Of a stretch of DNA of 64,000 nt, positions 1-64,000 are shown piece after piece; position 1 is the first letter of the stretch; the number at the start of each line of letters is the position of its first letter. The notes beneath the pieces are model-generated. The model was not told where the DNA came from. It made no database searches and was given only the letters and a program-made list of their open reading frames with translations. The stretch covers positions 2,852,001 through 2,916,000 of the forward strand of contig BJKQ01000001.1 of assembly GCA_006538405.1 (NCBI GenBank). Reading direction: 5' to 3'. Position numbers and translations under genes: made by a program. This stretch comes from Hansfordia pulvinata. Lineage: Eukaryota > Ascomycota > Sordariomycetes > Xylariales.

Positions 1-883
1 CCACCTTGAATCGTGCGCCCCTCTCAGGCCACGACGACACATACCCTCACTCAAGTCACCATTCTCAAGTTACGCGTCTCGGATCACTTCCCTGTTACTT
101 GTATTTCGCCATCGTGCGATTCCCGGCGTGCCTCTTCGCTCCCTGTGGATCCTCACTGGCCTCGATACAACCGCCATCCGCCAGTATCGCGACGAGTTGC
201 GCACCTGTACCTCACCACGCCGCCCCGGCAGTCGTCGATTCTGCGACACTTCACCTGGAGCCGCCCCTCTTATTGACAGGCCGAAAACCGGGCCTGTGCT
301 CTTTTCCACGCAAGTCGTCCGCAGCAAGCAAGCCATTCGCTGGCCCGGCGCCGCCCTGGTCTTGCATATGCAGCCGGCACCCGCAGGCCAATGACACACG
401 CCCATCGACCTTTGCGCCCTCGTTAACTTCAAACGAACGTGTCGAGCCCGCCCCCACTGACTTCGGACTGCTGAGCAACGGACACGTCAAGCCGCCCCAG
501 CTTGCTCGCCGTGCCTCTGCGCCCGACGCGGCTGCAAGATTCCTGACCACCCGGGGCCAGTCGCTGGATGCGGCCCGGCTTCTCGCCTTTGGGCAGCGTG
601 CCGAGAGCCAGCGCATTGGTTCGACCGCAAGCAACCGTCTCTGCGAGCCTGGCGCAGACTCCCATCCGGCGGCCTGCGACCTTTTAAGACCAGCCCGTTG
701 CCCTGCGCTGCTCCGGCTTTGCACTGCAGGGGGCCCTGGGTCTGACTGTCTGAGATTTTATTCTGCCTTGTTGGACGGCCAGCGAGACACGTCGCCACTC
801 GGCCCGTCGATTCGTCGCCGCAGCGTCTCTCGGTCTCCCGTCCGCCAAGGGAGGCCCCGGTGGCAGGAGAAGAATCCGCGTAA
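1..883. other. Upstream region / 5' leader of the Kar9-like gene
   Basis: No convincing gene is seen. The stretch is C- and T-rich on the + strand, as fungal promoters and leaders often are. A frame is open from position 6 to 887, but it reads as low-complexity Pro/Ser/Arg text with no recognisable domain and overlaps the Kar9 start. It is more likely promoter plus 5' UTR. Confidence 0.5.
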
Positions 884-3800
884 ATGACAGAATCAATGGC
901 CAGGACCGGCCCTGCAGCTACTGCACCGCCCCTTCACTCGCAACGCTCGCAGCAGCACCAGCAGCACCAGGATCAACGCAAACGCGCAGGGTCCAATCTC
1001 ATTATTGCCGTTCCTACACCGGCCCTGACGCACACGCCAGTGCACCCGGCGGTGCCCCCGTCCGCCTTCCCTCAATCGGGATCGCCAGTTCATCAGCAAC
1101 AGGATGCCGACCCACAACCGCCGCCGCCCATAGTCACCTTTTCGCCTGTCTCCCCGGGCCTGCACACCTCGCAGCTCGGCCCTCAATACCACCAACAGTA
1201 CCAACGGTCGCCGAGCACTAGTAGCACCAGCAGCACCCGTAGCACCAACACCGCTGCTGCGCCCGTGCCCGCACCCGCGCCCGACACTGCGCCCACGCCT
1301 ACGCCACAACCCGCCGTCCCTCCCCTCAAGATCACCACCACGCCCGCCTCCGACTCGTCGTCCTCCACCTCGGCGCCACTCGTCAAGGCCAGTGCTCACC
1401 AGCCGCGCAAGCCTTCTCCCGGACTAGCTGCACGCCTAAAGGCCCTCGGCTTTGGTCCCTCTGCATCCAACAAACCCGACGACCCACCCGCTTCGCCCTC
1501 GGCTGCCCACGACCGCGTCGGCCGGCTCCCCGAAGACCACTTGCGCCAGCTCGACGAGAAGCACCTCGCGAACACCACTGCCAGCGTGATCGAGCGACGC
1601 GGCCGACCGTGGAAGGGTGCTGGCGCCCCTCTGCATCTGTTGAGATCAAAGTCGAGTCGCGACGCTGTCGCCTCTCCCGCCTCCAAGACTCCTGATCTCA
1701 ACGCACCCTCGACTCAGTCGCAGGACCCTTCCCACGTCCTGCCCGAGATCACAGAGGCGGCACCCCTAGATATGGATGCCAGCAAATTCAGACTGCCCGA
1801 CCATACAAACGGCAATGGCACCAAGGCGCATCTGGACGTGCGCAACGACCACATCACCAGGGATTCCCAGAGCTCCTCTACCGCCGACACCAACTCTCCC
1901 CCGCCGCCCCGCCGCCAAAGGACACGCCACCTGAGGGTACTGCCTCTGCAGAGTTCAATCCCGGGCTGCCTTCCTACTTCAACCCTCTGGGCCTGCAACG
2001 CCCCGGTTCCATATACACCATTTCGAGAGCCTCGTTTGCCAACCAGCTCGCGCAGCTGACCGCCCTTCAGCTCCCAGATGCCGAGCTTCTGTCCAACAAA
2101 GTTGCGGCGATTCCCACAGCCGAAGCGGCCGCTAAAGCTCTCATAGGAGCTGCAGATCAGATTCGCAGTTGGATCTCCAAAGCCTCCGAGGTTATCGGCG
2201 GCCTGGACAGTGACGATGATGTTGAGTGGGCCGCTGCTGGTGGCCGCGAAGGATATGAGGAAGTCGAAAATGCTATAACGCGCTTCGAGGAGCTGATCAA
2301 CGTCTACGTCAGCGCGATCGAGGAGCTCCAGAGCCGGCCCGACATTGGCAGTGTTTCCAACGAGGACCTTCAAAACGCCGTCACACAGATGGAGGCCATC
2401 ATGGGTGAGTGGCAAAGCATTCGGACCACTCTCAAGAATGCCAAAACTCAGGTTGAAACTGCCATGGAGTGGGAGGAGCTGTGGAACATGGTCTTGGGCG
2501 ACATTCAGAACGAGATGGACGAGCTGAGTCGGCTGGTGTTCGAGATGGAAGAGCGACGTCACAAATCAGCCGCAGTCACCTCGGTCGAGAAAGGGGATGG
2601 CGTCGACCTCGGCGATCTCGAGACCATCGTCGAAGATGCGCCGCCTGCGTTGTCGCGCAACAAGCGGGTCAGCCTACCTGCTTTTCCCAACAGTCCCAGC
2701 TCTCCGGGAACCCCACAACTCTCCCGCGATGACTCCAGCCTACTTGCCCTTTTTGCCCGGATGCAGCCTCTGCGCGCTTCACTGGATTTCCTGCCGATGC
2801 GTTTGTCCGCATTTGAGAACCGAGCCCAGGGCGCTTTTCCCACGGCTTGCGAGGAGCTAGAGATGAGACAGGAAGCCCTGGAGGGCAGCTACAAGAAGCT
2901 CGAGAAAGACGCAGAGTCCCTCAGAAAAGAGCTTGGTGAGGACAAGTGGATCTTGGTCTTCCGCGGTGCAGGCAGGCAAGCACTAAAGATGATCGAGTCT
3001 GTTGACCGCAGCATGCTTAAGCTGCGTGAAGCTATCGACCAGGACAATCACATCTCCAACCCGCCTGGCATCAGCAAGAAGGTCGACAGCTATGAAGCCA
3101 AGCGAACTCACTACGGGCCCGCGATCGAGCGTGTGCTGTCCATTGTCGAGCGTGGTGTCAAAGATCGACTGACTGTCAACGGCGAAATCCTCAGGTTGCA
3201 CACGGATATGCAGTCCCGGTGGGCCGAGGTCCGGAACAACATGAAAGAAACAGACTCGATAGTGGAGGAGATATTGGCCGAAAACCCAAGCCAACAGCTC
3301 AGAGACTCCATCTCCAGCATGGTCTCGAATGACAGATCTACGGTCGCCAGCGGTCGCGACACACCCGGTAGCTCACCCCCATCATCAGTGGTCATGTCTA
3401 GCCTTGGCATTGATCCGGTTACCCCTGTCTCGTCGAAGAAGAGCCGAGCAGGGAGCAACACCAGTCACTTGCCGCAGTCAAATCCCCGACGGACAAGCTT
3501 AGCGCCTCCCTCCCACAGCGCGTCACGCAGGCCTCTCGGGTCAAGGATATCGACGCTCTCAAGCTCTCCTGGCGGTTCTTCGCCTTCTCGCGGCAGCACG
3601 GCAACCCCGCAGGGTCGCCGCCCTTCCTCCACCACTCCAAACTCCCGTCCACGCTGGAACGGTTCCACCAACACGAATGACTCCGACACGGGCCACAACT
3701 TCAAGCCCATGAGTCTGACGACACCGAGCCCCTACCAGAACTCTTCAGCTTCGCCTCGTTCCGGGTCATCCTTGGGGCCCGCTTCTCGCGAGTCCAAGCT

Positions 3801-4206
3801 TCCCATAAGAAGCCCGCTTTCCAGGGAGGCGACGTCTTCGCCGATGCAAGAAGGGACGCCGACCAGGAAGAGCACTTCCAGGTTGGGCTTCAGGGATCGC
3901 ATCTCCTCTCCAGGACCAAGTTCGCATAATATGATGAACAAACTACGATCCAGCGCGCAGTCATCCACCTCGGGCCTCGGCGAGCGAAGGTCATCGCAAC
4001 CCAAGTCCCAACCAGGAGCCAACACGCTGCGTCCTAGCAGCTCACTCGCCTCAGGCAGGCGCAGCAGCCTCCTACCCAGATCCACGGGTCGTGACAGTCC
4101 TCAGGCAGTAGCCGGTGCTCGTTCCGCTATGAGTTCGGCTCTGCGGAAGAGTAGCGGCACGACAAACAAAGAGACCAAGGACTCGAAACCTCGATGGCAC
4201 TTCTAG
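884..4206 (+). CDS. kar9: Kar9-like karyogamy / spindle-positioning protein (frameshifted as read)
   Basis: Kar9-family proteins link microtubule plus ends, through Bim1/EB1, to actin transport and so orient spindle and nucleus. The N-terminal 300 residues are Pro/Ser/Gln-rich and disordered. The family-like helical region follows (segments such as LPSYFNPLGLQRPGS, SRASFANQLAQL, DKWILVFRGAGRQALKMIES). The C-terminal third is a basic Ser/Arg/Pro tail with SKLP near residue 971, resembling the SxIP class of EB1-binding motifs. Frame 884-2059 carries the N-terminus; the conserved part is in another frame, open from about 1900 to 4206. The two join if one C is missing from the C-run near 1907-1910, giving about 1107 residues. 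An 83-nt intron (1838-1920, weak GTGCGC donor) would also restore frame. The identity rests on remembered family features; the join is inference. Confidence 0.82.
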
Positions 4207-5493
4207 GTTACACCGTCGTCAATGCCTGCGTCTTTCTTCTTCGAAAGGAATGTCCCGTCATCCTAGGAGGAACCGTTATCATCTACGCCTAGCATATACA
4301 TTCCCCCTACCGTGGGGACTTGTTCGTGTCTTGTCCCATTGATTTTCTTCCCAGACGGGCCGGCACGAATCGGATGACGAGGCACACGTTTTATTTAAGT
4401 TCACGAATGGTGCAGCTGCACCCAACTATCTCATGGGACGTTACAGGCACCACATTTCCGATGAGCGCTCTTCACTTTCACAGCATAGAATTGGCGCATT
4501 GGCCCTTGCAGATTGTTTGTGTAGAAGACGCCTGTTGCGAGCGCCATGGTCCGGCGTATTCGTCCTTTCCCGAGCGGAGCATAATGGCATGTGCGTGTAC
4601 ACAAAAGGCGCAAATATACTGTGGGAGTCTGTATGATAGGGATCATGGCGGTCGGTCGTTCAGGCGCCTTGGGAGACTCATGACAACGGCGCTTTTCTTG
4701 GCCACTTATGGAATCTTTTCTTTTTCTTATTGGTCATTTCCTCCCTTTGAAAGATTACTCAGCTAGGCCTCGTTAGCAATTCCATTACTTGTTTGATACC
4801 CAAATGAATTAACCTCGCGAGCATGCAGTGAACTCTTGCGTGAGGTAGCTGACATCAAGTGTCGGTTAGGCGAGACGTAGGAGAGGCGGGGACCGGCTGA
4901 GGCTCGATTGGCTGCGCTATGCCCGCAGTGAGTGGCGAGTTGGGAAGAAAAGGCGCGGCCTTCATGGGGCAGATGCAGGGACAGCTACCTAGCCAGGTAC
5001 CCCCACGGGATCACTTGCATGGACGTTACTCGAAAGTCCCTCTCGTACGCGTGGGCCAAATCAGTGGTTTTGTCTGACCCTTGTTCAGCTTCACAGATGA
5101 TCTCACTTGGAACGCGCATCTCCGTCAACGCGAGGCTGGACGGCTGCGTCGATGGCTTTCATTGAGGGAATTAGACAACTACAGGGTATATTGATGGGTA
5201 TGTCTGGTTTGCTGGGTATTGCGTCCTCGGACACACCCCGGATCGCCTAGATAGATAGTGTACAAAAGAGTGTGGTTCTCCGCCTGGGCCCCAAATTCCT
5301 GGTGGCCCGTTCATGTAGACGTAAAGGAAACCTGACTGTCAAAGTCCTGGCGCGCTGCACGATGTAGACCGGGGCTGTCTCGAGTCCGAGATCTTGGCGT
5401 GTCTCGCGAATCAATTTTCGAATGCGACGTCCGCAAAAAGGGGGGGAAACCCTCGCCATGGGCAGGACGGCGGCGCGGGTGGGCACCTGGCGC
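4207..5493. other. Intergenic region between convergent Kar9-like and 5.5 kb genes
   Basis: This stretch lies between the 3' ends of two convergent genes. Short open frames (for example 4320-4766) show no domain, splice pattern or coding-like composition. It presumably holds both 3' UTRs. No RNA gene or repeat was recognised. Confidence 0.5.
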
Positions 5494-7014
5494 TCAGAAG
5501 CGGCCTCGGGCGCGGTCGCACTCCTCTATGAAGCGGTAGACGCCCTCGAGCCCCTCGTAGTCCTCGCGCGAGCCGGAGCTGACGAGCTCGGGCGGCGTGG
5601 CCGCCAGGCCGGGGGACGCGGGGGAGAAGTGCGACAGGGGCGGCGACTGCGAGGGCGACGAGGCCAGCAGCCACGGGTTGTCGGTGACGTCGGCCCCGAA
5701 GCCCGCGATGATGTCCTCCATCTCCTCGTCCAGCGACTCGTCGGTGGCGGTCGTGGCGGGGCTCGCGGCGGCGACGGGCTGGCGCGACAGGCGGTGCTGG
5801 CGAGAGGGGCGAGCGGGGCCGCCGCCGCAGGCGGTGTCACGGGCCGCATCCTCGTCCGGGCCCGGGGCGAAGGGGAAGCGCAGGGCGACGGGGACGCCGG
5901 CCGCCGCCGCGAAGGCGGGGTCCTCGACGGCGGAGCCTGCGCGGACGAGCCCCAGGTCGGCAACCAGGGCCTCGACCGTGTCGGCGTCGACGCCGGGGAA
6001 GCGGACGCGCAGGGCGCGGCCCTTGTCGACGTCGACCAGCTCGATGGGCAGGTCGCCCAGGGAAGACAGGCGGCGTATGTCGGCCAGGACGGCCGTCATG
6101 TCCTGCAGCGCGCGCGCGAAGTCGCCCGACAGCACGTCGATGAAGCCGTCCTTGTTCAGGGTGGTGCCGGAGGCCAGGGCGGGGGCGGAGGCGAAGGCGG
6201 GGCTGGAGGACTCGGCCAGAGCGGCCAGCGGGCTCAGGGCCGTGACGGTGGGGTTGAGGCGGAAGTCAACGTAGGATCCAGGTGCCGGGCCGCCGCCGTT
6301 GTAGTGGCCCGGGCGGGCATAGGCGGCGGTCATCTTGCGGGTGGCGTCGTCGCGCAGGGCCGAGACGCAGCGGTAGCGGCGCTCGCCGCGGGGCGTCACG
6401 CCGTCGAACTGGGCCTTGTGGCCCGAGAGCCAGAAGGCGCGGACGGCGGAGCTGACGTTCTGGACGACCTGGGCCTGGCTGGCCGGGGTGTGGGAGAAGT
6501 AACGGGCGCCGCCGACGCGGCCGGACCCGGGGATGCCGTAGCCGCCGGCCGTGCGCGGGAGCGCCCCACCCGTCAGGTTGGGTCGCAGCCCGGTCGCGAA
6601 GGGGGCGCGGCCGGTGGAGGCGGCGACGGCGCGGCCGGTCCGGGTGGCGCGGGCGAAGCTGGCGCGCTGCTTGGACAGGAGGGCGGCGGCCTCGTCGAGG
6701 CTTCCAGTGCTGAAGAAGCGGCGGACGGCGGCGTTGATGTTGCGGGCGGCTGGGGACGCGCTGTTGGCGGCCGTCGTCGTCGAGTGCCAGCGGGCGCTGC
6801 TGCCGGCGCCGACGCCGCTGCGGGCCTGGCGGAGGAGAGCCGCGCGGGGGATGGGCTGGCGGGGGACGGCAGCGCGGACGGGGATGAGGATGGGCGCGGC
6901 CTCGCGGGCGGACTGGACGAGTTTGGCGCGCAGGGCCTTGCCCGCCCTGAAGACGGCAGTCCGGGCGACCCGCGCCAGGGCGGGCCCCCATATGCCACCT
7001 AAAGGCGGAGCCAT
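5494..7014 (-). CDS. Conserved Ala-rich fungal protein of unknown function
   Basis: This is a single-exon gene of 506 residues. The frame is open upstream to 7446, but the start at 7014 (MAPPLGGIWG) is chosen because a strongly helical, basic segment follows directly (WGPALARVARTAVFRAGKAL) and the upstream extension looks like leader sequence. Residues 1-45 could form an amphipathic targeting or membrane-associated helix. The middle has RYFSHTPASQAQVVQNVSSAVRAFWLSG, quoted here in two pieces as RYFSHTPASQAQ and VVQNVSSAVRAFWLSG. The C-terminal third is acidic, Ser/Pro-rich, and ends in an EGLEGVYRFIEECDRARGRF-like segment. Database homologues are, as I recall, often labelled 'casein kinase II beta 2 subunit', but I see no CK2-beta zinc-binding cysteines, so that label looks unreliable. 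Function is not assigned. Confidence 0.8.
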   Translation of the reverse strand: MAPPLGGIWGPALARVARTAVFRAGKALRAKLVQSAREAAPILIPVRAAVPRQPIPRAALLRQARSGVGAGSSARWHSTTTAANSASPAARNINAAVRRFFSTGSLDEAAALLSKQRASFARATRTGRAVAASTGRAPFATGLRPNLTGGALPRTAGGYGIPGSGRVGGARYFSHTPASQAQVVQNVSSAVRAFWLSGHKAQFDGVTPRGERRYRCVSALRDDATRKMTAAYARPGHYNGGGPAPGSYVDFRLNPTVTALSPLAALAESSSPAFASAPALASGTTLNKDGFIDVLSGDFARALQDMTAVLADIRRLSSLGDLPIELVDVDKGRALRVRFPGVDADTVEALVADLGLVRAGSAVEDPAFAAAAGVPVALRFPFAPGPDEDAARDTACGGGPARPSRQHRLSRQPVAAASPATTATDESLDEEMEDIIAGFGADVTDNPWLLASSPSQSPPLSHFSPASPGLAATPPELVSSGSREDYEGLEGVYRFIEECDRARGRF

Positions 7015-7655
7015 GGCGGGCGTGAGGTGGGACGCTCTCTTTCGGGGGCGAGTTGTGCGTGTTCGGGCTGTATGCAGGAAGACGCTGGGTGGTAGATTTT
7101 CGTTGCCTCTTGTGATGGCGTAGGAGCCTTTGGGAAAGGTGCTGTTGTAGGAGACAAAGAGTGACCCAACGGTCTGCCCGGCGCCGACGGGATGCCTCGG
7201 GTTGTATATCTGCCCACTGACGTGTTGGACGACGGCCACCAACGGACCGGCCGGCCAATCAGACGTCATTGGCTGGCAGTGTGGCGCAGTCGCTTGCCAC
7301 CTGACGATTAGGTGGGGGCAGCGCCTCATGTGGGTGGGGTTGCTGGTGTGATCAGCCACAGAATGCCGGTGGGGCGTCTGGGTCCACTGGTGTGTCCACT
7401 GCAGCTCAATTCCCCATTCCAATTGGCTGGGCTCTGTTCCTTGCAATCAGCACCCGGCCCGCATTTTTTTCCCTTCGTGCACATCTCGAAATTTTTCCTC
7501 CCGACAACTTCTGCCCATCTTTCCTTCCTTCCTCACCACCTCGCAACCCCAACCACCAGCCTTGAGCTGCTCGAGCCCGACTCGGCACTCGAGCTGGGTG
7601 GCACGGGCTCCGAATTGTCGTCGTCGTCGGATGTCTGAGCACCACTGCTCGGCTT
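7015..7655. other. Probable divergent promoter region
   Basis: This region separates the minus-strand gene starting at 7014 from a candidate plus-strand first exon at 7656. Positions 7465-7560 form a strong C/T-rich tract on the + strand, typical of fungal leaders close to a transcription start. The long minus-strand frame across this region is regarded as leader sequence. Confidence 0.4.
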
Positions 7656-8065
7656 ATGGATCCGTTCGGTAGGTCCTCCGATCCCTCCTCATATCGCCCG
7701 CGCAACCCAAGTTGCCCTGCCCCCCCTCCGCTTGCCGTGACGAAAGAACTTTACGAACAATCCAACACTTACAACACCATGGGGATTTCTTAAGACTCTA
7801 GAATTACCCTGAGCAAGCTTCCCTCTACTTCACTCCCAACCGAACCGATCAGTCTGAACATTTCAGCTAACGGTTCCAAGACAGATGACAATCCGAGCCC
7901 TGGGGATGAGGCGATGCAACACAGCAGCACACCGGGTCCTACCGGCATTTCTATGCACCCGTAATTTCTTCAAAGGTACGTGGCAGCGCTCGCGCTCAAA
8001 AATTTCTTGTCACGGCCGCCCGCGATGGCGACCAGGTGGATGATGATAAAAAGACAAAACCCTAG
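7656..8065 (+). CDS. Candidate small spliced gene (30 or about 64 residues)
   Basis: A weakly supported gene. Exon 1 is 7656-7668 (MDPF plus one base). The intron 7669-7884 has a GTAGGT donor, a CTAAC branch site at 7867-7871 and an ACAG acceptor. Exon 2 starts at 7885 and continues as DDNPSPGDEAMQHSS. As read, it stops at 7962-7964 after 30 residues. If one C is missing from the CCC run at 7958-7960, the frame continues to TAG at 8063-8065 with coding-like text (for example KFLVTAARDGDQVDDDKK), giving about 64 residues. The same kind of single-C defect is suspected in two other genes here. A competing frame begins at ATG 7885 (MTIRALGMRRC...). No family recognised. The intron signals are seen directly; the coding call is inference. 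Confidence 0.35.
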
Positions 8066-10628
8066 GGATTCCTCTTGCTTAATATATTATGTGGAGTTTT
8101 GTTTTTACTAGTTTCAGCCTTGTCTGACCTCACCTGTCAAATCTTGCCGCTTGCAATAACCCAAATTAGCTCGAGCAGCTTGCTGACTATTGTCATGGAT
8201 TCAGGTACACATCCACGCCACCCTACCCTACCGCGCACGCATGAGGATATCTTGAACGAACGGGCGGACATAAACGAATCCCACGCACCTTCTCTCGACA
8301 AAGCGAGGACGTACAATCCACGTGAGAGGAGATCTGCGTGGGCTTCTTGTTGAGATCTTCGTCAGCTGATCGTGTTGCACCGATGCCGCTGTCTCGCCAC
8401 GGCCAGACTATCAGAGCAAAATTGTACTAACATGATGCGCCTGATAGGTAAATACGACCATCTCCTCACATACAGGCACTACACGGCTAGATGATGATCA
8501 TTATTCACACTGTTTGATCCTCTCCTCGGATTGGAAATGAACATTTAAACAAAATCTGATTTAATGAGGTATGGTGGACGTCTTTCCCCTGATAACCACA
8601 AACCCGAACGCTAACACGTGGCAGCCTGACAAAAGCCTTCAAAACACGCTGTTGTGTTCGTCTGTTCGAGACGGCGGCTGACCACGTACTCGTACAGATC
8701 CCCATTCCTAATAGTGAAATGACATGTAACGTGTAACGAAGGTCAGTGGCAATCTCCTCTTGTGTCCAGCCTCGCGGATGATTCATTTCCTGCTTATCTA
8801 CATTGTCTGATTACCCGGTGACGAGAACTCTATCACCTTGGAGAACTGATGAGGCGTATTCCACGACACGTTGTCAAACTCTTATGAGGATCCTCAACTG
8901 ACTCCTTCATTAGAGTGCTGCCCTTGGTGTGGCCGGAAGCTGTACCCTCTACTCGGGGTCCAACAGTCACTATTAACGTGAAGCATTCTTTAAGATACCT
9001 ACTGTTTTAATATGAACGTTCCAAATCTCTCCCAACCCATTTACCACCTGTGACTTGTACGTTGTGTAATGAGCGTATCTGTAGGGATCGGCTTGGTGAC
9101 GCGGGCATACCACGCTTGGCAGAGGGGCAAGCCCGCCTTGGTGGCGTGAGACCCTACGTGCTTGATGCTGTGGCGAGGCACGTCACCAGGTAGATGGCGC
9201 TAAACAAGCGTTGCACGCCGTTTGAACTCAAACCCCCGAGAGAGCCTGGCTTCTCCAACCAAGTGCCCTGGGAGATCAAGCCAGAAGACCGCAGCGGGCG
9301 CGGCGGGTCCGTCGATGTCGGGGTGGCGGCTCGTTGGTGGGGATCTTGTCGACCAGTCCAGCGGGGCAACGAATCATCCAGAGTGCCGTTTAGCTGATGC
9401 TACTCACCAGTCATCCCATGCTCTCAGTGGTGCGAGGCCTCACACCTCCTTCGGGTACGGACAGTAATAAGTACTCGTACTTGGGGTGCCTAACCTAGTA
9501 GTAGTTGATAGTGGCCTGCCCCGAGTCACCCAGAGTGTCGTCTGCGGGGTAGTACCGCTGCAGGTGGGATTGGATCTCCCCATCATCATGCCAGTTTGAT
9601 CGGGTTCCATTCGGGTACTCGTAGCTGTGTCTCGCTGACAGGGTGCGGCGGCACTGCGCGCCGATCGTCGACGGAGGCGGGGGAAGAGGCCCCGGCACCC
9701 CGGTACCCCGGACTCTGACCAGCTCTGTGGCTGCGAGGGGTCCAGGCTCCAATGCAATGCATTCAACAGTGTGTACATACCTAGGTACCTACGGTTAGTA
9801 GGCGTCGAGAGATAGGTGCAGCACGTAGGTAGCTTGACCTTGTCAGATTGGATGGGGCCTGTCTGCCCGGAGCATTCGCACGCGTGCAACTACGTTGTGG
9901 TGGTGAAGTCATGATCCGGTGCGAGGTGCACAGGACTGAGATCGCCGTGGCCGAACCTCATCCATGGATCATGCAAGCCCCCCTCCTCTTCCCCCGTCTC
10001 CCGGTCCCTGACAGAGCAGCATTGAGGTACATTACGTAGGCAGGCTAGACAGATGTCTGGAAGAGGAGACGGGACCTGACCAGGTGAGGACGGATTCAAG
10101 GTTCGACGCTTGACCGGTCGTGGGGTGAGGCGGGCGAGACGGGTTCGTGGAACCGGGATGTACGAGTACATGTAGGTCAGTACTTGGGTAGACTGGTAGA
10201 CAGTACATAATGTCGTGTTGGAAAGGGAGGCCCGAGTCTGAGAGTCTGACGTGCCTGCCGATGTCCAGTACGACCTCGTCCCAAGTGGCTGAGATCCATT
10301 GCCCCCCATCGGCTCACTGCCCTCCTTTACCGCGCTGGGAAGCTCCTGCCGTCGCTGGACGTGCGCGTAGTGCTATTAGGAGGTAGGTATGTATAAGACA
10401 GGAGACGTTTCCGCCTCTTTCCCCTCACGGCAGATACTACACCCCTCCTCACCATCTCCCTACATCCCAGTCTCTCTGCCTCCAGCACACATCGACAGCT
10501 TCCGCCCTCCAGGCCGCCGAGTTACAATCCAATAGATTCTCGCGTTTGCGGCTGTCACCCGCACACTCGACCCCCATTCTTGCGTGATCACCACCAGATA
10601 CCACTCAGGACCTCATCATCAAAACACC
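8066..10628. other. Intergenic region, no supported gene
   Basis: 8.0-9.1 kb is more AT-rich than the rest of the window and has no convincing gene. TACTCGTA/TACGAGTA octamers occur at 8687, 9472, 9616 and 10161. A C/T-rich leader (10400-10620) precedes the small gene at 10629. Confidence 0.45.
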
Positions 10629-11111
10629 ATGGACCCCTCCAAGGCCCCAACCGAAGCCCAGCCCGGGTCCACCGCCTCAAGAAGACGTGTAGGTCCAGCC
10701 GATCTTCCTCGCCCCTCGTGTGTCTCGTCTCGAGATATCCTCGGTCCCCTAGCATAACAACGCCCTCCCTTTCTTCCGCTGCCCATCTGCCGCCCAGTTT
10801 TCCCCCATAATCAGGCTGACCATCGACCACCGACCATGGCTCTCGGCCCAACAGAGCTCTGGTCCCAGCTTCGAGAGCCTGATGAGCCAGAAGCGCACCG
10901 GCGACTCGGGCGCCCAGGCCCGTCGCCAGAGCCTCCACGACCAGAAGCCTCAGGCTGGCTTCTTTGGCCGCATGTGGCACAAGTAAGCCAACCCTCCTCT
11001 GAGTCTACCCAGGCGCCAAGCAGGGGGGAGAGTGACCTGTTCCGCGCTGACCTTGGCTATCTCAACCTATTCAGCTACACTCGCGGGCCCCAGAGTCCAA
11101 CCGACAAGTAG
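10629..11111 (+). CDS. Small basic conserved-looking protein, 74 residues, three exons
   Basis: Exons are 10629-10688, 10855-10982 and 11075-11111. Donors are GTAGGT and GTAAGC, acceptors CAACAG and TTCAG. All phases join cleanly to 74 residues. The protein begins MDPSKAPTEAQPGSTASRRR, continues with SSGPSFESLMSQKR, a basic ARRQSLHDQKPQAGFFGRMW segment, and ends YTRGPQSPTDK. There is no signal peptide or membrane span; it is Ser/Gln/Arg-rich and probably largely disordered, with a short aromatic patch (GFFGRMWHNY). The splice junctions fall exactly where they rescue one continuous coding-like sequence, which is the main support. I recall similar short proteins in other filamentous ascomycetes but cannot name a function. 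Confidence 0.72.
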
Positions 11112-14100
11112 GACCCCTCCTCGAGCTGAGAGTCTGTCGGTGCCAAATTCTTGGGTCGAAAAGAAGCTATGCCTAGGGAAGATGCGGAGGTTTGCGAGCG
11201 GGTGCGTGGAGCGTTAGCCAAAGACCCATTCGGGGGGTGTCAGCCCTCTGCGAGACCCCATCGTGATGTGCAGTTCGTGGGTCAGTTCTTCCATGTATGA
11301 CTAGTGTTTGTTGTTTACTCTTTGTACGGAAAGAAAGGTTACTCTCTCAAGTTTCTCGTCGCTATCGTGGTGTGTGTGCATGAGAAATCCCGGGAATGAT
11401 GTGTTGATGAACTCGTTCTCCCAGCACATCCCAATTACCGGCAAGGAATCGTTCCCAGGTTATCCCCCAGGGCTGGGCTATTTCCATCCATCTGAGGCTT
11501 TGTGCTGTGTTGTGCCGTGACAAGACACCGGATGTTGAGAATAGAAGAAACACGCTGCGGCCGAATATCTTACAATTTCCGTGAAAGACACAACTACCTG
11601 AGGCAAAATCGACAAATATGACGCCCCCTCTACTGGAGTTGGAGTTGTTACTGGCGTGGGTACGTTCACGCATAGCAAGTCACATCCGAACACATACTAC
11701 GGCAAGACCAGAGTTTGGGGGCTATGTCAGGCCGGGTTTCTGCGCTATCCTGCGATCTGTACAAGAGCAAACAGACGTTGCCAAGGGGGCAGGTGTACAG
11801 AGGAGAACGAACAACCCTCGGAGCCTGCTGCCCTCGCTTAACCTATGTTTCTTTTTGGTTTTCCCATTTTTTTTTTGTCTTTTTCTTCCTCTCTTTCTTG
11901 TTTGTTGAGGGGGTAAGGTCGTCTGCCCGTGCAACCGCGAGGAGATCGTTTCAAACTCATGTCCTCCCCAAGAAAGAATGAAACCTTCAGGGGCACGTGG
12001 TTTGAACGGCATGCCCAGAAAATAAATCCCCATTTGATATCCTGCGTCTCGTCCGTGGGCTTTGGGAATGCGATGGGAGGATGAGAAGAGGGGGAGGGGT
12101 GTTGGAACAACATCCCCCCGCGGCAGACCCCGCCGGCCCTTTCTCCTCCCCCGCCGCTTTCCCTGAGAGACGCGACCAGCCCAGCCCCAGGTTGTGTGCT
12201 TTGGTGTGCCCATCACACAAACCCTTCATGTCGTCACCGAACCTTTTCCCACGCCTCCGAGCATTTCCTCTCTCCGGGTCTTTTGAGAGGGCGGCAGACC
12301 AACCTGAAAGTTTTCTTCCCTTTTCCTTGCCGGCGTGGTGTGGGTCCTCCTCGGCCGAGTCCGAGACGCTGGCTCCGGAGCAAAGTGGCTTCCTGCGGCC
12401 GTGCTGCAGGCAGCAAGGCAGTGGACGGCTGTCGCGGGCTGAAGGGGATGCGAGTCCCCCGCGCCTTGTGGCAGTCGGCAGTCGGCAAGAGCCCTTACTA
12501 TCGCGCTTGTCTCCTTCAGAAAGGACCCGAGTTCGGTGGTCTACTGGGGCGTGCCCCCGTCTTGCGGCGCTCTGGTCGAGTGCGCGCAGAACCGGCAGGC
12601 CCCCCAACACCACCAAGACCTCATGGAGCAGGGAGGTTCCGCTCGATGATTTCCGGGGTGGTGTTGGCTGTAGATTGCGGCTTCGACAGCAGAGTATCCA
12701 TTTATTCTTTCAATCATTTCAGAGTCACACTAGCAAGCCTGCTCGGCTGCTCAACGCTGGATGCTGTGTGACTCTGTATTTGTCTCGATGTCGTGTCTTC
12801 TGACCAGAAGCTGCCTTGCGGGGCCCATGGTGGTGTTCTTGGCGCCCGCGAGCCAGCCAGCCGGGGTGCAGCTCGAAGGCACGACAAGATCTCGAGTCTT
12901 CTTAGGGCAGTCAGCCAGGACGCTCGAGAGTATTGCACTAATCCTGGTGTTTTGAGTCGGTCAACGGGGACCTGACCCCCGGATTCTCTCGATACACCCG
13001 AGACATGGGCAAGGCGCCAGGGCGCCTTTGCCCCCCTGCTGAGGTCAGGCCGGGGGGGTGTCCTGGCGGTGATCCCTGTGGCGGTCGAAATGATGACCGC
13101 CACAAGCCTGGCTGGAGCGTAGTAGCAGCAGGCTGGGCCTCTTTAATGTCATGCCCAGGACCAAATCGTCGCACAGTTGGCCGCAGCCCTTGAGAAGGTC
13201 AGTCGGAACTCGTGTTGTTTTTGAGATGAACAACTCGCGGGGAGGCTCACAAAATTCGAAAAGACATTATCGTGCTCAGCGTGGGGAGCTCCTCGTAAAT
13301 GCATCGACTTTTACCACAGCGTGGCGGCTGTGCACGCTATGCAATGCCTCATTTCAATGCTGCCCTTCTAACCCGACGTGTCCGGTCGTCAAACCTGCCA
13401 ATGCAATCGTTCAAACTCCTGCGCCGGGAATGAATGCTGTACATGGGTCTTGACTCGTTCATCTGCAGGGCCAGCGTTAGTCATGGGCGGGTGTTGTTGC
13501 CGGCGCCAAAGTCACAGAGGCTGAAGAGGGGGAATCAAGGGAGGCCGCGGCGGCGGCGGCGGCGGCGGCGGCGCGTACCGTGCGTGCGTGGCAATACATA
13601 ATAGCATCCCGTCTAGCCCGAGGCGAAAATGACTGTGCACAACAGCAAGACAGTGGGGCATCTCCAGCAGATACAAGCAAGCATACACAATCGTAGATGT
13701 CGTCAGATCGTCAGATCGTCGCTCCGTCATGTTGCGCAAGCAAGCACGTTTGTACAGGGGCGCGTGCGGCGCGGTGCAGCATGAAGCGTTCTGGAAAACA
13801 AATCCACGACACCGGGGCCTTTTAACGTCGTGCCCAGGACGATTGGGGCCTTGGTGCGTCGTGCCCAGGACCAGGGAAGCCGCTGTGCTTTGCGCCTGCG
13901 ACGACCGAGGACGATGGTTTACCTCAGATGTCGTCTCGGCAGTCCACAGCCAACAGCGGCAGTGGGGCTCTGCCCGCTTTCATCGCATCGCAGGACCAGG
14001 CGCGCAGGGCAGCGCGTGGGCTGGGAGATGGCGAGATTGGGTAGCTTCGACTCCGAGTCGAGGCATGGCGCTCAGGTGTCAGAGGAACGGCCGGGGGCCC

Positions 14101-14832
14101 AGGCGGAGGCGAGGGTCTGCTGAGCAGCGCTGGGCGGTTCGTGGGTGCTGGGGCTCGACATGTTGAGTGCGTGGAGTTCAGACGAGGCAGCGGCGCTGGC
14201 AGGGACCGCTCGTAGGCAGAGAGAGCTGGAGGAGACTCAGGCGGGTGTGGCGTGGCGGCAGCGGGAGAGAGGGAGGGCTGGTTTATACAGTAGCGTACGG
14301 CACCGGCTAACGGCGTGAGAGAGGCGGGGATCAGCCAGGGCAGATGAAGGTGGCGGGCGGTTCGGGGTTGTCAAGTGTTATAAGAGGAGAAGGCTCATCA
14401 CCTGGGCAGGGTGGATGGCCAAGGCAATGCCGGTAAGGTACATATAGGTGGGTACCTAGGTAGGGACGAGTAAAAGTACATCCTGGGAGGTAGGTGCTCG
14501 TGGGTAGGTCGGACAGGCTGGCAATGACGGGTGACGTGGTCGAGCGTGCTGGCTGTCGTTTCTGCGTATGTACCTCTCGTTGGAACTCACTTCCTGTCTT
14601 CTCAGCACATGGATACCTATGGGCAACGTTTGTGTGCGGAGAGATCCATGTGTGAAGTCGTGCAAGCGGTCGTTGCGGGTGTTCCCCAGGGATAACTGGC
14701 AGCACGCCTGGCGCCTGTGGAGTCGGGTGGGTGAAGTACCTAAGGTACGTGTTCTCGTATGATCAGGCAGAATCATTAGAGCCAGCGTTGGGTTCCAGAC
14801 GGCGTCCGGCGGTACTCGGAATCACAGAACGA
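11112..14832. other. Intergenic region, no supported gene
   Basis: Several frames are open here (for example 11987-12616 on -, 12081-12803 on +), but they overlap each other antisense, read as Arg/Pro/Ser-rich text and have no domains or splice logic. A (GGC)n run lies at 13547-13574, and a short phrase, GTSRTGCCCAGGAC, recurs near 13147, 13828 and 13857. The 3' UTR of the 74-residue gene presumably lies at the left end. Confidence 0.4.
13547..13574. repeat. (GGC)n trinucleotide repeat
   Basis: This is an uninterrupted GGC/GCC run in non-coding sequence, seen directly. Confidence 0.85.
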
Positions 14833-15000
14833 GTATCCCCTTGACTGTCGGAAGTCAACACTTTTGCCAAGACTTAAATCCACCAAACGTCAGGCTTAAA
14901 CAACTGGAGGTCCTACTTGTTCAAGTAAGCTCTTTTACTCTCCATGGACATGATCTGAGGTCTTGGCAAAAGTGTTGATTTCCGACAGTCAAGGGGATAC
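14833..15000. mobile_element. MITE-like element with about 40-bp terminal inverted repeats, TA-flanked
   Basis: The left end, 14833-14875, and right end, 14958-15000, are reverse complements over 43 bp with two mismatches. Each end reads GTATCCCCTTGACTGTCGGA outside-in, on opposite strands. Taking the flanking TA on each side as the target-site duplication, the element proper is about 14836-14998 with TIRs starting TCCCCTTGACTGTCGG. The roughly 80-bp centre has no open frame. Size, long TIRs and TA flanks match non-autonomous derivatives of the Tc1/mariner/pogo superfamily, which is common in fungi. No transposase is present in the window. The inverted repeat is seen directly; superfamily and mobility are inference. 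Confidence 0.75.
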
Positions 15001-16283
15001 ATGCATGTGCCCACCGTACAGACTGGAGGTAGGTACGGACTGACGGGCACGGTGAGGCCGGCTCCAGACGCAGCCGGGCTGGGTACCGGCGGCTTCGTAG
15101 GTAGACGTCCACCGTAACGTCCAAGTCCGGCGGGCGGGCTGAACCTCCCGTCGGGCTGTTGGTCTTCTCGGTGAGTACGAGTAATCGCCTGCTTGGATCG
15201 TGACTGCCCACCGATCGCCGGCGTCCACACTGCGTCGTCCGAGCCGTCCCCGCCCCGCGTTCAACACACGAAACACCAGCAGCCAGCTCGAGGAACCTAG
15301 GTATCTGCAGCCCAGAAGCTCAGCCAGCGAGCATCCGTCGGCTGGTAGGTACTCGTACCTTACAGGCAGTAAGGTAGCCAATACGGTGCAGAAACAGGGC
15401 AGCCTGACAGTGTGGCATGCGAATACGGGTCCTCGTACCGTACGGAAGTAGACCCATCCCATCCTCCTGCTGTGGTGTGTGTGATCAGGTCACAATGAGG
15501 CAATACGCGTACTCCAGAAGACACTAGGTAGTCTCTGCCATGGATACCCCGTCCCATGAAACCCCACAACACAAGTCGACATTGAAGTTGAATGATTATC
15601 ATCCCCCGTAACTGCTGCCAAGTCTTCCGCACAATCCAACCAATGGTTCCATGTCCATGTCTTTGCTTCGTGGGGCAGGCAGAGCTGGGAAACGCCACCC
15701 AGCTCCCCATCCATAGGTAGGTAAGGCATCCAGGTCGGCATGAAATGCGTCACAATGCAGTGTCCCGGGGCCATGGAAGCGACCGAGATGACGAGCCGGA
15801 CGGCAACAACACAAGCCATCCCTCATCAGTCCGACACCCGGCCTCGGCCCTGGTTTCTTATCTGTGTTGGTCCCGCAATGCCGCCTATCGCACGTGGCTG
15901 CGAGCTGGCATCTTGTCAAAGAAGGTGATCTGCATGCGTGCGCGGCCAGGACAGGACTGGCCATTTAAATGCAGGTCAAGACCGATGCTGAAGAAGAGCA
16001 TCCGAAAGGAAGTGCAATTTAAGTCAAGTCCGCTGGTTCCGCCCAGATTCTTTCCGAGTATCGTCGTCCCTGTCCACCGCCAAGTGGCTTCCTCCCGGTC
16101 TTTGGCATCCAGATCTACGACCGCGAGGCCGGGGCTTTAAAGAGGTACATATATGGGCGGTGGGTACCCAGTAGTAATGGATCACCGCCTGCTACTACAA
16201 CTTAGCCCGGCCCCTGGAACAACTTCACATCGTCTCCAGCTGCTCGCTCTCCCTAAGCACAACAAATAGTATATCCTACGCGC
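15001..16283. other. Intergenic region, no supported gene
   Basis: Only short frames without recognisable features are present. TACGAGTA/TACTCGTA octamers lie at 15176 and 15350. The right end contains the 3' flank of the minus-strand hxB gene. Confidence 0.4.
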
Positions 16284-16290
16284 CTAGCAG

Positions 16291-18908
16291 CTAGGCCACA
16301 CCTCGTCTCCAACCCGAATGGTCGGCGCGCGGGCCCCAGCCCGAGTCCTCCGACGGAGCCGCCTCGAGGCACATGTGAATGCCAAAGTACACCTTGCCGT
16401 TGAACCGTCTCGTCTTGGCCAGCGTCACAAACGGCTCCTCGCTCTTTGCCCCCGTCTCCTGATCGATACACACCATGTGGCACCGTCTGCACGACCCGAG
16501 CGCCTGGAACCGCTGCCCGCCCACCTGCACCGTCGACCAGTAGTCTTCCGAGTACGCCGGCGGCGGTGGCGGCGGCGGCAGAAGCCCGGTCCCGCCCGAG
16601 TCCGGGTCGGGCCCGAAGACGATGTTGGCCCGGAACGTCTCCACCGAGATGGCCTTGCCTCCCCCCCTGCCCCGGATCTCCCCGTTCAGCTCCTCCAGGC
16701 TCGCCCTGCTGACGGCCAGGATGGGGCTCTCGTTGGACAGCAGGATCGGCCGCCGCCGCCGCCGCCGTTCCGCCTCCGAGTCCGAGTCGGGCGGCGTCAC
16801 CACGCCCCGGACGTCCCCGGCCAACACCGACACGCCGCCAGCGCTTGACGCGGTCGGACCAACAGGTCTTCCGTCTTCTGCCGCCTTCTGGTGCTCTTGT
16901 AGGTGCGCCTTGGCGTGGCGCATGCTCTTGCCGAGCCCGCCTGGCGGGAAGCGCGCCAGCACGCAGGGCACCTCGAGGATGTCGGAGAAGAAGTCGTTGA
17001 TTTCCGATGAGACGTAGGCCTGAGCTAGGATATCCTCGCCACAGACCCTCGACGCCGCGTTCCGGAACGTCGGCGGCGACTGCTGGAACAGGCTGGGGTC
17101 GGCGGAGAGGGGTACTCGGAGTTCCCGCGGCGCGGCCCCAGGGTCCGAGTCTCCCTGGTAGGTGATGTGCAAAAGCCCACCACAGAAGTCGATCGAGGGC
17201 CGCACAAGAGCCATTCGGGGATGGCGTTTCTGACTGAGCGCCTGGCCGGTGCCCTGGTGGATGAGGCACCATTCGCGGTCCCACGCCAACCCTTCCGGCC
17301 TGACCTCCCAAGGGGTATTGACCGGGATTTTGAACCCACCGCAGCTCTTGATGGGATACACCATCATGCTCTCCACTCGCAGACCTTGCGCGGCTCGGGT
17401 CAGCACTTCGGGTGGTGCAACTGCCTCTAGAGGCCGGACGGCGTAGAACTCGTCGATGAAGGCGATGAATCGGTCCACATCAGACAACGTGCTCATCGCC
17501 CCCACGCTTGCCCGTATGATGCCGGTCGGCTTTCCCTCGACAAGATCGTTTTCGTTGCCGCAGCGATAACCAGCTGAGAAGTTCCTCTTGATCTCCCGCG
17601 GCTCCAATTCCAGGGCAGAAGCAATGCCTCCTGGATTACAGACGCCGCCAGTCCGAACGTGAAACCCCTTCGAATTGGTGAGCTTCTCAAATTCCGTCAA
17701 GCTCACCCATGCGCCCGAATGGCTCTGCAGGTTGAAAGCGACGACAGGTCCGCTGCCGCCCGCCCGGGATCTCTCTCCGGAAGACACTGGGTATAGAACG
17801 CAGACCGGAGTTGAGTTGCCGTGCAGAAGCTTGGATAAGCCACTGCGCAATCTGTGGGCCAGCCACGAGGTATGAGAGGAAACGTCATCCATTGTGCCAT
17901 ACAGGGTTTTATGTATCGCCAGCGCTGTTCCCAGAGCAACTATACTGTGCACCGGCAGAGTCCCGTCTTCCAGGGACTCGTGGACCGCGTACGTTTTCGA
18001 CGCATGCCACTGCTCTTTGACGCACACCACCGTGTCCACAGTGCCGCCGCCAAAATAGCGGCGCTGCTGCAGGACGTGTGCTGCTCGACGCCGCACTATG
18101 AGCCCACCGAGATCCGGAAACCCAAAGATCTTGTAGAAACTCAGCGCCGTGAAGTCGGGCGCCTTCTCTGGGTCGTCGAGTCTGAGGGGGGACGTCGCGA
18201 CGAGGGCCGCCGCGTCCAGGAGGGTGAGGAACTGGCCCGTCTGCCCCTGCATCTGGCTTCGCAGCTCTTGGGACCATGTCAGAGGATATCGCTGTCCGTC
18301 CATGTTGGATTGCGCGGGATAGGCAAAGAGCGTGGCCCCATCCAGCTCGCTGCTTGTCAGTGGTGAGCTGGAGCCACTAATCCAGTCGGCTACGGCAATG
18401 TCGTCCATGCAATGGCTGCGCACGGCTTCCTCGCGGACCCCGATCAAGCTGGTGTGGCTCGACTGGTGGTATAGGTAATTGAAGCCGCCGGGGTTGGCTC
18501 TGCAGGCGTCCGAGACGAGCTTGATCGCCGCCGTTGCGTTGGCGACAAAGACCAGGTCAAACTCGGCGGGATCGGCCTTGAAGAAGCGCAAGACTGCCGT
18601 GCGAACGTCATCTATGCGAGAGGTGGAGAGCTGCGAGGACGCCGATGCAGCGTGTGGGTTCCCGAACAGCTTCGCTGTCATTTCTGCGGCGAAGCTGTCC
18701 ACGAGAGACTTTGCGTACAGGGTTGTGCCGGCATGGTCGAGATACACAGCATCTAACCCGTGCCGAGAGATCAGTAAGTGTCTGAGCCGCGGTATATTCT
18801 CCCTTCAAGTATCTGACCATGGGGCTTACCTTTCAGCATGGGATATTCGGTCGACCGCAGAGCCTCGATACGCTCGTTGTATGCCAGCGCCGCCTCCCCT
18901 CCTGCCAT
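16291..18908 (-). CDS. hxB: Molybdenum cofactor sulfurase (HxB type)
   Basis: HxB sulfurates the molybdenum cofactor of xanthine dehydrogenase/purine hydroxylase-type enzymes. Exon 1 is 18908-18830 (MAGGEAALAYNERIEALRS...), the intron 18829-18753 (GTAAGC donor, TTAG acceptor), and exon 2 starts at 18752 with DAVYLDHAGTTLYAKSLV, the typical N-terminus of the class V aminotransferase-like NifS domain. The PLP-lysine segment reads SFYKIFGFPDLGG and the presumed persulfide cysteine lies in RTGGVCNPGG. The C-terminal half is the MOSC region (MMVYPIKSCGGFKIP; QALGSCRRCHMVCIDQETG). As read, the frame ends at 16291 with an atypical tail (DHSGWRRGVA). One base away the sequence reads APTIRVGDEVWPSC and stops at 16284-16286, which is the family's usual ending, so a one-base indel at the CCCC/GGG run at 16331-16337 is likely. 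About 840-846 residues. Confidence 0.93.
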
Positions 18909-20700
18909 GATGGGAACGAGCGGCTCAACCTCGGAGTGGGTTGATAAGAGGGATGGTTATTGAGAAGAGAGCTTCTTGCCGCACGATCAGCAGGGGAGGG
19001 CAAGACGGAGCAGCCCTAGAAGTGAGACAAATCTGAAGGAAGGCACGCGCCCCGTGCCTGATTCAAAGGTGTCTTTGAACAGGGAATGTAAGGTAACGAC
19101 GTTGGCGGCGACGGGCTCCTTGCCTGCGACGGACTCCGGGACGTCCTGGGAACGGCCGTCTGTCTTATGTGGGATGTGGCTTGGGCGTCAGAACGAAAAG
19201 TAGCAAGGCGTGACCATGCTGAGTGAGCTTGGCAGATCTTCCCGCAGCAGAACAATGGAACAGGAAGAAGGTAGGTAGTTAGGTACGAGGTCTGCCAACG
19301 ACTTCAAGTCCATCCATACATGTATGCACCTGAGTGTGGTAGGTTGGGAGATATGTGATATGTGTTGTTTGTGTCCGTGGTCTTGCTCACACTTCCATGG
19401 CAGCGACGAGCGGCTACCGCCGGCGCCGTACGTACTACATGAATGACCTTATCACTTGGCCCTGGAGGCTCAGACAGGGACGGGACGTCAGGTCAGGGAG
19501 GAGGATGGATCATGGATGGCGCTGGGGAGCTGCCTCCAGTGGGGCGCTGGGGGTGGAATATGGGCTAGAGGCCTGGGCGAGGCTCCGCGCTAGCCCCGAA
19601 CGCTGGCCGTCTCCAGGTGACCCGACAGCTAAGTTTGAAGCGGTTAGGCGGGTATGGTAGCGCAAGGCGGGGTTGTACGAGTAAGCGGTATGTGGCATGG
19701 TAGCTCTTCAGGGTGTCACACAGCCCGTGCTTCAGGGTGAATGGAGCTCCTTCAGGGCTCGCTCTGGCCGTGCTCGAAGGCAACATGAGGTACGAGGACC
19801 CAGGCTGTCCCTGTCCGTGTGATGAAAGTCTGGTCTTCAGCTGCCCAGGCTTCCAGGTCTGCCCAGCGGCACCAGGTGTGGTCGCTTCCAGAGAGCCGGC
19901 CGGCACATGAGCTCAAGGCTGTAGCGGGCTCGAGGCCACTGCCATGAGGTAGGTGTATTTCGAGTGACGATACCCAATGCATATCACACAATGCAAAGCA
20001 AGGCATTCATGTTCGACAGTTCGTGATGGGCTCGCCTCAATGTCGCGGTTCACTGCCTCGCCAGCCACCCGAAATTCCACATGTACCGTTATCTGCATCG
20101 GGCCGTTGAGAGTTCGGACCGCTCGTACGGTCTTCAGCGTTGTGGGGTACTCTTAATGCCTGGAGGTCTCTGGATACCTAAGTACCTACCTATGTACCCA
20201 TCTTTATGTGCTCAATCGACCGACACCTGGTGGATAGATCTGCCAGCTGCAGTCTCTCTTCCTCAGCTGGAGCCCGCCTGCAAGCGGGTCGCGTCCAGTC
20301 GGGTCTCCCTGCGGGCCTGGGCAGGGGAGACACGAACGCGCCAGGGAGCGCGTTCTAATTAACGCGCTTTCGCGTCACCCTGGCGCCCACTCCACAACCT
20401 CAGCTGTTCCCGTTAGCGCCCGGCATAACTACATCTCCCGCTCATCTTCACATCGACTTTGGAAATTTGCATCCGCCTCACATACACACCCATTACTTGT
20501 ACTCGGCACAACACACACACATCTTTATTGCACATTCCTCGAGACTCTCGGATTCTCTGCCTTGCAATTGTTCACAGGACTCAATTTCATATGCAAGCTT
20601 GAAGCCATTAATACAGACCTGCACCACCGACCAAAGAGACTTTGAGGCACCTGCCCATCATACACACCCAGCTTCCCAGCTACGCAGCCAGGGAAGGAGA
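18909..20700. other. Divergent intergenic region between hxB and the Cdc6 gene
   Basis: The promoters of both flanking genes should lie here. No gene was recognised. One TACGAGTA octamer is at 19676. The last 250 bp before 20701 are C/T- and CA-rich, as expected of a leader. Confidence 0.45.
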
Positions 20701-22639
20701 ATGCCTCGCGTGGCACTCGGAAAGAGAGGCAGGAATGCCCCGGAGCCTGGTAAGCACTGCCGACCCGTCTGACACCCGAGTGTCCTCTAACGCAAGTCTC
20801 CACGCAGAGCTCGACCTGCCGATAAAGAGAACCCGTCGCCAGACTCGCAGCTGCCAGATCAACGACGAAAACGCCGACCCGGAGCATATCAGCGATGTCG
20901 CGAGTACGGATGAGCAAGACTCGATAAGCGAGACTGCGTTGGACGAGATTGTGGAGGAGTCGCCGCGCAGCAGGAGTAGAATCAACAAGGCCTCACTGGT
21001 GGCCGAGCCCGAGGCATCATCAGCACCTTCCTCGACCTTCAAGCCCGTCACGCCCAGCACCCCGCGCTTCCGAGATGCGCTCAAGGTCCCTGTCACACCG
21101 CGCCACCGTGTCATGTCTGCTGGCCGCGTCTCCAAGCGAATGACGCCTCAGTCCAACCCGCTCACCCCGACTGCCATCCAGACCGTCTACCACCACGCAC
21201 GCCAGCTCTTCTCCCGCAGCGCCGACCCGGGTCAACTGATCGGACGCGACTCCGAGCGTGCTCAGCTCAAGGGCTTCCTCGAGCGTCACGCGACCGCCGC
21301 CCCTGGCGGCTGCATCTACGTCAGTGGCCCTCCTGGCACCGGCAAGAGCGCCATGGTCAACGAGGTGACCAATTGCGAGTTGGCCTCTGCTGCCGTCCCT
21401 GTCAAGCGGGCCTACATCAACTGCATGAGCATCAAGTCCTCCAGGGACTTGTACGCCACCCTCCTTGAGCAGCTCTGTGGCGATGTCCTATTATCCGAGG
21501 AGGACGCCGCCACGACTCTGCAGAAGCTGTTCATGCCCCGCAAGAAGTCGAGCGATGTCTTCGCGGTTGTGCTTGACGAGATCGACCACATTCTCACTCT
21601 CGACCTGGAGAGCTTGTACCGCCTGTTTGAGTGGTCTATGCAGAAAACATCTCGCCTCATGCTCGTCGGCATTGCCAACGCCCTAGACCTGACGGATCGT
21701 TTCCTGCCTCGGCTCAAGTCGCGAAACCTTAAGCCCGAGCTCCTCCCGTTTCTGCCCTATTCGGCCGCTCAGATCAAGACCATCATCACCACCCGTCTCC
21801 AGAGCCTTGTGCCTCAGGGCTCCCCCATCCCCTTCATCCACCCCGCCGCCATCGAGCTGTGCTCCCGCAAGGTCTCCAGCCAGACTGGCGACCTGCGCAA
21901 GGCCTTTGAGATTTGCCGTCGGGCAATTGATCTGGTGGAGATGGAGACGAAGCAGAAACACGAGGCCGAAGTCAAGGAGAGCGTACTTCTTGCGACACCA
22001 TCACGGAAGCCCCTGGGCGAGAACGCCAACATGGCCTCTCCGTCCAAGGGGGGCGCTCAAAAAGGCATCAGCGCCCAGCTCGCAGAATCGCTCAAGGCTC
22101 TGACAGTAGAGAGTGCTCCCAGAGTCAGTATCGGCCATCTCAACAAGATCACGGCGGCGGCCTTCAGCAACGGAACCAACCAACGGCTGAGGACTCTGAA
22201 CCTGCAGCAAAAGGCCGCGCTCTGCTCGCTCATCGCCCTGGAACGACAGAACAGGGCATCTCGGGCCAACAACGTCCTCGGCACGCCTTCTAAATCGCAA
22301 ACCATCGCGCCGAGCATCAAATCACTATACGACACCTACAGCATTCTGTGCACGCGCGACTCTGTCCTCCACCCACTGTCCAGTTCGGAGTTTCGCGAGG
22401 TGATCGGCAGCCTCGAGACGCTGTCCCTCGTTTCCGCGGTCGATGGCAAGACAGGCTCGTTTGCGGCGCTGCAGACGCCAAGTAAGAGGGGAAAGCGCAA
22501 TGCATTCACCTCTGGTGCTGGTGTGGGAGATGACAAGAGGATGGCCAGCTGCGTCGGAGAGAAGGAGATGGAGCAAGCTGTGGAGGGGCCTGGATCTGAC
22601 ATTTTGAAAAGCATTTTGAGTGGCGAAGCACTGTACTAA
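20701..22639 (+). CDS. cdc6: Cdc6/Cdc18-like replication licensing ATPase
   Basis: Cdc6/Cdc18 loads the MCM helicase at ORC-bound origins. Exon 1 is 20701-20749, the intron 20750-20807 (GTAAGC donor, CTCTAACGC branch, CGCAG acceptor), exon 2 20808-22639; total 626 residues. The N-terminal 150 residues are disordered and regulatory in type: an RxL/Cy-like KRTRRQT stretch and several S/T-P CDK-type sites (TPSTPRF, TPRHR, TPQSNPLTPT). The AAA+ core has Walker A GPPGTGKS at 190-197, Walker B LDEID ending near 276, a sensor-1 region (LMLVGIANALDLTDRF) and a sensor-2-like arginine segment (TGDLRKAFEICRRAI). The C-terminal winged-helix region follows. Orc1 is less likely because the BAH domain is missing and the length fits Cdc6/Cdc18. 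The start at 20701 is chosen because the spliced exon gives a clean basic N-terminus. Confidence 0.92.
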
Positions 22640-25600
22640 TTCTTTCTGGGTTTACACCGCGGCATTGACGGGCGTTCTGAGTACGGTACAGATGAAAAGG
22701 GCGTATCTGGAAGCGGGACAGGGACTTGGCATTGGCTCGGCGTTGGGGTTGCTCTGCCTCATCTGAGGTCAGACTTGCTTTCTGTTTTATTAGACTTGTT
22801 ATACACGTTCCTCGGGAACATAATACCCAAATCACCCCGAATGAGGATACATATCAACACTGATGCCTCCCATGGCATGAGTGATTTACAGATGGCGAGC
22901 CCCCTTTTCGACAACCAGAGGGGACGTGAACGGAAGACGGCAAGCGCGCCGAGAGCTCAGCCACGCCAAGAGATGACTCGGCAGCCACCAGGGACGTACA
23001 CACCAGTGGGTTGGGTTGTGGTGATGCAGGCCAAGCTCCGCCGCCCCCCTCGTGCGCGCGTGTCCGCCGTGAGAGCCAAGGGCTGGGCAGGCCAGGGTCC
23101 GCGAAAACAAGCTTTTTCCCATCCCCCCCTTTTTTCTCACGGGCGGCTTGGCTGCTTTGCACTGCCTTTGTGTACGAGTACCAAGTCGCTCTGTCCAGGG
23201 TGATGTTTAATGCTAGGTACGCAAAGCACGGGGTTGGCGCATGGCCCGCATCGAGAGGCGTTGGCCCCCAAAAGGGTCCCCTTTTTTGTCGTTGAGCACT
23301 GCCACCTTTCGACGGTGTTCCATCTCCGCTCAAGGCCAGGCGACGCACGTCGCTCCACCACGGCAGCTTGCATGTAGATGGGAGAAAGGCCATAGGACAG
23401 AGTTGTTGCTTGTCCTCACTGCCTCATCTCGCGTCTGCTTGTCTATCTTGCGCGGTCTCAAGTGGTGGTTGCGAGACCCGAGCGGGCGCGGCCAGCGGTG
23501 TGGAACCGCATCCTGGTGTGTTCGCGTCTACGAGTAGTGTAGCGATGGGACCGAGGATGATAGAGACTGGGTTTCGAAACCCGCTTTCTGAAGAGGGCAA
23601 TAGAGAAGGAAAGAGAAAGGAAGAGATTCTCATTGTGTCGCGGCACGGCGCCGCGCCGCGAAGCTCGCCTCCGCATGCGTGTCTGGCGCGCGCGCGTCCC
23701 CGCGTTGAGGTGTCCGGTCCCGCTATATTTCGTGGAAGCGCGCCAACGTGCGTGATATCCACTCCGGCACCGCAGCATGGCCTGACCTCCACTGACAGCA
23801 CACTCCGCTCGGGTACCTAATGCAGGACAGCGGGCGAGGCGAGGTTCGTCGATGGCCTCGTGCTTCTGAGAACTGCCGACACAGCCTCGCGGGACGCGAC
23901 ACATTGCAGCTCGGCAGTTCTGCTTCTTCCTTGTTCCATGTCGAAGAGATGAATCTTCCACCCCACAGCTTGCGGCGCAGCAGCACTTACCTGCATGCCT
24001 GATTGCTTCGAGGCGCTGACCGATGTATATGCATGTTTGCGTGCACATACGCGTCGGCGCCGATAGCGTTTTCCCTGCCTTGCATCGAGTGGTGGATTTG
24101 CGCTGCGCTGCACCGCGCACGGCGCTCGCAACTCGAGAATCCGACAATGCGAGGGGCGGACTCGCTCGCATCTCGCTCGCGACTGACAACTCGCGACACG
24201 CCGCTCGGCTGTCAGTCTGCTGGAAGGATCGGACTACTCGCGCCCCGTGCCAACTTACTGCTTACTAGTCTGCACTCCAGGAACACAGACAGATTCGTTC
24301 TGCCGGTAGCTTGGGGGCCATCCTCGCCCGAGCGTTCGCGCCAGAAGGGCTCGAGTGAGGAGTGAGCTAAAAGTTGAGAAGGATTCCCGCCATTCCACAG
24401 CCGCGCAGCCGCGGACTACTCAAACAGAGGGTGCTGTTCGAGGAGGAATCTGGTTTCGTTCTGACGAAACCGACCGAGCGGCCGCGAGGAGAATTCGGCG
24501 ATCGCTGAAATTCCCATCCTGCAATGGCGCTGGGTGTGTGATCCATGTGGGCTGGCCGTCGCTGCTACGCGGCAGCCGAGTAGCGGACCATGAAATATGA
24601 ATCAGGTCGACCCAGCCGCCGTGTTCGTCACCAGTCGCGGGAGCCTCGCAGCACGTCGTCGCTTTTCCGTGGATCGGCTGTGAGTGAGTAAGCACAGGGC
24701 GCAACTCGGACGCTTTTTCGAAAATGTGAAGCCTTGTCGTTTATCAGCGTCCAAGATGAATGAAAAGTTGACAAAATACCGAGCGGCAGAAAGTAGTCCA
24801 GAAGCGCAAGCCCCGCGATCCGACTTGCTTGCAGCAGAGGAGGGGTCCGGGCCAGTAATTGATGCGAGACGGTACGCCGCCGTCTTGCGAGTACAGCATG
24901 GAGTCGCCGGGAGGATCGTGATGACAGCCGCAGAACTATCGAGAGCCCCTGGTCATTGCCGGTCGAACACACCGTCCAAGTGCCCGTGAGAGTACGAGTA
25001 TCCGTAACTCGGTGATGGGGACCTAAGAGCAGGATGTAAGGCTGACTGACGGGTCCATCTGCTCAGTTCGACCCCCCAGTTTCAGTTCTGGGGCTACTCG
25101 TTAAGGTACTCCGTATTTCTCTCCGGGCTGGGGTGCTGGGCGGTCTGTTCAGCCGTGCTTGCACATTGAAGGCAGTGCCACTTATCAAACGGGAAGGCGC
25201 GCCATCAACGCCGACGGAATGTCGGGGTGGGCTACCTATGAGTAAGTTCCTAGGTATCTGCTCGCAGACGCGGCAGGCATGGATCGCGACGTACATACAT
25301 TCATGTACGGTACCTTATTATCTGGTATCGACAGTAGATAAGGTACCTTGTAGATACCCGCGGATCGCCTTGCACGATGGGGAGGGGCGAGGAGCAGATC
25401 GGTGGTTCGAATCCGCCCCTTTCCGAGCCCAGGTTATCCAGACAAGGACATGTATCCTAGCCCCGTGGGCCACTCCCGTCCACTCTGAGCGAGCTGGAGG
25501 GGCTTAAGGTACGAGTAGGTAGGTGCGGGTAGGAGGTACTCCAATCGTACGAGTACCCTATGTACCTGCAGTGGAGGTGATCCAATCCCGCCCATCTGCC

Positions 25601-28002
25601 CTTCGATGGATGGTGGCCTTTGGTACGAGTACCTTACTTGCAATGGATTCTTCCTGGCCGCGCGCCCGCCAGGAGAAGCCGGAAGGACCCCGTCGAGTGG
25701 AGGGGAGCCCGAGCCAGCTGGGCCGCCCTGCCGCCGCCGACTTTCTCCCAAGACTTTCGACAGCTTGGCAGAGACCCCAAGACGGGCATCAATCATTCTT
25801 CACCCAAGAACGCCAAGATCAAGTGACGGCACGCGTACGAGCACTGCACCGCCAGCATACCTAAACCTACCGAATCTCGTTCCTGGCACCGCGCCGCATC
25901 TCACCGCACACGTGCCGCCATTCTCCATCTGCTCGACTGCCGCGCACGAGCGAGCGGCTGCTCCGTGATCGCCCCGTCCCGGCCCTGCGATCGCCGCCGC
26001 CCTGCTCTGCTGCGCTGCTCCTCGACCGCGGCCGCCATCGTCCCTTGTCGCCGTCGCTCTCTCTGCGCGGGGTTTTGCCTCTGACCACCCTGTGCTGCGC
26101 CTCTCTCTTGCATTGGGTTGGCACGTCTGCTGCCCATACAAGTACGTCAGATCCAACTCACGTCTCCGCGCCCTGGCTTGCTCCTCATTTCCGTGGCAAG
26201 ATACGTCCAGCAGCTCGTCCAGCACGATTCGGCCGACCGCTGTCTTGTCCCGGCTACTTCATCGTCCCGTCTCTCGGCAGCAAACTCGTGGTGTTGGCCA
26301 CTGTTCTGACGAGCATCCTCACGGCTCCAACAACCCACTGTCAGGAATCGCGAGTGCTGCTGATTAGCAGTGCCCTACCACCCGGCGTCCGTCTTCGCCC
26401 CCAGCCCCAGCCCGCCGGTTCACCCCAGTGCCGCCGCGCCCCCTTCCCAGCACATCTGTTCGCCTGTCCTCTCCGCAGGCCGCCACTCGCGTCGTACCGG
26501 CGGCACTGTACGACGACTGTCTGCTTCCCGCCTGGTCTGCCAAACCCGGCACACGTAATTATCCTCAATCCACCCCATCATCCTATCTGGGGTCTACCCA
26601 CTTTGCCACTTATACATAAATAAACGTAAGTATCTCACCTTGCCTGTCTGAGCTTGGATCTGCGAGCACCACATTGACCGAACGCCCGCCTCCCAGACCA
26701 AGACTGTCCTGTCTGCCCGCCGCCGCACCTGCATATCGATACAGATACATGCTCGTACTCGTCAGAGAGACTTGTGCTCACGCTGTCCGTATCGGTACCG
26801 CCGTGTGGGGACTCGCGCAGATACGCACCACAGCACTCGCGCTCCGGCCGTCTTACTCGCCTGCCCGCCTTGCTCCTAACTGAGGTGAGTTGCCGCAAGG
26901 TTTGCGTTTCTATTAGTAGCTCATAACCTCTGGAGGGGCGACATTCGTCTGCCACTCTCCCCCTCCGGACTGCGCTTGCTGCCTGCACCACGGCCATATC
27001 GTCCCCGCGCCGACATCTTCCTCATACTTGCACTCTCGCGCCCGTCGCCAGCCAGAGCTTCCTTTCTGTCCTCAGGTACCGGGCAGACCAGGTCACTAAC
27101 TGGGTTCGGATCATAGGACCACACGGACACAGCCTGCGGCTTTTTTGAACGCTGTCTTCGCCAGTCCGGGCTGCCGCAAAGAGGCACGAACAGCCTCGGG
27201 AGATACTCGTAGTGCCGGATTCGCACTGCATTCTGACCAAGGATTCGCCCAACGGCGCCAATTGCCGGGCCCTAACACTGGCTCGCCCTACTACGCAGTA
27301 CTCGTACTTACTGGACACGACTGACGTTGGCGCAAGCCCCCCACCACCAACACCATCAATAACACCACGACCACCAGGATCTCACACCCCAACGGCTCCC
27401 ACAGCCTGGATCTGTCTCACTGACCAGTCTCAGACCAGCTGTTTTGTCTGTCTGTTGTTGTTGTCGACGTCGACGACCTTATTGTACCTCGTACCTCGAC
27501 CGCCGCTCCGAAAACCCTCCTTGCTCTGACGGTCTCCAATACCCGTCCCCATCCCGTCTCTCACCCATCCACCGGTATCCGCACCCTAATCTCTCCTACG
27601 CCATCATTCGACTCTCCTCGCACGCCGCCCCATCCGGCGCTGCAACCACGCACATTGTCGCTAGCGGCCTCCGATCGTCCCGCGCGCCTCCCTTTTTCGC
27701 TTATCCCCGCCGCTTGGGTCAATCGCAGCCGCTATAATTCACTCGTGCAACCTCCCGGCATCCCTGCCGACTTTCTCGAGTCGCGCGCCGCCCTGCATTT
27801 GCCCAGAAAGCCAAGTCATCACTGCGACGCCACGACAAAAGCCACATCGCTACCACCAACCCCCGGCACACGACGCGCTTTCGCTCGTCACCACCAAGCC
27901 AGCACCGCCTTTGCCCTCCCCCGACGGCAGCCCCTGCTTGTGTCGCGCCGTGTCATGCGAGACACGCGCGTCCCCGTCGGCTGAAGGAAAGACGTTGAAT
28001 AG
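22640..28002. other. Long intergenic region / extended leader upstream of palF
   Basis: There are 5.4 kb with no supported gene. From about 25.9 kb to 28.0 kb the + strand is strongly pyrimidine-rich, consistent with a long promoter and 5' UTR of palF, possibly containing leader introns. TACGAGTA/TACTCGTA octamers occur at 23173, 24993, 25510, 25548, 25624, 27204 and 27299. A frame open at 26045-26623 has a hydrophobic start but low-complexity, non-conserved text and is not called. Confidence 0.4.
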
Positions 28003-30586
28003 ATGGGTTCCGACTTCGACCACGCCTCCAACAGCGTCGCCGCCGATGAACCTCCCACCAAACCCTCCCTCCTGTCCCGGCTCGCGGGGCCCCTGCGCTC
28101 GAAAACACGAAACATTGCCGACTTCCATGTCCGTCTCCACGAGCCCCATCGGCAGTACTCCGCCGGCGATGCTGTGAAGGGCTGCGTCGTCCTTTCCGTT
28201 CTGAAACCCTTTCGCATCACGCATTTGACTGTCTGTCTCCACGGCTATGTTCGCGCCTTCAAGAACGCTGCCGCCGCCGCTCAAATCAATGTCAATCCTC
28301 TCGCTCTCGCCGCCGAGGGCGGGCGCAACTTCAAATACCACGGGAATGGCCATGCGTCGCTCTTTCAGGATGAACAGGTCTTGTGCGGCGACGGCAGGCT
28401 CAAGCCTGGGAGGTTTGAATTCGGGTTCGAACTCGTGTTCCCCGACAAGGGCCTCCCAAGCAGCATAGATGTACGCGCCTCCGATGTTTACAGCTCCCGC
28501 ACCGCGCCGCTTCACGTCCCTTCCGAGTTCTCCGGCAAGGACCCTTGCGCTGACGATACGATTCATTTAGTTTGAAAGGGGCAACATATCCTACATCGTC
28601 GCCGCCACGTTAACACGCCCCACGACAATATCCCCGACGACGACGTGCGAAACCAAGGTATCCTTGGTTGAGAAGTTGGACATCGGCTTGATCAACCCTC
28701 CGAGGGAACGCAAGGTCACTATGCAGACAATGAAGAGGCGGCCTCGGCGGCGCAAGCCCACAATGTCGGGCTCGACACCTTCGTGTACAAGGCTCAGCAC
28801 CGGCACGTCCGCCGCAACAATAACAGGGTCTGCGACAAACATCGATCCGCCGGAACGGAGTGACAGTTTCCATGCTGGGCCATCTAGCGTGAGCGAAGCA
28901 GGCGTGTCGGACACGAGCGTACCAGCCATTCAACGAAGCCCCAAACCGAGCGACCTCCAGAGCGAGGTTAGTGGTGACAGTGCAGCCACTCAAAACAGCG
29001 GGACCTACAGTATCGTGGGGGTTGATGCCAGCGGCGACTCCGTGGCAGGCAGCAAGTCTTCGGCCTCTGAGGAAAAGGAGATCACGGCCGCAGTCGAGCT
29101 GCTGAAAGGTGGCTGTCTACCGGGGGACTCGCTGCCGGTTAGGATCAGAATTCAGCACAATCGCCTGATGAAGAGCATGCACGGGATCATAGTCTCCCTG
29201 TATCGTCAGGGACGCGTTGATTATGCACCACCGGCGCATTTGTTTTCGAAAACATTGTCCCAAGACGACATAGCCCGGTTGGAAAGAGACGACTATTACC
29301 CCAAATCACGGACAGGCTTGGGGGGCTTGTCTCTTTCGTCGGCTGGGTCGTGCAGCGTGTTCAGAAAGGACCTATCCCAGGCCGTGGCCCCGCTCATAGT
29401 CAACCCGCAGGACATGACCGCCAACATAACAACATCTGTGCGGGTTCCCGAGGACGTCTTCCCAAGCATCAGGGGCGTTCCTGGTGGCCTCATCAGTTTC
29501 AAATACTACGTCGAAGTAGTAGTCGATCTGGGTGGGCGGCTCTCCGGTCAATCTTCGGGGACGCCAAAGCAACCGACCCGTGCCGCACCGAACGGAAACA
29601 ACTCGGGGTCGGTTTTGACATCATTCGAGGGGAACAATTCTGCGAACTGGGCCGGTCCAATGGTTGACACGGATCATCTTCGAAGGGAGAAGGGCGTCAT
29701 TGCTGTCTCTCTCGAGGTAGTTGTGGGGACCGTGGACAGCCACAAAACGCGGGGGAAAGCCGTGGCCCAGCCCTCCATCACCCTGCAGCCATCTTCTCGC
29801 GATTTGACGGATGAGCAGCAATCGGCGGCGCGGCCAGCGTATGAAGACCGCGCGAACGATGGAGACTTTGATGAATACCCCAATTTCGATCCGCACCAGA
29901 CTCCGCCGCCACCTCATGATCAATTTGATTTGCCAGTGCGGCCACTTCCAAGCACGCCACAATACGGCTACCTGCCCCCAGAGGACAGCATACCAGACTA
30001 CATTCCGCCCCCCGACATTCAGCAAAACAATTCACTATCGGAGAAGGAACGGGTACGGCAAGCCGAACAGAGGCTTTTACCGAGTCAACCTACAGCACCT
30101 CCATCGGCGCCTATCGCGGGCCCCTCGGCGCCGCCTCCTTCCGGGACCCACGAGGATGCAGAATACGCACTTCCTGGCCCGTCACCTGCTGATCCTGGTG
30201 CCGGTGACATTGGCAGTGGTGCCGGGCCGTCGGCACCGACGCTCGCGGATTTGTCGCAAGCCTCTTCATCCCATGCCACGGACGACAAGCAAGAGCTGGA
30301 GCGCCAGCGCTTGATGCAAGAAGCGAGCGCTCCGCCAGAGGTTCCGGACGATTTTGATGGTGATCCTGGGCCCTCTGCTCCACCTGCTGGGCCCAGCGCT
30401 CCTGAAGCGCCGTTTGCCGAAAGCGCCCCGTCGGCACCTCTGCTTGATGAGACTGATGACGGTTATGGGTCTCGAGACCCACTACATTCTGTTGCTGGTC
30501 CATCGCGGCCCGGGTCCCCGGCCATGGCGAGGATCTCCCGAGATATGAGCGGTGATGCAAGTCGGGCGTACTCGATCATTGGGTGA
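28003..30586 (+). CDS. palF: PalF/Rim8 alpha-arrestin, ambient pH signalling
   Basis: PalF/Rim8 binds the pH sensor PalH/Rim21 at the plasma membrane and recruits ESCRT components, leading to PacC/Rim101 activation at alkaline pH. Exon 1 is 28003-28470 and exon 2 28571-30586, separated by an intron with a GTACGC donor and a TTTAG acceptor; total 827 residues. The arrestin N-domain begins near residue 35 (ADFHVRLHEPHRQYSAGD, VKGCVVLSVLKPFRITHLTV) and continues across the junction (SSID/FERGNISYIVAATLTRP). The arrestin C-domain includes VELLKGGCLPGDSLPVRIRI. The tail has the family-like EKERVRQAEQRLLPSQP and then, at residues 663-779, one PTAP and six PSAP motifs, the class bound by the UEV domain of Vps23/TSG101. 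The family assignment is confident; the ESCRT role of these motifs is inferred. Confidence 0.92.
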
Positions 30587-31649
30587 GCAAATGGCCGAAC
30601 GTCGACATGTAAGCGGGGAGGTCGGCAGTGTCTGGCTGTCTGGAAATCCTGTCTTTGGGTCTTGGAATGACTTGGGCGGGTGTGAGTGTATATATGGAGC
30701 AACGACTTGATGACGAACCACAAAAGGCGCATTGGGAAGGTTATATCACATGAGGGCTTCTGGGGTAATCCATGGTTTGCTGCTGAAGGGGGGCTTCAGG
30801 CTACATTTTGCCTGGCTCGCGTGGGTCTGTCGATGCGGCAACGATGAACACGGTACAGCTTTGCGGTAGACGAAGGAGAATTGAAGAAGTGATTTTTGAA
30901 CCACATGTTCAGAAACACGTGCGTGCGTGGCAGTGATATCGTACGCTGGGTCGTGACCATCTATTGGTGCCACAGACGGCAGGCAAAAGGAGGGCTCACC
31001 TGGAGCAGGAGAGAGGGTGCGAGGTCAGAAGACTCATCGCCGGGTTTGCTGCGATCTCTGCTGTCTTCCGGGAGGGCGGAGATATTACCTGGCAACCTCC
31101 TCAAGGGGGGGGGGCTTTGGACTCGTTGCAATTGCTGTCTACGGAAAGTCGCACACAGCGCTCGGCTTGCTTGTGCCCAAAGTTACAGATGGTAGTGGTG
31201 AGGGCTGTCATCAAGGTCACCAAGGCAACAGCCTAGAGTTCACGATGGGACGCGTCGAGATGGGGAACAAAGATTTGATTAATAAGGAATGTAATTAGGC
31301 CAACTCGTGAGGATGGGGAGGTGGAGAGAAGGAGAGTGTGGCAGGACGAGTGTTAGAACCCTCGCCGTCGTCGTCGTCGTCGTCGTCGTCATCATCATCA
31401 TCATCATCGTTGTCCAAAGCAGAAGAAGACATTAGAGGGAAACATGGAGAGTATAGAAAAGAGAGAGAGAGAGAGAGAGGGAGTGAGACAGATGGGTCGT
31501 GCCCCCTCATCGGCTGCCAACAAATAGCCCAGGGCCTCGATCCAGCGTCTCGGCATTTACGGCCGGGTTGTGTCCTCCGCTTGGGGGTGTAGGAAAAGAG
31601 GGAAACAAGAAAAAGCTGTACTCGACGACCCCGGCCCATTCTGTGCCGT
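30587..31649. other. Intergenic region between convergent palF and the repeat-precursor gene
   Basis: 3' flanks of two convergent genes. A mixed (GTC)n/(ATC)n tract lies at 31365-31409 and a GA-rich run near 31460-31480. No gene recognised. Confidence 0.45.
31365..31409. repeat. Compound (GTC)n-(ATC)n microsatellite
   Basis: A GTC/CGT run changes into a CAT/ATC run with no interruption; it lies 3' of the repeat-precursor gene. Seen directly. Confidence 0.85.
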
Positions 31650-32297
31650 CTACTGAGCCTGGGCGGCGGGCTCGTCGCGAGCCTCGTTCTGCTGGCCCGA
31701 CGCCGCGTCGCGCTTCTTCTCGTACGTGCCGTACTTTGCGTAGGTGGTCGGGTAGTCGGTGTACTTTCCGTAGTTTCCGTAGTCACCGTAGTCGCCGTAG
31801 TCGTCGCGCTTCTTGGGCTCTTCGGCGGGAGCAGCAGCAGCGGCGGCGTCGCGCTTCTTCTCGTAGGTGCCGTACTTGGCGTAGGTCGTGGGGTAGTCGG
31901 TGTATTTGCCGTAGTTTCCGTAGTCTCCGTAGTCTCCGTAGTCATCACGCTTCTTGGGCTCTTCGGCGGGGGCGTCGCGCTTCTTGTACGTGCCGTATTT
32001 TGCGTAGGTCGTGGGGTAGTCGGTGTATTTGCCGTAGTTGCCGTAGTCGCCATAGTCGCCGTAGTCGTCGCGCTTCTTGGGCTCCTCGGCGGGAGCGTCA
32101 CGCTTCTTGTAGGTGCCGTACTTTGCGTATGTCGTGGGGTAGTCGATGTACTTTCCGTAGTTGCCGTAGTCACCGTAGTCGCCGTAGTCGTCGCGCTGCT
32201 TGACGGCGGCGGCGGCGGCGGGGGTGTTGGGGTCGGCAACGGGGGCGGCCAGGACGGCGGCGGCCGAGGTGAGGGCCAGGAAGGCGGTGGCTCTCAT
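31650..32297 (-). CDS. Secreted Kex2-type repeat precursor, candidate RiPP (dikaritin-like) precursor
   Basis: A single exon of 215 residues. The start at 32297 gives a clear signal peptide (MRATAFLALTSAAAVLAAPV). Four nearly identical 28-residue cores follow at residues 36-63, 77-104, 118-145 and 165-192. Each starts DDYGDYGDYG, has a central NYGKYTDYPT (I for T in copy 1) and ends TYAKYGTY, with nine tyrosines. Each core is followed by KKR (EKKR in copies 3 and 4) and separated by an acidic spacer DAPAEEPKKR (DAAAAAAPAEEPKKR before copy 4). Copy 1 follows KQR. The KKR sites fit Kex2-type cleavage followed by Kex1 trimming, so this is a Kex2-processed repeat protein. That architecture is shared by fungal pheromone precursors and by RiPP precursors such as UstA. 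The tyrosine-rich cores and the UstYa-family neighbour at 34522 favour a RiPP. The product is not predicted. A structural, adhesive or signalling peptide is the alternative. Confidence 0.88.
   Translation of the reverse strand: MRATAFLALTSAAAVLAAPVADPNTPAAAAAVKQRDDYGDYGDYGNYGKYIDYPTTYAKYGTYKKRDAPAEEPKKRDDYGDYGDYGNYGKYTDYPTTYAKYGTYKKRDAPAEEPKKRDDYGDYGDYGNYGKYTDYPTTYAKYGTYEKKRDAAAAAAPAEEPKKRDDYGDYGDYGNYGKYTDYPTTYAKYGTYEKKRDAASGQQNEARDEPAAQAQ
31722..32192 (-). repeat. Four-copy coding tandem repeat in the precursor gene
   Basis: Core-coding units are at 32109-32192, 31986-32069, 31863-31946 and 31722-31805, spaced by 39 to 57 bp of spacer codons. The peptide sequence is nearly invariant, while third-codon positions differ between units (for example synonymous changes in the Gly, Asn and Asp codons). 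The copies are therefore not recent exact duplications and appear to be held by selection or by imperfect gene conversion. Confidence 0.88.
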
Positions 32298-32480
32298 GGT
32301 GACGTTGTGTGTGTGGAGGGGTTTGAGGGGTTGAAAGGAAGGAAGGAGTTGCTTCCTCAATGGTTGTGAGAGAGAGAGGGGATGGAAAGGAGGAAGAAGA
32401 AGAAGAAGAAGAAGAAGAGACAAAGAGTCTTGGGGTTGGTTGTGCTGGTTGTGAGAGGGAAATCAAATGTGAATGACGGG

Positions 32481-32488
32481 TTCTTATA
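32481..32488 (-). promoter_or_regulatory. TATA-like box of the repeat-precursor gene
   Basis: Read on the minus strand, the sequence is TATAAGAA, about 190 bp upstream of the start at 32297. A long TTC/CT-rich tract (about 32395-32420 in plus coordinates, as GAA) lies between it and the ATG. That arrangement is common for strongly expressed fungal genes. Role inferred. Confidence 0.45.
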
Positions 32489-33111
32489 CACGGCTCAAGC
32501 TGTATATGCTGCTGATACTACTGATACTACTACTACTGCTGCTTTTCTTGCTCCGATAGTCCCTCGAGTCGAACTCGTGAGAATCCCCACCAGGGCCGGG
32601 TCCATGCTAGAGAGGGTGAGGATGTCCGCCAGTCGTCAGCCCGACCAACAGCACACACACACATACGAGAAAGAGAGGAGAGAGGGTGGGGGGGGGGGGT
32701 GGACGAGGCGAAGTCGAACGCCAGTCGGACGCCTCCTCTTCGTCGCCGTCGTCGTCGTATCCCATTGCGGCCTCTCAAACCCACAACACTGCCCCGGGGA
32801 ACAGCTATACCAAGATTGGGACTCGGCTTCCGGCGTCCCCGACTCCGACTCGATCCCATGTGACCCGGCCGCCCGCCCGCGTGCTTCGGCCTGGTACGAG
32901 TGCGTGCAGGTAGGTACAGCCTGGTCTTACACGCAGATCTGCTCAAGGCGGGGTGCGGGGTGGATGTTTGCGTGATGGCGACGGGCCGGATAAGGCCCAG
33001 ATCGCGGGTCACGTCAGATCAGATCAGCGCAGGCAGTCATCAGGCAGTCAGGCAGCCAGGCGACCAGGCGACCAGTGCGATGAAGCTTCGTGTTGTGTGT
33101 GGATGTGCAAG

Positions 33112-33226
33112 CAGTCAGTCAGTCAGTCAGTCAGTTGGTGCTGGCTGGTACTGGCTGGTACTGGCTGGCTGGATGGATGGATGGATTCATGGATGCGTAC
33201 ACACACGAGCTTACGTGCTCCAGTAT

Positions 33227-33257
<31 letters not shown>
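33112..33257. repeat. Cluster of (CAGT)n, GATG and (AC)n microsatellites
   Basis: (CAGT)6 runs from 33112, short TGGATGGATGGATGG iterations lie near 33170-33185, and (AC)15 lies at 33228-33257. All are non-coding and seen directly. Confidence 0.85.
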
Positions 33258-33258
<1 letters not shown>

Positions 33259-34114
33259 TCCCTGTGTCTATGTCTTTAACTTTGGCTGTCTTTCATTCCG
33301 CTTGTACATACGAGGGACGGACTTGGAGAAGAGGAAGCCATGCTATATGGAGACAAATATAGGCCAGAATAGGACAGAATAAGACAGGGCGGGGGACCCA
33401 AGACACGCTCGCTCAGCCTCATTCATTCATTCCCCGGAGAATGCATGACTCGGGCGAATCACGAGGGGGGCTCTGTCGCCAGCCACCGGGTCAGAAACGC
33501 CATCGGCCGCCTCGGGAAAGCATACTGTAAAGTAGGCACTGTATATAGGCACTGATTACATACCTCTCGTATCTGACATAAGTAGGTATGTACTTAAGGT
33601 AGGTTGGGTTGCTCATACGAGTGCTTATTTCTGACGCTGCTGCTGCTGCTGCTGCTCCACCCCCGCACACACAACGTAACGTCCGAATCGTGTAACACGA
33701 GCGACACCTTTTCAGCCGTCGGCCCGATGAGGCGAGGCGGGGCGAGGCGAGGCGTCAGAGGCGTCAGACCCTAAAATCTGAGCAGAATAAAAGAAGCTGG
33801 CTAACTAACTGACTGGCTGGCTGGCTGGTCCAATGAGAAGAGAGAGAGATAGACAGAGAGAGAGAGCCTCAGCCCCCGCCCGCTCGCCCGCCCGCTTCGG
33901 ATGCGGCCGTCCGTCGCTGCTGTCAGCTCAGCCAGCGCATGATTATGTGTGCATGAATACGAGCATGGGGAAAAAAAGACAGGGCTACAGAGTTCAACCA
34001 TATTAGTTCTCACTCATCGGATGGGGCCTAAAAATAGAGAGCTCTAAATTATACGTGAATGGTGAAGAAAAGGGACCGTCTGTGGCTTGCCCAATAGAAT
34101 AGCTTCCTCTGTTA

Positions 34115-34180
34115 TACACACACACACACACACACACACGCAGAAGCCGGGCTGTGCTGTGCTGTGCTGTGCTGTGCTGT
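34115..34180. repeat. (CA)n and (GCTGT)6 repeats
   Basis: A CA run at 34115-34139 is followed by six perfect copies of GCTGT at 34151-34180, about 340 bp upstream of the oxidase start. Seen directly. Confidence 0.85.
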
Positions 34181-34268
34181 GCCAGACCACGTAATCGCAC
34201 CGACCAACGCAGCAGAGCAGAAACGTTCGATGGTGCCGGTGGCGCTGCTGGGAGAAGGAGGGGATGAT

Positions 34269-34337
34269 CTCTCAAGCCCGACAAGTCGGAATACACACGA
34301 TGAGGGCATATTCTCAAGCCGACAAGTCGGAATACAC
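34269..34337. promoter_or_regulatory. Duplicated upstream element with CCG-N6-CGG everted repeats
   Basis: A 27-28 bp phrase occurs twice (from 34269 and 34311) with one base indel. Each copy contains the perfect palindrome CCGACAAGTCGG, at 34278-34289 and 34319-34330, 41 bp apart and 192-244 bp upstream of the ATG at 34522. Paired CCG/CGG half-sites are the typical targets of dimeric Zn2Cys6 regulators, for example the everted CCG-N4-CGG site of Leu3. A role in pathway-specific control of the oxidase is inference. Confidence 0.5.
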
Positions 34338-34521
34338 CACCCCCTCCCTTCCCCTTTGCCCCCGTCTTCTTTCTTTCTTCTCGTCTTCCCTCTTTCTCTT
34401 CTTCTTGTCGTGGGTTTTTCCTTTTCCTTCTTCCTCTTCGTCGAGTTGATACTACAACTCCTTCCTCTTCTTCTCTGTCGCTGCAAAGCAAAACAAGTCA
34501 TCCTCTCTCCCTCCCGACAAT

Positions 34522-35831
34522 ATGGACCGGCTCCTGGGCAAAAGCGAAGAGGAGCAGCCCCTGGCGCGCCAGCTCGACGAACTCTCGACGACCGACGACG
34601 GCGACGACTCGCTGCTTGACGACGGCTTAGTCGGCCACCACCGCCTCCTCCGCCGGCAGCAGCATCATCGCCAGTCGCGCTGGCGCTCCTCCGGCTGCTG
34701 CTTCCTGTCGGCCGCCGCCGTCCTCATCACCACCGCCGTCCTCTCCTCCGCCGCCGGCGCCGCCCTGGCCTACTCCACCCTCAACCTCGACAGGGAGTGC
34801 GCCAAGCACACCTCCAAGTATTGTGAGTTGACTCCTCCTCCACCCTTCTTCTTCTTCTTCTTCTTCTCATTCATTCTTTCCTCTCTCCTTCCTATCTACC
34901 ACTCAAAAACAGAGATAAAGACAGAGACGGAGACGGAGACTGACACCCCCTCGAAAACAATAGCCCCCGTACTCAAGGACGTCGACGTCCAGTGGGGGGA
35001 GACGCAGTTCAACGGCAGCTTCATGGCCGAGTCCATCTACAGGCAGCCCGCGTCTCCAGAGGTGGACGCGGCGTGGGAGGCTCTGGGCATAGATTGTGAG
35101 TGGCGGCGTGAGAGATAGATGGAGAGAGAGAGAGAGAGAGACGACGATGATGCAACAACATTTGAACCCCCTTTTCTCCCTCGACACTCAACTCCCAATA
35201 GTTACTAACCAGCACAAAACCCCCCCAAACCAGCCCTGCCCGGCGTCATATCAGAGGAGGAGGGCTTCAAGTCGGGCCTGACCGAGCACCACGTCCGCGT
35301 GTCGGACAAGTACGGGGGCGGCTTTCTCGTCAACGTCGAAGGTATGCAATTACCCCTCTCCCTATCATTCTCCTGCCAGCCAAAAAGACAAACCGCGTAT
35401 TTTTTTTTTTATAAAGTCATCCTGACCCTCCCACCCCCCCCTGAAATTAAATAGGAATGCACCACCTCCACTGCCTAAACCTCCTCCGCAAGTCCATCTG
35501 GTACAACGAGCCCTACTACCGCGCCCAGGGCCGCCACGCCTTCGCCAACCCGGACCCGGTCCTGCGCCGCCACGTCTCCCACTGCCTCGACACCGTCCGC
35601 CAGGTCCTCGCCTGCTCCGTCGACACGGGCGTCCTGGGCCAGGTCTGGTACGACCCGGCCAAGCCCCGGGCCTTCCCCGACTTCCGCACCGCCCACACCT
35701 GCAAGACCCCGCCCACCTTCGACGCCGTCCGCCGCTGGGCCGTCGACGCCCAGAGCCCCGCCGAGGAACTCTTGCCCCGGGACTTCCTGAGGCGACCCAG
35801 GGACGAGGACGTGCTTCCTGCTGAGATTTGA
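34522..35831 (+). CDS. UstYa-family (DUF3328) membrane-anchored oxidase
   Basis: UstYa-family proteins carry out oxidative cyclisation and related steps on fungal RiPPs (ustiloxin, phomopsin, asperipin-2a) and some non-ribosomal peptides. Four exons: 34522-34822, 34964-35095, 35234-35341 and 35455-35831. Donors are GTGAGT, GTGAGT and GTATGC; acceptors ATAG, CCAG and ATAG; the second intron has an ACTAAC branch site. The phases join to 305 residues. A cytosolic N-terminus (1-55) precedes one hydrophobic span (about 58-84, CCFLSAAAVLITTAVLSS...). The lumenal domain has the family's conserved segments: TSKYSPVL, FNGSF, SPEVDAAWEALGID, and the two HxxHC motifs HHLHC (183-187) and HVSHC (220-224). 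The first intron is left unspliced in the plain open frame, but removal at 34963 gives the family-like KYSPVLKDV junction. Divergent to the tyrosine-rich repeat precursor, its likely substrate source (inference). Confidence 0.92.
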
Positions 35832-36157
35832 GAGGGAAAAGGGGGGCCGGTCTTGATTCCATTTTATTTAATTTAATTCAACTCAATATTATAGCATTTT
35901 GCTACAACCCTTGCAAGGCAGACACCAACTTACCAACCGACACAGTGTCTCGCCAAAGAAAGAAAAAGAGTCCGGCTTGGGATGGGAGAGGAGACAAGAG
36001 AAGAGAAGAGAAGAGAAGACAGATACACAGAGTGAATCGCGGGAAGAGACGACGACAATGTTGAATACCCCAATTAATAAATCATGATCACATCCCCGCA
36101 AACCGGCAGTGTCCAGCTTAAAACCTGGATGAGTCTGGACAACGGCACCCATACATG

Positions 36158-36188
<31 letters not shown>

Positions 36189-36845
36189 TGTCAATAGACC
36201 TTTCGGTTTCACCCCCTGGAAGAATTGAATTCGGCGTCGGAGGCTGAAGACGCCGACCGACACAACACACACAAGGTAAAGCAAATGAAAACGGCCACAC
36301 CTCCAACCCCAATAGGTCGTGGCTCAGACATCATCTTCGTCCAAGGTAAGCTCTACTGGGCCGAGGCCACCGCGGGGAAGCAGCCTGCTGAAAAGGGAAG
36401 CAAAGGCCACCCCCAGGTCGGGGGCCGCGTGAGACGGGATTCATAGCAAAACTCGACTTTTGAGAAACCACAACATGGTTGTATTGTACCGATCGCTCCA
36501 AGACGATACGCAGCGTTCTGCTTGGAGACTCGTGCTGCTTCTCTCGGGCGACGAGACACAACGTCCAATCCCACCTCGGGACCAACCCCCAAACCAACAA
36601 GCAGCCAATCGCTTGACCATACAAGTTGCTCCCCTCGCGCTGCCCCGGCAAAGCGTCGCCGCCTGCGAGACAGGAATATACACAATAATAATTAGATTCG
36701 CCATGCCACCTTTCATATTAGCAAAAACCCCCCTCCTATTACAGTATCATAGAGGCGAGACAGATGGGCAAGAGGTATCCATTGGAAAAGCAAACGTAAA
36801 TTAGACGCAGGACATGAAGGAACGGTCGTTCGCTCGTGGCTAGAT
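35832..36845. other. Intergenic region between convergent oxidase and SUN genes
   Basis: 3' flanks only; no gene recognised. An (AC)n run lies at 36159-36184 and a GAAGA-rich tract near 35998-36018. Confidence 0.5.
36159..36184. repeat. (AC)n microsatellite
   Basis: A perfect CA/AC dinucleotide run in the 3' flank of the oxidase gene, seen directly. Confidence 0.85.
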
Positions 36846-38255
36846 TTAGTCGGTGAACGTGATGATGGCAGTGCCGCCAGCCTTGACGCCAGTCTGTTGA
36901 GAACACACACAGGTCAGTTACACGGTTGCTTTGCTTCTTCCGCCGTCGCTTCTCTTCACAACCGGGACAGGATCTACTTACGGTGCAGCCGCTGCCGCCA
37001 GACTGGCCCTTCTTGAGCGAGCACTTGATGGTGACGTCGCCACCAATCTCAATGTTGAAGTTGAGGGGAGCAGTGCTGGTGGGCGTGTTGGGGAAGACGG
37101 AGAGGTAGGTGATGCCGTCGGCAGACTTGCCGGTGCCGATGATGGCGGGGGCCCAGTTACCGCAAGAGTCGTGGTTCTCGTCACAGTCCCAGCGGCAGGC
37201 CGTGGACGGGTCGGTACCGGCGTTGTTGACGTAGTACTGCAGGGTGGTGGGCTTGCCCTGCCACTCGTAGTACTGGCTCGATTCGACGTTGGCCAGGTCG
37301 TACTCGCCACCGGGAGTGGTACCCAGGGGATGACCATGTCCTCGGTACCGGGATAGTCGGTACGGCAGATGGCGTTGCCCTTGCTCATCTTGTTGACAAT
37401 CTTGACGCCACCGCAGCCCTTGGTGCAGAGGGTCTTGAACTCCTTGCGGGTCAGCTCGAGCTTGTTGTTCGAGTTGCAGTACAGGCCGCCAATGGACTGC
37501 TTGGTGGCACCCTGGGCCTTGGGCCACTGGGTCTTGATGTAGCCCGGCGGGCAGGCGTAGGAGCAGAAGGTGCCGCTCAAGCTGGACGAGCCGAAGATGG
37601 CGGCGTTGATGGTCTCAATGAAGCTGATGTCCAGCGACTGCGGGGTGTAGTTGGGGCAGTGCTGGAGACCACTCCAGCCGCCAATCTTGAGCCACTCCAG
37701 AGGGATCGCGCCGTAGTCCGAGGGGAAGTTGTCACAGTCAATCTCTCCGTCGGGGAAAGGAGTGTCGACACCCTGGCCGCCCTGGCCGCCAGTGGGGTAG
37801 CCACCGTGAGAAGGAGAAGGCTTGGGCGAAGGAGAGGGCTTGGGCTCGGGCGACGGCGACGCCTTGTAGCTCGAGGGCTTGGGCGAAGGCGAAGGCGACG
37901 GGGAGGTCGGGTAGTCCGTCTTGATCTCCTCGAGGAAGATGCCGTCGTCCTTGGAGGAGGACGAAGACGAGGGGGCCGGAGGCGGGGCGGGAGTGTAGGT
38001 GGGAGTGCTCTCGCCAACAACGGTGTACAGACCGTTCTCGATGCCGGCCTTGGCCTCGTCGGGGGAGACGTCCTTGCCGCCAATGACATACTTGGTGGCG
38101 TAGGCAGTGACCATGGTGACCTTGGTGGCAGCGTCACGAGCCTCGACCTGAGAGCCGGCGCGCTTCTGGTGGAAGTGCTGGTGGCCGTGGTGGTGGTGAG
38201 GCTGCGCGGCGGCGAGCGTCGCCGCCATGGCGAGGTTGATGATGGTGGCCTTCAT
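36846..38255 (-). CDS. SUN-family secreted cell-wall protein (Sim1/Uth1/Sun4 type), frameshifted as read
   Basis: SUN-family proteins are secreted beta-glucan-associated wall proteins acting in septation and wall remodelling. The start at 38255 gives a signal peptide (MKATIINLAMAATLAAAQ), a His-rich propeptide and a Kex2-like KR at about 31-32, then a Ser/Pro/Lys-rich linker (SPSPSPSPKPSS) and the cysteine-rich SUN domain (FPDGEIDCDNFPSDYGAIPL, GTFCSYACPPGYIKTQWP, GGLYCNSNNKLELTR, YEWQGKPTTLQYYVNNAG, GNWAPAIIGTG). Exon 1 is 38255-36982 and exon 2 36893-36846; the intron has a GTAAGT donor and ACAG acceptor, and the C-terminus reads GCTTGVKAGGTAIITFTD. Near 37326-37329 the frame breaks: VIP continues as LGTTPGGEYDL only if one C is added to the CCCC run. 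With that base, the protein is 440 residues and intact through the domain. Identity is confident; the cause of the break is not. Confidence 0.88.
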
Positions 38256-41200
38256 TTTGCGCTCGAAGAATACCTGGAGAACGTGTGAGCGGGCGTCCCA
38301 ACAGAGAGCGAGTAGGCAGGCAGGCAGGCCGGCGACGAGGGCGATTGACGGGCGTGTGTTTAGAGACGAGATCGGCGTCTTGTCGTGTACATCCTTTAAT
38401 CTTCTGCTTCTTCTTCTTCTTCCCCTCCCCCTTCTCTTTCTTCTATCCGACGCGCCAGGGAGCGATGATGGCCACTCCTGGCTGGCCTCGAAGGAAAGTC
38501 TCGCGTCGACAAGAGACAAAGAAAGGCTCGGCCAAGGGCGGGTCACATAGCCAAAGGTGATTCAGATTTGAGCCACCCAGGAGGAGGAAGACAAAGCCGT
38601 GTCGCCGTGTTTTGTTGCGGGCCCAAAATCGAGACGCGCCCGTCTTTACAACCGTGGGTCTCTTGAGCACACATCCCCCCAAAGCATCGTCGGATGGTCG
38701 CGCCAGAGCCTCATAGCCGTGCCTTTGCGTGTGGTGGTGGTAGTGGTGGTTCTTCTTACCTTGATAGAACAATCAGATCGTTGTCGTCGTCGGGGGAGAG
38801 AGGGACGAGGTGGGAGTTGTCCGTTCGAAAGTGGGTTCAAAGAGCGAAGGCGGTATCCAAAAGAATGTGGTAGAGAGCAAGAGCCCTCAGTTGGAAGGGG
38901 ACAGGCGACGCGACGGTCAGGTTGGCGAAGGGGAGGTAACGAACGTGAGGGTGGAAAGGAGAGCGGAAGGGGGCAGAAAAGGGAGGCAGCGAGGGTGGCC
39001 GTGGCCCGAGGGAAGTAAAGTAGGAGGTACGAGCGCAACGCAAGCGCAGGCGGCGCACCCACCTGCCTGCTTGCCTGACCTGACCTGACCTGCCTGCCGG
39101 CCCCCGTGCGGCCAGCGGCCAGGAGATTAGCCAGAGCAAGGGGGCGTCGATGGGGACCGTGGGCGCATCTGGCTTGCTCGGCTAACCTAGGAGCTGGACC
39201 GTCCCAGTCTGGGCGGCCGTGGAGTGGATGGACAGGGGCGGGCCCGCTAAGCAGCATAGGGAGGCCGAGAGGTCGAGGGGGCTCTCTTTAGCGCTGGCCC
39301 ACGAGATTGCCCAAAGCACACCACCACCCTCCATCCACCCACACACGTTTAAGGGGCTCGTCCCTGTTGTGCCTGGCAGCGCTGGTCTGGTCGTGCCTCC
39401 ATGTGCGTCTGCTCGCCGCGCGCTGGACCCACCCCTCGTGCCGCCGTCCGTCCGTCCATCCGTCCGTCCTCGACGGCTAGCCTAATAACAAGTCGTTAGT
39501 ACTCGTGTGGTATGGAGTCGTGGGAGTGACGGGAGCACTCGCAGCCCGGCGCCCCCCTTCTCGTGGTTGGTGCCCCCTCTGTGACTCTCACCTGTGTCCC
39601 CGATGCCCCCCCCCCCCCCCCCGTTGGCGCGTTGCGTGTCCAGAAGCAGATCTATCCAGGTCTGGGGCCCCTTGGCCCTGAGCGGTGGGTCGGGTGGGAA
39701 CGCGACGACAGCACCGGCGGAGCCCGTGTTGGCCCCAGCTGGCCAATCCGAGAAGCCGTCGCCATGGTGCTAATTCCCATTCGGCGCTACTGCAAGGAAC
39801 AATGCTGATCAGTTGGCATGGCGTTCACGTCTCTATCCCATTCGGGGCGCCTGGCCCGGCAGGCAATAGGGGGTCTCTCCTGGATGGCCATGCTCGCAAC
39901 CAGGACGAGGGCGCCGGCTCGTTAGCCGGAAGAAGGAAAATAAAGTAAAATAAAGGCTGGCTGGCTGGCAATAATAAGAACACAGCAGACGCCGTGGAGA
40001 TGGCTTGTCTTTCCTGCACCGCGGCGGCTGTATGCAAGAGGGAGCAAGAGAGAAAGAGATCTTGTGTCGACAATCTCTGTGTGTATGTGTATGATGAGAG
40101 TGTGTGAGCGAGTTTCCCGTGGTGCATGTCCCGCGCGAGCGCCATTTCGCGCACATGGTCGGCCCCTCTGCGCGAAAATAAAGAATGGTGAGTTGTGGCG
40201 TTCTTGCGCGCGCGTGCCCCGCTCACTCATGGGAAGCGAGAGCCTGTCCACGTCTGTCAGAGCAACTGGGACGCGTGCCTGCAGGCATCGTGGGCGATAC
40301 GATACGAGCACGATGAGCTTATTATCCGGCTGTCTCAAGAGAGCCAACAACTCGCCCTCACCTGAGGTAGTATTCCGTACGAGCGAGCACCTGGCTCACG
40401 AGGTTGATGAGCTCGGGCGGCCAAGCAGTCCAGCCAGCCAGTAAGCAGGTTTGTGCCCGTCGGTCGGTGGGCTGGGCGCTCTATAAGCTGTTGTTTTCGT
40501 TCTCTCTGATGCTGTAGCCGAGGGACCACTGGGGAGCCATGATGAGATGGCGAGCTGTTTTGGGTGTGCTGCGGCTCCCAGAGTGTCGGTGGGTTTGCAG
40601 AGGCTGTGCCGCGGTGAATTCCGTCCCAAGACAAGGCCAGGTCCAGTGAGCGCGCGAGCGCCGGCGGTGACCCCGGTGCCCCGGTGTCCAAGCGCCTGGG
40701 GCACGGGGCTGTGCTTGGCCCCGTGTTTGTTCGTACGAGCACGAGCAAGAGCTCAGTCCGGGGTTGCTGGGCTGGCGTGTGGCTGGCGTTTGGGGTGGTG
40801 GGTGGCAAGACACGTCAATAACACGAGTAATAATAAGAGTCGTGTCGCTGTATGTAGCTGGTTTTGTGATTTGGAGCCCAGCGATGACGATGGCTGGCCA
40901 GCTGTCTCTACTACGTGTACGAGGACTCCATTTGGAATTACCTACTCGTGCTACTCACCTACTCTCAGTATGGGGGAGGCAGAGTGGCGGTGCCATGACG
41001 GGGGGTAACCCTCGCAAACCGGGACAGGGAAGATACCAGGAGGGTGTGGAGGAGGCTATTCGTGGCCGCTGCTTGACTGGTGGTGACTGTTATACTTCAG
41101 ATCGTATGTACGAATGCGTGCATATTCGTGTCCGTGCCTGGACGATGTATAGCCGGCGATACGCGATCCGGGGGGGCGGACGCAACACGTGAGCTGACAC

Positions 41201-41349
41201 ACACACAGAGGGCGACTGGTGATGGTGGGCTGCTCCGTGGCCGTGTCGGAACCGTGCGGGAAAAGGGCGCGTGGAGGTGCCGAATATGCCGGGAGGTGGG
41301 GACGCGACGGCGGGGCGGTGGACAGGAGCAACGGCAATGATAACGATGG

Positions 41350-41385
<36 letters not shown>

Positions 41386-41386
41386 C
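41350..41386. repeat. (GAT)n trinucleotide repeat
   Basis: A GAT/ATG/TGA run creates long Asp or Met homopolymers in spurious frames on both strands. Seen directly. Confidence 0.85.
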
Positions 41387-42380
41387 GACGACGCCAAAGA
41401 TGCGAGAGAACCCGACGAGACAAATAGACGGTGGTGGTGGTCGTGGTGGTCGTGGTGATGGTGGTGATGCGTGGATTTCGGACGGCGCCATGGGATTCCA
41501 TTCAGGTACGTGTGGTACTCAGGTACGAGGTATCATCACGCATGAGTGGAGGCCACCAGGTACCGCACCTTACTCCGTAGGTCCAGGTCCAGGTCAAGTA
41601 CGGAGATGCGCGCCGACGACTCGTCAGCGTTTCATGTTTGGACGGACCGAACTCCAGGGGCAGCCGTTTGTGTAGAGGAGACTTCTGAGATACTTGTGTC
41701 TGGCCTGCCAAACCGCGCGGATTTGAACCTCAGGCCGAAACGCGCAAAGGGTTTTTTGCTCGAGCACCAAGTACCGGGCACATTGCGCCACATCCACACG
41801 GCAGCCACACACGCCTCCTCTGCCGGCTGTTTTAATTGCCATCATTTCACCTGCAATGGCATCGTCCTCCACGAACAATGAAGGATGTACTCGTACGGAG
41901 CACCAAAGCACCAGTTGGCCGGGCCCCTGGCCGGGCGAGCAGGGGTTCTATTGCGAGTCAATGCCTCCGGCGGGGTTCCCTCGTGGCCATCTGCCAGACA
42001 ACCTTGGAAGATGGATCCTCGAACGTGTAGTACGGAGACACAATTGACCATTGCTCATAACGTTGAAGGTGGTGAGTTGTCTTGGAGTTACCGACAGACA
42101 CTACCGTACTCATACAGGATGGTGCATCACAGGGTGCGAATAGCGTCTCTTTTGAACCTACCTTACCCATACCTACCTACCTGGTACCTACCTACCACAC
42201 ATACAACCTGACCTTGATCAACCCTTACTTGGGTACCTGGCCTTACTACCTTCCGGGGTGTCCATGTGCGAAGCATGGAGGAGTCTTGATCGCTTCGGGT
42301 CGTCTACCTCGCGCTACGGACTCCTCTCCAAGATGCGGCTGGCCGCAAAAGCCTGGCCCAGCTGTAAGCCCCGGCCTGGC

Positions 42381-42455
42381 GGGCCAGGCTCAACTTGCCT
42401 CGTGGGCCAGGCTCGACCTGCCTCGTGGGCCAGGCTCGACCTGCCTCGTGGGCCA
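42381..42455. repeat. 23-bp minisatellite, about 3.3 copies
   Basis: Units at 42381-42403, 42404-42426 and 42427-42449 plus a partial copy. The consensus begins GGGCCAGGCTCGACCTGCC and ends TCGT. Copy 1 differs from the others at two positions. Non-coding. Confidence 0.85.
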
Positions 42456-45111
42456 CCTGGCGCGAGTGACGATAACGCCCACCCCGAGGCTACGAGGATG
42501 GGGGACTCGCTAAAGAATGAAGAGGGGGGGAGAGAGGGCAGGGGAAAGGCTCGGTCTTGCTCTCAGGAGCAGTGTGAAGGAACGCGAGGATCGGTGCCGC
42601 CATCAAGCAATCGCAGGATCACACATCTGCTGACCTGACCGACCATGGCCGACCCGGATTTAGCCTGTGCAGATCCGGCCGGCGCCGCCAGGAGTGCACA
42701 CGATGGCCACGGGCGACGGCATGGCGTGGCATCCCTTATTTCTTCCCCCTTTGTCGTGTTTGCGTGTGTGTATGCGTGTGTGTGTCTCTCTCTCTCTCTT
42801 TCTCTCTTTTTTCCTTGTGGTGTGACTGACTGTCTGTGTTTGGGTGGGTGTGGGGGCGCGTGCGGCTCGGCACCAATGTCTCGCGATGGTCTCCCACCAC
42901 GGCTCCAAATGAGGACCAGACCAGAAGAACCTCCTTTAGGTACTTAACGAGTTGGAAGAGTGACTGCCCTTCACCAGTAGTCAGCGCAGACATGAGCACC
43001 GAGGCGCGCGCGCTCACAGACGGACGTGCGCTGGACTTGACTCTGGCATCAAGCATTTCGCGCAACCAACGGCCTCTCAGCAACCATTCCCCCCCCCACA
43101 CCGCCCAACAGCCGTTGAGCTTGGGCGCCGGTTTGCCGATCCCTCGTTGATGGTTGATTCAAGGAGAATTTCCATCGGTGCGCCCAGTGCGACCTGAGGA
43201 GTATGCGCGCTACTGGGGGCACGTTCCTCTTAAACGGTCGCGCCGTCTGCATGCCAGCCATCCAGCCAGCCATTCACTACCTTATTAGTAACTAGAGACA
43301 GAGGAAAAGGCAGAGGCAGCGGCAGAGGCAGAGACGTCGCGGTCACTTGTCAAACCAGGCTGCGAGCTGTGAGCTACTCGTACGAGTACTCGTGCCTGCG
43401 CTGGGTCGGCGGCTTCGTGAACAGTCACCAGTTTGCTTCTGCGGACGAATGCTCGTGGATATCCCACCCTTACGGAGTACGCCTGGCCGTTTCTTTTTTG
43501 TCTCGCGCTCGGGCTCCCGCCTCCCCTCAGTCCTCTTATGACTATTTGGGGGAGGGGAGGGGGCTGTCTCACATGCCCTCCTCCGACGGTTCCCACCACG
43601 GCCGCCTCTTCATTTCGTCTTCCCCTCCTCTGCCACTCCCCCAAAACTGTGAAAAATGTGAGACCGCGTTTTGCTACCATTGGAAAAGAAGCGTCAGGCG
43701 TCTTCCGATTATCCATACACGCACACTATTGTTGCTGTTCCAGTCTCGACCTGGGCAGGAACGCCAAGCGGCCTGCCGAAATAGCCGGCCGCCGGACACG
43801 ACAGACTCCAGATCGTCTATTCTCGGTCACGTGCTTCCGGTGCGGTCTGTGAGAAGTCGGCGATCTTCTCCTACTGCCGCGTGAGACGCTACGTCTCAAC
43901 AGCGACCATGCTGCGAGATTCGGAAGCTCCGGTGGTTAGGTACAGTCGAGTCGTCGCCGCCGTGGCTGACTGGCTGAAGGCCAGCGTCTGGACTCTACTT
44001 GCCTATCAGAGGCCTTTGTCTACGAGCCAGGGAAGGCTAAGGGGTCGTGATGATGCCGTCTTGTCGGCGAATTGCCGTGGCGACAGGCATGGACCTCTAT
44101 ATGCAGTTGAGTCCATTGCTTCAGCGCAGGTGTTTCGCGGAGTATGTTGATCGAATTTCGCCATCGATATCACGTGCGGATATATTGATCCCACTTTGCA
44201 TTCTTTTGAGCAAGCCCCCTTACATACACATACGGGATAGTTGCAGGCGAGCAACTGCAGACTCGGTCAAACGAACGTTGTATGTTCAATATTAGCATAG
44301 TGTAGGTCAAGGGTACTGATATCTCAGTCGCTCCTGGCCTGCGTGCGTATCAGTCCAGCTGGATGGCGGCGCTGGACATGGGGAGCATTGAGCGAGACCT
44401 CGTCGAAAATGAGCTCGTTGGCGGCAGTGTGTCTAATCTCAGGTGGACCAATGCTGTGTGGACCTCAATGTCATCACTCCTTTGGACCGACTGCGCACTA
44501 CGGAAATCATTCCCAGTATGTAGGTTCACCTCGTATCTTCCACGTCACTTTAGAACGTCTCCTGGCCACATTGGCGCCGCCTCGGCTTAGAACATATCGG
44601 TTGGTCATCTCGAGGGTGCTGAGTCTTGCTTGCAGCTTCTACGCGGCTGCTCGGTCTGGGCAGAGGCGGCGTTCGCGGCGTTCTTCCCCGGATATCTATG
44701 GAGATGCAACAAACCTCAGATAGCAAAGCTCCCTGATTCAGTCACATCGACCCGAGCATGTTCACGGGCTCTCGGCTTTCGTCGTTATAATGGGTAGAAA
44801 CATACAGTACACTGATGGGGTTTGTTTCGAGCTCCATCAGCATTCATTCGGAGAACACAAAGGCAATCTTCACTCCCCTCGGCCCATCCTTGCCTCTCCC
44901 AAGCGTAAGCACACATACACCTAGTTATCGTATACAGATTCTTAACCACAGCAGTACCAATAGCTGGTTCCAGATCATTCGAGGCTGGGTGCGCTGGCAT
45001 GAGGGAATGTTGTCGGATCCCACCGAGTCTGCCTGGATGCCCGAGTCTCTGATTATCTCCGTGGTAGATTCAGAGTGTAGCTAGATCCAATCACCACCGA
45101 AGCACGAGGGT

Positions 45112-45240
45112 TCAGCAGTTGACGTCGAAGGAACCGGCCGCGCCAGTGGAGGCATCTTCATCGTCGGCCAGCCAGAAGCCCACTTGGCATTTGTCCGGTC
45201 TGCAACCGGGGCACGCATTCTGAGCAACGTACTGCCCCCC
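45112..45240 (-). CDS. Possible terminal exon of a small cysteine-rich protein
   Basis: On the minus strand, the last 40 or so codons before TGA at 45112-45114 read like a conserved secreted-protein C-terminus: YVAQNACPGCRPDKCQVGFW, then an acidic segment, then GAAGSFDVNC and stop, with cysteines spaced C-x2-C-x4-C and a terminal cysteine. Possible acceptors lie at CTTAG, CGTAG and GGCAG just upstream. A GTGAGT sequence at 45420-45415 could be the preceding donor, but I could not build a full gene with a signal peptide. It may be a partial or decayed gene, or chance. No family named. Confidence 0.3.
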   Translation of the reverse strand, partial: GGQYVAQNACPGCRPDKCQVGFWLADDEDASTGAAGSFDVNC

Positions 45241-48200
45241 AGGCCGCACCGAGCCTACGGGCCGAGACGTACGCGCAGTACCTAAGACTGGCAAGTAATT
45301 CATCTGCTGGCCGTTCATCTGCACACGCAAGCAACACAATCGCCCTTGGGCATGGGAATGACATGACACGGCCATGGGGACACCCGGAAATGCGCGCCAG
45401 AGCTACGTTGAATCACTCACCCGCGTTTCTAGCCCGGTGGCCACAGGGGCCGAGAATAACGCTGACATGACACGGAAGCAAAGGCCATCGAAGCAGACCC
45501 TGTGCGATGACGCTATTGCAAGTATACGGGGGGCAGTCGGGCTGAGCGCTTCCACGATATCGCCTGCCCGACTTGGACTTGCGATACGACGCCGAGAGCC
45601 CCCGACAGAGAGTGGCGCAAAAAGCCAGTGACGGGGGCCATGCCGACATTTGACTGTCGATAATGTTGACGGGCGTTGCAGACCTCACCGAAGCAGAAGC
45701 CCAAGCCTGTCCGCCGCCCGTTTGTGGGAAAGGGGAGGCTCACGGAAGGGGGCCAGATGAGCCCGGCCTGGCCAGGTTCCCTGATTTCTATAGGAAATGA
45801 GATCATAGGTGGAAGGCAAATGTGGCGCAGGGCGAGAGGGGGGGCGCAGGCCGGATATTGGGCCGGCGCCAGCCTCCCACTCCCCTCTTTCCCCAAGACT
45901 GTTCATGTTGAGATGCCCGGATTGCAAGCTTGCAGATTTCCCGGATTGTGGACATACGGTGGCGTCATGAGGGCGGAGCGAAGGTTCCTTTCACATGAGG
46001 CAGATTGCCCGGGGCGGCGCACCTGGTGGCACGCCTGTGGTTACGCCTGACGATGGGATCGACGAGTGGGGGGGGGGGGGGGAAGGTGCACCACCCGCCA
46101 GCCAGTGTCGAAGTCGTCGCCTGTGTCACACCCGGAAAATAGCGGCGGGAGCGCGTGCGACAGACGGAGACGCTCGATGACATGGCTGATGAGAAGCTCG
46201 GATCGTCTCGGGAGTTTGTGTGGTGTTGTGTAGGCGGACCCTCAGACAATTGAGCACCTGGGGCAGACAGCTTTCATCATGCAAACAGGATTGCACGCCA
46301 GTGTATTTACTTCCCTTAATGTAGGTATCTGGTATCTGGTAAGGCGTGTTCCCATTAAGAGAGGTACCTGAATGACCTAAGGCACTGGGGGTAGCCATGA
46401 ATCCAGTACACGATGTTGGATGGGCTCACAGTTCCGGCAGCCAGGGAAGCTTCAGGTGTCGACCTTCCTTAATTAATGGATCTGACCGATGATGCTCCAT
46501 GCTCAAAAAAAGGCGACCACGAAAGTCAGGCATTTTCAGCCTTCGGAGGTGGACGCCCTGGGTTTGCGATACTGCCCTAGCTGTGGTCCGCGCCGGGCCG
46601 GGTGGGTTGACGTTGGGATCCTGGGCGATTCCATTCCAAGGTTCGCAGAGGGACTGCAGCTCCGCCCATCCCAAGCGCCTGGAGGTGAGAGCCTCCAATG
46701 TGAGCCCGTGAGAGTGGCGCCTGATGAGCCGACAAGCCCGGCAAATGCACTCGTAGGTAGGGTAGCCCTTAAAACCGTCGCCAGTTCCTCTCGTGCCCCG
46801 GAGCTAGGTACATGTATTCGACGGCCATTCGGAAGACCCCGCACGTACCTGCCCTACGTTAGGTAGGTACCAGTACTGTCCAGACTGGCGATCGTGGATG
46901 CGTGGGCGCTAAGCTGTACCGGGTCTGGAAAGGAATAGCCTGCACTTGGAGTACTGCCTGATTCGGCCAAACTGGATGACCCAAGTCCCTTTCGGGCGAC
47001 GCGTCTCTGGGGAGATGCTTCCAGTCACGCCAGTCCAAGTGGAGGTTGTCCATGTGCCCCGAGTACTCGTACCTACCCGAGCTCCGCAATCGTGTGTGTT
47101 CCGGCGCGAGCGACATGTCCTCGTCACAGTCCGCCGCATCGACGATATCCGAAGCCAGCCACGACGCCTGCACCCCAGGAATCCCCTCTGCCAGCCGATT
47201 CGATCACCGGAACGCCCCAGCCTGTCATTGGCCCGGTTTTCATGTGGCTTGGAGCCAGAGGCTGCGTGCCGCCCCTTCTCCACCCCCTCCTCTGCCTCTC
47301 GCCCGTCACCACCATCATCATTTCCTCGCAACTGTGGCAACCTGGTACGAGGGGGGCAAGGTTCTGAGGAGATTCCCTGACAGTGCTGTTGGCGCGAGCT
47401 CCCGACGAGGAACAGAGGGGCACGCGTCGGATATCGGACTGGCGACGGGGACGAGTGGCACATAATGGGGCATGTGGCTTGGGCAAGGCCCTGAATCCTG
47501 ATTGGCTTCCCGGGATCAGGCCAGTAAAAAGAAGCAGAAACCTGCTTGGCCACGAGTAATCGTACGGTGCCAGCCGCTCCAGGGGATTCTATCACGATCC
47601 CCGATGCCGAGCCACTTGCACGAGCAGGCTGGCAGTCGGGTTCTCGTGCTTCGCGGATCCGTTATCGTGGTGACACGGGCGCGCCCTCGACGTCGCAAAC
47701 GCCTGTCGAGTGGGCTGTCTCTGGAATGCTACTGGGTGGCCCTATCCAACAGTGACGCACCGCTGCGTACTCGTAGTCGAGTGCACCCGGCGACCAGAAT
47801 GCGGGCAACCTGACCACTGCTCAGAGGCGAGCCCTCTCGGATGTGTTCTCGTGCATGCGTCGTGTCTCTCCCGTTCCACTGCCCGCACGCATGCCAGAGC
47901 CCATGTGCCCTCACAGGATGGCTACATTTCTGTATGATGGGTGAGTGGCTAGGTCTACCGCCCCCACTCTGTCCACCCTGTCCACCTTGTCCTTGCTGTT
48001 GTGGCGTGGATGAGTTGACATACGGAATACAAGTCCTCGCCCCTGGCCGGGATGGGCGCTGAGCACTGCAACAAGACTGCTTGGGCCTGTGCCCTCGCCG
48101 CTGGGACAGATAGACAGGCATATACATGAATGCTCTTCTCCACGTCACAGGCGCAGCTGCACGTCGCGAATCTTTCGAGCCGTAGAAAACGTGGGGGCGG

Positions 48201-50654
48201 CAGGACGAGCCACTCCATCAGTTCCCCTCGCGCCCGGCATGCAACGTCCACATCAGCAACCGTTGATGCAGTGATTGCTGGTCTTGTCTTCGCCCGATGT
48301 CTTCGCCCATATGTCCAATTGTCGCCAGACCTCCTCACTCTCGTCAAGCGGCCACATGGGCGAACCAGGCGCTTGCGAGCACGCGCCCAGACATCCCCCC
48401 CCCCCCCGGGGACCAGTGGTGACCGCGCCGTTGCCGGGTTTCATCGCAACGTTCCGGCCAAGACAAACGAAGAGCCCGGTCCTCACAGGCCTGCCATCGG
48501 CGGAGGGGGGCGACCGGGGTTCGGGCATGGGCTATGCCGGTTGCTCACCCTCATCTCTGAATATTGGATGGAGGACTGGGCTTGCAGTATCGTAGGGCGA
48601 AGTGAAAGGGCTTCTTCAGACCAGAAGTACCGGTACTTTATCAGTATATTCTGCTGCCTCAGATGGCGGGACTAGACCTTAGTCGGCGACATGGACGCTA
48701 GTCGAGGAGCCCTGTAGTTAAGTGGGTGATGAGAATGGTTAAGCTGCCCATCATCGATGGCAGTGCAGCAGCGAGTGGGACCGGGCCTCACGCGCCGTCA
48801 CCACCAACACAGCTGAGGGCCACAGCCGCTTGCTGGGCCTCCGCCTCCGCCTCCCCCTCTGTCTCCCGCATTCGCCTTTGCCTTTGCCTCTGCCTCGATC
48901 TGACCTGCGCCAGTGGAGGGACGTCTGGTACTCGTGCGGATGCGTACATGTAAGGTGCGGGAATGTAAGGAGGTACTCCTACCTCGTCAGTCGCAGTCCA
49001 AGAGCAGGCATCTTCAAAGGTAGCCCATCCAGGCAGGCACGTGGCAGGTACTCGGAATGGATGAGTACCTACGAGTGCCTACGAGTAGGTATTCGCTGGA
49101 GGACGATGAGCCCCAGGCTGAGCGTGCCCCCAGTGAAGCACCATGCCTAGGTACCTACCTAGATACTCGTACCCAGCAACGGAAGTACGAGCAGTAATAT
49201 TCATCAAATCGTACGGCATCTATTGCTTTGGATGGGCCCATGTAATCTTGCCATTGAGCGCCTGCGAAACACTCGTACGTACGAGTACACTTCCAGATAT
49301 CATCATCCAACACCCAGGGATCCGGCCCTGTGGGATCACACCATATCGATTGATGCGAGGCTTGACTTCTGGCCCAGATACGGAGTGCCTTACATGTACT
49401 CGCCCGCCCATACGAGTAGGTATGGATAGCCCATGGGAAGGCAGCCGGAGGGGGTAGAGGTCGGTCTACCTGTATTGGCACCCGTCCAGCTTCCAAGGCT
49501 GAGAGTGCGGGAAGAATTGCCCGGGTGCCGGGCTCTTGACATCACCTCCACTCCACGGGCTAGGAGACTCATTGCTATGTACAAGCACCTTGTCGACTGG
49601 TACTCATGTTGTCCGCTCGGACAACCTTGTACCTGTACCTATACCTGCACCTGGCCTAGCCCATAACACGCCCTGGACCCCCGTTGGATCCATTGCCGAC
49701 CAGGCCTCTATTCCAACCTAGCTATTAGCCCACCCTGGTAGCCCGGGGGGGGGTTTTCAAGCCCGCCTGGTTGGACGTGACAGCATAGAAGGTTGAACCT
49801 GGGAAGCAGCACCCGACGCTGCCTTTTCTTCCTTCCCGCCGGCGCCTGCTGCCACACGCACCCGATCCTTTCCCCATTGTCCCTGCGGCATCGCTCTTCA
49901 TCAGCTCAGTCCAGTCCAGTCCAGTCCGCCCACCCCAGCGCAGTCCTGCATCTCTTCATGCCGCCCTCACTTAACCCATCGTGCTCTCCCCCCCCGCGGC
50001 AGTTCTGCTCAGCCCCGTGTTGCCAATGCATCCTGCCCACGAGCGGGCGACTGGTCCAAAGCCAACGTGATCATAGCCCCGACGACGAGCCCGCGCTGCC
50101 GCAATTAAACCAGGACCTCCCGCCTCAGACCCCATCTTTTCCCATGCCAGACCTAACTGCCCACGCTACCTCCCACGAGTACGAGTAGCCGGACGGACCC
50201 TACTTGAGCACTGCCGCGGTCGGGTACTGGTCAGTGCGATTCGCCCGCAACCGCGTAGCTGTGTCTACTCGTATCCCAGCAGCAGCAGCAGCAGCAGCCA
50301 ACAACCCGGACCTTACCTACCTGCTACCTACCTACCACCTACCTACCACCTACCGTACCTAAATTATTACCTGTTGCCCCGTTTCCGCCCCATTTCCACC
50401 CAACATCGTCACCGGCAGCCACCTTCTCCAGCCACACATCCAGCCTCGCCATCCCGGCGCCCGCGAGCCAATGCTCCATTGAGTCAAGTTGCGACCGAGC
50501 TTCGCCTTCGCCTTCGCGCGCGTCGCAACCGCGCCTGCCTCGCCCGATCGACTTTCATGGTCGGCGCCCTAACGCTCGGCACCTCGTCGTCGCCAGGGCC
50601 ACCACCGTCGACCACGCCCCCTCTGCTGTCCCCGTCGCCAACCCTACCTTGACC

Positions 50655-53507
50655 ATGGCGACCGACAAGGGCCCCGTCGCGGCCGAGCCCGCTGCTCACG
50701 CCTCTGTCTCCGTCGAGTCCCTCACCGCCGAGGCCGCTCGCGCGACACAGTCACTCAAAAGACACCGCGAAGCTACGCCACCAACATCTCCTGGATCCAC
50801 AACCCATCCGCATTTTGGTGCCGAGATGTCCCCGTCTAAAGCTGCTCGGATCATTGGCCTCAGCTCGAGGCATTCGCCCCTGCCCCCCATGACTGGCGCT
50901 GCCGCTCAAGAGGATGAGCGCCGCCGACGCGAGGAGGACCAGCGGCAGCACGAGCACGAGCACGAGCGCCTGCAACCATCTGGTGCCAGCGAAAACCCAG
51001 CATACAGGGCCCATTCCGAGCTACTGTCCCCTCGTGCACTCGGCATGAGCCGGCCACATGATGCGCCATCTCATTCGAATGAGGCCTCGGCTCCAGAGCC
51101 AGAGCCTGCGTCGGAATCGATACAACCCGTGGCGCATTCCTCGCCGCCTCCGGCACCGATACTCAAGTCGGCCCCTGAGCCCGCGCCCACGATCGAAGCC
51201 GCGCCTGCGATAGAACCTCCTGCCGAGCAACCACCTGAGAATCCCGACGCAGCGGCGCATGCGCCCGAGCCTGGGCCCGAGCCTGAAACTGTGCAACAGG
51301 AAATAGACCACCATATAGCGCATCAAGCCGTTCAAGTAGCCGCAAACGAAGCGGCTCGGGGCCTTGCGCAAGAGCCGCAACAAACGGAATACGAAGAGAA
51401 CAGAGGCACTGCCCAGGAATTACATAAAGAACCGCCGCACGCAACTCCCGACGTATCGCATGACGGTCGTGAAGTCGAAACGCAACATCTCCCGCCGCCG
51501 CCGCCACCACCAACACAACAAGCGGAAGCGCGCGCCCGGTCCCCACTGAATGTACAGGATTCACTCCCGACCTCGGCCTCAACGGTCGGTGAGGTCGACC
51601 ACAGAAACGGCGAGAGTGTACCAGGAAGGATCACAAGCGTTGGCTCGGCGAGCGGCGAAGCTCCGCCTGTGACGGCCAGTCCAGGTCCTATGGAAGTTGA
51701 CGCTCGCGACGCATATGTCGAGCCCGAGGCCGAGGAGGATCAGCCTCCCGTGCAAATAGAGGATAAAGGAGGCATCTCTCTTTCCTACCCACCCATGTCG
51801 CAAACATCACCAAGCATGCCCACGTCAGTAGCGCCAGACCGAGGCATGAGCCTGCCCATGGCCCCGGGGGCGCCGAGATCTCCAAACTCAAAGAAACACA
51901 AGTGCCCCTACTGCGCGACTGAGTTCACACGCCATCACAATCTCAAGAGCCACCTTCTCACCCACAGCCAAGAAAAGCCCTTCATATGCACGACTTGCCA
52001 CATGCGATTCCGCCGCTTGCATGACTTGAAGCGACACAGCAAGCTTCACACGGGAGAGAAACCGCATATCTGTCCCAAGTGCGACCGGAAATTCGCCCGT
52101 GGCGACGCTCTGGCGCGACACAGCAAGGGCCCTGGCGGGTGTGTCGGCCGCCGGAGCAGCATGGGGGGCTCCTTTTTGGGTGACGATGACCCCGACGGCT
52201 CAAGTCAGCTTGAAGGGAATGATACAGTGATGTCGGATATGTCGTACGATGCGCATCCCGAGGATGCGGACATGCCGGAAGAGGAGCGACGGAGGCTAAG
52301 CATGAAGTCCCAACATATTCAAGGTAACACAGACTTTCTTCTCCCGGCGATACAGTCCCATCTTAATTTCCGGCTATATGCCCACCACCACCGCATATCA
52401 CGCTGGCTACATGATTCCCACACAAAACCTGGTCCAAATCTAACAAGCTGTTTGCCTTAGGTTCGGGCATGTCCTCCCTGCCGGTTGGACACAGTAATCC
52501 ATCCCCTTATAACCAGAGCGGAGTAACTGAGAGCCCCAAGCCTCTCAGTCCTGGTATCGCGGCCCAGGATGTGGCAAATGCCCACAGGCAAAGGTCGCCA
52601 AGCCTTGCATCGCACCTGCAACACCAGCACTTCAGCCGCCAGCAGTCGGAACCTCAGACATCGCCAGGTATATTTCCCCAAGCCCCTGCGTCTAGCTTCC
52701 CGAGGTGGGGACGTTGTTCTGATGCCTTATACCCAAGTAGTCTCCAACTCATACACAACCACAGCAATCGATGCGGCGCGATACGCGGCTGCAGCCGCTG
52801 GCACGAGTCCTGGCGCCGTGGCTGCTCACAATGCCCAAGTGCAGCACGACTCCGAGGCTGCTGGCCATGGCGGCCCTGCCCAGCATGGTAGCGGCGGTGA
52901 AGGCCACGCCAGCAATTTGTCCAGTAGCGAACATGAAGTTTGGGAATACGTCCACAGCCTAGAGGACCAGGTCAGGGGCCTGAACCAGCGACTTCATAGT
53001 CTGGAGACGACAGAGCGACAGCGGGAGGACCTGATTGGAACGATGTACAACGAGCTGATGGCCCTGCGCTCCCAGGTCGGCGCCATGGCGAAACATGGCG
53101 CCCTCGACGCCGAGACTCCGGCCCCGGAAGTGGTTGATGACCCAGCGGCGCATGATCAGGTGGAGGCAGATGAGCCAGTGGATGATCTCACAGCTGAGAC
53201 GGCCGCCGAGATGCCGTCGGATGTGATCCCTGAGGAGCATGCGGAGGAACACGTGCAAGAAACCACGCAGGAGCATGCTCAACAACACGCGCAGGAACAT
53301 GCGGAGGACCCGGCTCATGAACCAGTACAAGACGAAGCAGTTCATGACGGATCGGCGCATGGTCAAGCGGTTCACGACTTGGCACCTGCATCAACAGAAC
53401 CATCAGACATGCCAGCCGTTACGGCCGCGACCGTGCCTGAGTCGGCGGTACTGGAGTCGACCGCACCAGAGGCGACTTCGACTCACGTTGAGATGGTTGA
53501 TGCCTGA
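50655..53507 (+). CDS. C2H2 zinc-finger transcription factor, three fingers
   Basis: Three exons: 50655-52323, 52461-52667 and 52765-53507 (donors GTAACA and GTATAT; acceptors TTAG and ACAG); total 872 residues. Start chosen at the CCATGG context at 50655. The long N-terminus is disordered, Pro/Glu/Ala-rich. The zinc-finger block starts at residue 417: CPYCATEFTRHHNLKSHLLTH (quoted as CPYCATEFTRHH and NLKSHLLTH), CTTCHMRFRRLHDLKRHSKL-H, and CPKCDRKFARGDALARHSKG followed by PGGC, with canonical TGEKP/SQEKP linkers. The third finger ends in Cys rather than His (C473, C476, H489, C496). The C-terminal half has a coiled-coil-like stretch (LEDQVRGLNQRLHSLETTER) and a Glu/His/Gln-rich low-complexity tail. 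It resembles a conserved ascomycete Azf1-like C2H2 group, but I do not assign a named orthologue or target genes. Confidence 0.9.
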
Positions 53508-54556
53508 TCTTGTACGAACCGTAGTGGCCAGGCCCCAGCTCGTTGGTTAGGAGGGGCGGTACATGGGAGTGCGACGGGGTACGAATCTTCTATTTAACAC
53601 AAATTTTGGCATGGAACAGGAAGGTTACGCGTTTGGAGCATCTATGCAATCGGCGTTGGTCCGACGAAGCGAATCTTATTGGCAAAATGATTTAGGCTTC
53701 GTCCTCTCCGCAGAGGACGTCGTAGTAGTGTTTGACGTTGTCCATTCTGCGCATTGAGCAAGATATCCCCCCAAGTTATAATCGTTTTTACCCAGGCGGC
53801 TTTGGTTGAAGGTTCAACTTCGCGGTTCGCATTGTAGACTTGGATACCAGTGACCTTGAGACTTATCGTTATTTGAGACTTATTGTTACCCATCATGTTA
53901 CGTGGTAGAATCAATCAGGGGCGTTGAAAAGAGGTATCTCTGGCGCAAAGGTGTGGTGATGTGATGGGCGGTAATTCAAGACCATGATAATGCTCGCTTT
54001 TGAAGAAATGCCATGTCATCAACCACTCTCCTGATGTCAGGAAGCCAGTGGCTCGCGGGCAGACCGCGACGAATGTGGTAGCGGCCATAGCGGGTGAGAA
54101 CCAACACCGTGCAGCATTGACGTGACCGCGGCGACGAAGGAGAGGATGATTATTGGACTAGTAGCACTGTGAGAGCCCAGTCATTATACGCAGCGGTGCA
54201 AGCACGGGCCACATCGTGGTCGCCCGAAGTTCACCCGGACATTCGTATCCACTCCAAGTCATCTGGCGCCCCCGGCGGATTGGCTGCACACTTTTCTGAG
54301 GGTTCCTTGAAGTGGAGGTACAGACATAGTGGTGAAAAACCGAAGCCCACAAACTCGGCTGGCCCTTTTTTTCAATTATTCCGGACTGGCTAGGCCCTGC
54401 CACTGCCACCCCACGCCGGCCGACCTACCACCACATTTGACCCAGGCCCGACCTCATCCCATTAAACCACGACAAGACCAGCCCATCCGCACCCATTCGC
54501 CTTTCGATCCAGCACCATCGAAAAGCGAATCTTACAGATCACCCTCGACCGCAACC
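53508..54556. other. Intergenic region between the zinc-finger and uS19 genes
   Basis: This should hold the 3' UTR of the zinc-finger gene and the promoter of the ribosomal protein gene. Small frames (53563-53757 +, 53642-53914 -) overlap each other and look non-coding. From about 54370 the sequence is C- and CA-rich, as expected of a ribosomal protein gene leader. Confidence 0.45.
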
Positions 54557-55596
<1,040 letters not shown>

Positions 55597-57695
55597 AAAA
55601 GCCGCGAAAAAGGAATTTATGGAGAAAGGGATCCCTGCATTCATGGTCTAGGCGAACGGAATGGTCTTTGCTTGATAGGTTGGCAGCAAACAAATGCTGC
55701 ACCTGTCAAAACGCGTATATGATAAATGAATGTGAACATCATACGCGCCCCACGTGTGCTTTTTCGAGACGAGACAAGTTGACCTGTTCGCCCACCAGCC
55801 GTTCTATGCATTTGTGATGTAATCAATTTTGTTGGTACACTGTGTTGCGTTACTTGAAGGACTCGCGCTCGGCGTGCGGACAATCCAGGTGAGTTTGGAA
55901 TCGATTGTCCGGTTGGGCCAAGGTGTGATCGGTCTCCGGCAGTCGTCGGACGCAGGAAAAGCTACAAACAACAGCACTCTATCGCACAACCCACCCACCA
56001 GATGAGCTTCTCGGTCGAGCCCCTTACTTCCGTTGCGTGGGTTGCGGAACCTACGGAGCGGCTATGCCACTAATCCGCTAAGGCCGCGAAAGTGCGAGGC
56101 CAACCGGGCAGATGTGATGTCACTGCAAGTCCGCGACCGCCAGATCGTGCCCGGCTTCCAAGGCGCTTTCTGTGGACGACCACACCCGGCGGTGCAGGAC
56201 CTCCCATCAACCGCTCTCGGGCTTCTTGGGTTGGGACTAGGTACAGCTTCATGCCTTGGGAATATGCGCGCAAGTTCATCTTTATCGGCCCATCTTTGGC
56301 CGGTGAACCGCGTCAAGTCATCCTTCCGGGACACTGATTGAATGAGTGTGCGGGCCATGATGCTTCCAGCGCTGGATCATAAAATTTGCGAAATCTGCGA
56401 ACATGTTCCAGAGGAGAGGGCGAGAGAGAAAGAAAGAGAGAAGGACACAGCCCCAGCTATCTGCTGTTGTGTCGTGAGACTATGGCGGGAGCGCGCGGAG
56501 CAACTGTGAGCCACAGCGTCTCCGAGCAATGTGCAGCTCCTGGATACGCTGAAACATCGAGGCGAACGACTGACTGAATGGGCAGAGCGTGTCTGATCTG
56601 GGCGATGGATTTTGGGTGCATGCGCTTCTTCTCCGAGAAAGAGAGAAAGGGGCACACACACGCGTCGTCTGATTCGGAGATCAGCACCGTTGAGTTCCTG
56701 GGTTCTGATAGATTTTTGCGATTACATTGGTGTCCGATCACTTAAATGCTGTTTTTTTTTTAAACTGCTGCATCATGTCCATGATCGAGCAAGACTCCCC
56801 GTGGGGGGGCTTCGAAGTAGATATCAGGTAGTTGAATATCCATCATGCCCGCCACCTTAAAACACGCAGGAAGCTCGGTTGAGTGGCTTCCTGCCACTTT
56901 GGGTGCCCAGTGCATTTGTGAGTAAGAATGAAGAACTGGGCCGATCTGACTGGCACCATCCAGATCGTCCGTGAGGGCCACTGATTCGTTCCGCGAGGAA
57001 CCTTGGTTCCCGCGCAAACACAGTCGTGAGGCAGCTGCGGATTGTCGATGACGTTCTGAACAATGAACTTGGCCTCACACATCTCTCCACGTATATACCG
57101 CACCAAAACCCTCGCTTTCCCTCGGATCGAACGTCCAAAGTCGAGCACGTCTGCCCCTTGTCATATTCGCGAATGGAGCGACCTCTCATCATATCAGACA
57201 AGAGGGACGCCTAGTGGTTGTTCTATCCGAAATCTGCTACAGCTAGCCGGCGTCCCTTGAATGCCCTTTCGGAGAGAGCCGCGCTGCATAGGACAACAGA
57301 GACGACCTGAGTGGGAACTCTGGCCGTACTCCCAGGGTCACTTTCATCGTCGCAATATCGGCCAGTGCCTGGGGCGGTCCTGCCACGGGTTGTTGTTTGT
57401 TCAACAAATGGAATCGGATTTCTCATATGGCCACTCTTCTCTTGGGAGTCGGCGGTATTTCTCTCCTGCTCGCACCCGTGTGCAGGCTCTTTTCCTTGTG
57501 GCCCCTTCCATCGTCCGAGGTCCCTCCAACTCGAACACGCCCTTTCTGCTCTATGGTATATACATGCACCCGCTCTCCCGGTCCTTCCGCAGGACTTCGT
57601 AGCACCCTCCTAGACGAGACGAGGACGGGTGCGCGATGCGAGGCGGGCGCGAAGCACGAGCGAGGGCCTGGGAAGCTCCCCTCCCCGACAGCTGT
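55597..57695. other. Intergenic region, no supported gene
   Basis: This separates the 3' end of the uS19 gene from the 3' end of the convergent complex I subunit gene. Short frames on both strands lack any recognisable feature. There is a short T-run at 56752-56762. Confidence 0.45.
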
Positions 57696-58463
57696 CTACT
57701 GCTTCTTTGCCGCTAACGCCGCCGCCTTGCGCTCCTCCTCGGCGTGGTACTGCTTGCGGTAGTGCTCGGTGACGTGGTCGATGTTGGCGTAGTGGCCGGC
57801 GGGGACGTTCCAGGGGGAGCCGGAGCTGATCAGCCTGCGCGAGGGGGAAGAAAGAGGGAGGGTCAGTATGAGGGATAAACGGAAGAGGGACGGCGGCCCG
57901 TGAGCGGTTGGGACCAGGGGCGTGGCACGGGGGAAACGGGGAAGAGGTGGGGGAGGACGCACTCGGGGGTCTTGATGTCGACGTAGCCGCCCTTGCCGGC
58001 GTTGACAAGGAGGTGCTTGTCGTGGGCGGCCTGCTCGAAGAGCTTGGTGCGAATGGTGTTGCGCTCCTCCCAGCTGCCGCTGAAGTAGTCGAAGTTGTCG
58101 CTGAGCCAGCGGCCGATGGCAGAGGGCTTGCCGTCGGCACCGGGGCGCGAGACCCAGTAGCCGAGCATGCTGGCGGGGACGATGCCGGCGAAGACGTAGA
58201 AGGCGGTCTATGGGAGAGGAAGGGGGGGGAGTCTGGGGTCAGCTGGGGCGCTCAGAGCGGCATGGCAGCGCGAGGCGCGGGCGCCCTGCTCGGGCGGCAG
58301 GCGTGGAGCGCGAGGGGGGAGAGGAAGAACGTACGCCGAGGCCCTCGCTGACTTGGGGCGCGTCGTGGCCGTGGCCGGAGGCGTAGGAGCGGCGGGAGGC
58401 ACGCATGGCCGGGCGGGCGGACTGGCGGGCGACGCACGCCGCTCTGGTTCGGACGGCCTGCAT
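57696..58463 (-). CDS. Complex I accessory subunit, 17.8 kDa type (mitochondrial)
   Basis: Three exons: 58463-58335, 58207-57963 and 57834-57696. Donors are GTACGT and GTGCGT, acceptors ATAG and CGCAG; phases join to 170 residues. The N-terminus is a typical mitochondrial presequence, Arg/Ala/Ser-rich without acidic residues for the first 33 positions (MQAVRTRAACVARQSARPAM, RASRRSYASGHG). A single hydrophobic span follows (TAFYVFAGIVPASMLGYWVS), then a soluble part with WLSDNFDYFSGSWEERNTIR and the C-terminal GSPWNVPAGHYANIDHVTEH. This layout, and the SGSPxNVPAG motif in particular, resembles the Neurospora NADH:ubiquinone oxidoreductase 17.8 kDa subunit as I recall it. The length fits. The C-terminus is Lys/Ala-rich. 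Confidence 0.82.
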
Positions 58464-59484
58464 GGCGGCGGAGGAAGGGTTGGTCGGTGTGAAGGAGGGG
58501 AGATGTGTCTGCTACCCAATTGGCGTGGCCGCGGAAGGGTGGGAGTCGCTTTCGCTCGAAGGGTCGTGGTCGTGCTGTCGTCTGCGGGCGGGATGTCGAC
58601 GAGCGGTGATGTCGAATTGAGATGGATTCACGAAAGTGCTGAGGCTTGCCTGGCCAATCAGAGCCTTTGCGTGGGTAAGCTCGCAAGCACTGTATGAAAC
58701 TGTACAAATCCGCGAAGAACAGTGGTACAATACAGTGCTTAGAATTTAAACGCACGGTAAGACAGGACAAAGTTCCTTTCGGTGGAGATTGCAGCCATAA
58801 TGTACAAAGCATTGGCCGGCCGCACAGAGAGAGAGAGGCGGGATGTCAGTTGTTGGTTCCAAAGTATCCATGCTGCACTTTGAAGCCCAGAAGTACTTTG
58901 GGCACACTTGAACGCTGAGACGATTGGCACAGCACCACCAGCACTGGACCTGCACCGGCACCTGCACCGCGACTGGCGTTGCAAGGGAATCTTTTAAGCA
59001 CCCAAATTGAACTCTCCAAACAGTCCACACGCTTTGGGTCAATCGATCCAGCAACTCCAGAAGAGAAGATGCATTGAAAGAATACGACGATCGCCGAAAC
59101 ATTGATCGCTTGACTTGTAGAGACCGGCCTGTCCTTCCATTGATTTCCAGAGAGTTGTTGACTCACCCCGGCCCCTGATCCTCAGCGCTATTGCCAACGT
59201 GCCAACCTGTCCAAAATCTGTCCTTCCGCGCCACCGCTGCCTATACCCACCATATAAGCCGTTTTGGCCCCGTCATTCCGCAGAGCACCCTGAATATTAT
59301 TATATTTCAGGATTCGACATCCATCCTCTACTCCTACTGCTCCGGAACGCGCCTTGGAATTTCATCTTGGGGTCCCCTTCTTCTTTTCTTCTTCACCTAC
59401 ACTCACCTCATGGGTTTCTATATACTATCCTGAGATACCGCACCCACCGCAAATCGCACACACAGACACAGACACACCACCACC
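58464..59484. other. Divergent promoter region of the complex I subunit and SIL1 genes
   Basis: About 1 kb between divergent starts. A TATAAG at 59253-59258 lies 232 bp upstream of the SIL1 start. 59330-59410 is C/T-rich. No gene recognised. Confidence 0.5.
59253..59258 (+). promoter_or_regulatory. TATA-like element upstream of SIL1
   Basis: TATAAG in the context CATATAAGCC, 232 bp before the ATG at 59485 and just upstream of a C/T-rich tract. Role inferred. Confidence 0.35.
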
Positions 59485-60865
59485 ATGCCGTCTCTTCTGC
59501 GCGCCCCGCGGCGCCTGCTCGCGCCATCGCTCGTCGCGGGCCTCCTGCTCTCGTCCGTCGCAGCCACCACATCTTCGGCGGCAGCGGCGGCGGCGGTGGA
59601 ATCGCCCTCGGGCGACGCCGAGCTCATCTGCCACACGGACAACGCGGCCGAGTGCTACCCGCGGGTGTTCTCGCCGACGGACGAGTTCCAGGTGGTGCAC
59701 GACGACCAGGACGTGCCGCCGGGCCTGCACATGCGGCTGGACATGCAGACGGGCCGGAAGGTGGCCAAGCTGAACGTGCCGGACGAGGTCGTCGACCCGG
59801 CGCTGGAGGGCCTGCCGGTCGACAAGTCGGTGGTCACGGTGGACCCGGAACAGGAGGGCGTCGACGACGAGGCTCCCGCTGCCGCGGCGGCGGAGCTGCC
59901 CAAGGGCGCGCCGGTCTACGAGCCGATCGGGGCGGTCAAGGAGCCGCAGGAGCAGAGCCCCAACTTCTGGGAGGCGCTGACCACCATCAAGGAGCACGCC
60001 GAGGGCGGCGGCGGCGGGGCGGACCGGCTGGCGAAGCTGGACCCGGCGCTGGTCGAGGCCGAGGAGCTGTCGCACGACATGTACTACGGGCTGAAGATCG
60101 CGGAGGACGCGCGGGCGCTGGAGGCGCTGTTCTGCCTGCTGGTGGAGCGGGACGCGGAGGGGCAGCAGGGCTCGCGGGACGTGACGGAGCGGACCGACTT
60201 CCTGGCGTCGCTGATCCTGTCGTCGAGCGTGCGCAACCACCCTCCCGCGCTGCAGGCGCTGGAGAAGGCATGGGGCGGGATCATGGCCAAGCAGTGCAGG
60301 CTGCCGGGGGCGGCGGGGGGCAGCGTGGGCGTCAAGGAGGCTTTCTACCACAAGCTGGCGCCAGGGACGGCGACGACGGCAGCCGGGAGCAGCAGCAGCA
60401 GCAGCAGCAGCAGCGAGGCGCAGGAGGCGCTGACGGCGCGGCTGCAGCTGCCCGTGCTCGGGGCGGTGCTGCGCAGCCCGGCGATCCGGCGGGACTTTAT
60501 GCGCAGCGACGGGATGGAGTCGCTGCTGCGGATCCTGCTCACGGAGGGAGCCGCGTGGGCGCCGCGGCGGGCCAAGGCGGCGCGGGTCGTGTCGGACACG
60601 TGGCTGGACGCGGACGTCGGGGCGGCGGTGGGCACGTGGCCGCCGGCCGGGCCCGGGGCGGTCCGGGACGCGGCCGTGTGCGGGGGCGACATGCCGGGCT
60701 CGCTCAACCAGGGCTGCTGGGAGTACCACCTGGAGCGTATCGGGGCCAAGGGCGAGGCGGCCGAGGCCGAGTGGAGCAGGCCGCTGCTCAAGCTGCTCAA
60801 GGAGCAGAGGGCGAGGGGGGGATCGAAGCAGAAGCAGAAGCAGCAGAAGCAGCAGAAGCAGCAGA

Positions 60866-60911
<46 letters not shown>

Positions 60912-60927
60912 CGGAGAGGAGCTGTAG
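59485..60927 (+). CDS. sil1: SIL1, nucleotide exchange factor for the ER Hsp70 (Kar2/BiP)
   Basis: SIL1 promotes ADP release from BiP in the ER lumen. A single exon of 480 residues. The N-terminal 26 residues form a signal peptide (MPSLLRAPRRLLAPSLVAGL followed by LLSSVA). Diagnostic segments: ELICHTDNAAECYPRVFSP, FQVVHDDQDVPPGLHMRLDM, QTGRKVAKLNVP. The rest is the armadillo-like helical fold (LEALFCLLVERDAEGQQG; DFLASLILSSSVRNHPPALQ), with a late CGGDMPGSLNQGCWEYHLER segment. A nine-serine run lies near 300. After residue 445 comes a Lys/Gln-rich low-complexity tail from CAG/AAG codons, ending QHGEEL. HGEEL resembles HDEL-type ER retrieval signals but is not canonical. The antisense frame over the whole gene is a high-GC shadow. 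Confidence 0.93.
60826..60909. repeat. CAG/AAG repeat in the SIL1 C-terminus
   Basis: In-frame CAG-rich repeats, interrupted by AAG, encode a (K/Q)n tail of about 30 residues just before the last five codons. Seen directly; such tracts are length-variable. Confidence 0.85.
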
Positions 60928-62959
60928 ATGGTAGCTGGAAGGGCGGGGAAAGAGTGCTGCTGGTTGGATGAGGAGGCCTGCTTGACGAGACCATAGCGGA
61001 TCTGGCGTTTCGGACTGTCTGTTGATAATTCCTGTTGATACCACGCTCGACTGTATGTACTGGTTCAACCGACGCAATGAGTGTTACTCATGTCGTTTTC
61101 TGCCCACGACTACGTGCCTACGAGTACCTGTCCGTCCGTGCCTTGTCTCTCTACTACAACCCTTGATATCCTGTAGTAATCGTCGAGGCAGATGCCAAAC
61201 CCCAACCCATTCTACTCGCACGAGTACCGGCAAAAAATCCAGGCTCGACGACTGGCCCTCCGCGCCTCGGCTGGACCCCTGACAGGAGGCGTACCTGCAT
61301 ATGTGCGTTCGAGACCGGGCGCGAGCTGGCCGGAGCCGGGGCCGAGGGCGAGGGCGAGATGAGGCAATGTTGGGGTGGCTCCAATCAGGGGGCGTCGTAA
61401 GCCTGTTGTTGGCCGTCGTCAGGCCGGGACGGCGGGGATGTCGTGCATCCGTCGGTGGTGCGAGTAGTAAGTAAGAGGCCACTTGTGGAGCAGTCCCTAC
61501 TTTACTGTGTGGTGGTAGATACTCGGTACTGGCCGGAAAGGGACCACGATGAGGTGGCGAGGCCGAGAGCGGGCGGCTCACAGCCAACGACCTTGCATCA
61601 GTCAGGTCGCGTCGGGTTCGAGGTTGTACGTACTTCCAGTCCCGTCGGTACTATCTTACCTAACGCGTAAGGTACCTACTGAGCGTTTCAAGGGACTTCA
61701 GGTACCTTCAGGTTCTGAAGGTTCCTTCCATGTGGTGTTATATGTACAATGGATACATCCATTGTAGGTGGTATGATGCTACCTAATGTTCCCGCCGGGT
61801 TAAGCGACGGGCGGCAACAGAGCGACGACGTCCAACCAGAGAGCCCGGGGCAGACAGCGGAGAGGGGACACACCCGTAAGACCCCGGCCGGTTGCGCCGC
61901 GCCCCGCGACGGCGCGGCCAATCACAGCGCCTGACGCGACCCTGCCGGCGCCTATTTCACACGCCCCTCAGTGTGGCCTCACAGTGCCACGAGTGCCACG
62001 AGTGCCCCTCGCAGCCCACCTTGGGAAAGAGATCCAATGGACTCCAGTCCAGTCAAGGTGCAGTGCACCGGGACAGTCAGTACAAGTACTCCGTAGATCT
62101 GGGCCAGCCCATGACATTGACACGACTACCGACCCCTGCCCCTGCTGCGAGATGCGCCGCGATGCCTATGCCTGCCGTTTAGACGCGAACCCACTCCCGG
62201 CCCGCGTCTGCGTCCCAAGCGTCAGCGTCAGCGGTAGCGGCAGCAGTAGCAGTAGTGCCGAGATCCCAACTTGTATCACCAGTCTGTGCTCTGCCGCCCA
62301 GCTCGACCTGCTGTTGCGCCGCCTGCAACACCTGTGTTGACTGGCCCGGCCACGCCTCGCCTCTTAAAAAAGGGTTCATGGCCTGCCTGTTGGCCGGCCG
62401 GCGCCCTCCGACCGCCTGTTGGATGGTTTTTCGCCTCTCTCTCTTTTCTCTCTCTCTCTGTCTCTGCCTCTGTCTTTCCGTCTCTCCGTCTTTCTTTGTT
62501 TCCGGCAAACCTCCCTTTCCTCCCTGACCAGCCTATTGTTACCCCCGGCTGTCTTTCCTCTCCTTTGTCTGGCCGGCTATCTTACCTTGTTGTGTTTGTC
62601 CAGCCTTGCATTGGCCTACGTTTTGTCAGTCACCACCACGCCTTTCCCACCGCTGCCGCTGCAGCTTTACCGCTCTAAGGCGTCGCACGCGTAGGAGAAA
62701 GGCTGTCTCTACACAAACACCAGCGGTGTTCATTTCTCTTCACACGGCTCTGACAGTCGACTGCCGTTCCTTGCCTCCTCAGCAGCATACCCTCTTTCGA
62801 TTCCTGCTCCCGACTTTCCTTGCCAGACGCCTTCTCTCTGCCGGACTTTGAGATCGGCTTTTCTCCCTTTAATTCTTCCTCCATTCTTCTTCTCTTTCAC
62901 GATACAAGTCCGCCGTCTGGTAGTGTCACTACCAGCCACGGCTCTCTCGAAGAACAAAG
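60928..62959. other. Intergenic region and long leader of the right-edge gene
   Basis: No gene supported. A TACGAGTA octamer is at 61119. From about 62.4 kb to 62.95 kb the + strand is a strong CT-rich leader (including a (TCTC)n tract near 62430-62460), consistent with the 5' UTR of the gene starting at 62960. Confidence 0.45.
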
Positions 62960-64000
62960 ATGGACCACACCGGCTCCACCTCCCACAACAACCCTTCCCG
63001 GCCAACCCTCCAAGACGACTGGGAAGACTGGGAGGATGACGACAACAACGAGAACCCAACCTTCACGGTGACGGACCAGGATGGCATCTTGATCCATCTT
63101 GCCGGGGACGACCACCAGCCGGCTTCCCACCCGCCGACGGTGCCCGCTGCCCACTCAGACTCAGCTCCAGCTCCAGTTCCAGCTCCGACTGCCACCCAGC
63201 GGCGTATCTCGGTACAAAGACTGGTCCGGCTCAAGTCCAAGGGCCGGCAGAAGGCGCAGAATGCCCAGGCTGGCATCAAGCTGGTCACCGACATGACCAA
63301 GTTCCGCCGCGCCGCGCAGCAGTCGGGCGACCGCAGCGCGACGAGGGCCAAGTTCTCCGACGCCGCCGCGCTCATGGCTCTCGAGGGCGAGCCCAGCTCG
63401 GCGTCCGTGGGCAGCTTCTCGTGGCTCAAGAAGAAGCCCGGCGTGGCCCGGGCCAAGTCGACAAAGAAGCCGGCTCAAAGCCCGGCTTCGGCCCTGTCCC
63501 CCAACGACCAGCCCATTGTTATCGGCATGGCCATTTCACCCGACGCGCCTTCCCAGACTCAGACCCAGACCCAGGCTCAGGCTCAACTCCGGACCCAACC
63601 TCTGACTCACCCTCAGACTCTCAACTCTACCACCCACCACAGCACTGTCACCCAGGAACCGGACGCCGCCCAGAGACACGTCCCATCCGCCGCTGCAAAC
63701 GCCGCCCCCTCGACGCCTCACCAGCTGCGCTCTGTCTGGTCACCCGACACCGAGGCCAGTGACTCACCCTTCACCACCCCCCGCGCCGCCTCCAGTCTGT
63801 ACTCCCCTCCCCGCGCCGCCAACATGTACGCCAACAAGGGGGAAGACATCCCCCAGGTCCCCGCCATCCCCGCGGCGCTCAAGTTTAGGCAGACGGGCGC
63901 CCTCGCCGACGCCGACGACGACGACGACTCGGGCACGCCCTGCACTCTCTTCGAGGAAGACGGCAGCCCCAGCGTCAGACGCAAGTCCCACCACCTAAGG
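62960..64000 (+). CDS. Conserved hypothetical protein, N-terminal part (cut by window edge)
   Basis: The frame is open from ATG 62960 to the last base of the window, 347 codons, with no stop. The start is the first ATG after a CT-rich leader. The N-terminus is acidic (DDWEDWEDDDNNENPTFTVT). A basic conserved-looking helix follows (RRISVQRLVRLKSKGRQKAQ and NAQAGIKLVTDMTKFRRAA), then SFSWLKKKPGVARAKSTKK, PIVIGMAIS, a Gln/Thr-rich stretch (TQTQTQAQAQ), and S/T-P rich phrases such as RSVWSPDTEASDSPFTTPRA. No catalytic domain is seen in this part; it looks like a cytosolic or nuclear, partly disordered regulatory protein. I do not recognise a named family. The remainder lies beyond the window. Confidence 0.8.
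   Translation, partial: MDHTGSTSHNNPSRPTLQDDWEDWEDDDNNENPTFTVTDQDGILIHLAGDDHQPASHPPTVPAAHSDSAPAPVPAPTATQRRISVQRLVRLKSKGRQKAQNAQAGIKLVTDMTKFRRAAQQSGDRSATRAKFSDAAALMALEGEPSSASVGSFSWLKKKPGVARAKSTKKPAQSPASALSPNDQPIVIGMAISPDAPSQTQTQTQAQAQLRTQPLTHPQTLNSTTHHSTVTQEPDAAQRHVPSAAANAAPSTPHQLRSVWSPDTEASDSPFTTPRAASSLYSPPRAANMYANKGEDIPQVPAIPAALKFRQTGALADADDDDDSGTPCTLFEEDGSPSVRRKSHHLR

What the first reader, a model, noticed from the sequence alone, without database searches (positions are those of the whole stretch)
31650..35831. Divergent pair: tyrosine-rich Kex2-type repeat precursor and UstYa-family oxidase, a minimal dikaritin-like RiPP locus
Seen: a secreted 215-residue protein with four 28-residue cores, each with nine tyrosines and bounded by KKR, and 2.2 kb away, in divergent orientation, a single-span protein with both HxxHC motifs. 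Known: ustiloxin, phomopsin and asperipin pathways pair Kex2-cleaved repeat precursors with UstYa-family oxidases that cross-link tyrosine side chains. Inference: the oxidase modifies the released cores. The core is much longer and more tyrosine-rich than the characterised dikaritin cores I know, and no tyrosinase, methyltransferase, peptidase or transporter is visible nearby, so this may be a distinct, minimal peptide system.
Basis: partly seen in the sequence, partly recalled or inferred. Interest (0 to 1): 0.9.

Follow-up and report, generated by a model that had tools for sequence, protein, structure and literature searches.

The report
Tyrosine-periodic peptide precursor beside oxidase
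A filamentous fungus carries, side by side, a gene for a secreted-looking precursor built to be cut into four near-identical tyrosine-rich peptides and a gene for an oxidase of a family known to cross-link tyrosines, and relatives of both lie on one contig in two other fungi, so they probably make a modified peptide together.

Summary
At 31650-32297(-) lies a 215-aa Kex2-type repeat protein (KEP) with four 28-residue cores, nine Tyr each, a Tyr at nearly every third position. At 34522-35831(+) lies a four-exon gene for a 305-aa UstYa/DUF3328 protein with both HxxHC motifs. The 84-nt cores differ at 14 columns, 13 of them silent. The KEP has Tyr-Gly-rich relatives in several ascomycete groups; the oxidase has close relatives in many Sordariomycetes. 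Of three species found in both listings, two (Truncatella angustata, Colletotrichum sojae) have the partners on one contig and one (Coniochaeta) does not. Named neighbours look like housekeeping genes; no tyrosinase, S41 peptidase or P450 match fell in the window. KEP plus UstYa is a known arrangement (22% of KEPs in a published survey), so the principle is not new. The long periodic Tyr core turned up in none of my literature searches, which were limited. Tyr cross-linking is inferred; no product, expression or activity was tested.

The parts
31650..32297 (-). Kex2-type repeat precursor (KEP), 215 aa, four tyrosine-rich cores, no intron
   Evidence: ORF, analysis, relatives
32244..32297 (-). 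N-terminal hydrophobic stretch, probable signal peptide (residues 1-18)
   Evidence: read by eye from the sequence; no signal-peptide predictor was available
32109..32192 (-). core 1 (Ile variant), preceded by VKQR, followed by KKR
   Evidence: offsets, window coordinates by arithmetic
31986..32069 (-). core 2, preceded by KKR, followed by KKR
31863..31946 (-). core 3, preceded by KKR, followed by EKKR
31722..31805 (-). core 4, preceded by KKR, followed by EKKR
32298..34521 (.). shared divergent intergenic region, 2224 bp, rich in simple repeats
34278..34296 (.). first copy of a 19-nt direct repeat holding the palindrome CCGAC-AA-GTCGG, on the oxidase side only
   Evidence: its first 17 nt occur exactly only here in the genome, twice
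34319..34337 (.). second copy of that 19-nt repeat
34522..34822 (+). UstYa-family oxidase, exon 1 (N-terminal tail and membrane span)
   Evidence: splice enumeration; Pfam; hydropathy
34964..35095 (+). UstYa-family oxidase, exon 2
35234..35341 (+). UstYa-family oxidase, exon 3
35455..35831 (+). UstYa-family oxidase, exon 4, with both HxxHC motifs
35460..35474 (+). first HxxHC motif (HHLHC, residues 183-187)
   Evidence: window coordinates by arithmetic
35571..35585 (+). second HxxHC motif (HVSHC, residues 220-224)
   Evidence: window coordinates by arithmetic

Best explanation
A two-gene peptide system. The precursor enters the secretory pathway; Kex2 cuts after the dibasic sites, and trimming releases up to four near-identical 28-29-residue peptides with a Tyr at nearly every third residue. 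The neighbouring UstYa-family protein, a single-span membrane enzyme whose HxxHC...HxxHC site should face the lumen, oxidises Tyr residues of the precursor or of the released cores, most likely forming side-chain links, less likely another C-H oxidation. The modified peptide is secreted. The spread of the oxidase over many orders and the housekeeping surroundings suggest a basic biological role more than an accessory metabolite. Shown here: the genes, the constraint on the core, the family memberships, same-contig linkage in two other species. Inferred: processing, topology, enzyme-substrate relation, chemistry, role.
For: Core repeats constrained: 13 of 14 variable nt columns silent. YG-rich relatives: in 73 rows kept after dropping 8 of 81, 753 of 1033 Tyr-Tyr intervals are exactly three residues against 12% in shuffles (partly circular, because rows were found through YG words). 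Linkage: Truncatella angustata precursor P0007 and oxidase P0030 both list a 3,258,494-bp contig, ids 350222 and 350226; Colletotrichum sojae precursor P0170 and oxidase P0035 both list a 97,083-bp contig. The window oxidase keeps 32 of the 33 residues invariant in 58 relatives, among them all His and Cys of both motifs. An AlphaFold model of the relative P0030 puts the motifs on two helices (163-188, 197-217) and has a helix at 43-68 where the membrane span lies, as described for the dicopper enzyme CctR (PMC12435403, part 1 of 3 read). A proprotein-convertase P-domain match is present in the genome. In print, 65.6% of repeats of KEPs near DUF3328 genes contain Tyr against 38.2% otherwise (PMC7329392).
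Against: Coniochaeta sp. 2T2.1 lists the two partners on different contigs (4,453,468 and 4,640,340 bp). Linkage could be judged in only three species, from contig lengths, not DNA. Truncatella falls in the same 12-row tree clade as the window, so only C. sojae is a clearly distant case. The precursor family reaches classes where I could not look for a linked oxidase. The C. sojae relative has no KR-separated repeats. The palindromic repeat near the oxidase is absent near the precursor start, so no shared control element was found. No expression or product data. UstYa proteins are also implicated in desaturation, hydroxylation and halogenation, so the reaction type is open.
Confidence: 0.66

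Rival explanations
1. The tyrosine-rich peptides are secreted unmodified (a linear signal or pheromone-like peptide), and the oxidase serves another substrate; the neighbourhood is coincidence or shared chromatin.
For: 6120 of 7878 KEPs in the published survey have no DUF3328 gene nearby (PMC7329392); Coniochaeta has the partners on different contigs; no shared promoter element found.
Against: Same contig in two other species; with three UstYa loci in 46.8 Mb (a lower bound) a 2.2-kb spacing is unlikely by chance, about 3 in 10,000 for one randomly placed gene (my arithmetic: 3 x 2 x 2.3 kb / 46,805 kb); Tyr retained in all cores.
Confidence: 0.2
2. The YG-rich proteins are structural or adhesive wall or spore-coat material; tyrosines are cross-linked between chains into a polymer and not into discrete cyclic peptides; the oxidase primes or performs this.
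For: Tyr-Gly periodicity over long stretches; several relatives lack regular Kex2 repeats; oxidase relatives in many orders and housekeeping-type neighbours.
Against: Regular Kex2-spaced repeats in the window precursor, and two or more Tyr-rich [KR]R fragments in 35 of 73 rows, point to discrete peptides; I recall no polymerising UstYa enzyme.
Confidence: 0.1
3. Low-complexity sequence or pseudogene without function.
For: The region is rich in simple repeats.
Against: 13 of 14 variable columns silent, frame open over 215 codons, similar secreted-looking proteins elsewhere.
Confidence: 0.02

Closest known systems
Dikaritins, especially asperipin-2a (AprA/AprY)
   Same: Kex2-cut repeat precursor next to a UstYa-family oxidase; Tyr-containing core. 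AprY is essential for asperipin-2a and was proposed to make its rings in sequence; core FYYTGY, ether links between Tyr side chains and beta-carbons (PMC6514808, passages). Two Tyr of that core are three residues apart, as here.
   Different: Core of 28 aa with nine Tyr against six residues; no transporter or reductase gene detected beside it among the ORFs scanned; no product known.
KEPs with DUF3328 neighbours, survey of 1461 strains (Umemura 2020)
   Same: Anatomy and neighbourhood; 1758 of 7878 KEPs had a DUF3328 gene within 15 genes (PMC7329392).
   Different: I could not match the YG family to one of its 838 types: the core profiles are in a figure and supplements that I could not see.
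Tyrosine-rich KEPs of Rhizophagus irregularis
   Same: KEP-derived peptides 'intriguingly rich in Tyrosines', with the open question whether they are cyclised (PMC6339444, passage).
   Different: Another phylum; sequences not seen, no link to a UstYa gene stated in the passage.
Cyclochlorotine hydroxylase CctR (DUF3328)
   Same: Membrane helix and HxxHC(x)nHxxHC site on helices (PMC12435403, part 1 of 3; model of the relative P0030).
   Different: Acts on a non-ribosomal cyclic peptide; copper and activity not tested here.
Neurospora POI2 (ustiloxin-type KEP needed for sexual development)
   Same: A KEP with a developmental role, as told in PMC7329392 (section 9).
   Different: Different core (YXIX type); known to me second-hand.

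Membership tests
Kex2-processed repeat protein (KEP) | near-identical repeats separated by dibasic Kex2 sites | tested here: met
   seven [KR]R sites, four 28-aa cores; core 1 lacks a canonical site on its N side
Kex2-processed repeat protein (KEP) | N-terminal signal peptide | tested here: inconclusive
   hydrophobic N-terminus seen by eye; no predictor available
Kex2-processed repeat protein (KEP) | a Kex2-type protease in the organism | tested here: met
   one P_proprotein match over the cut-off, 66.9 bits, positions 1-58 of 86, one stop inside the match, perhaps an intron; catalytic domain not searched
UstYa / DUF3328 oxidase | Pfam UstYa profile above cut-off | tested here: met
   167.8 bits against 25
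UstYa / DUF3328 oxidase | two HxxHC motifs | tested here: met
   HHLHC and HVSHC; their His and Cys invariant in 58 relatives
UstYa / DUF3328 oxidase | single membrane span near the N-terminus | tested here: met
   one hydropathy peak; helix 43-68 in the model of the relative P0030
UstYa / DUF3328 oxidase | binuclear copper, O2-dependent activity | not testable with these tools
   reported for CctR
Dikaritin RiPP | KEP precursor with repeats of at least 10 aa close to a UstYa gene (working criterion of the Venturia survey, PMC9632046 passage) | tested here: met
   2.2 kb apart, 28-aa cores; same contig in two of three species that could be judged
Dikaritin RiPP | short repeats as in the characterised members (typically 13, 14 and 8 aa) | tested here: not met
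   28-aa cores; not a defining feature in every definition
Dikaritin RiPP | cluster tailoring genes (tyrosinase, S41 peptidase, P450 and the like) | tested here: not met
   none among 20 scanned window ORFs besides the pair; no tyrosinase match on contig C1; no S41 match in the genome; no scored P450 match in the window (92 of 173 candidates scored). Small or spliced genes could be missed. The asperipin-2a cluster as described has no tyrosinase either
Dikaritin RiPP | side-chain macrocycle in the product | not testable with these tools
   no product data

The most novel reading that the evidence does not exclude
An old, class-wide two-gene system of filamentous ascomycetes: a dedicated, largely vertically inherited UstYa enzyme links tyrosines three residues apart along a long Tyr-periodic peptide, giving a ladder-like polycyclic ribosomal peptide with a developmental or cell-surface role, unlike the short characterised dikaritins.
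Probability: 0.22. Interest if true: 0.82.

Novelty: new variant of a known kind. Interest (0 to 1): 0.52.

Why it matters
A 2022 review counts only five reported dikaritins (PMC10512285, passages), several of them mycotoxins, while the enzyme family is widespread; what most members do is open. A conserved precursor-oxidase pair, with oxidase relatives in genera that can be handled genetically such as Colletotrichum, Verticillium, Fusarium and Trichoderma, would let one test whether UstYa enzymes also serve ordinary fungal biology, and whether one such enzyme can modify many tyrosines along one peptide.

Tried and rejected
Shared promoter element: a 19-nt direct repeat with palindrome CCGAC-AA-GTCGG occurs twice near the oxidase start and not near the precursor start. 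In the window CCGACNNGTCGG has 2 matches, 0.16 expected, 1 of 100 shuffles with as many. Genome-wide the 12-nt palindrome has 9 copies against 11 for the reversed control, so it is not enriched; the 17-nt string has 2 exact copies, both here, and 8 with up to 2 mismatches against 4 for the control.

Second YG precursor in the own genome: beyond the window gene only a weak match (E 0.047) in a stretch that I read by eye as a metacaspase-like gene; rejected.

Solved-structure relatives: no credible match by sequence (3 hits, best E 0.042, TetR regulators) or by fold (6 hits, best E 4.3). Related loci: none confirmed among 63 pattern matches in bacterial and archaeal genomes and 102 in viral contigs.

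In print: five YG core strings searched in full text, no paper; a word search gave two papers, neither with the term 'tyrosine-rich'. Supplements, figures and most subscription papers were out of reach.

Linkage elsewhere could only be read from contig lengths and names in two protein listings (the best 120 of 517 oxidase hits shown; 80 precursor hits at E <= 0.01, with only the 7993 candidates sharing most words scored). I compared the two lists by eye. Fusarium keratoplasticum, Thyridium, Purpureocillium lavendulum, Colletotrichum cuscutae and the other named precursor species are not in the oxidase rows shown, so they could not be judged.
Full report
What is there. The window lies in a 46.8-Mb genome of 63 contigs, a filamentous ascomycete judging by its genes. 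At 31650-32297 on the minus strand is an uninterrupted 215-codon frame. Its product has a hydrophobic N-terminus and four cores DDYGDYGDYGNYGKY[T/I]DYPTTYAKYGTY of 28 residues with nine Tyr, separated by spacers such as DAPAEEPKKR. At 34522-35831 on the plus strand a four-exon gene gives a 305-aa UstYa-family protein. Of the ten combinations of the splice sites I tried that stay open, I chose the one with donors GTGAGT, GTGAGT and GTATGC that keeps the family motifs. The intergenic sequence is 2224 bp.

Is it more than chance? The four 84-nt cores differ at 14 columns; 13 are third positions and silent, one changes Thr to Ile. A random single change in the core is silent about 20% of the time. 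So the peptide sequence is held by selection, although gene conversion between copies may also play a part.

The precursor family. A first search gave 11 hits, a profile search 80 at E <= 0.01. Most are short secreted-looking proteins rich in Y-G-x-Y, many with blocks ending Y-x-x-Y-K-R, from several ascomycete groups by their names (sequences of some). I left P0011 out of the profile by eye as unlike the others. For spacing counts I dropped 8 of 81 rows: seven with precomputed ParA-type or kinase-type Pfam domains and P0199, which has another Pfam domain; I did not otherwise curate the weak rows. In the remaining 73 rows, window protein included, 753 of 1033 Tyr-Tyr intervals are exactly three residues, against 12% in shuffles. 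Before dropping, 79 of the 81 rows gave 825 of 1205. This is partly circular, since hits were collected through YG words. In 35 of 73 rows two or more Tyr-rich fragments are delimited by [KR]R.

The oxidase family. The window oxidase had 517 hits, the best 120 listed; the named ones are mostly Sordariomycetes, with a few such as Cadophora, Xylogone and Monascus from other classes (class and order of genera recalled except where looked up). In a tree of 123 rows the rows group roughly by order: the Colletotrichum and Verticillium rows form one supported 16-row clade, and the window sits in a supported 12-row clade with Apiospora, Pseudomassariella, a Xylariaceae species, Truncatella and others. 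The picture is not clean: five Xylariales-like rows and four Microdochium-like rows stand apart, the Hypocreales rows are joined only by an open fork, the window branch is long (0.72) and its exact place unsure, and the two paralogue fragments used as outgroup are very long branches. The two linked rows P0030 and P0035 lie in different clades. Some species have more than one row (Pseudomassariella vexata, Thozetella sp., Xylariales sp. PMI_506, Verticillium dahliae), so single-copy status is not shown. In 58 aligned relatives 33 columns are invariant, among them all His and Cys of both motifs; the window protein keeps 32.

Linkage elsewhere. Truncatella angustata: precursor P0007 (BKA67DRAFT_350222) and oxidase P0030 (BKA67DRAFT_350226), both with longest contig 3,258,494 bp; the near-consecutive ids suggest close neighbours (inference). 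Colletotrichum sojae: precursor P0170 (CSOJ01_08250) and oxidase P0035, both 97,083 bp. Coniochaeta sp. 2T2.1: precursor P0160 on 4,453,468 bp, oxidase P0017 on 4,640,340 bp, so not linked. That is two of three. The three species belong to three subclasses. The window's own order is not known; Truncatella is in its tree clade, C. sojae is not. P0170 has a long N-terminal extension, probably a wrong gene model, and within its YG part only one KR site, near the end, so the repeat architecture is not a fixed part of the pair.

Surroundings. Of ten window frames scanned, Pfam named KAR9, an aminotransferase-V/MOSC protein (molybdenum-cofactor-sulfurase type), a CDC6-type ATPase, two halves of an arrestin-like protein, SUN, a C2H2 zinc finger and SIL1 (the last below its cut-off); two had no family. 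Ten further ORFs of 180 aa or more gave none. Smaller or spliced genes were not scanned, so a small tailoring gene could be missed. Tyrosinase matches lie on seven other contigs, none on C1. No S41 peptidase was found in the genome. No scored P450 match falls in the window (92 of 173 candidates scored).

Other UstYa loci of the genome. I scanned about 50 kb around each of the two others (loci, script). Near the one on C2 (about 3,057,000) lies a different repeat frame with 39-residue His-rich units AIVHGTEHTHDG... ending in KR, at C2:3037086-3037820, about 19 kb away; its signal-peptide-like start is in another frame. Near the one on C13 the script found none. The detector is crude.

Mechanism. 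In print, DUF3328 proteins are held to cyclise ustiloxin-type peptides through Tyr (PMC7329392; PMC9233826 passages). AprY is essential for asperipin-2a and proposed to act in sequence (PMC6514808 passages). CctR is a membrane-bound dicopper homodimer; its modelled HxxHC motifs sit on helices (PMC12435403, part 1 of 3). My AlphaFold model of the Truncatella relative (58 rows, pLDDT 74.9, pTM 0.65) has both motifs on long helices and an N-terminal helix where the membrane span lies; it is a monomer and says nothing on copper. I therefore infer that the oxidase acts in the same compartments as Kex2, on Tyr of this precursor. That links form between residues three apart is only a suggestion from the periodicity and from the YTGY end of the asperipin core.

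Novelty. The arrangement is known: 1758 of 7878 KEPs have a DUF3328 gene within 15 genes (PMC7329392), and tyrosine-rich KEP peptides were remarked on in Rhizophagus (PMC6339444 passage). I found no paper naming this Tyr-periodic family: five core strings gave no paper, and word searches led to surveys and reviews of which I read passages, single sections or outlines without finding it. Supplements, figures and most subscription papers were out of reach. So: a new variant of a known kind, with a linkage result that favours, but does not prove, a functional pair.

Noticed in passing
L019:4387-5121 (own genome C2:3037086-3037820, minus strand): A second Kex2-type repeat frame with 39-residue His-rich units (AIVHGTEHTHDGLGEGPQGDGIVQSTSHTGGGITG.. 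then KR), about 19 kb from another UstYa gene of the same genome; its signal-peptide-like start is in a different frame, so an intron or model problem is likely.
   Followed up: partly
window 34278-34337: Two copies of a 19-nt direct repeat with the palindrome CCGAC-AA-GTCGG, 41 bp apart, within 250 bp of the oxidase start codon; looks like a pair of regulator sites; its first 17 nt occur exactly only here in the genome.
   Followed up: partly
precursor relatives, for example P0133, P0160, P0170, P0151: A number of YG-rich relatives end in a short amphipathic-looking tail after a KR (such as ALDFIKSLWA or AIDFVKRLWS), absent from the window protein; possibly a second peptide.
   Followed up: no
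own genome, whole: No S41-family peptidase match in the 46.8-Mb genome in a six-frame family search.
   Followed up: no
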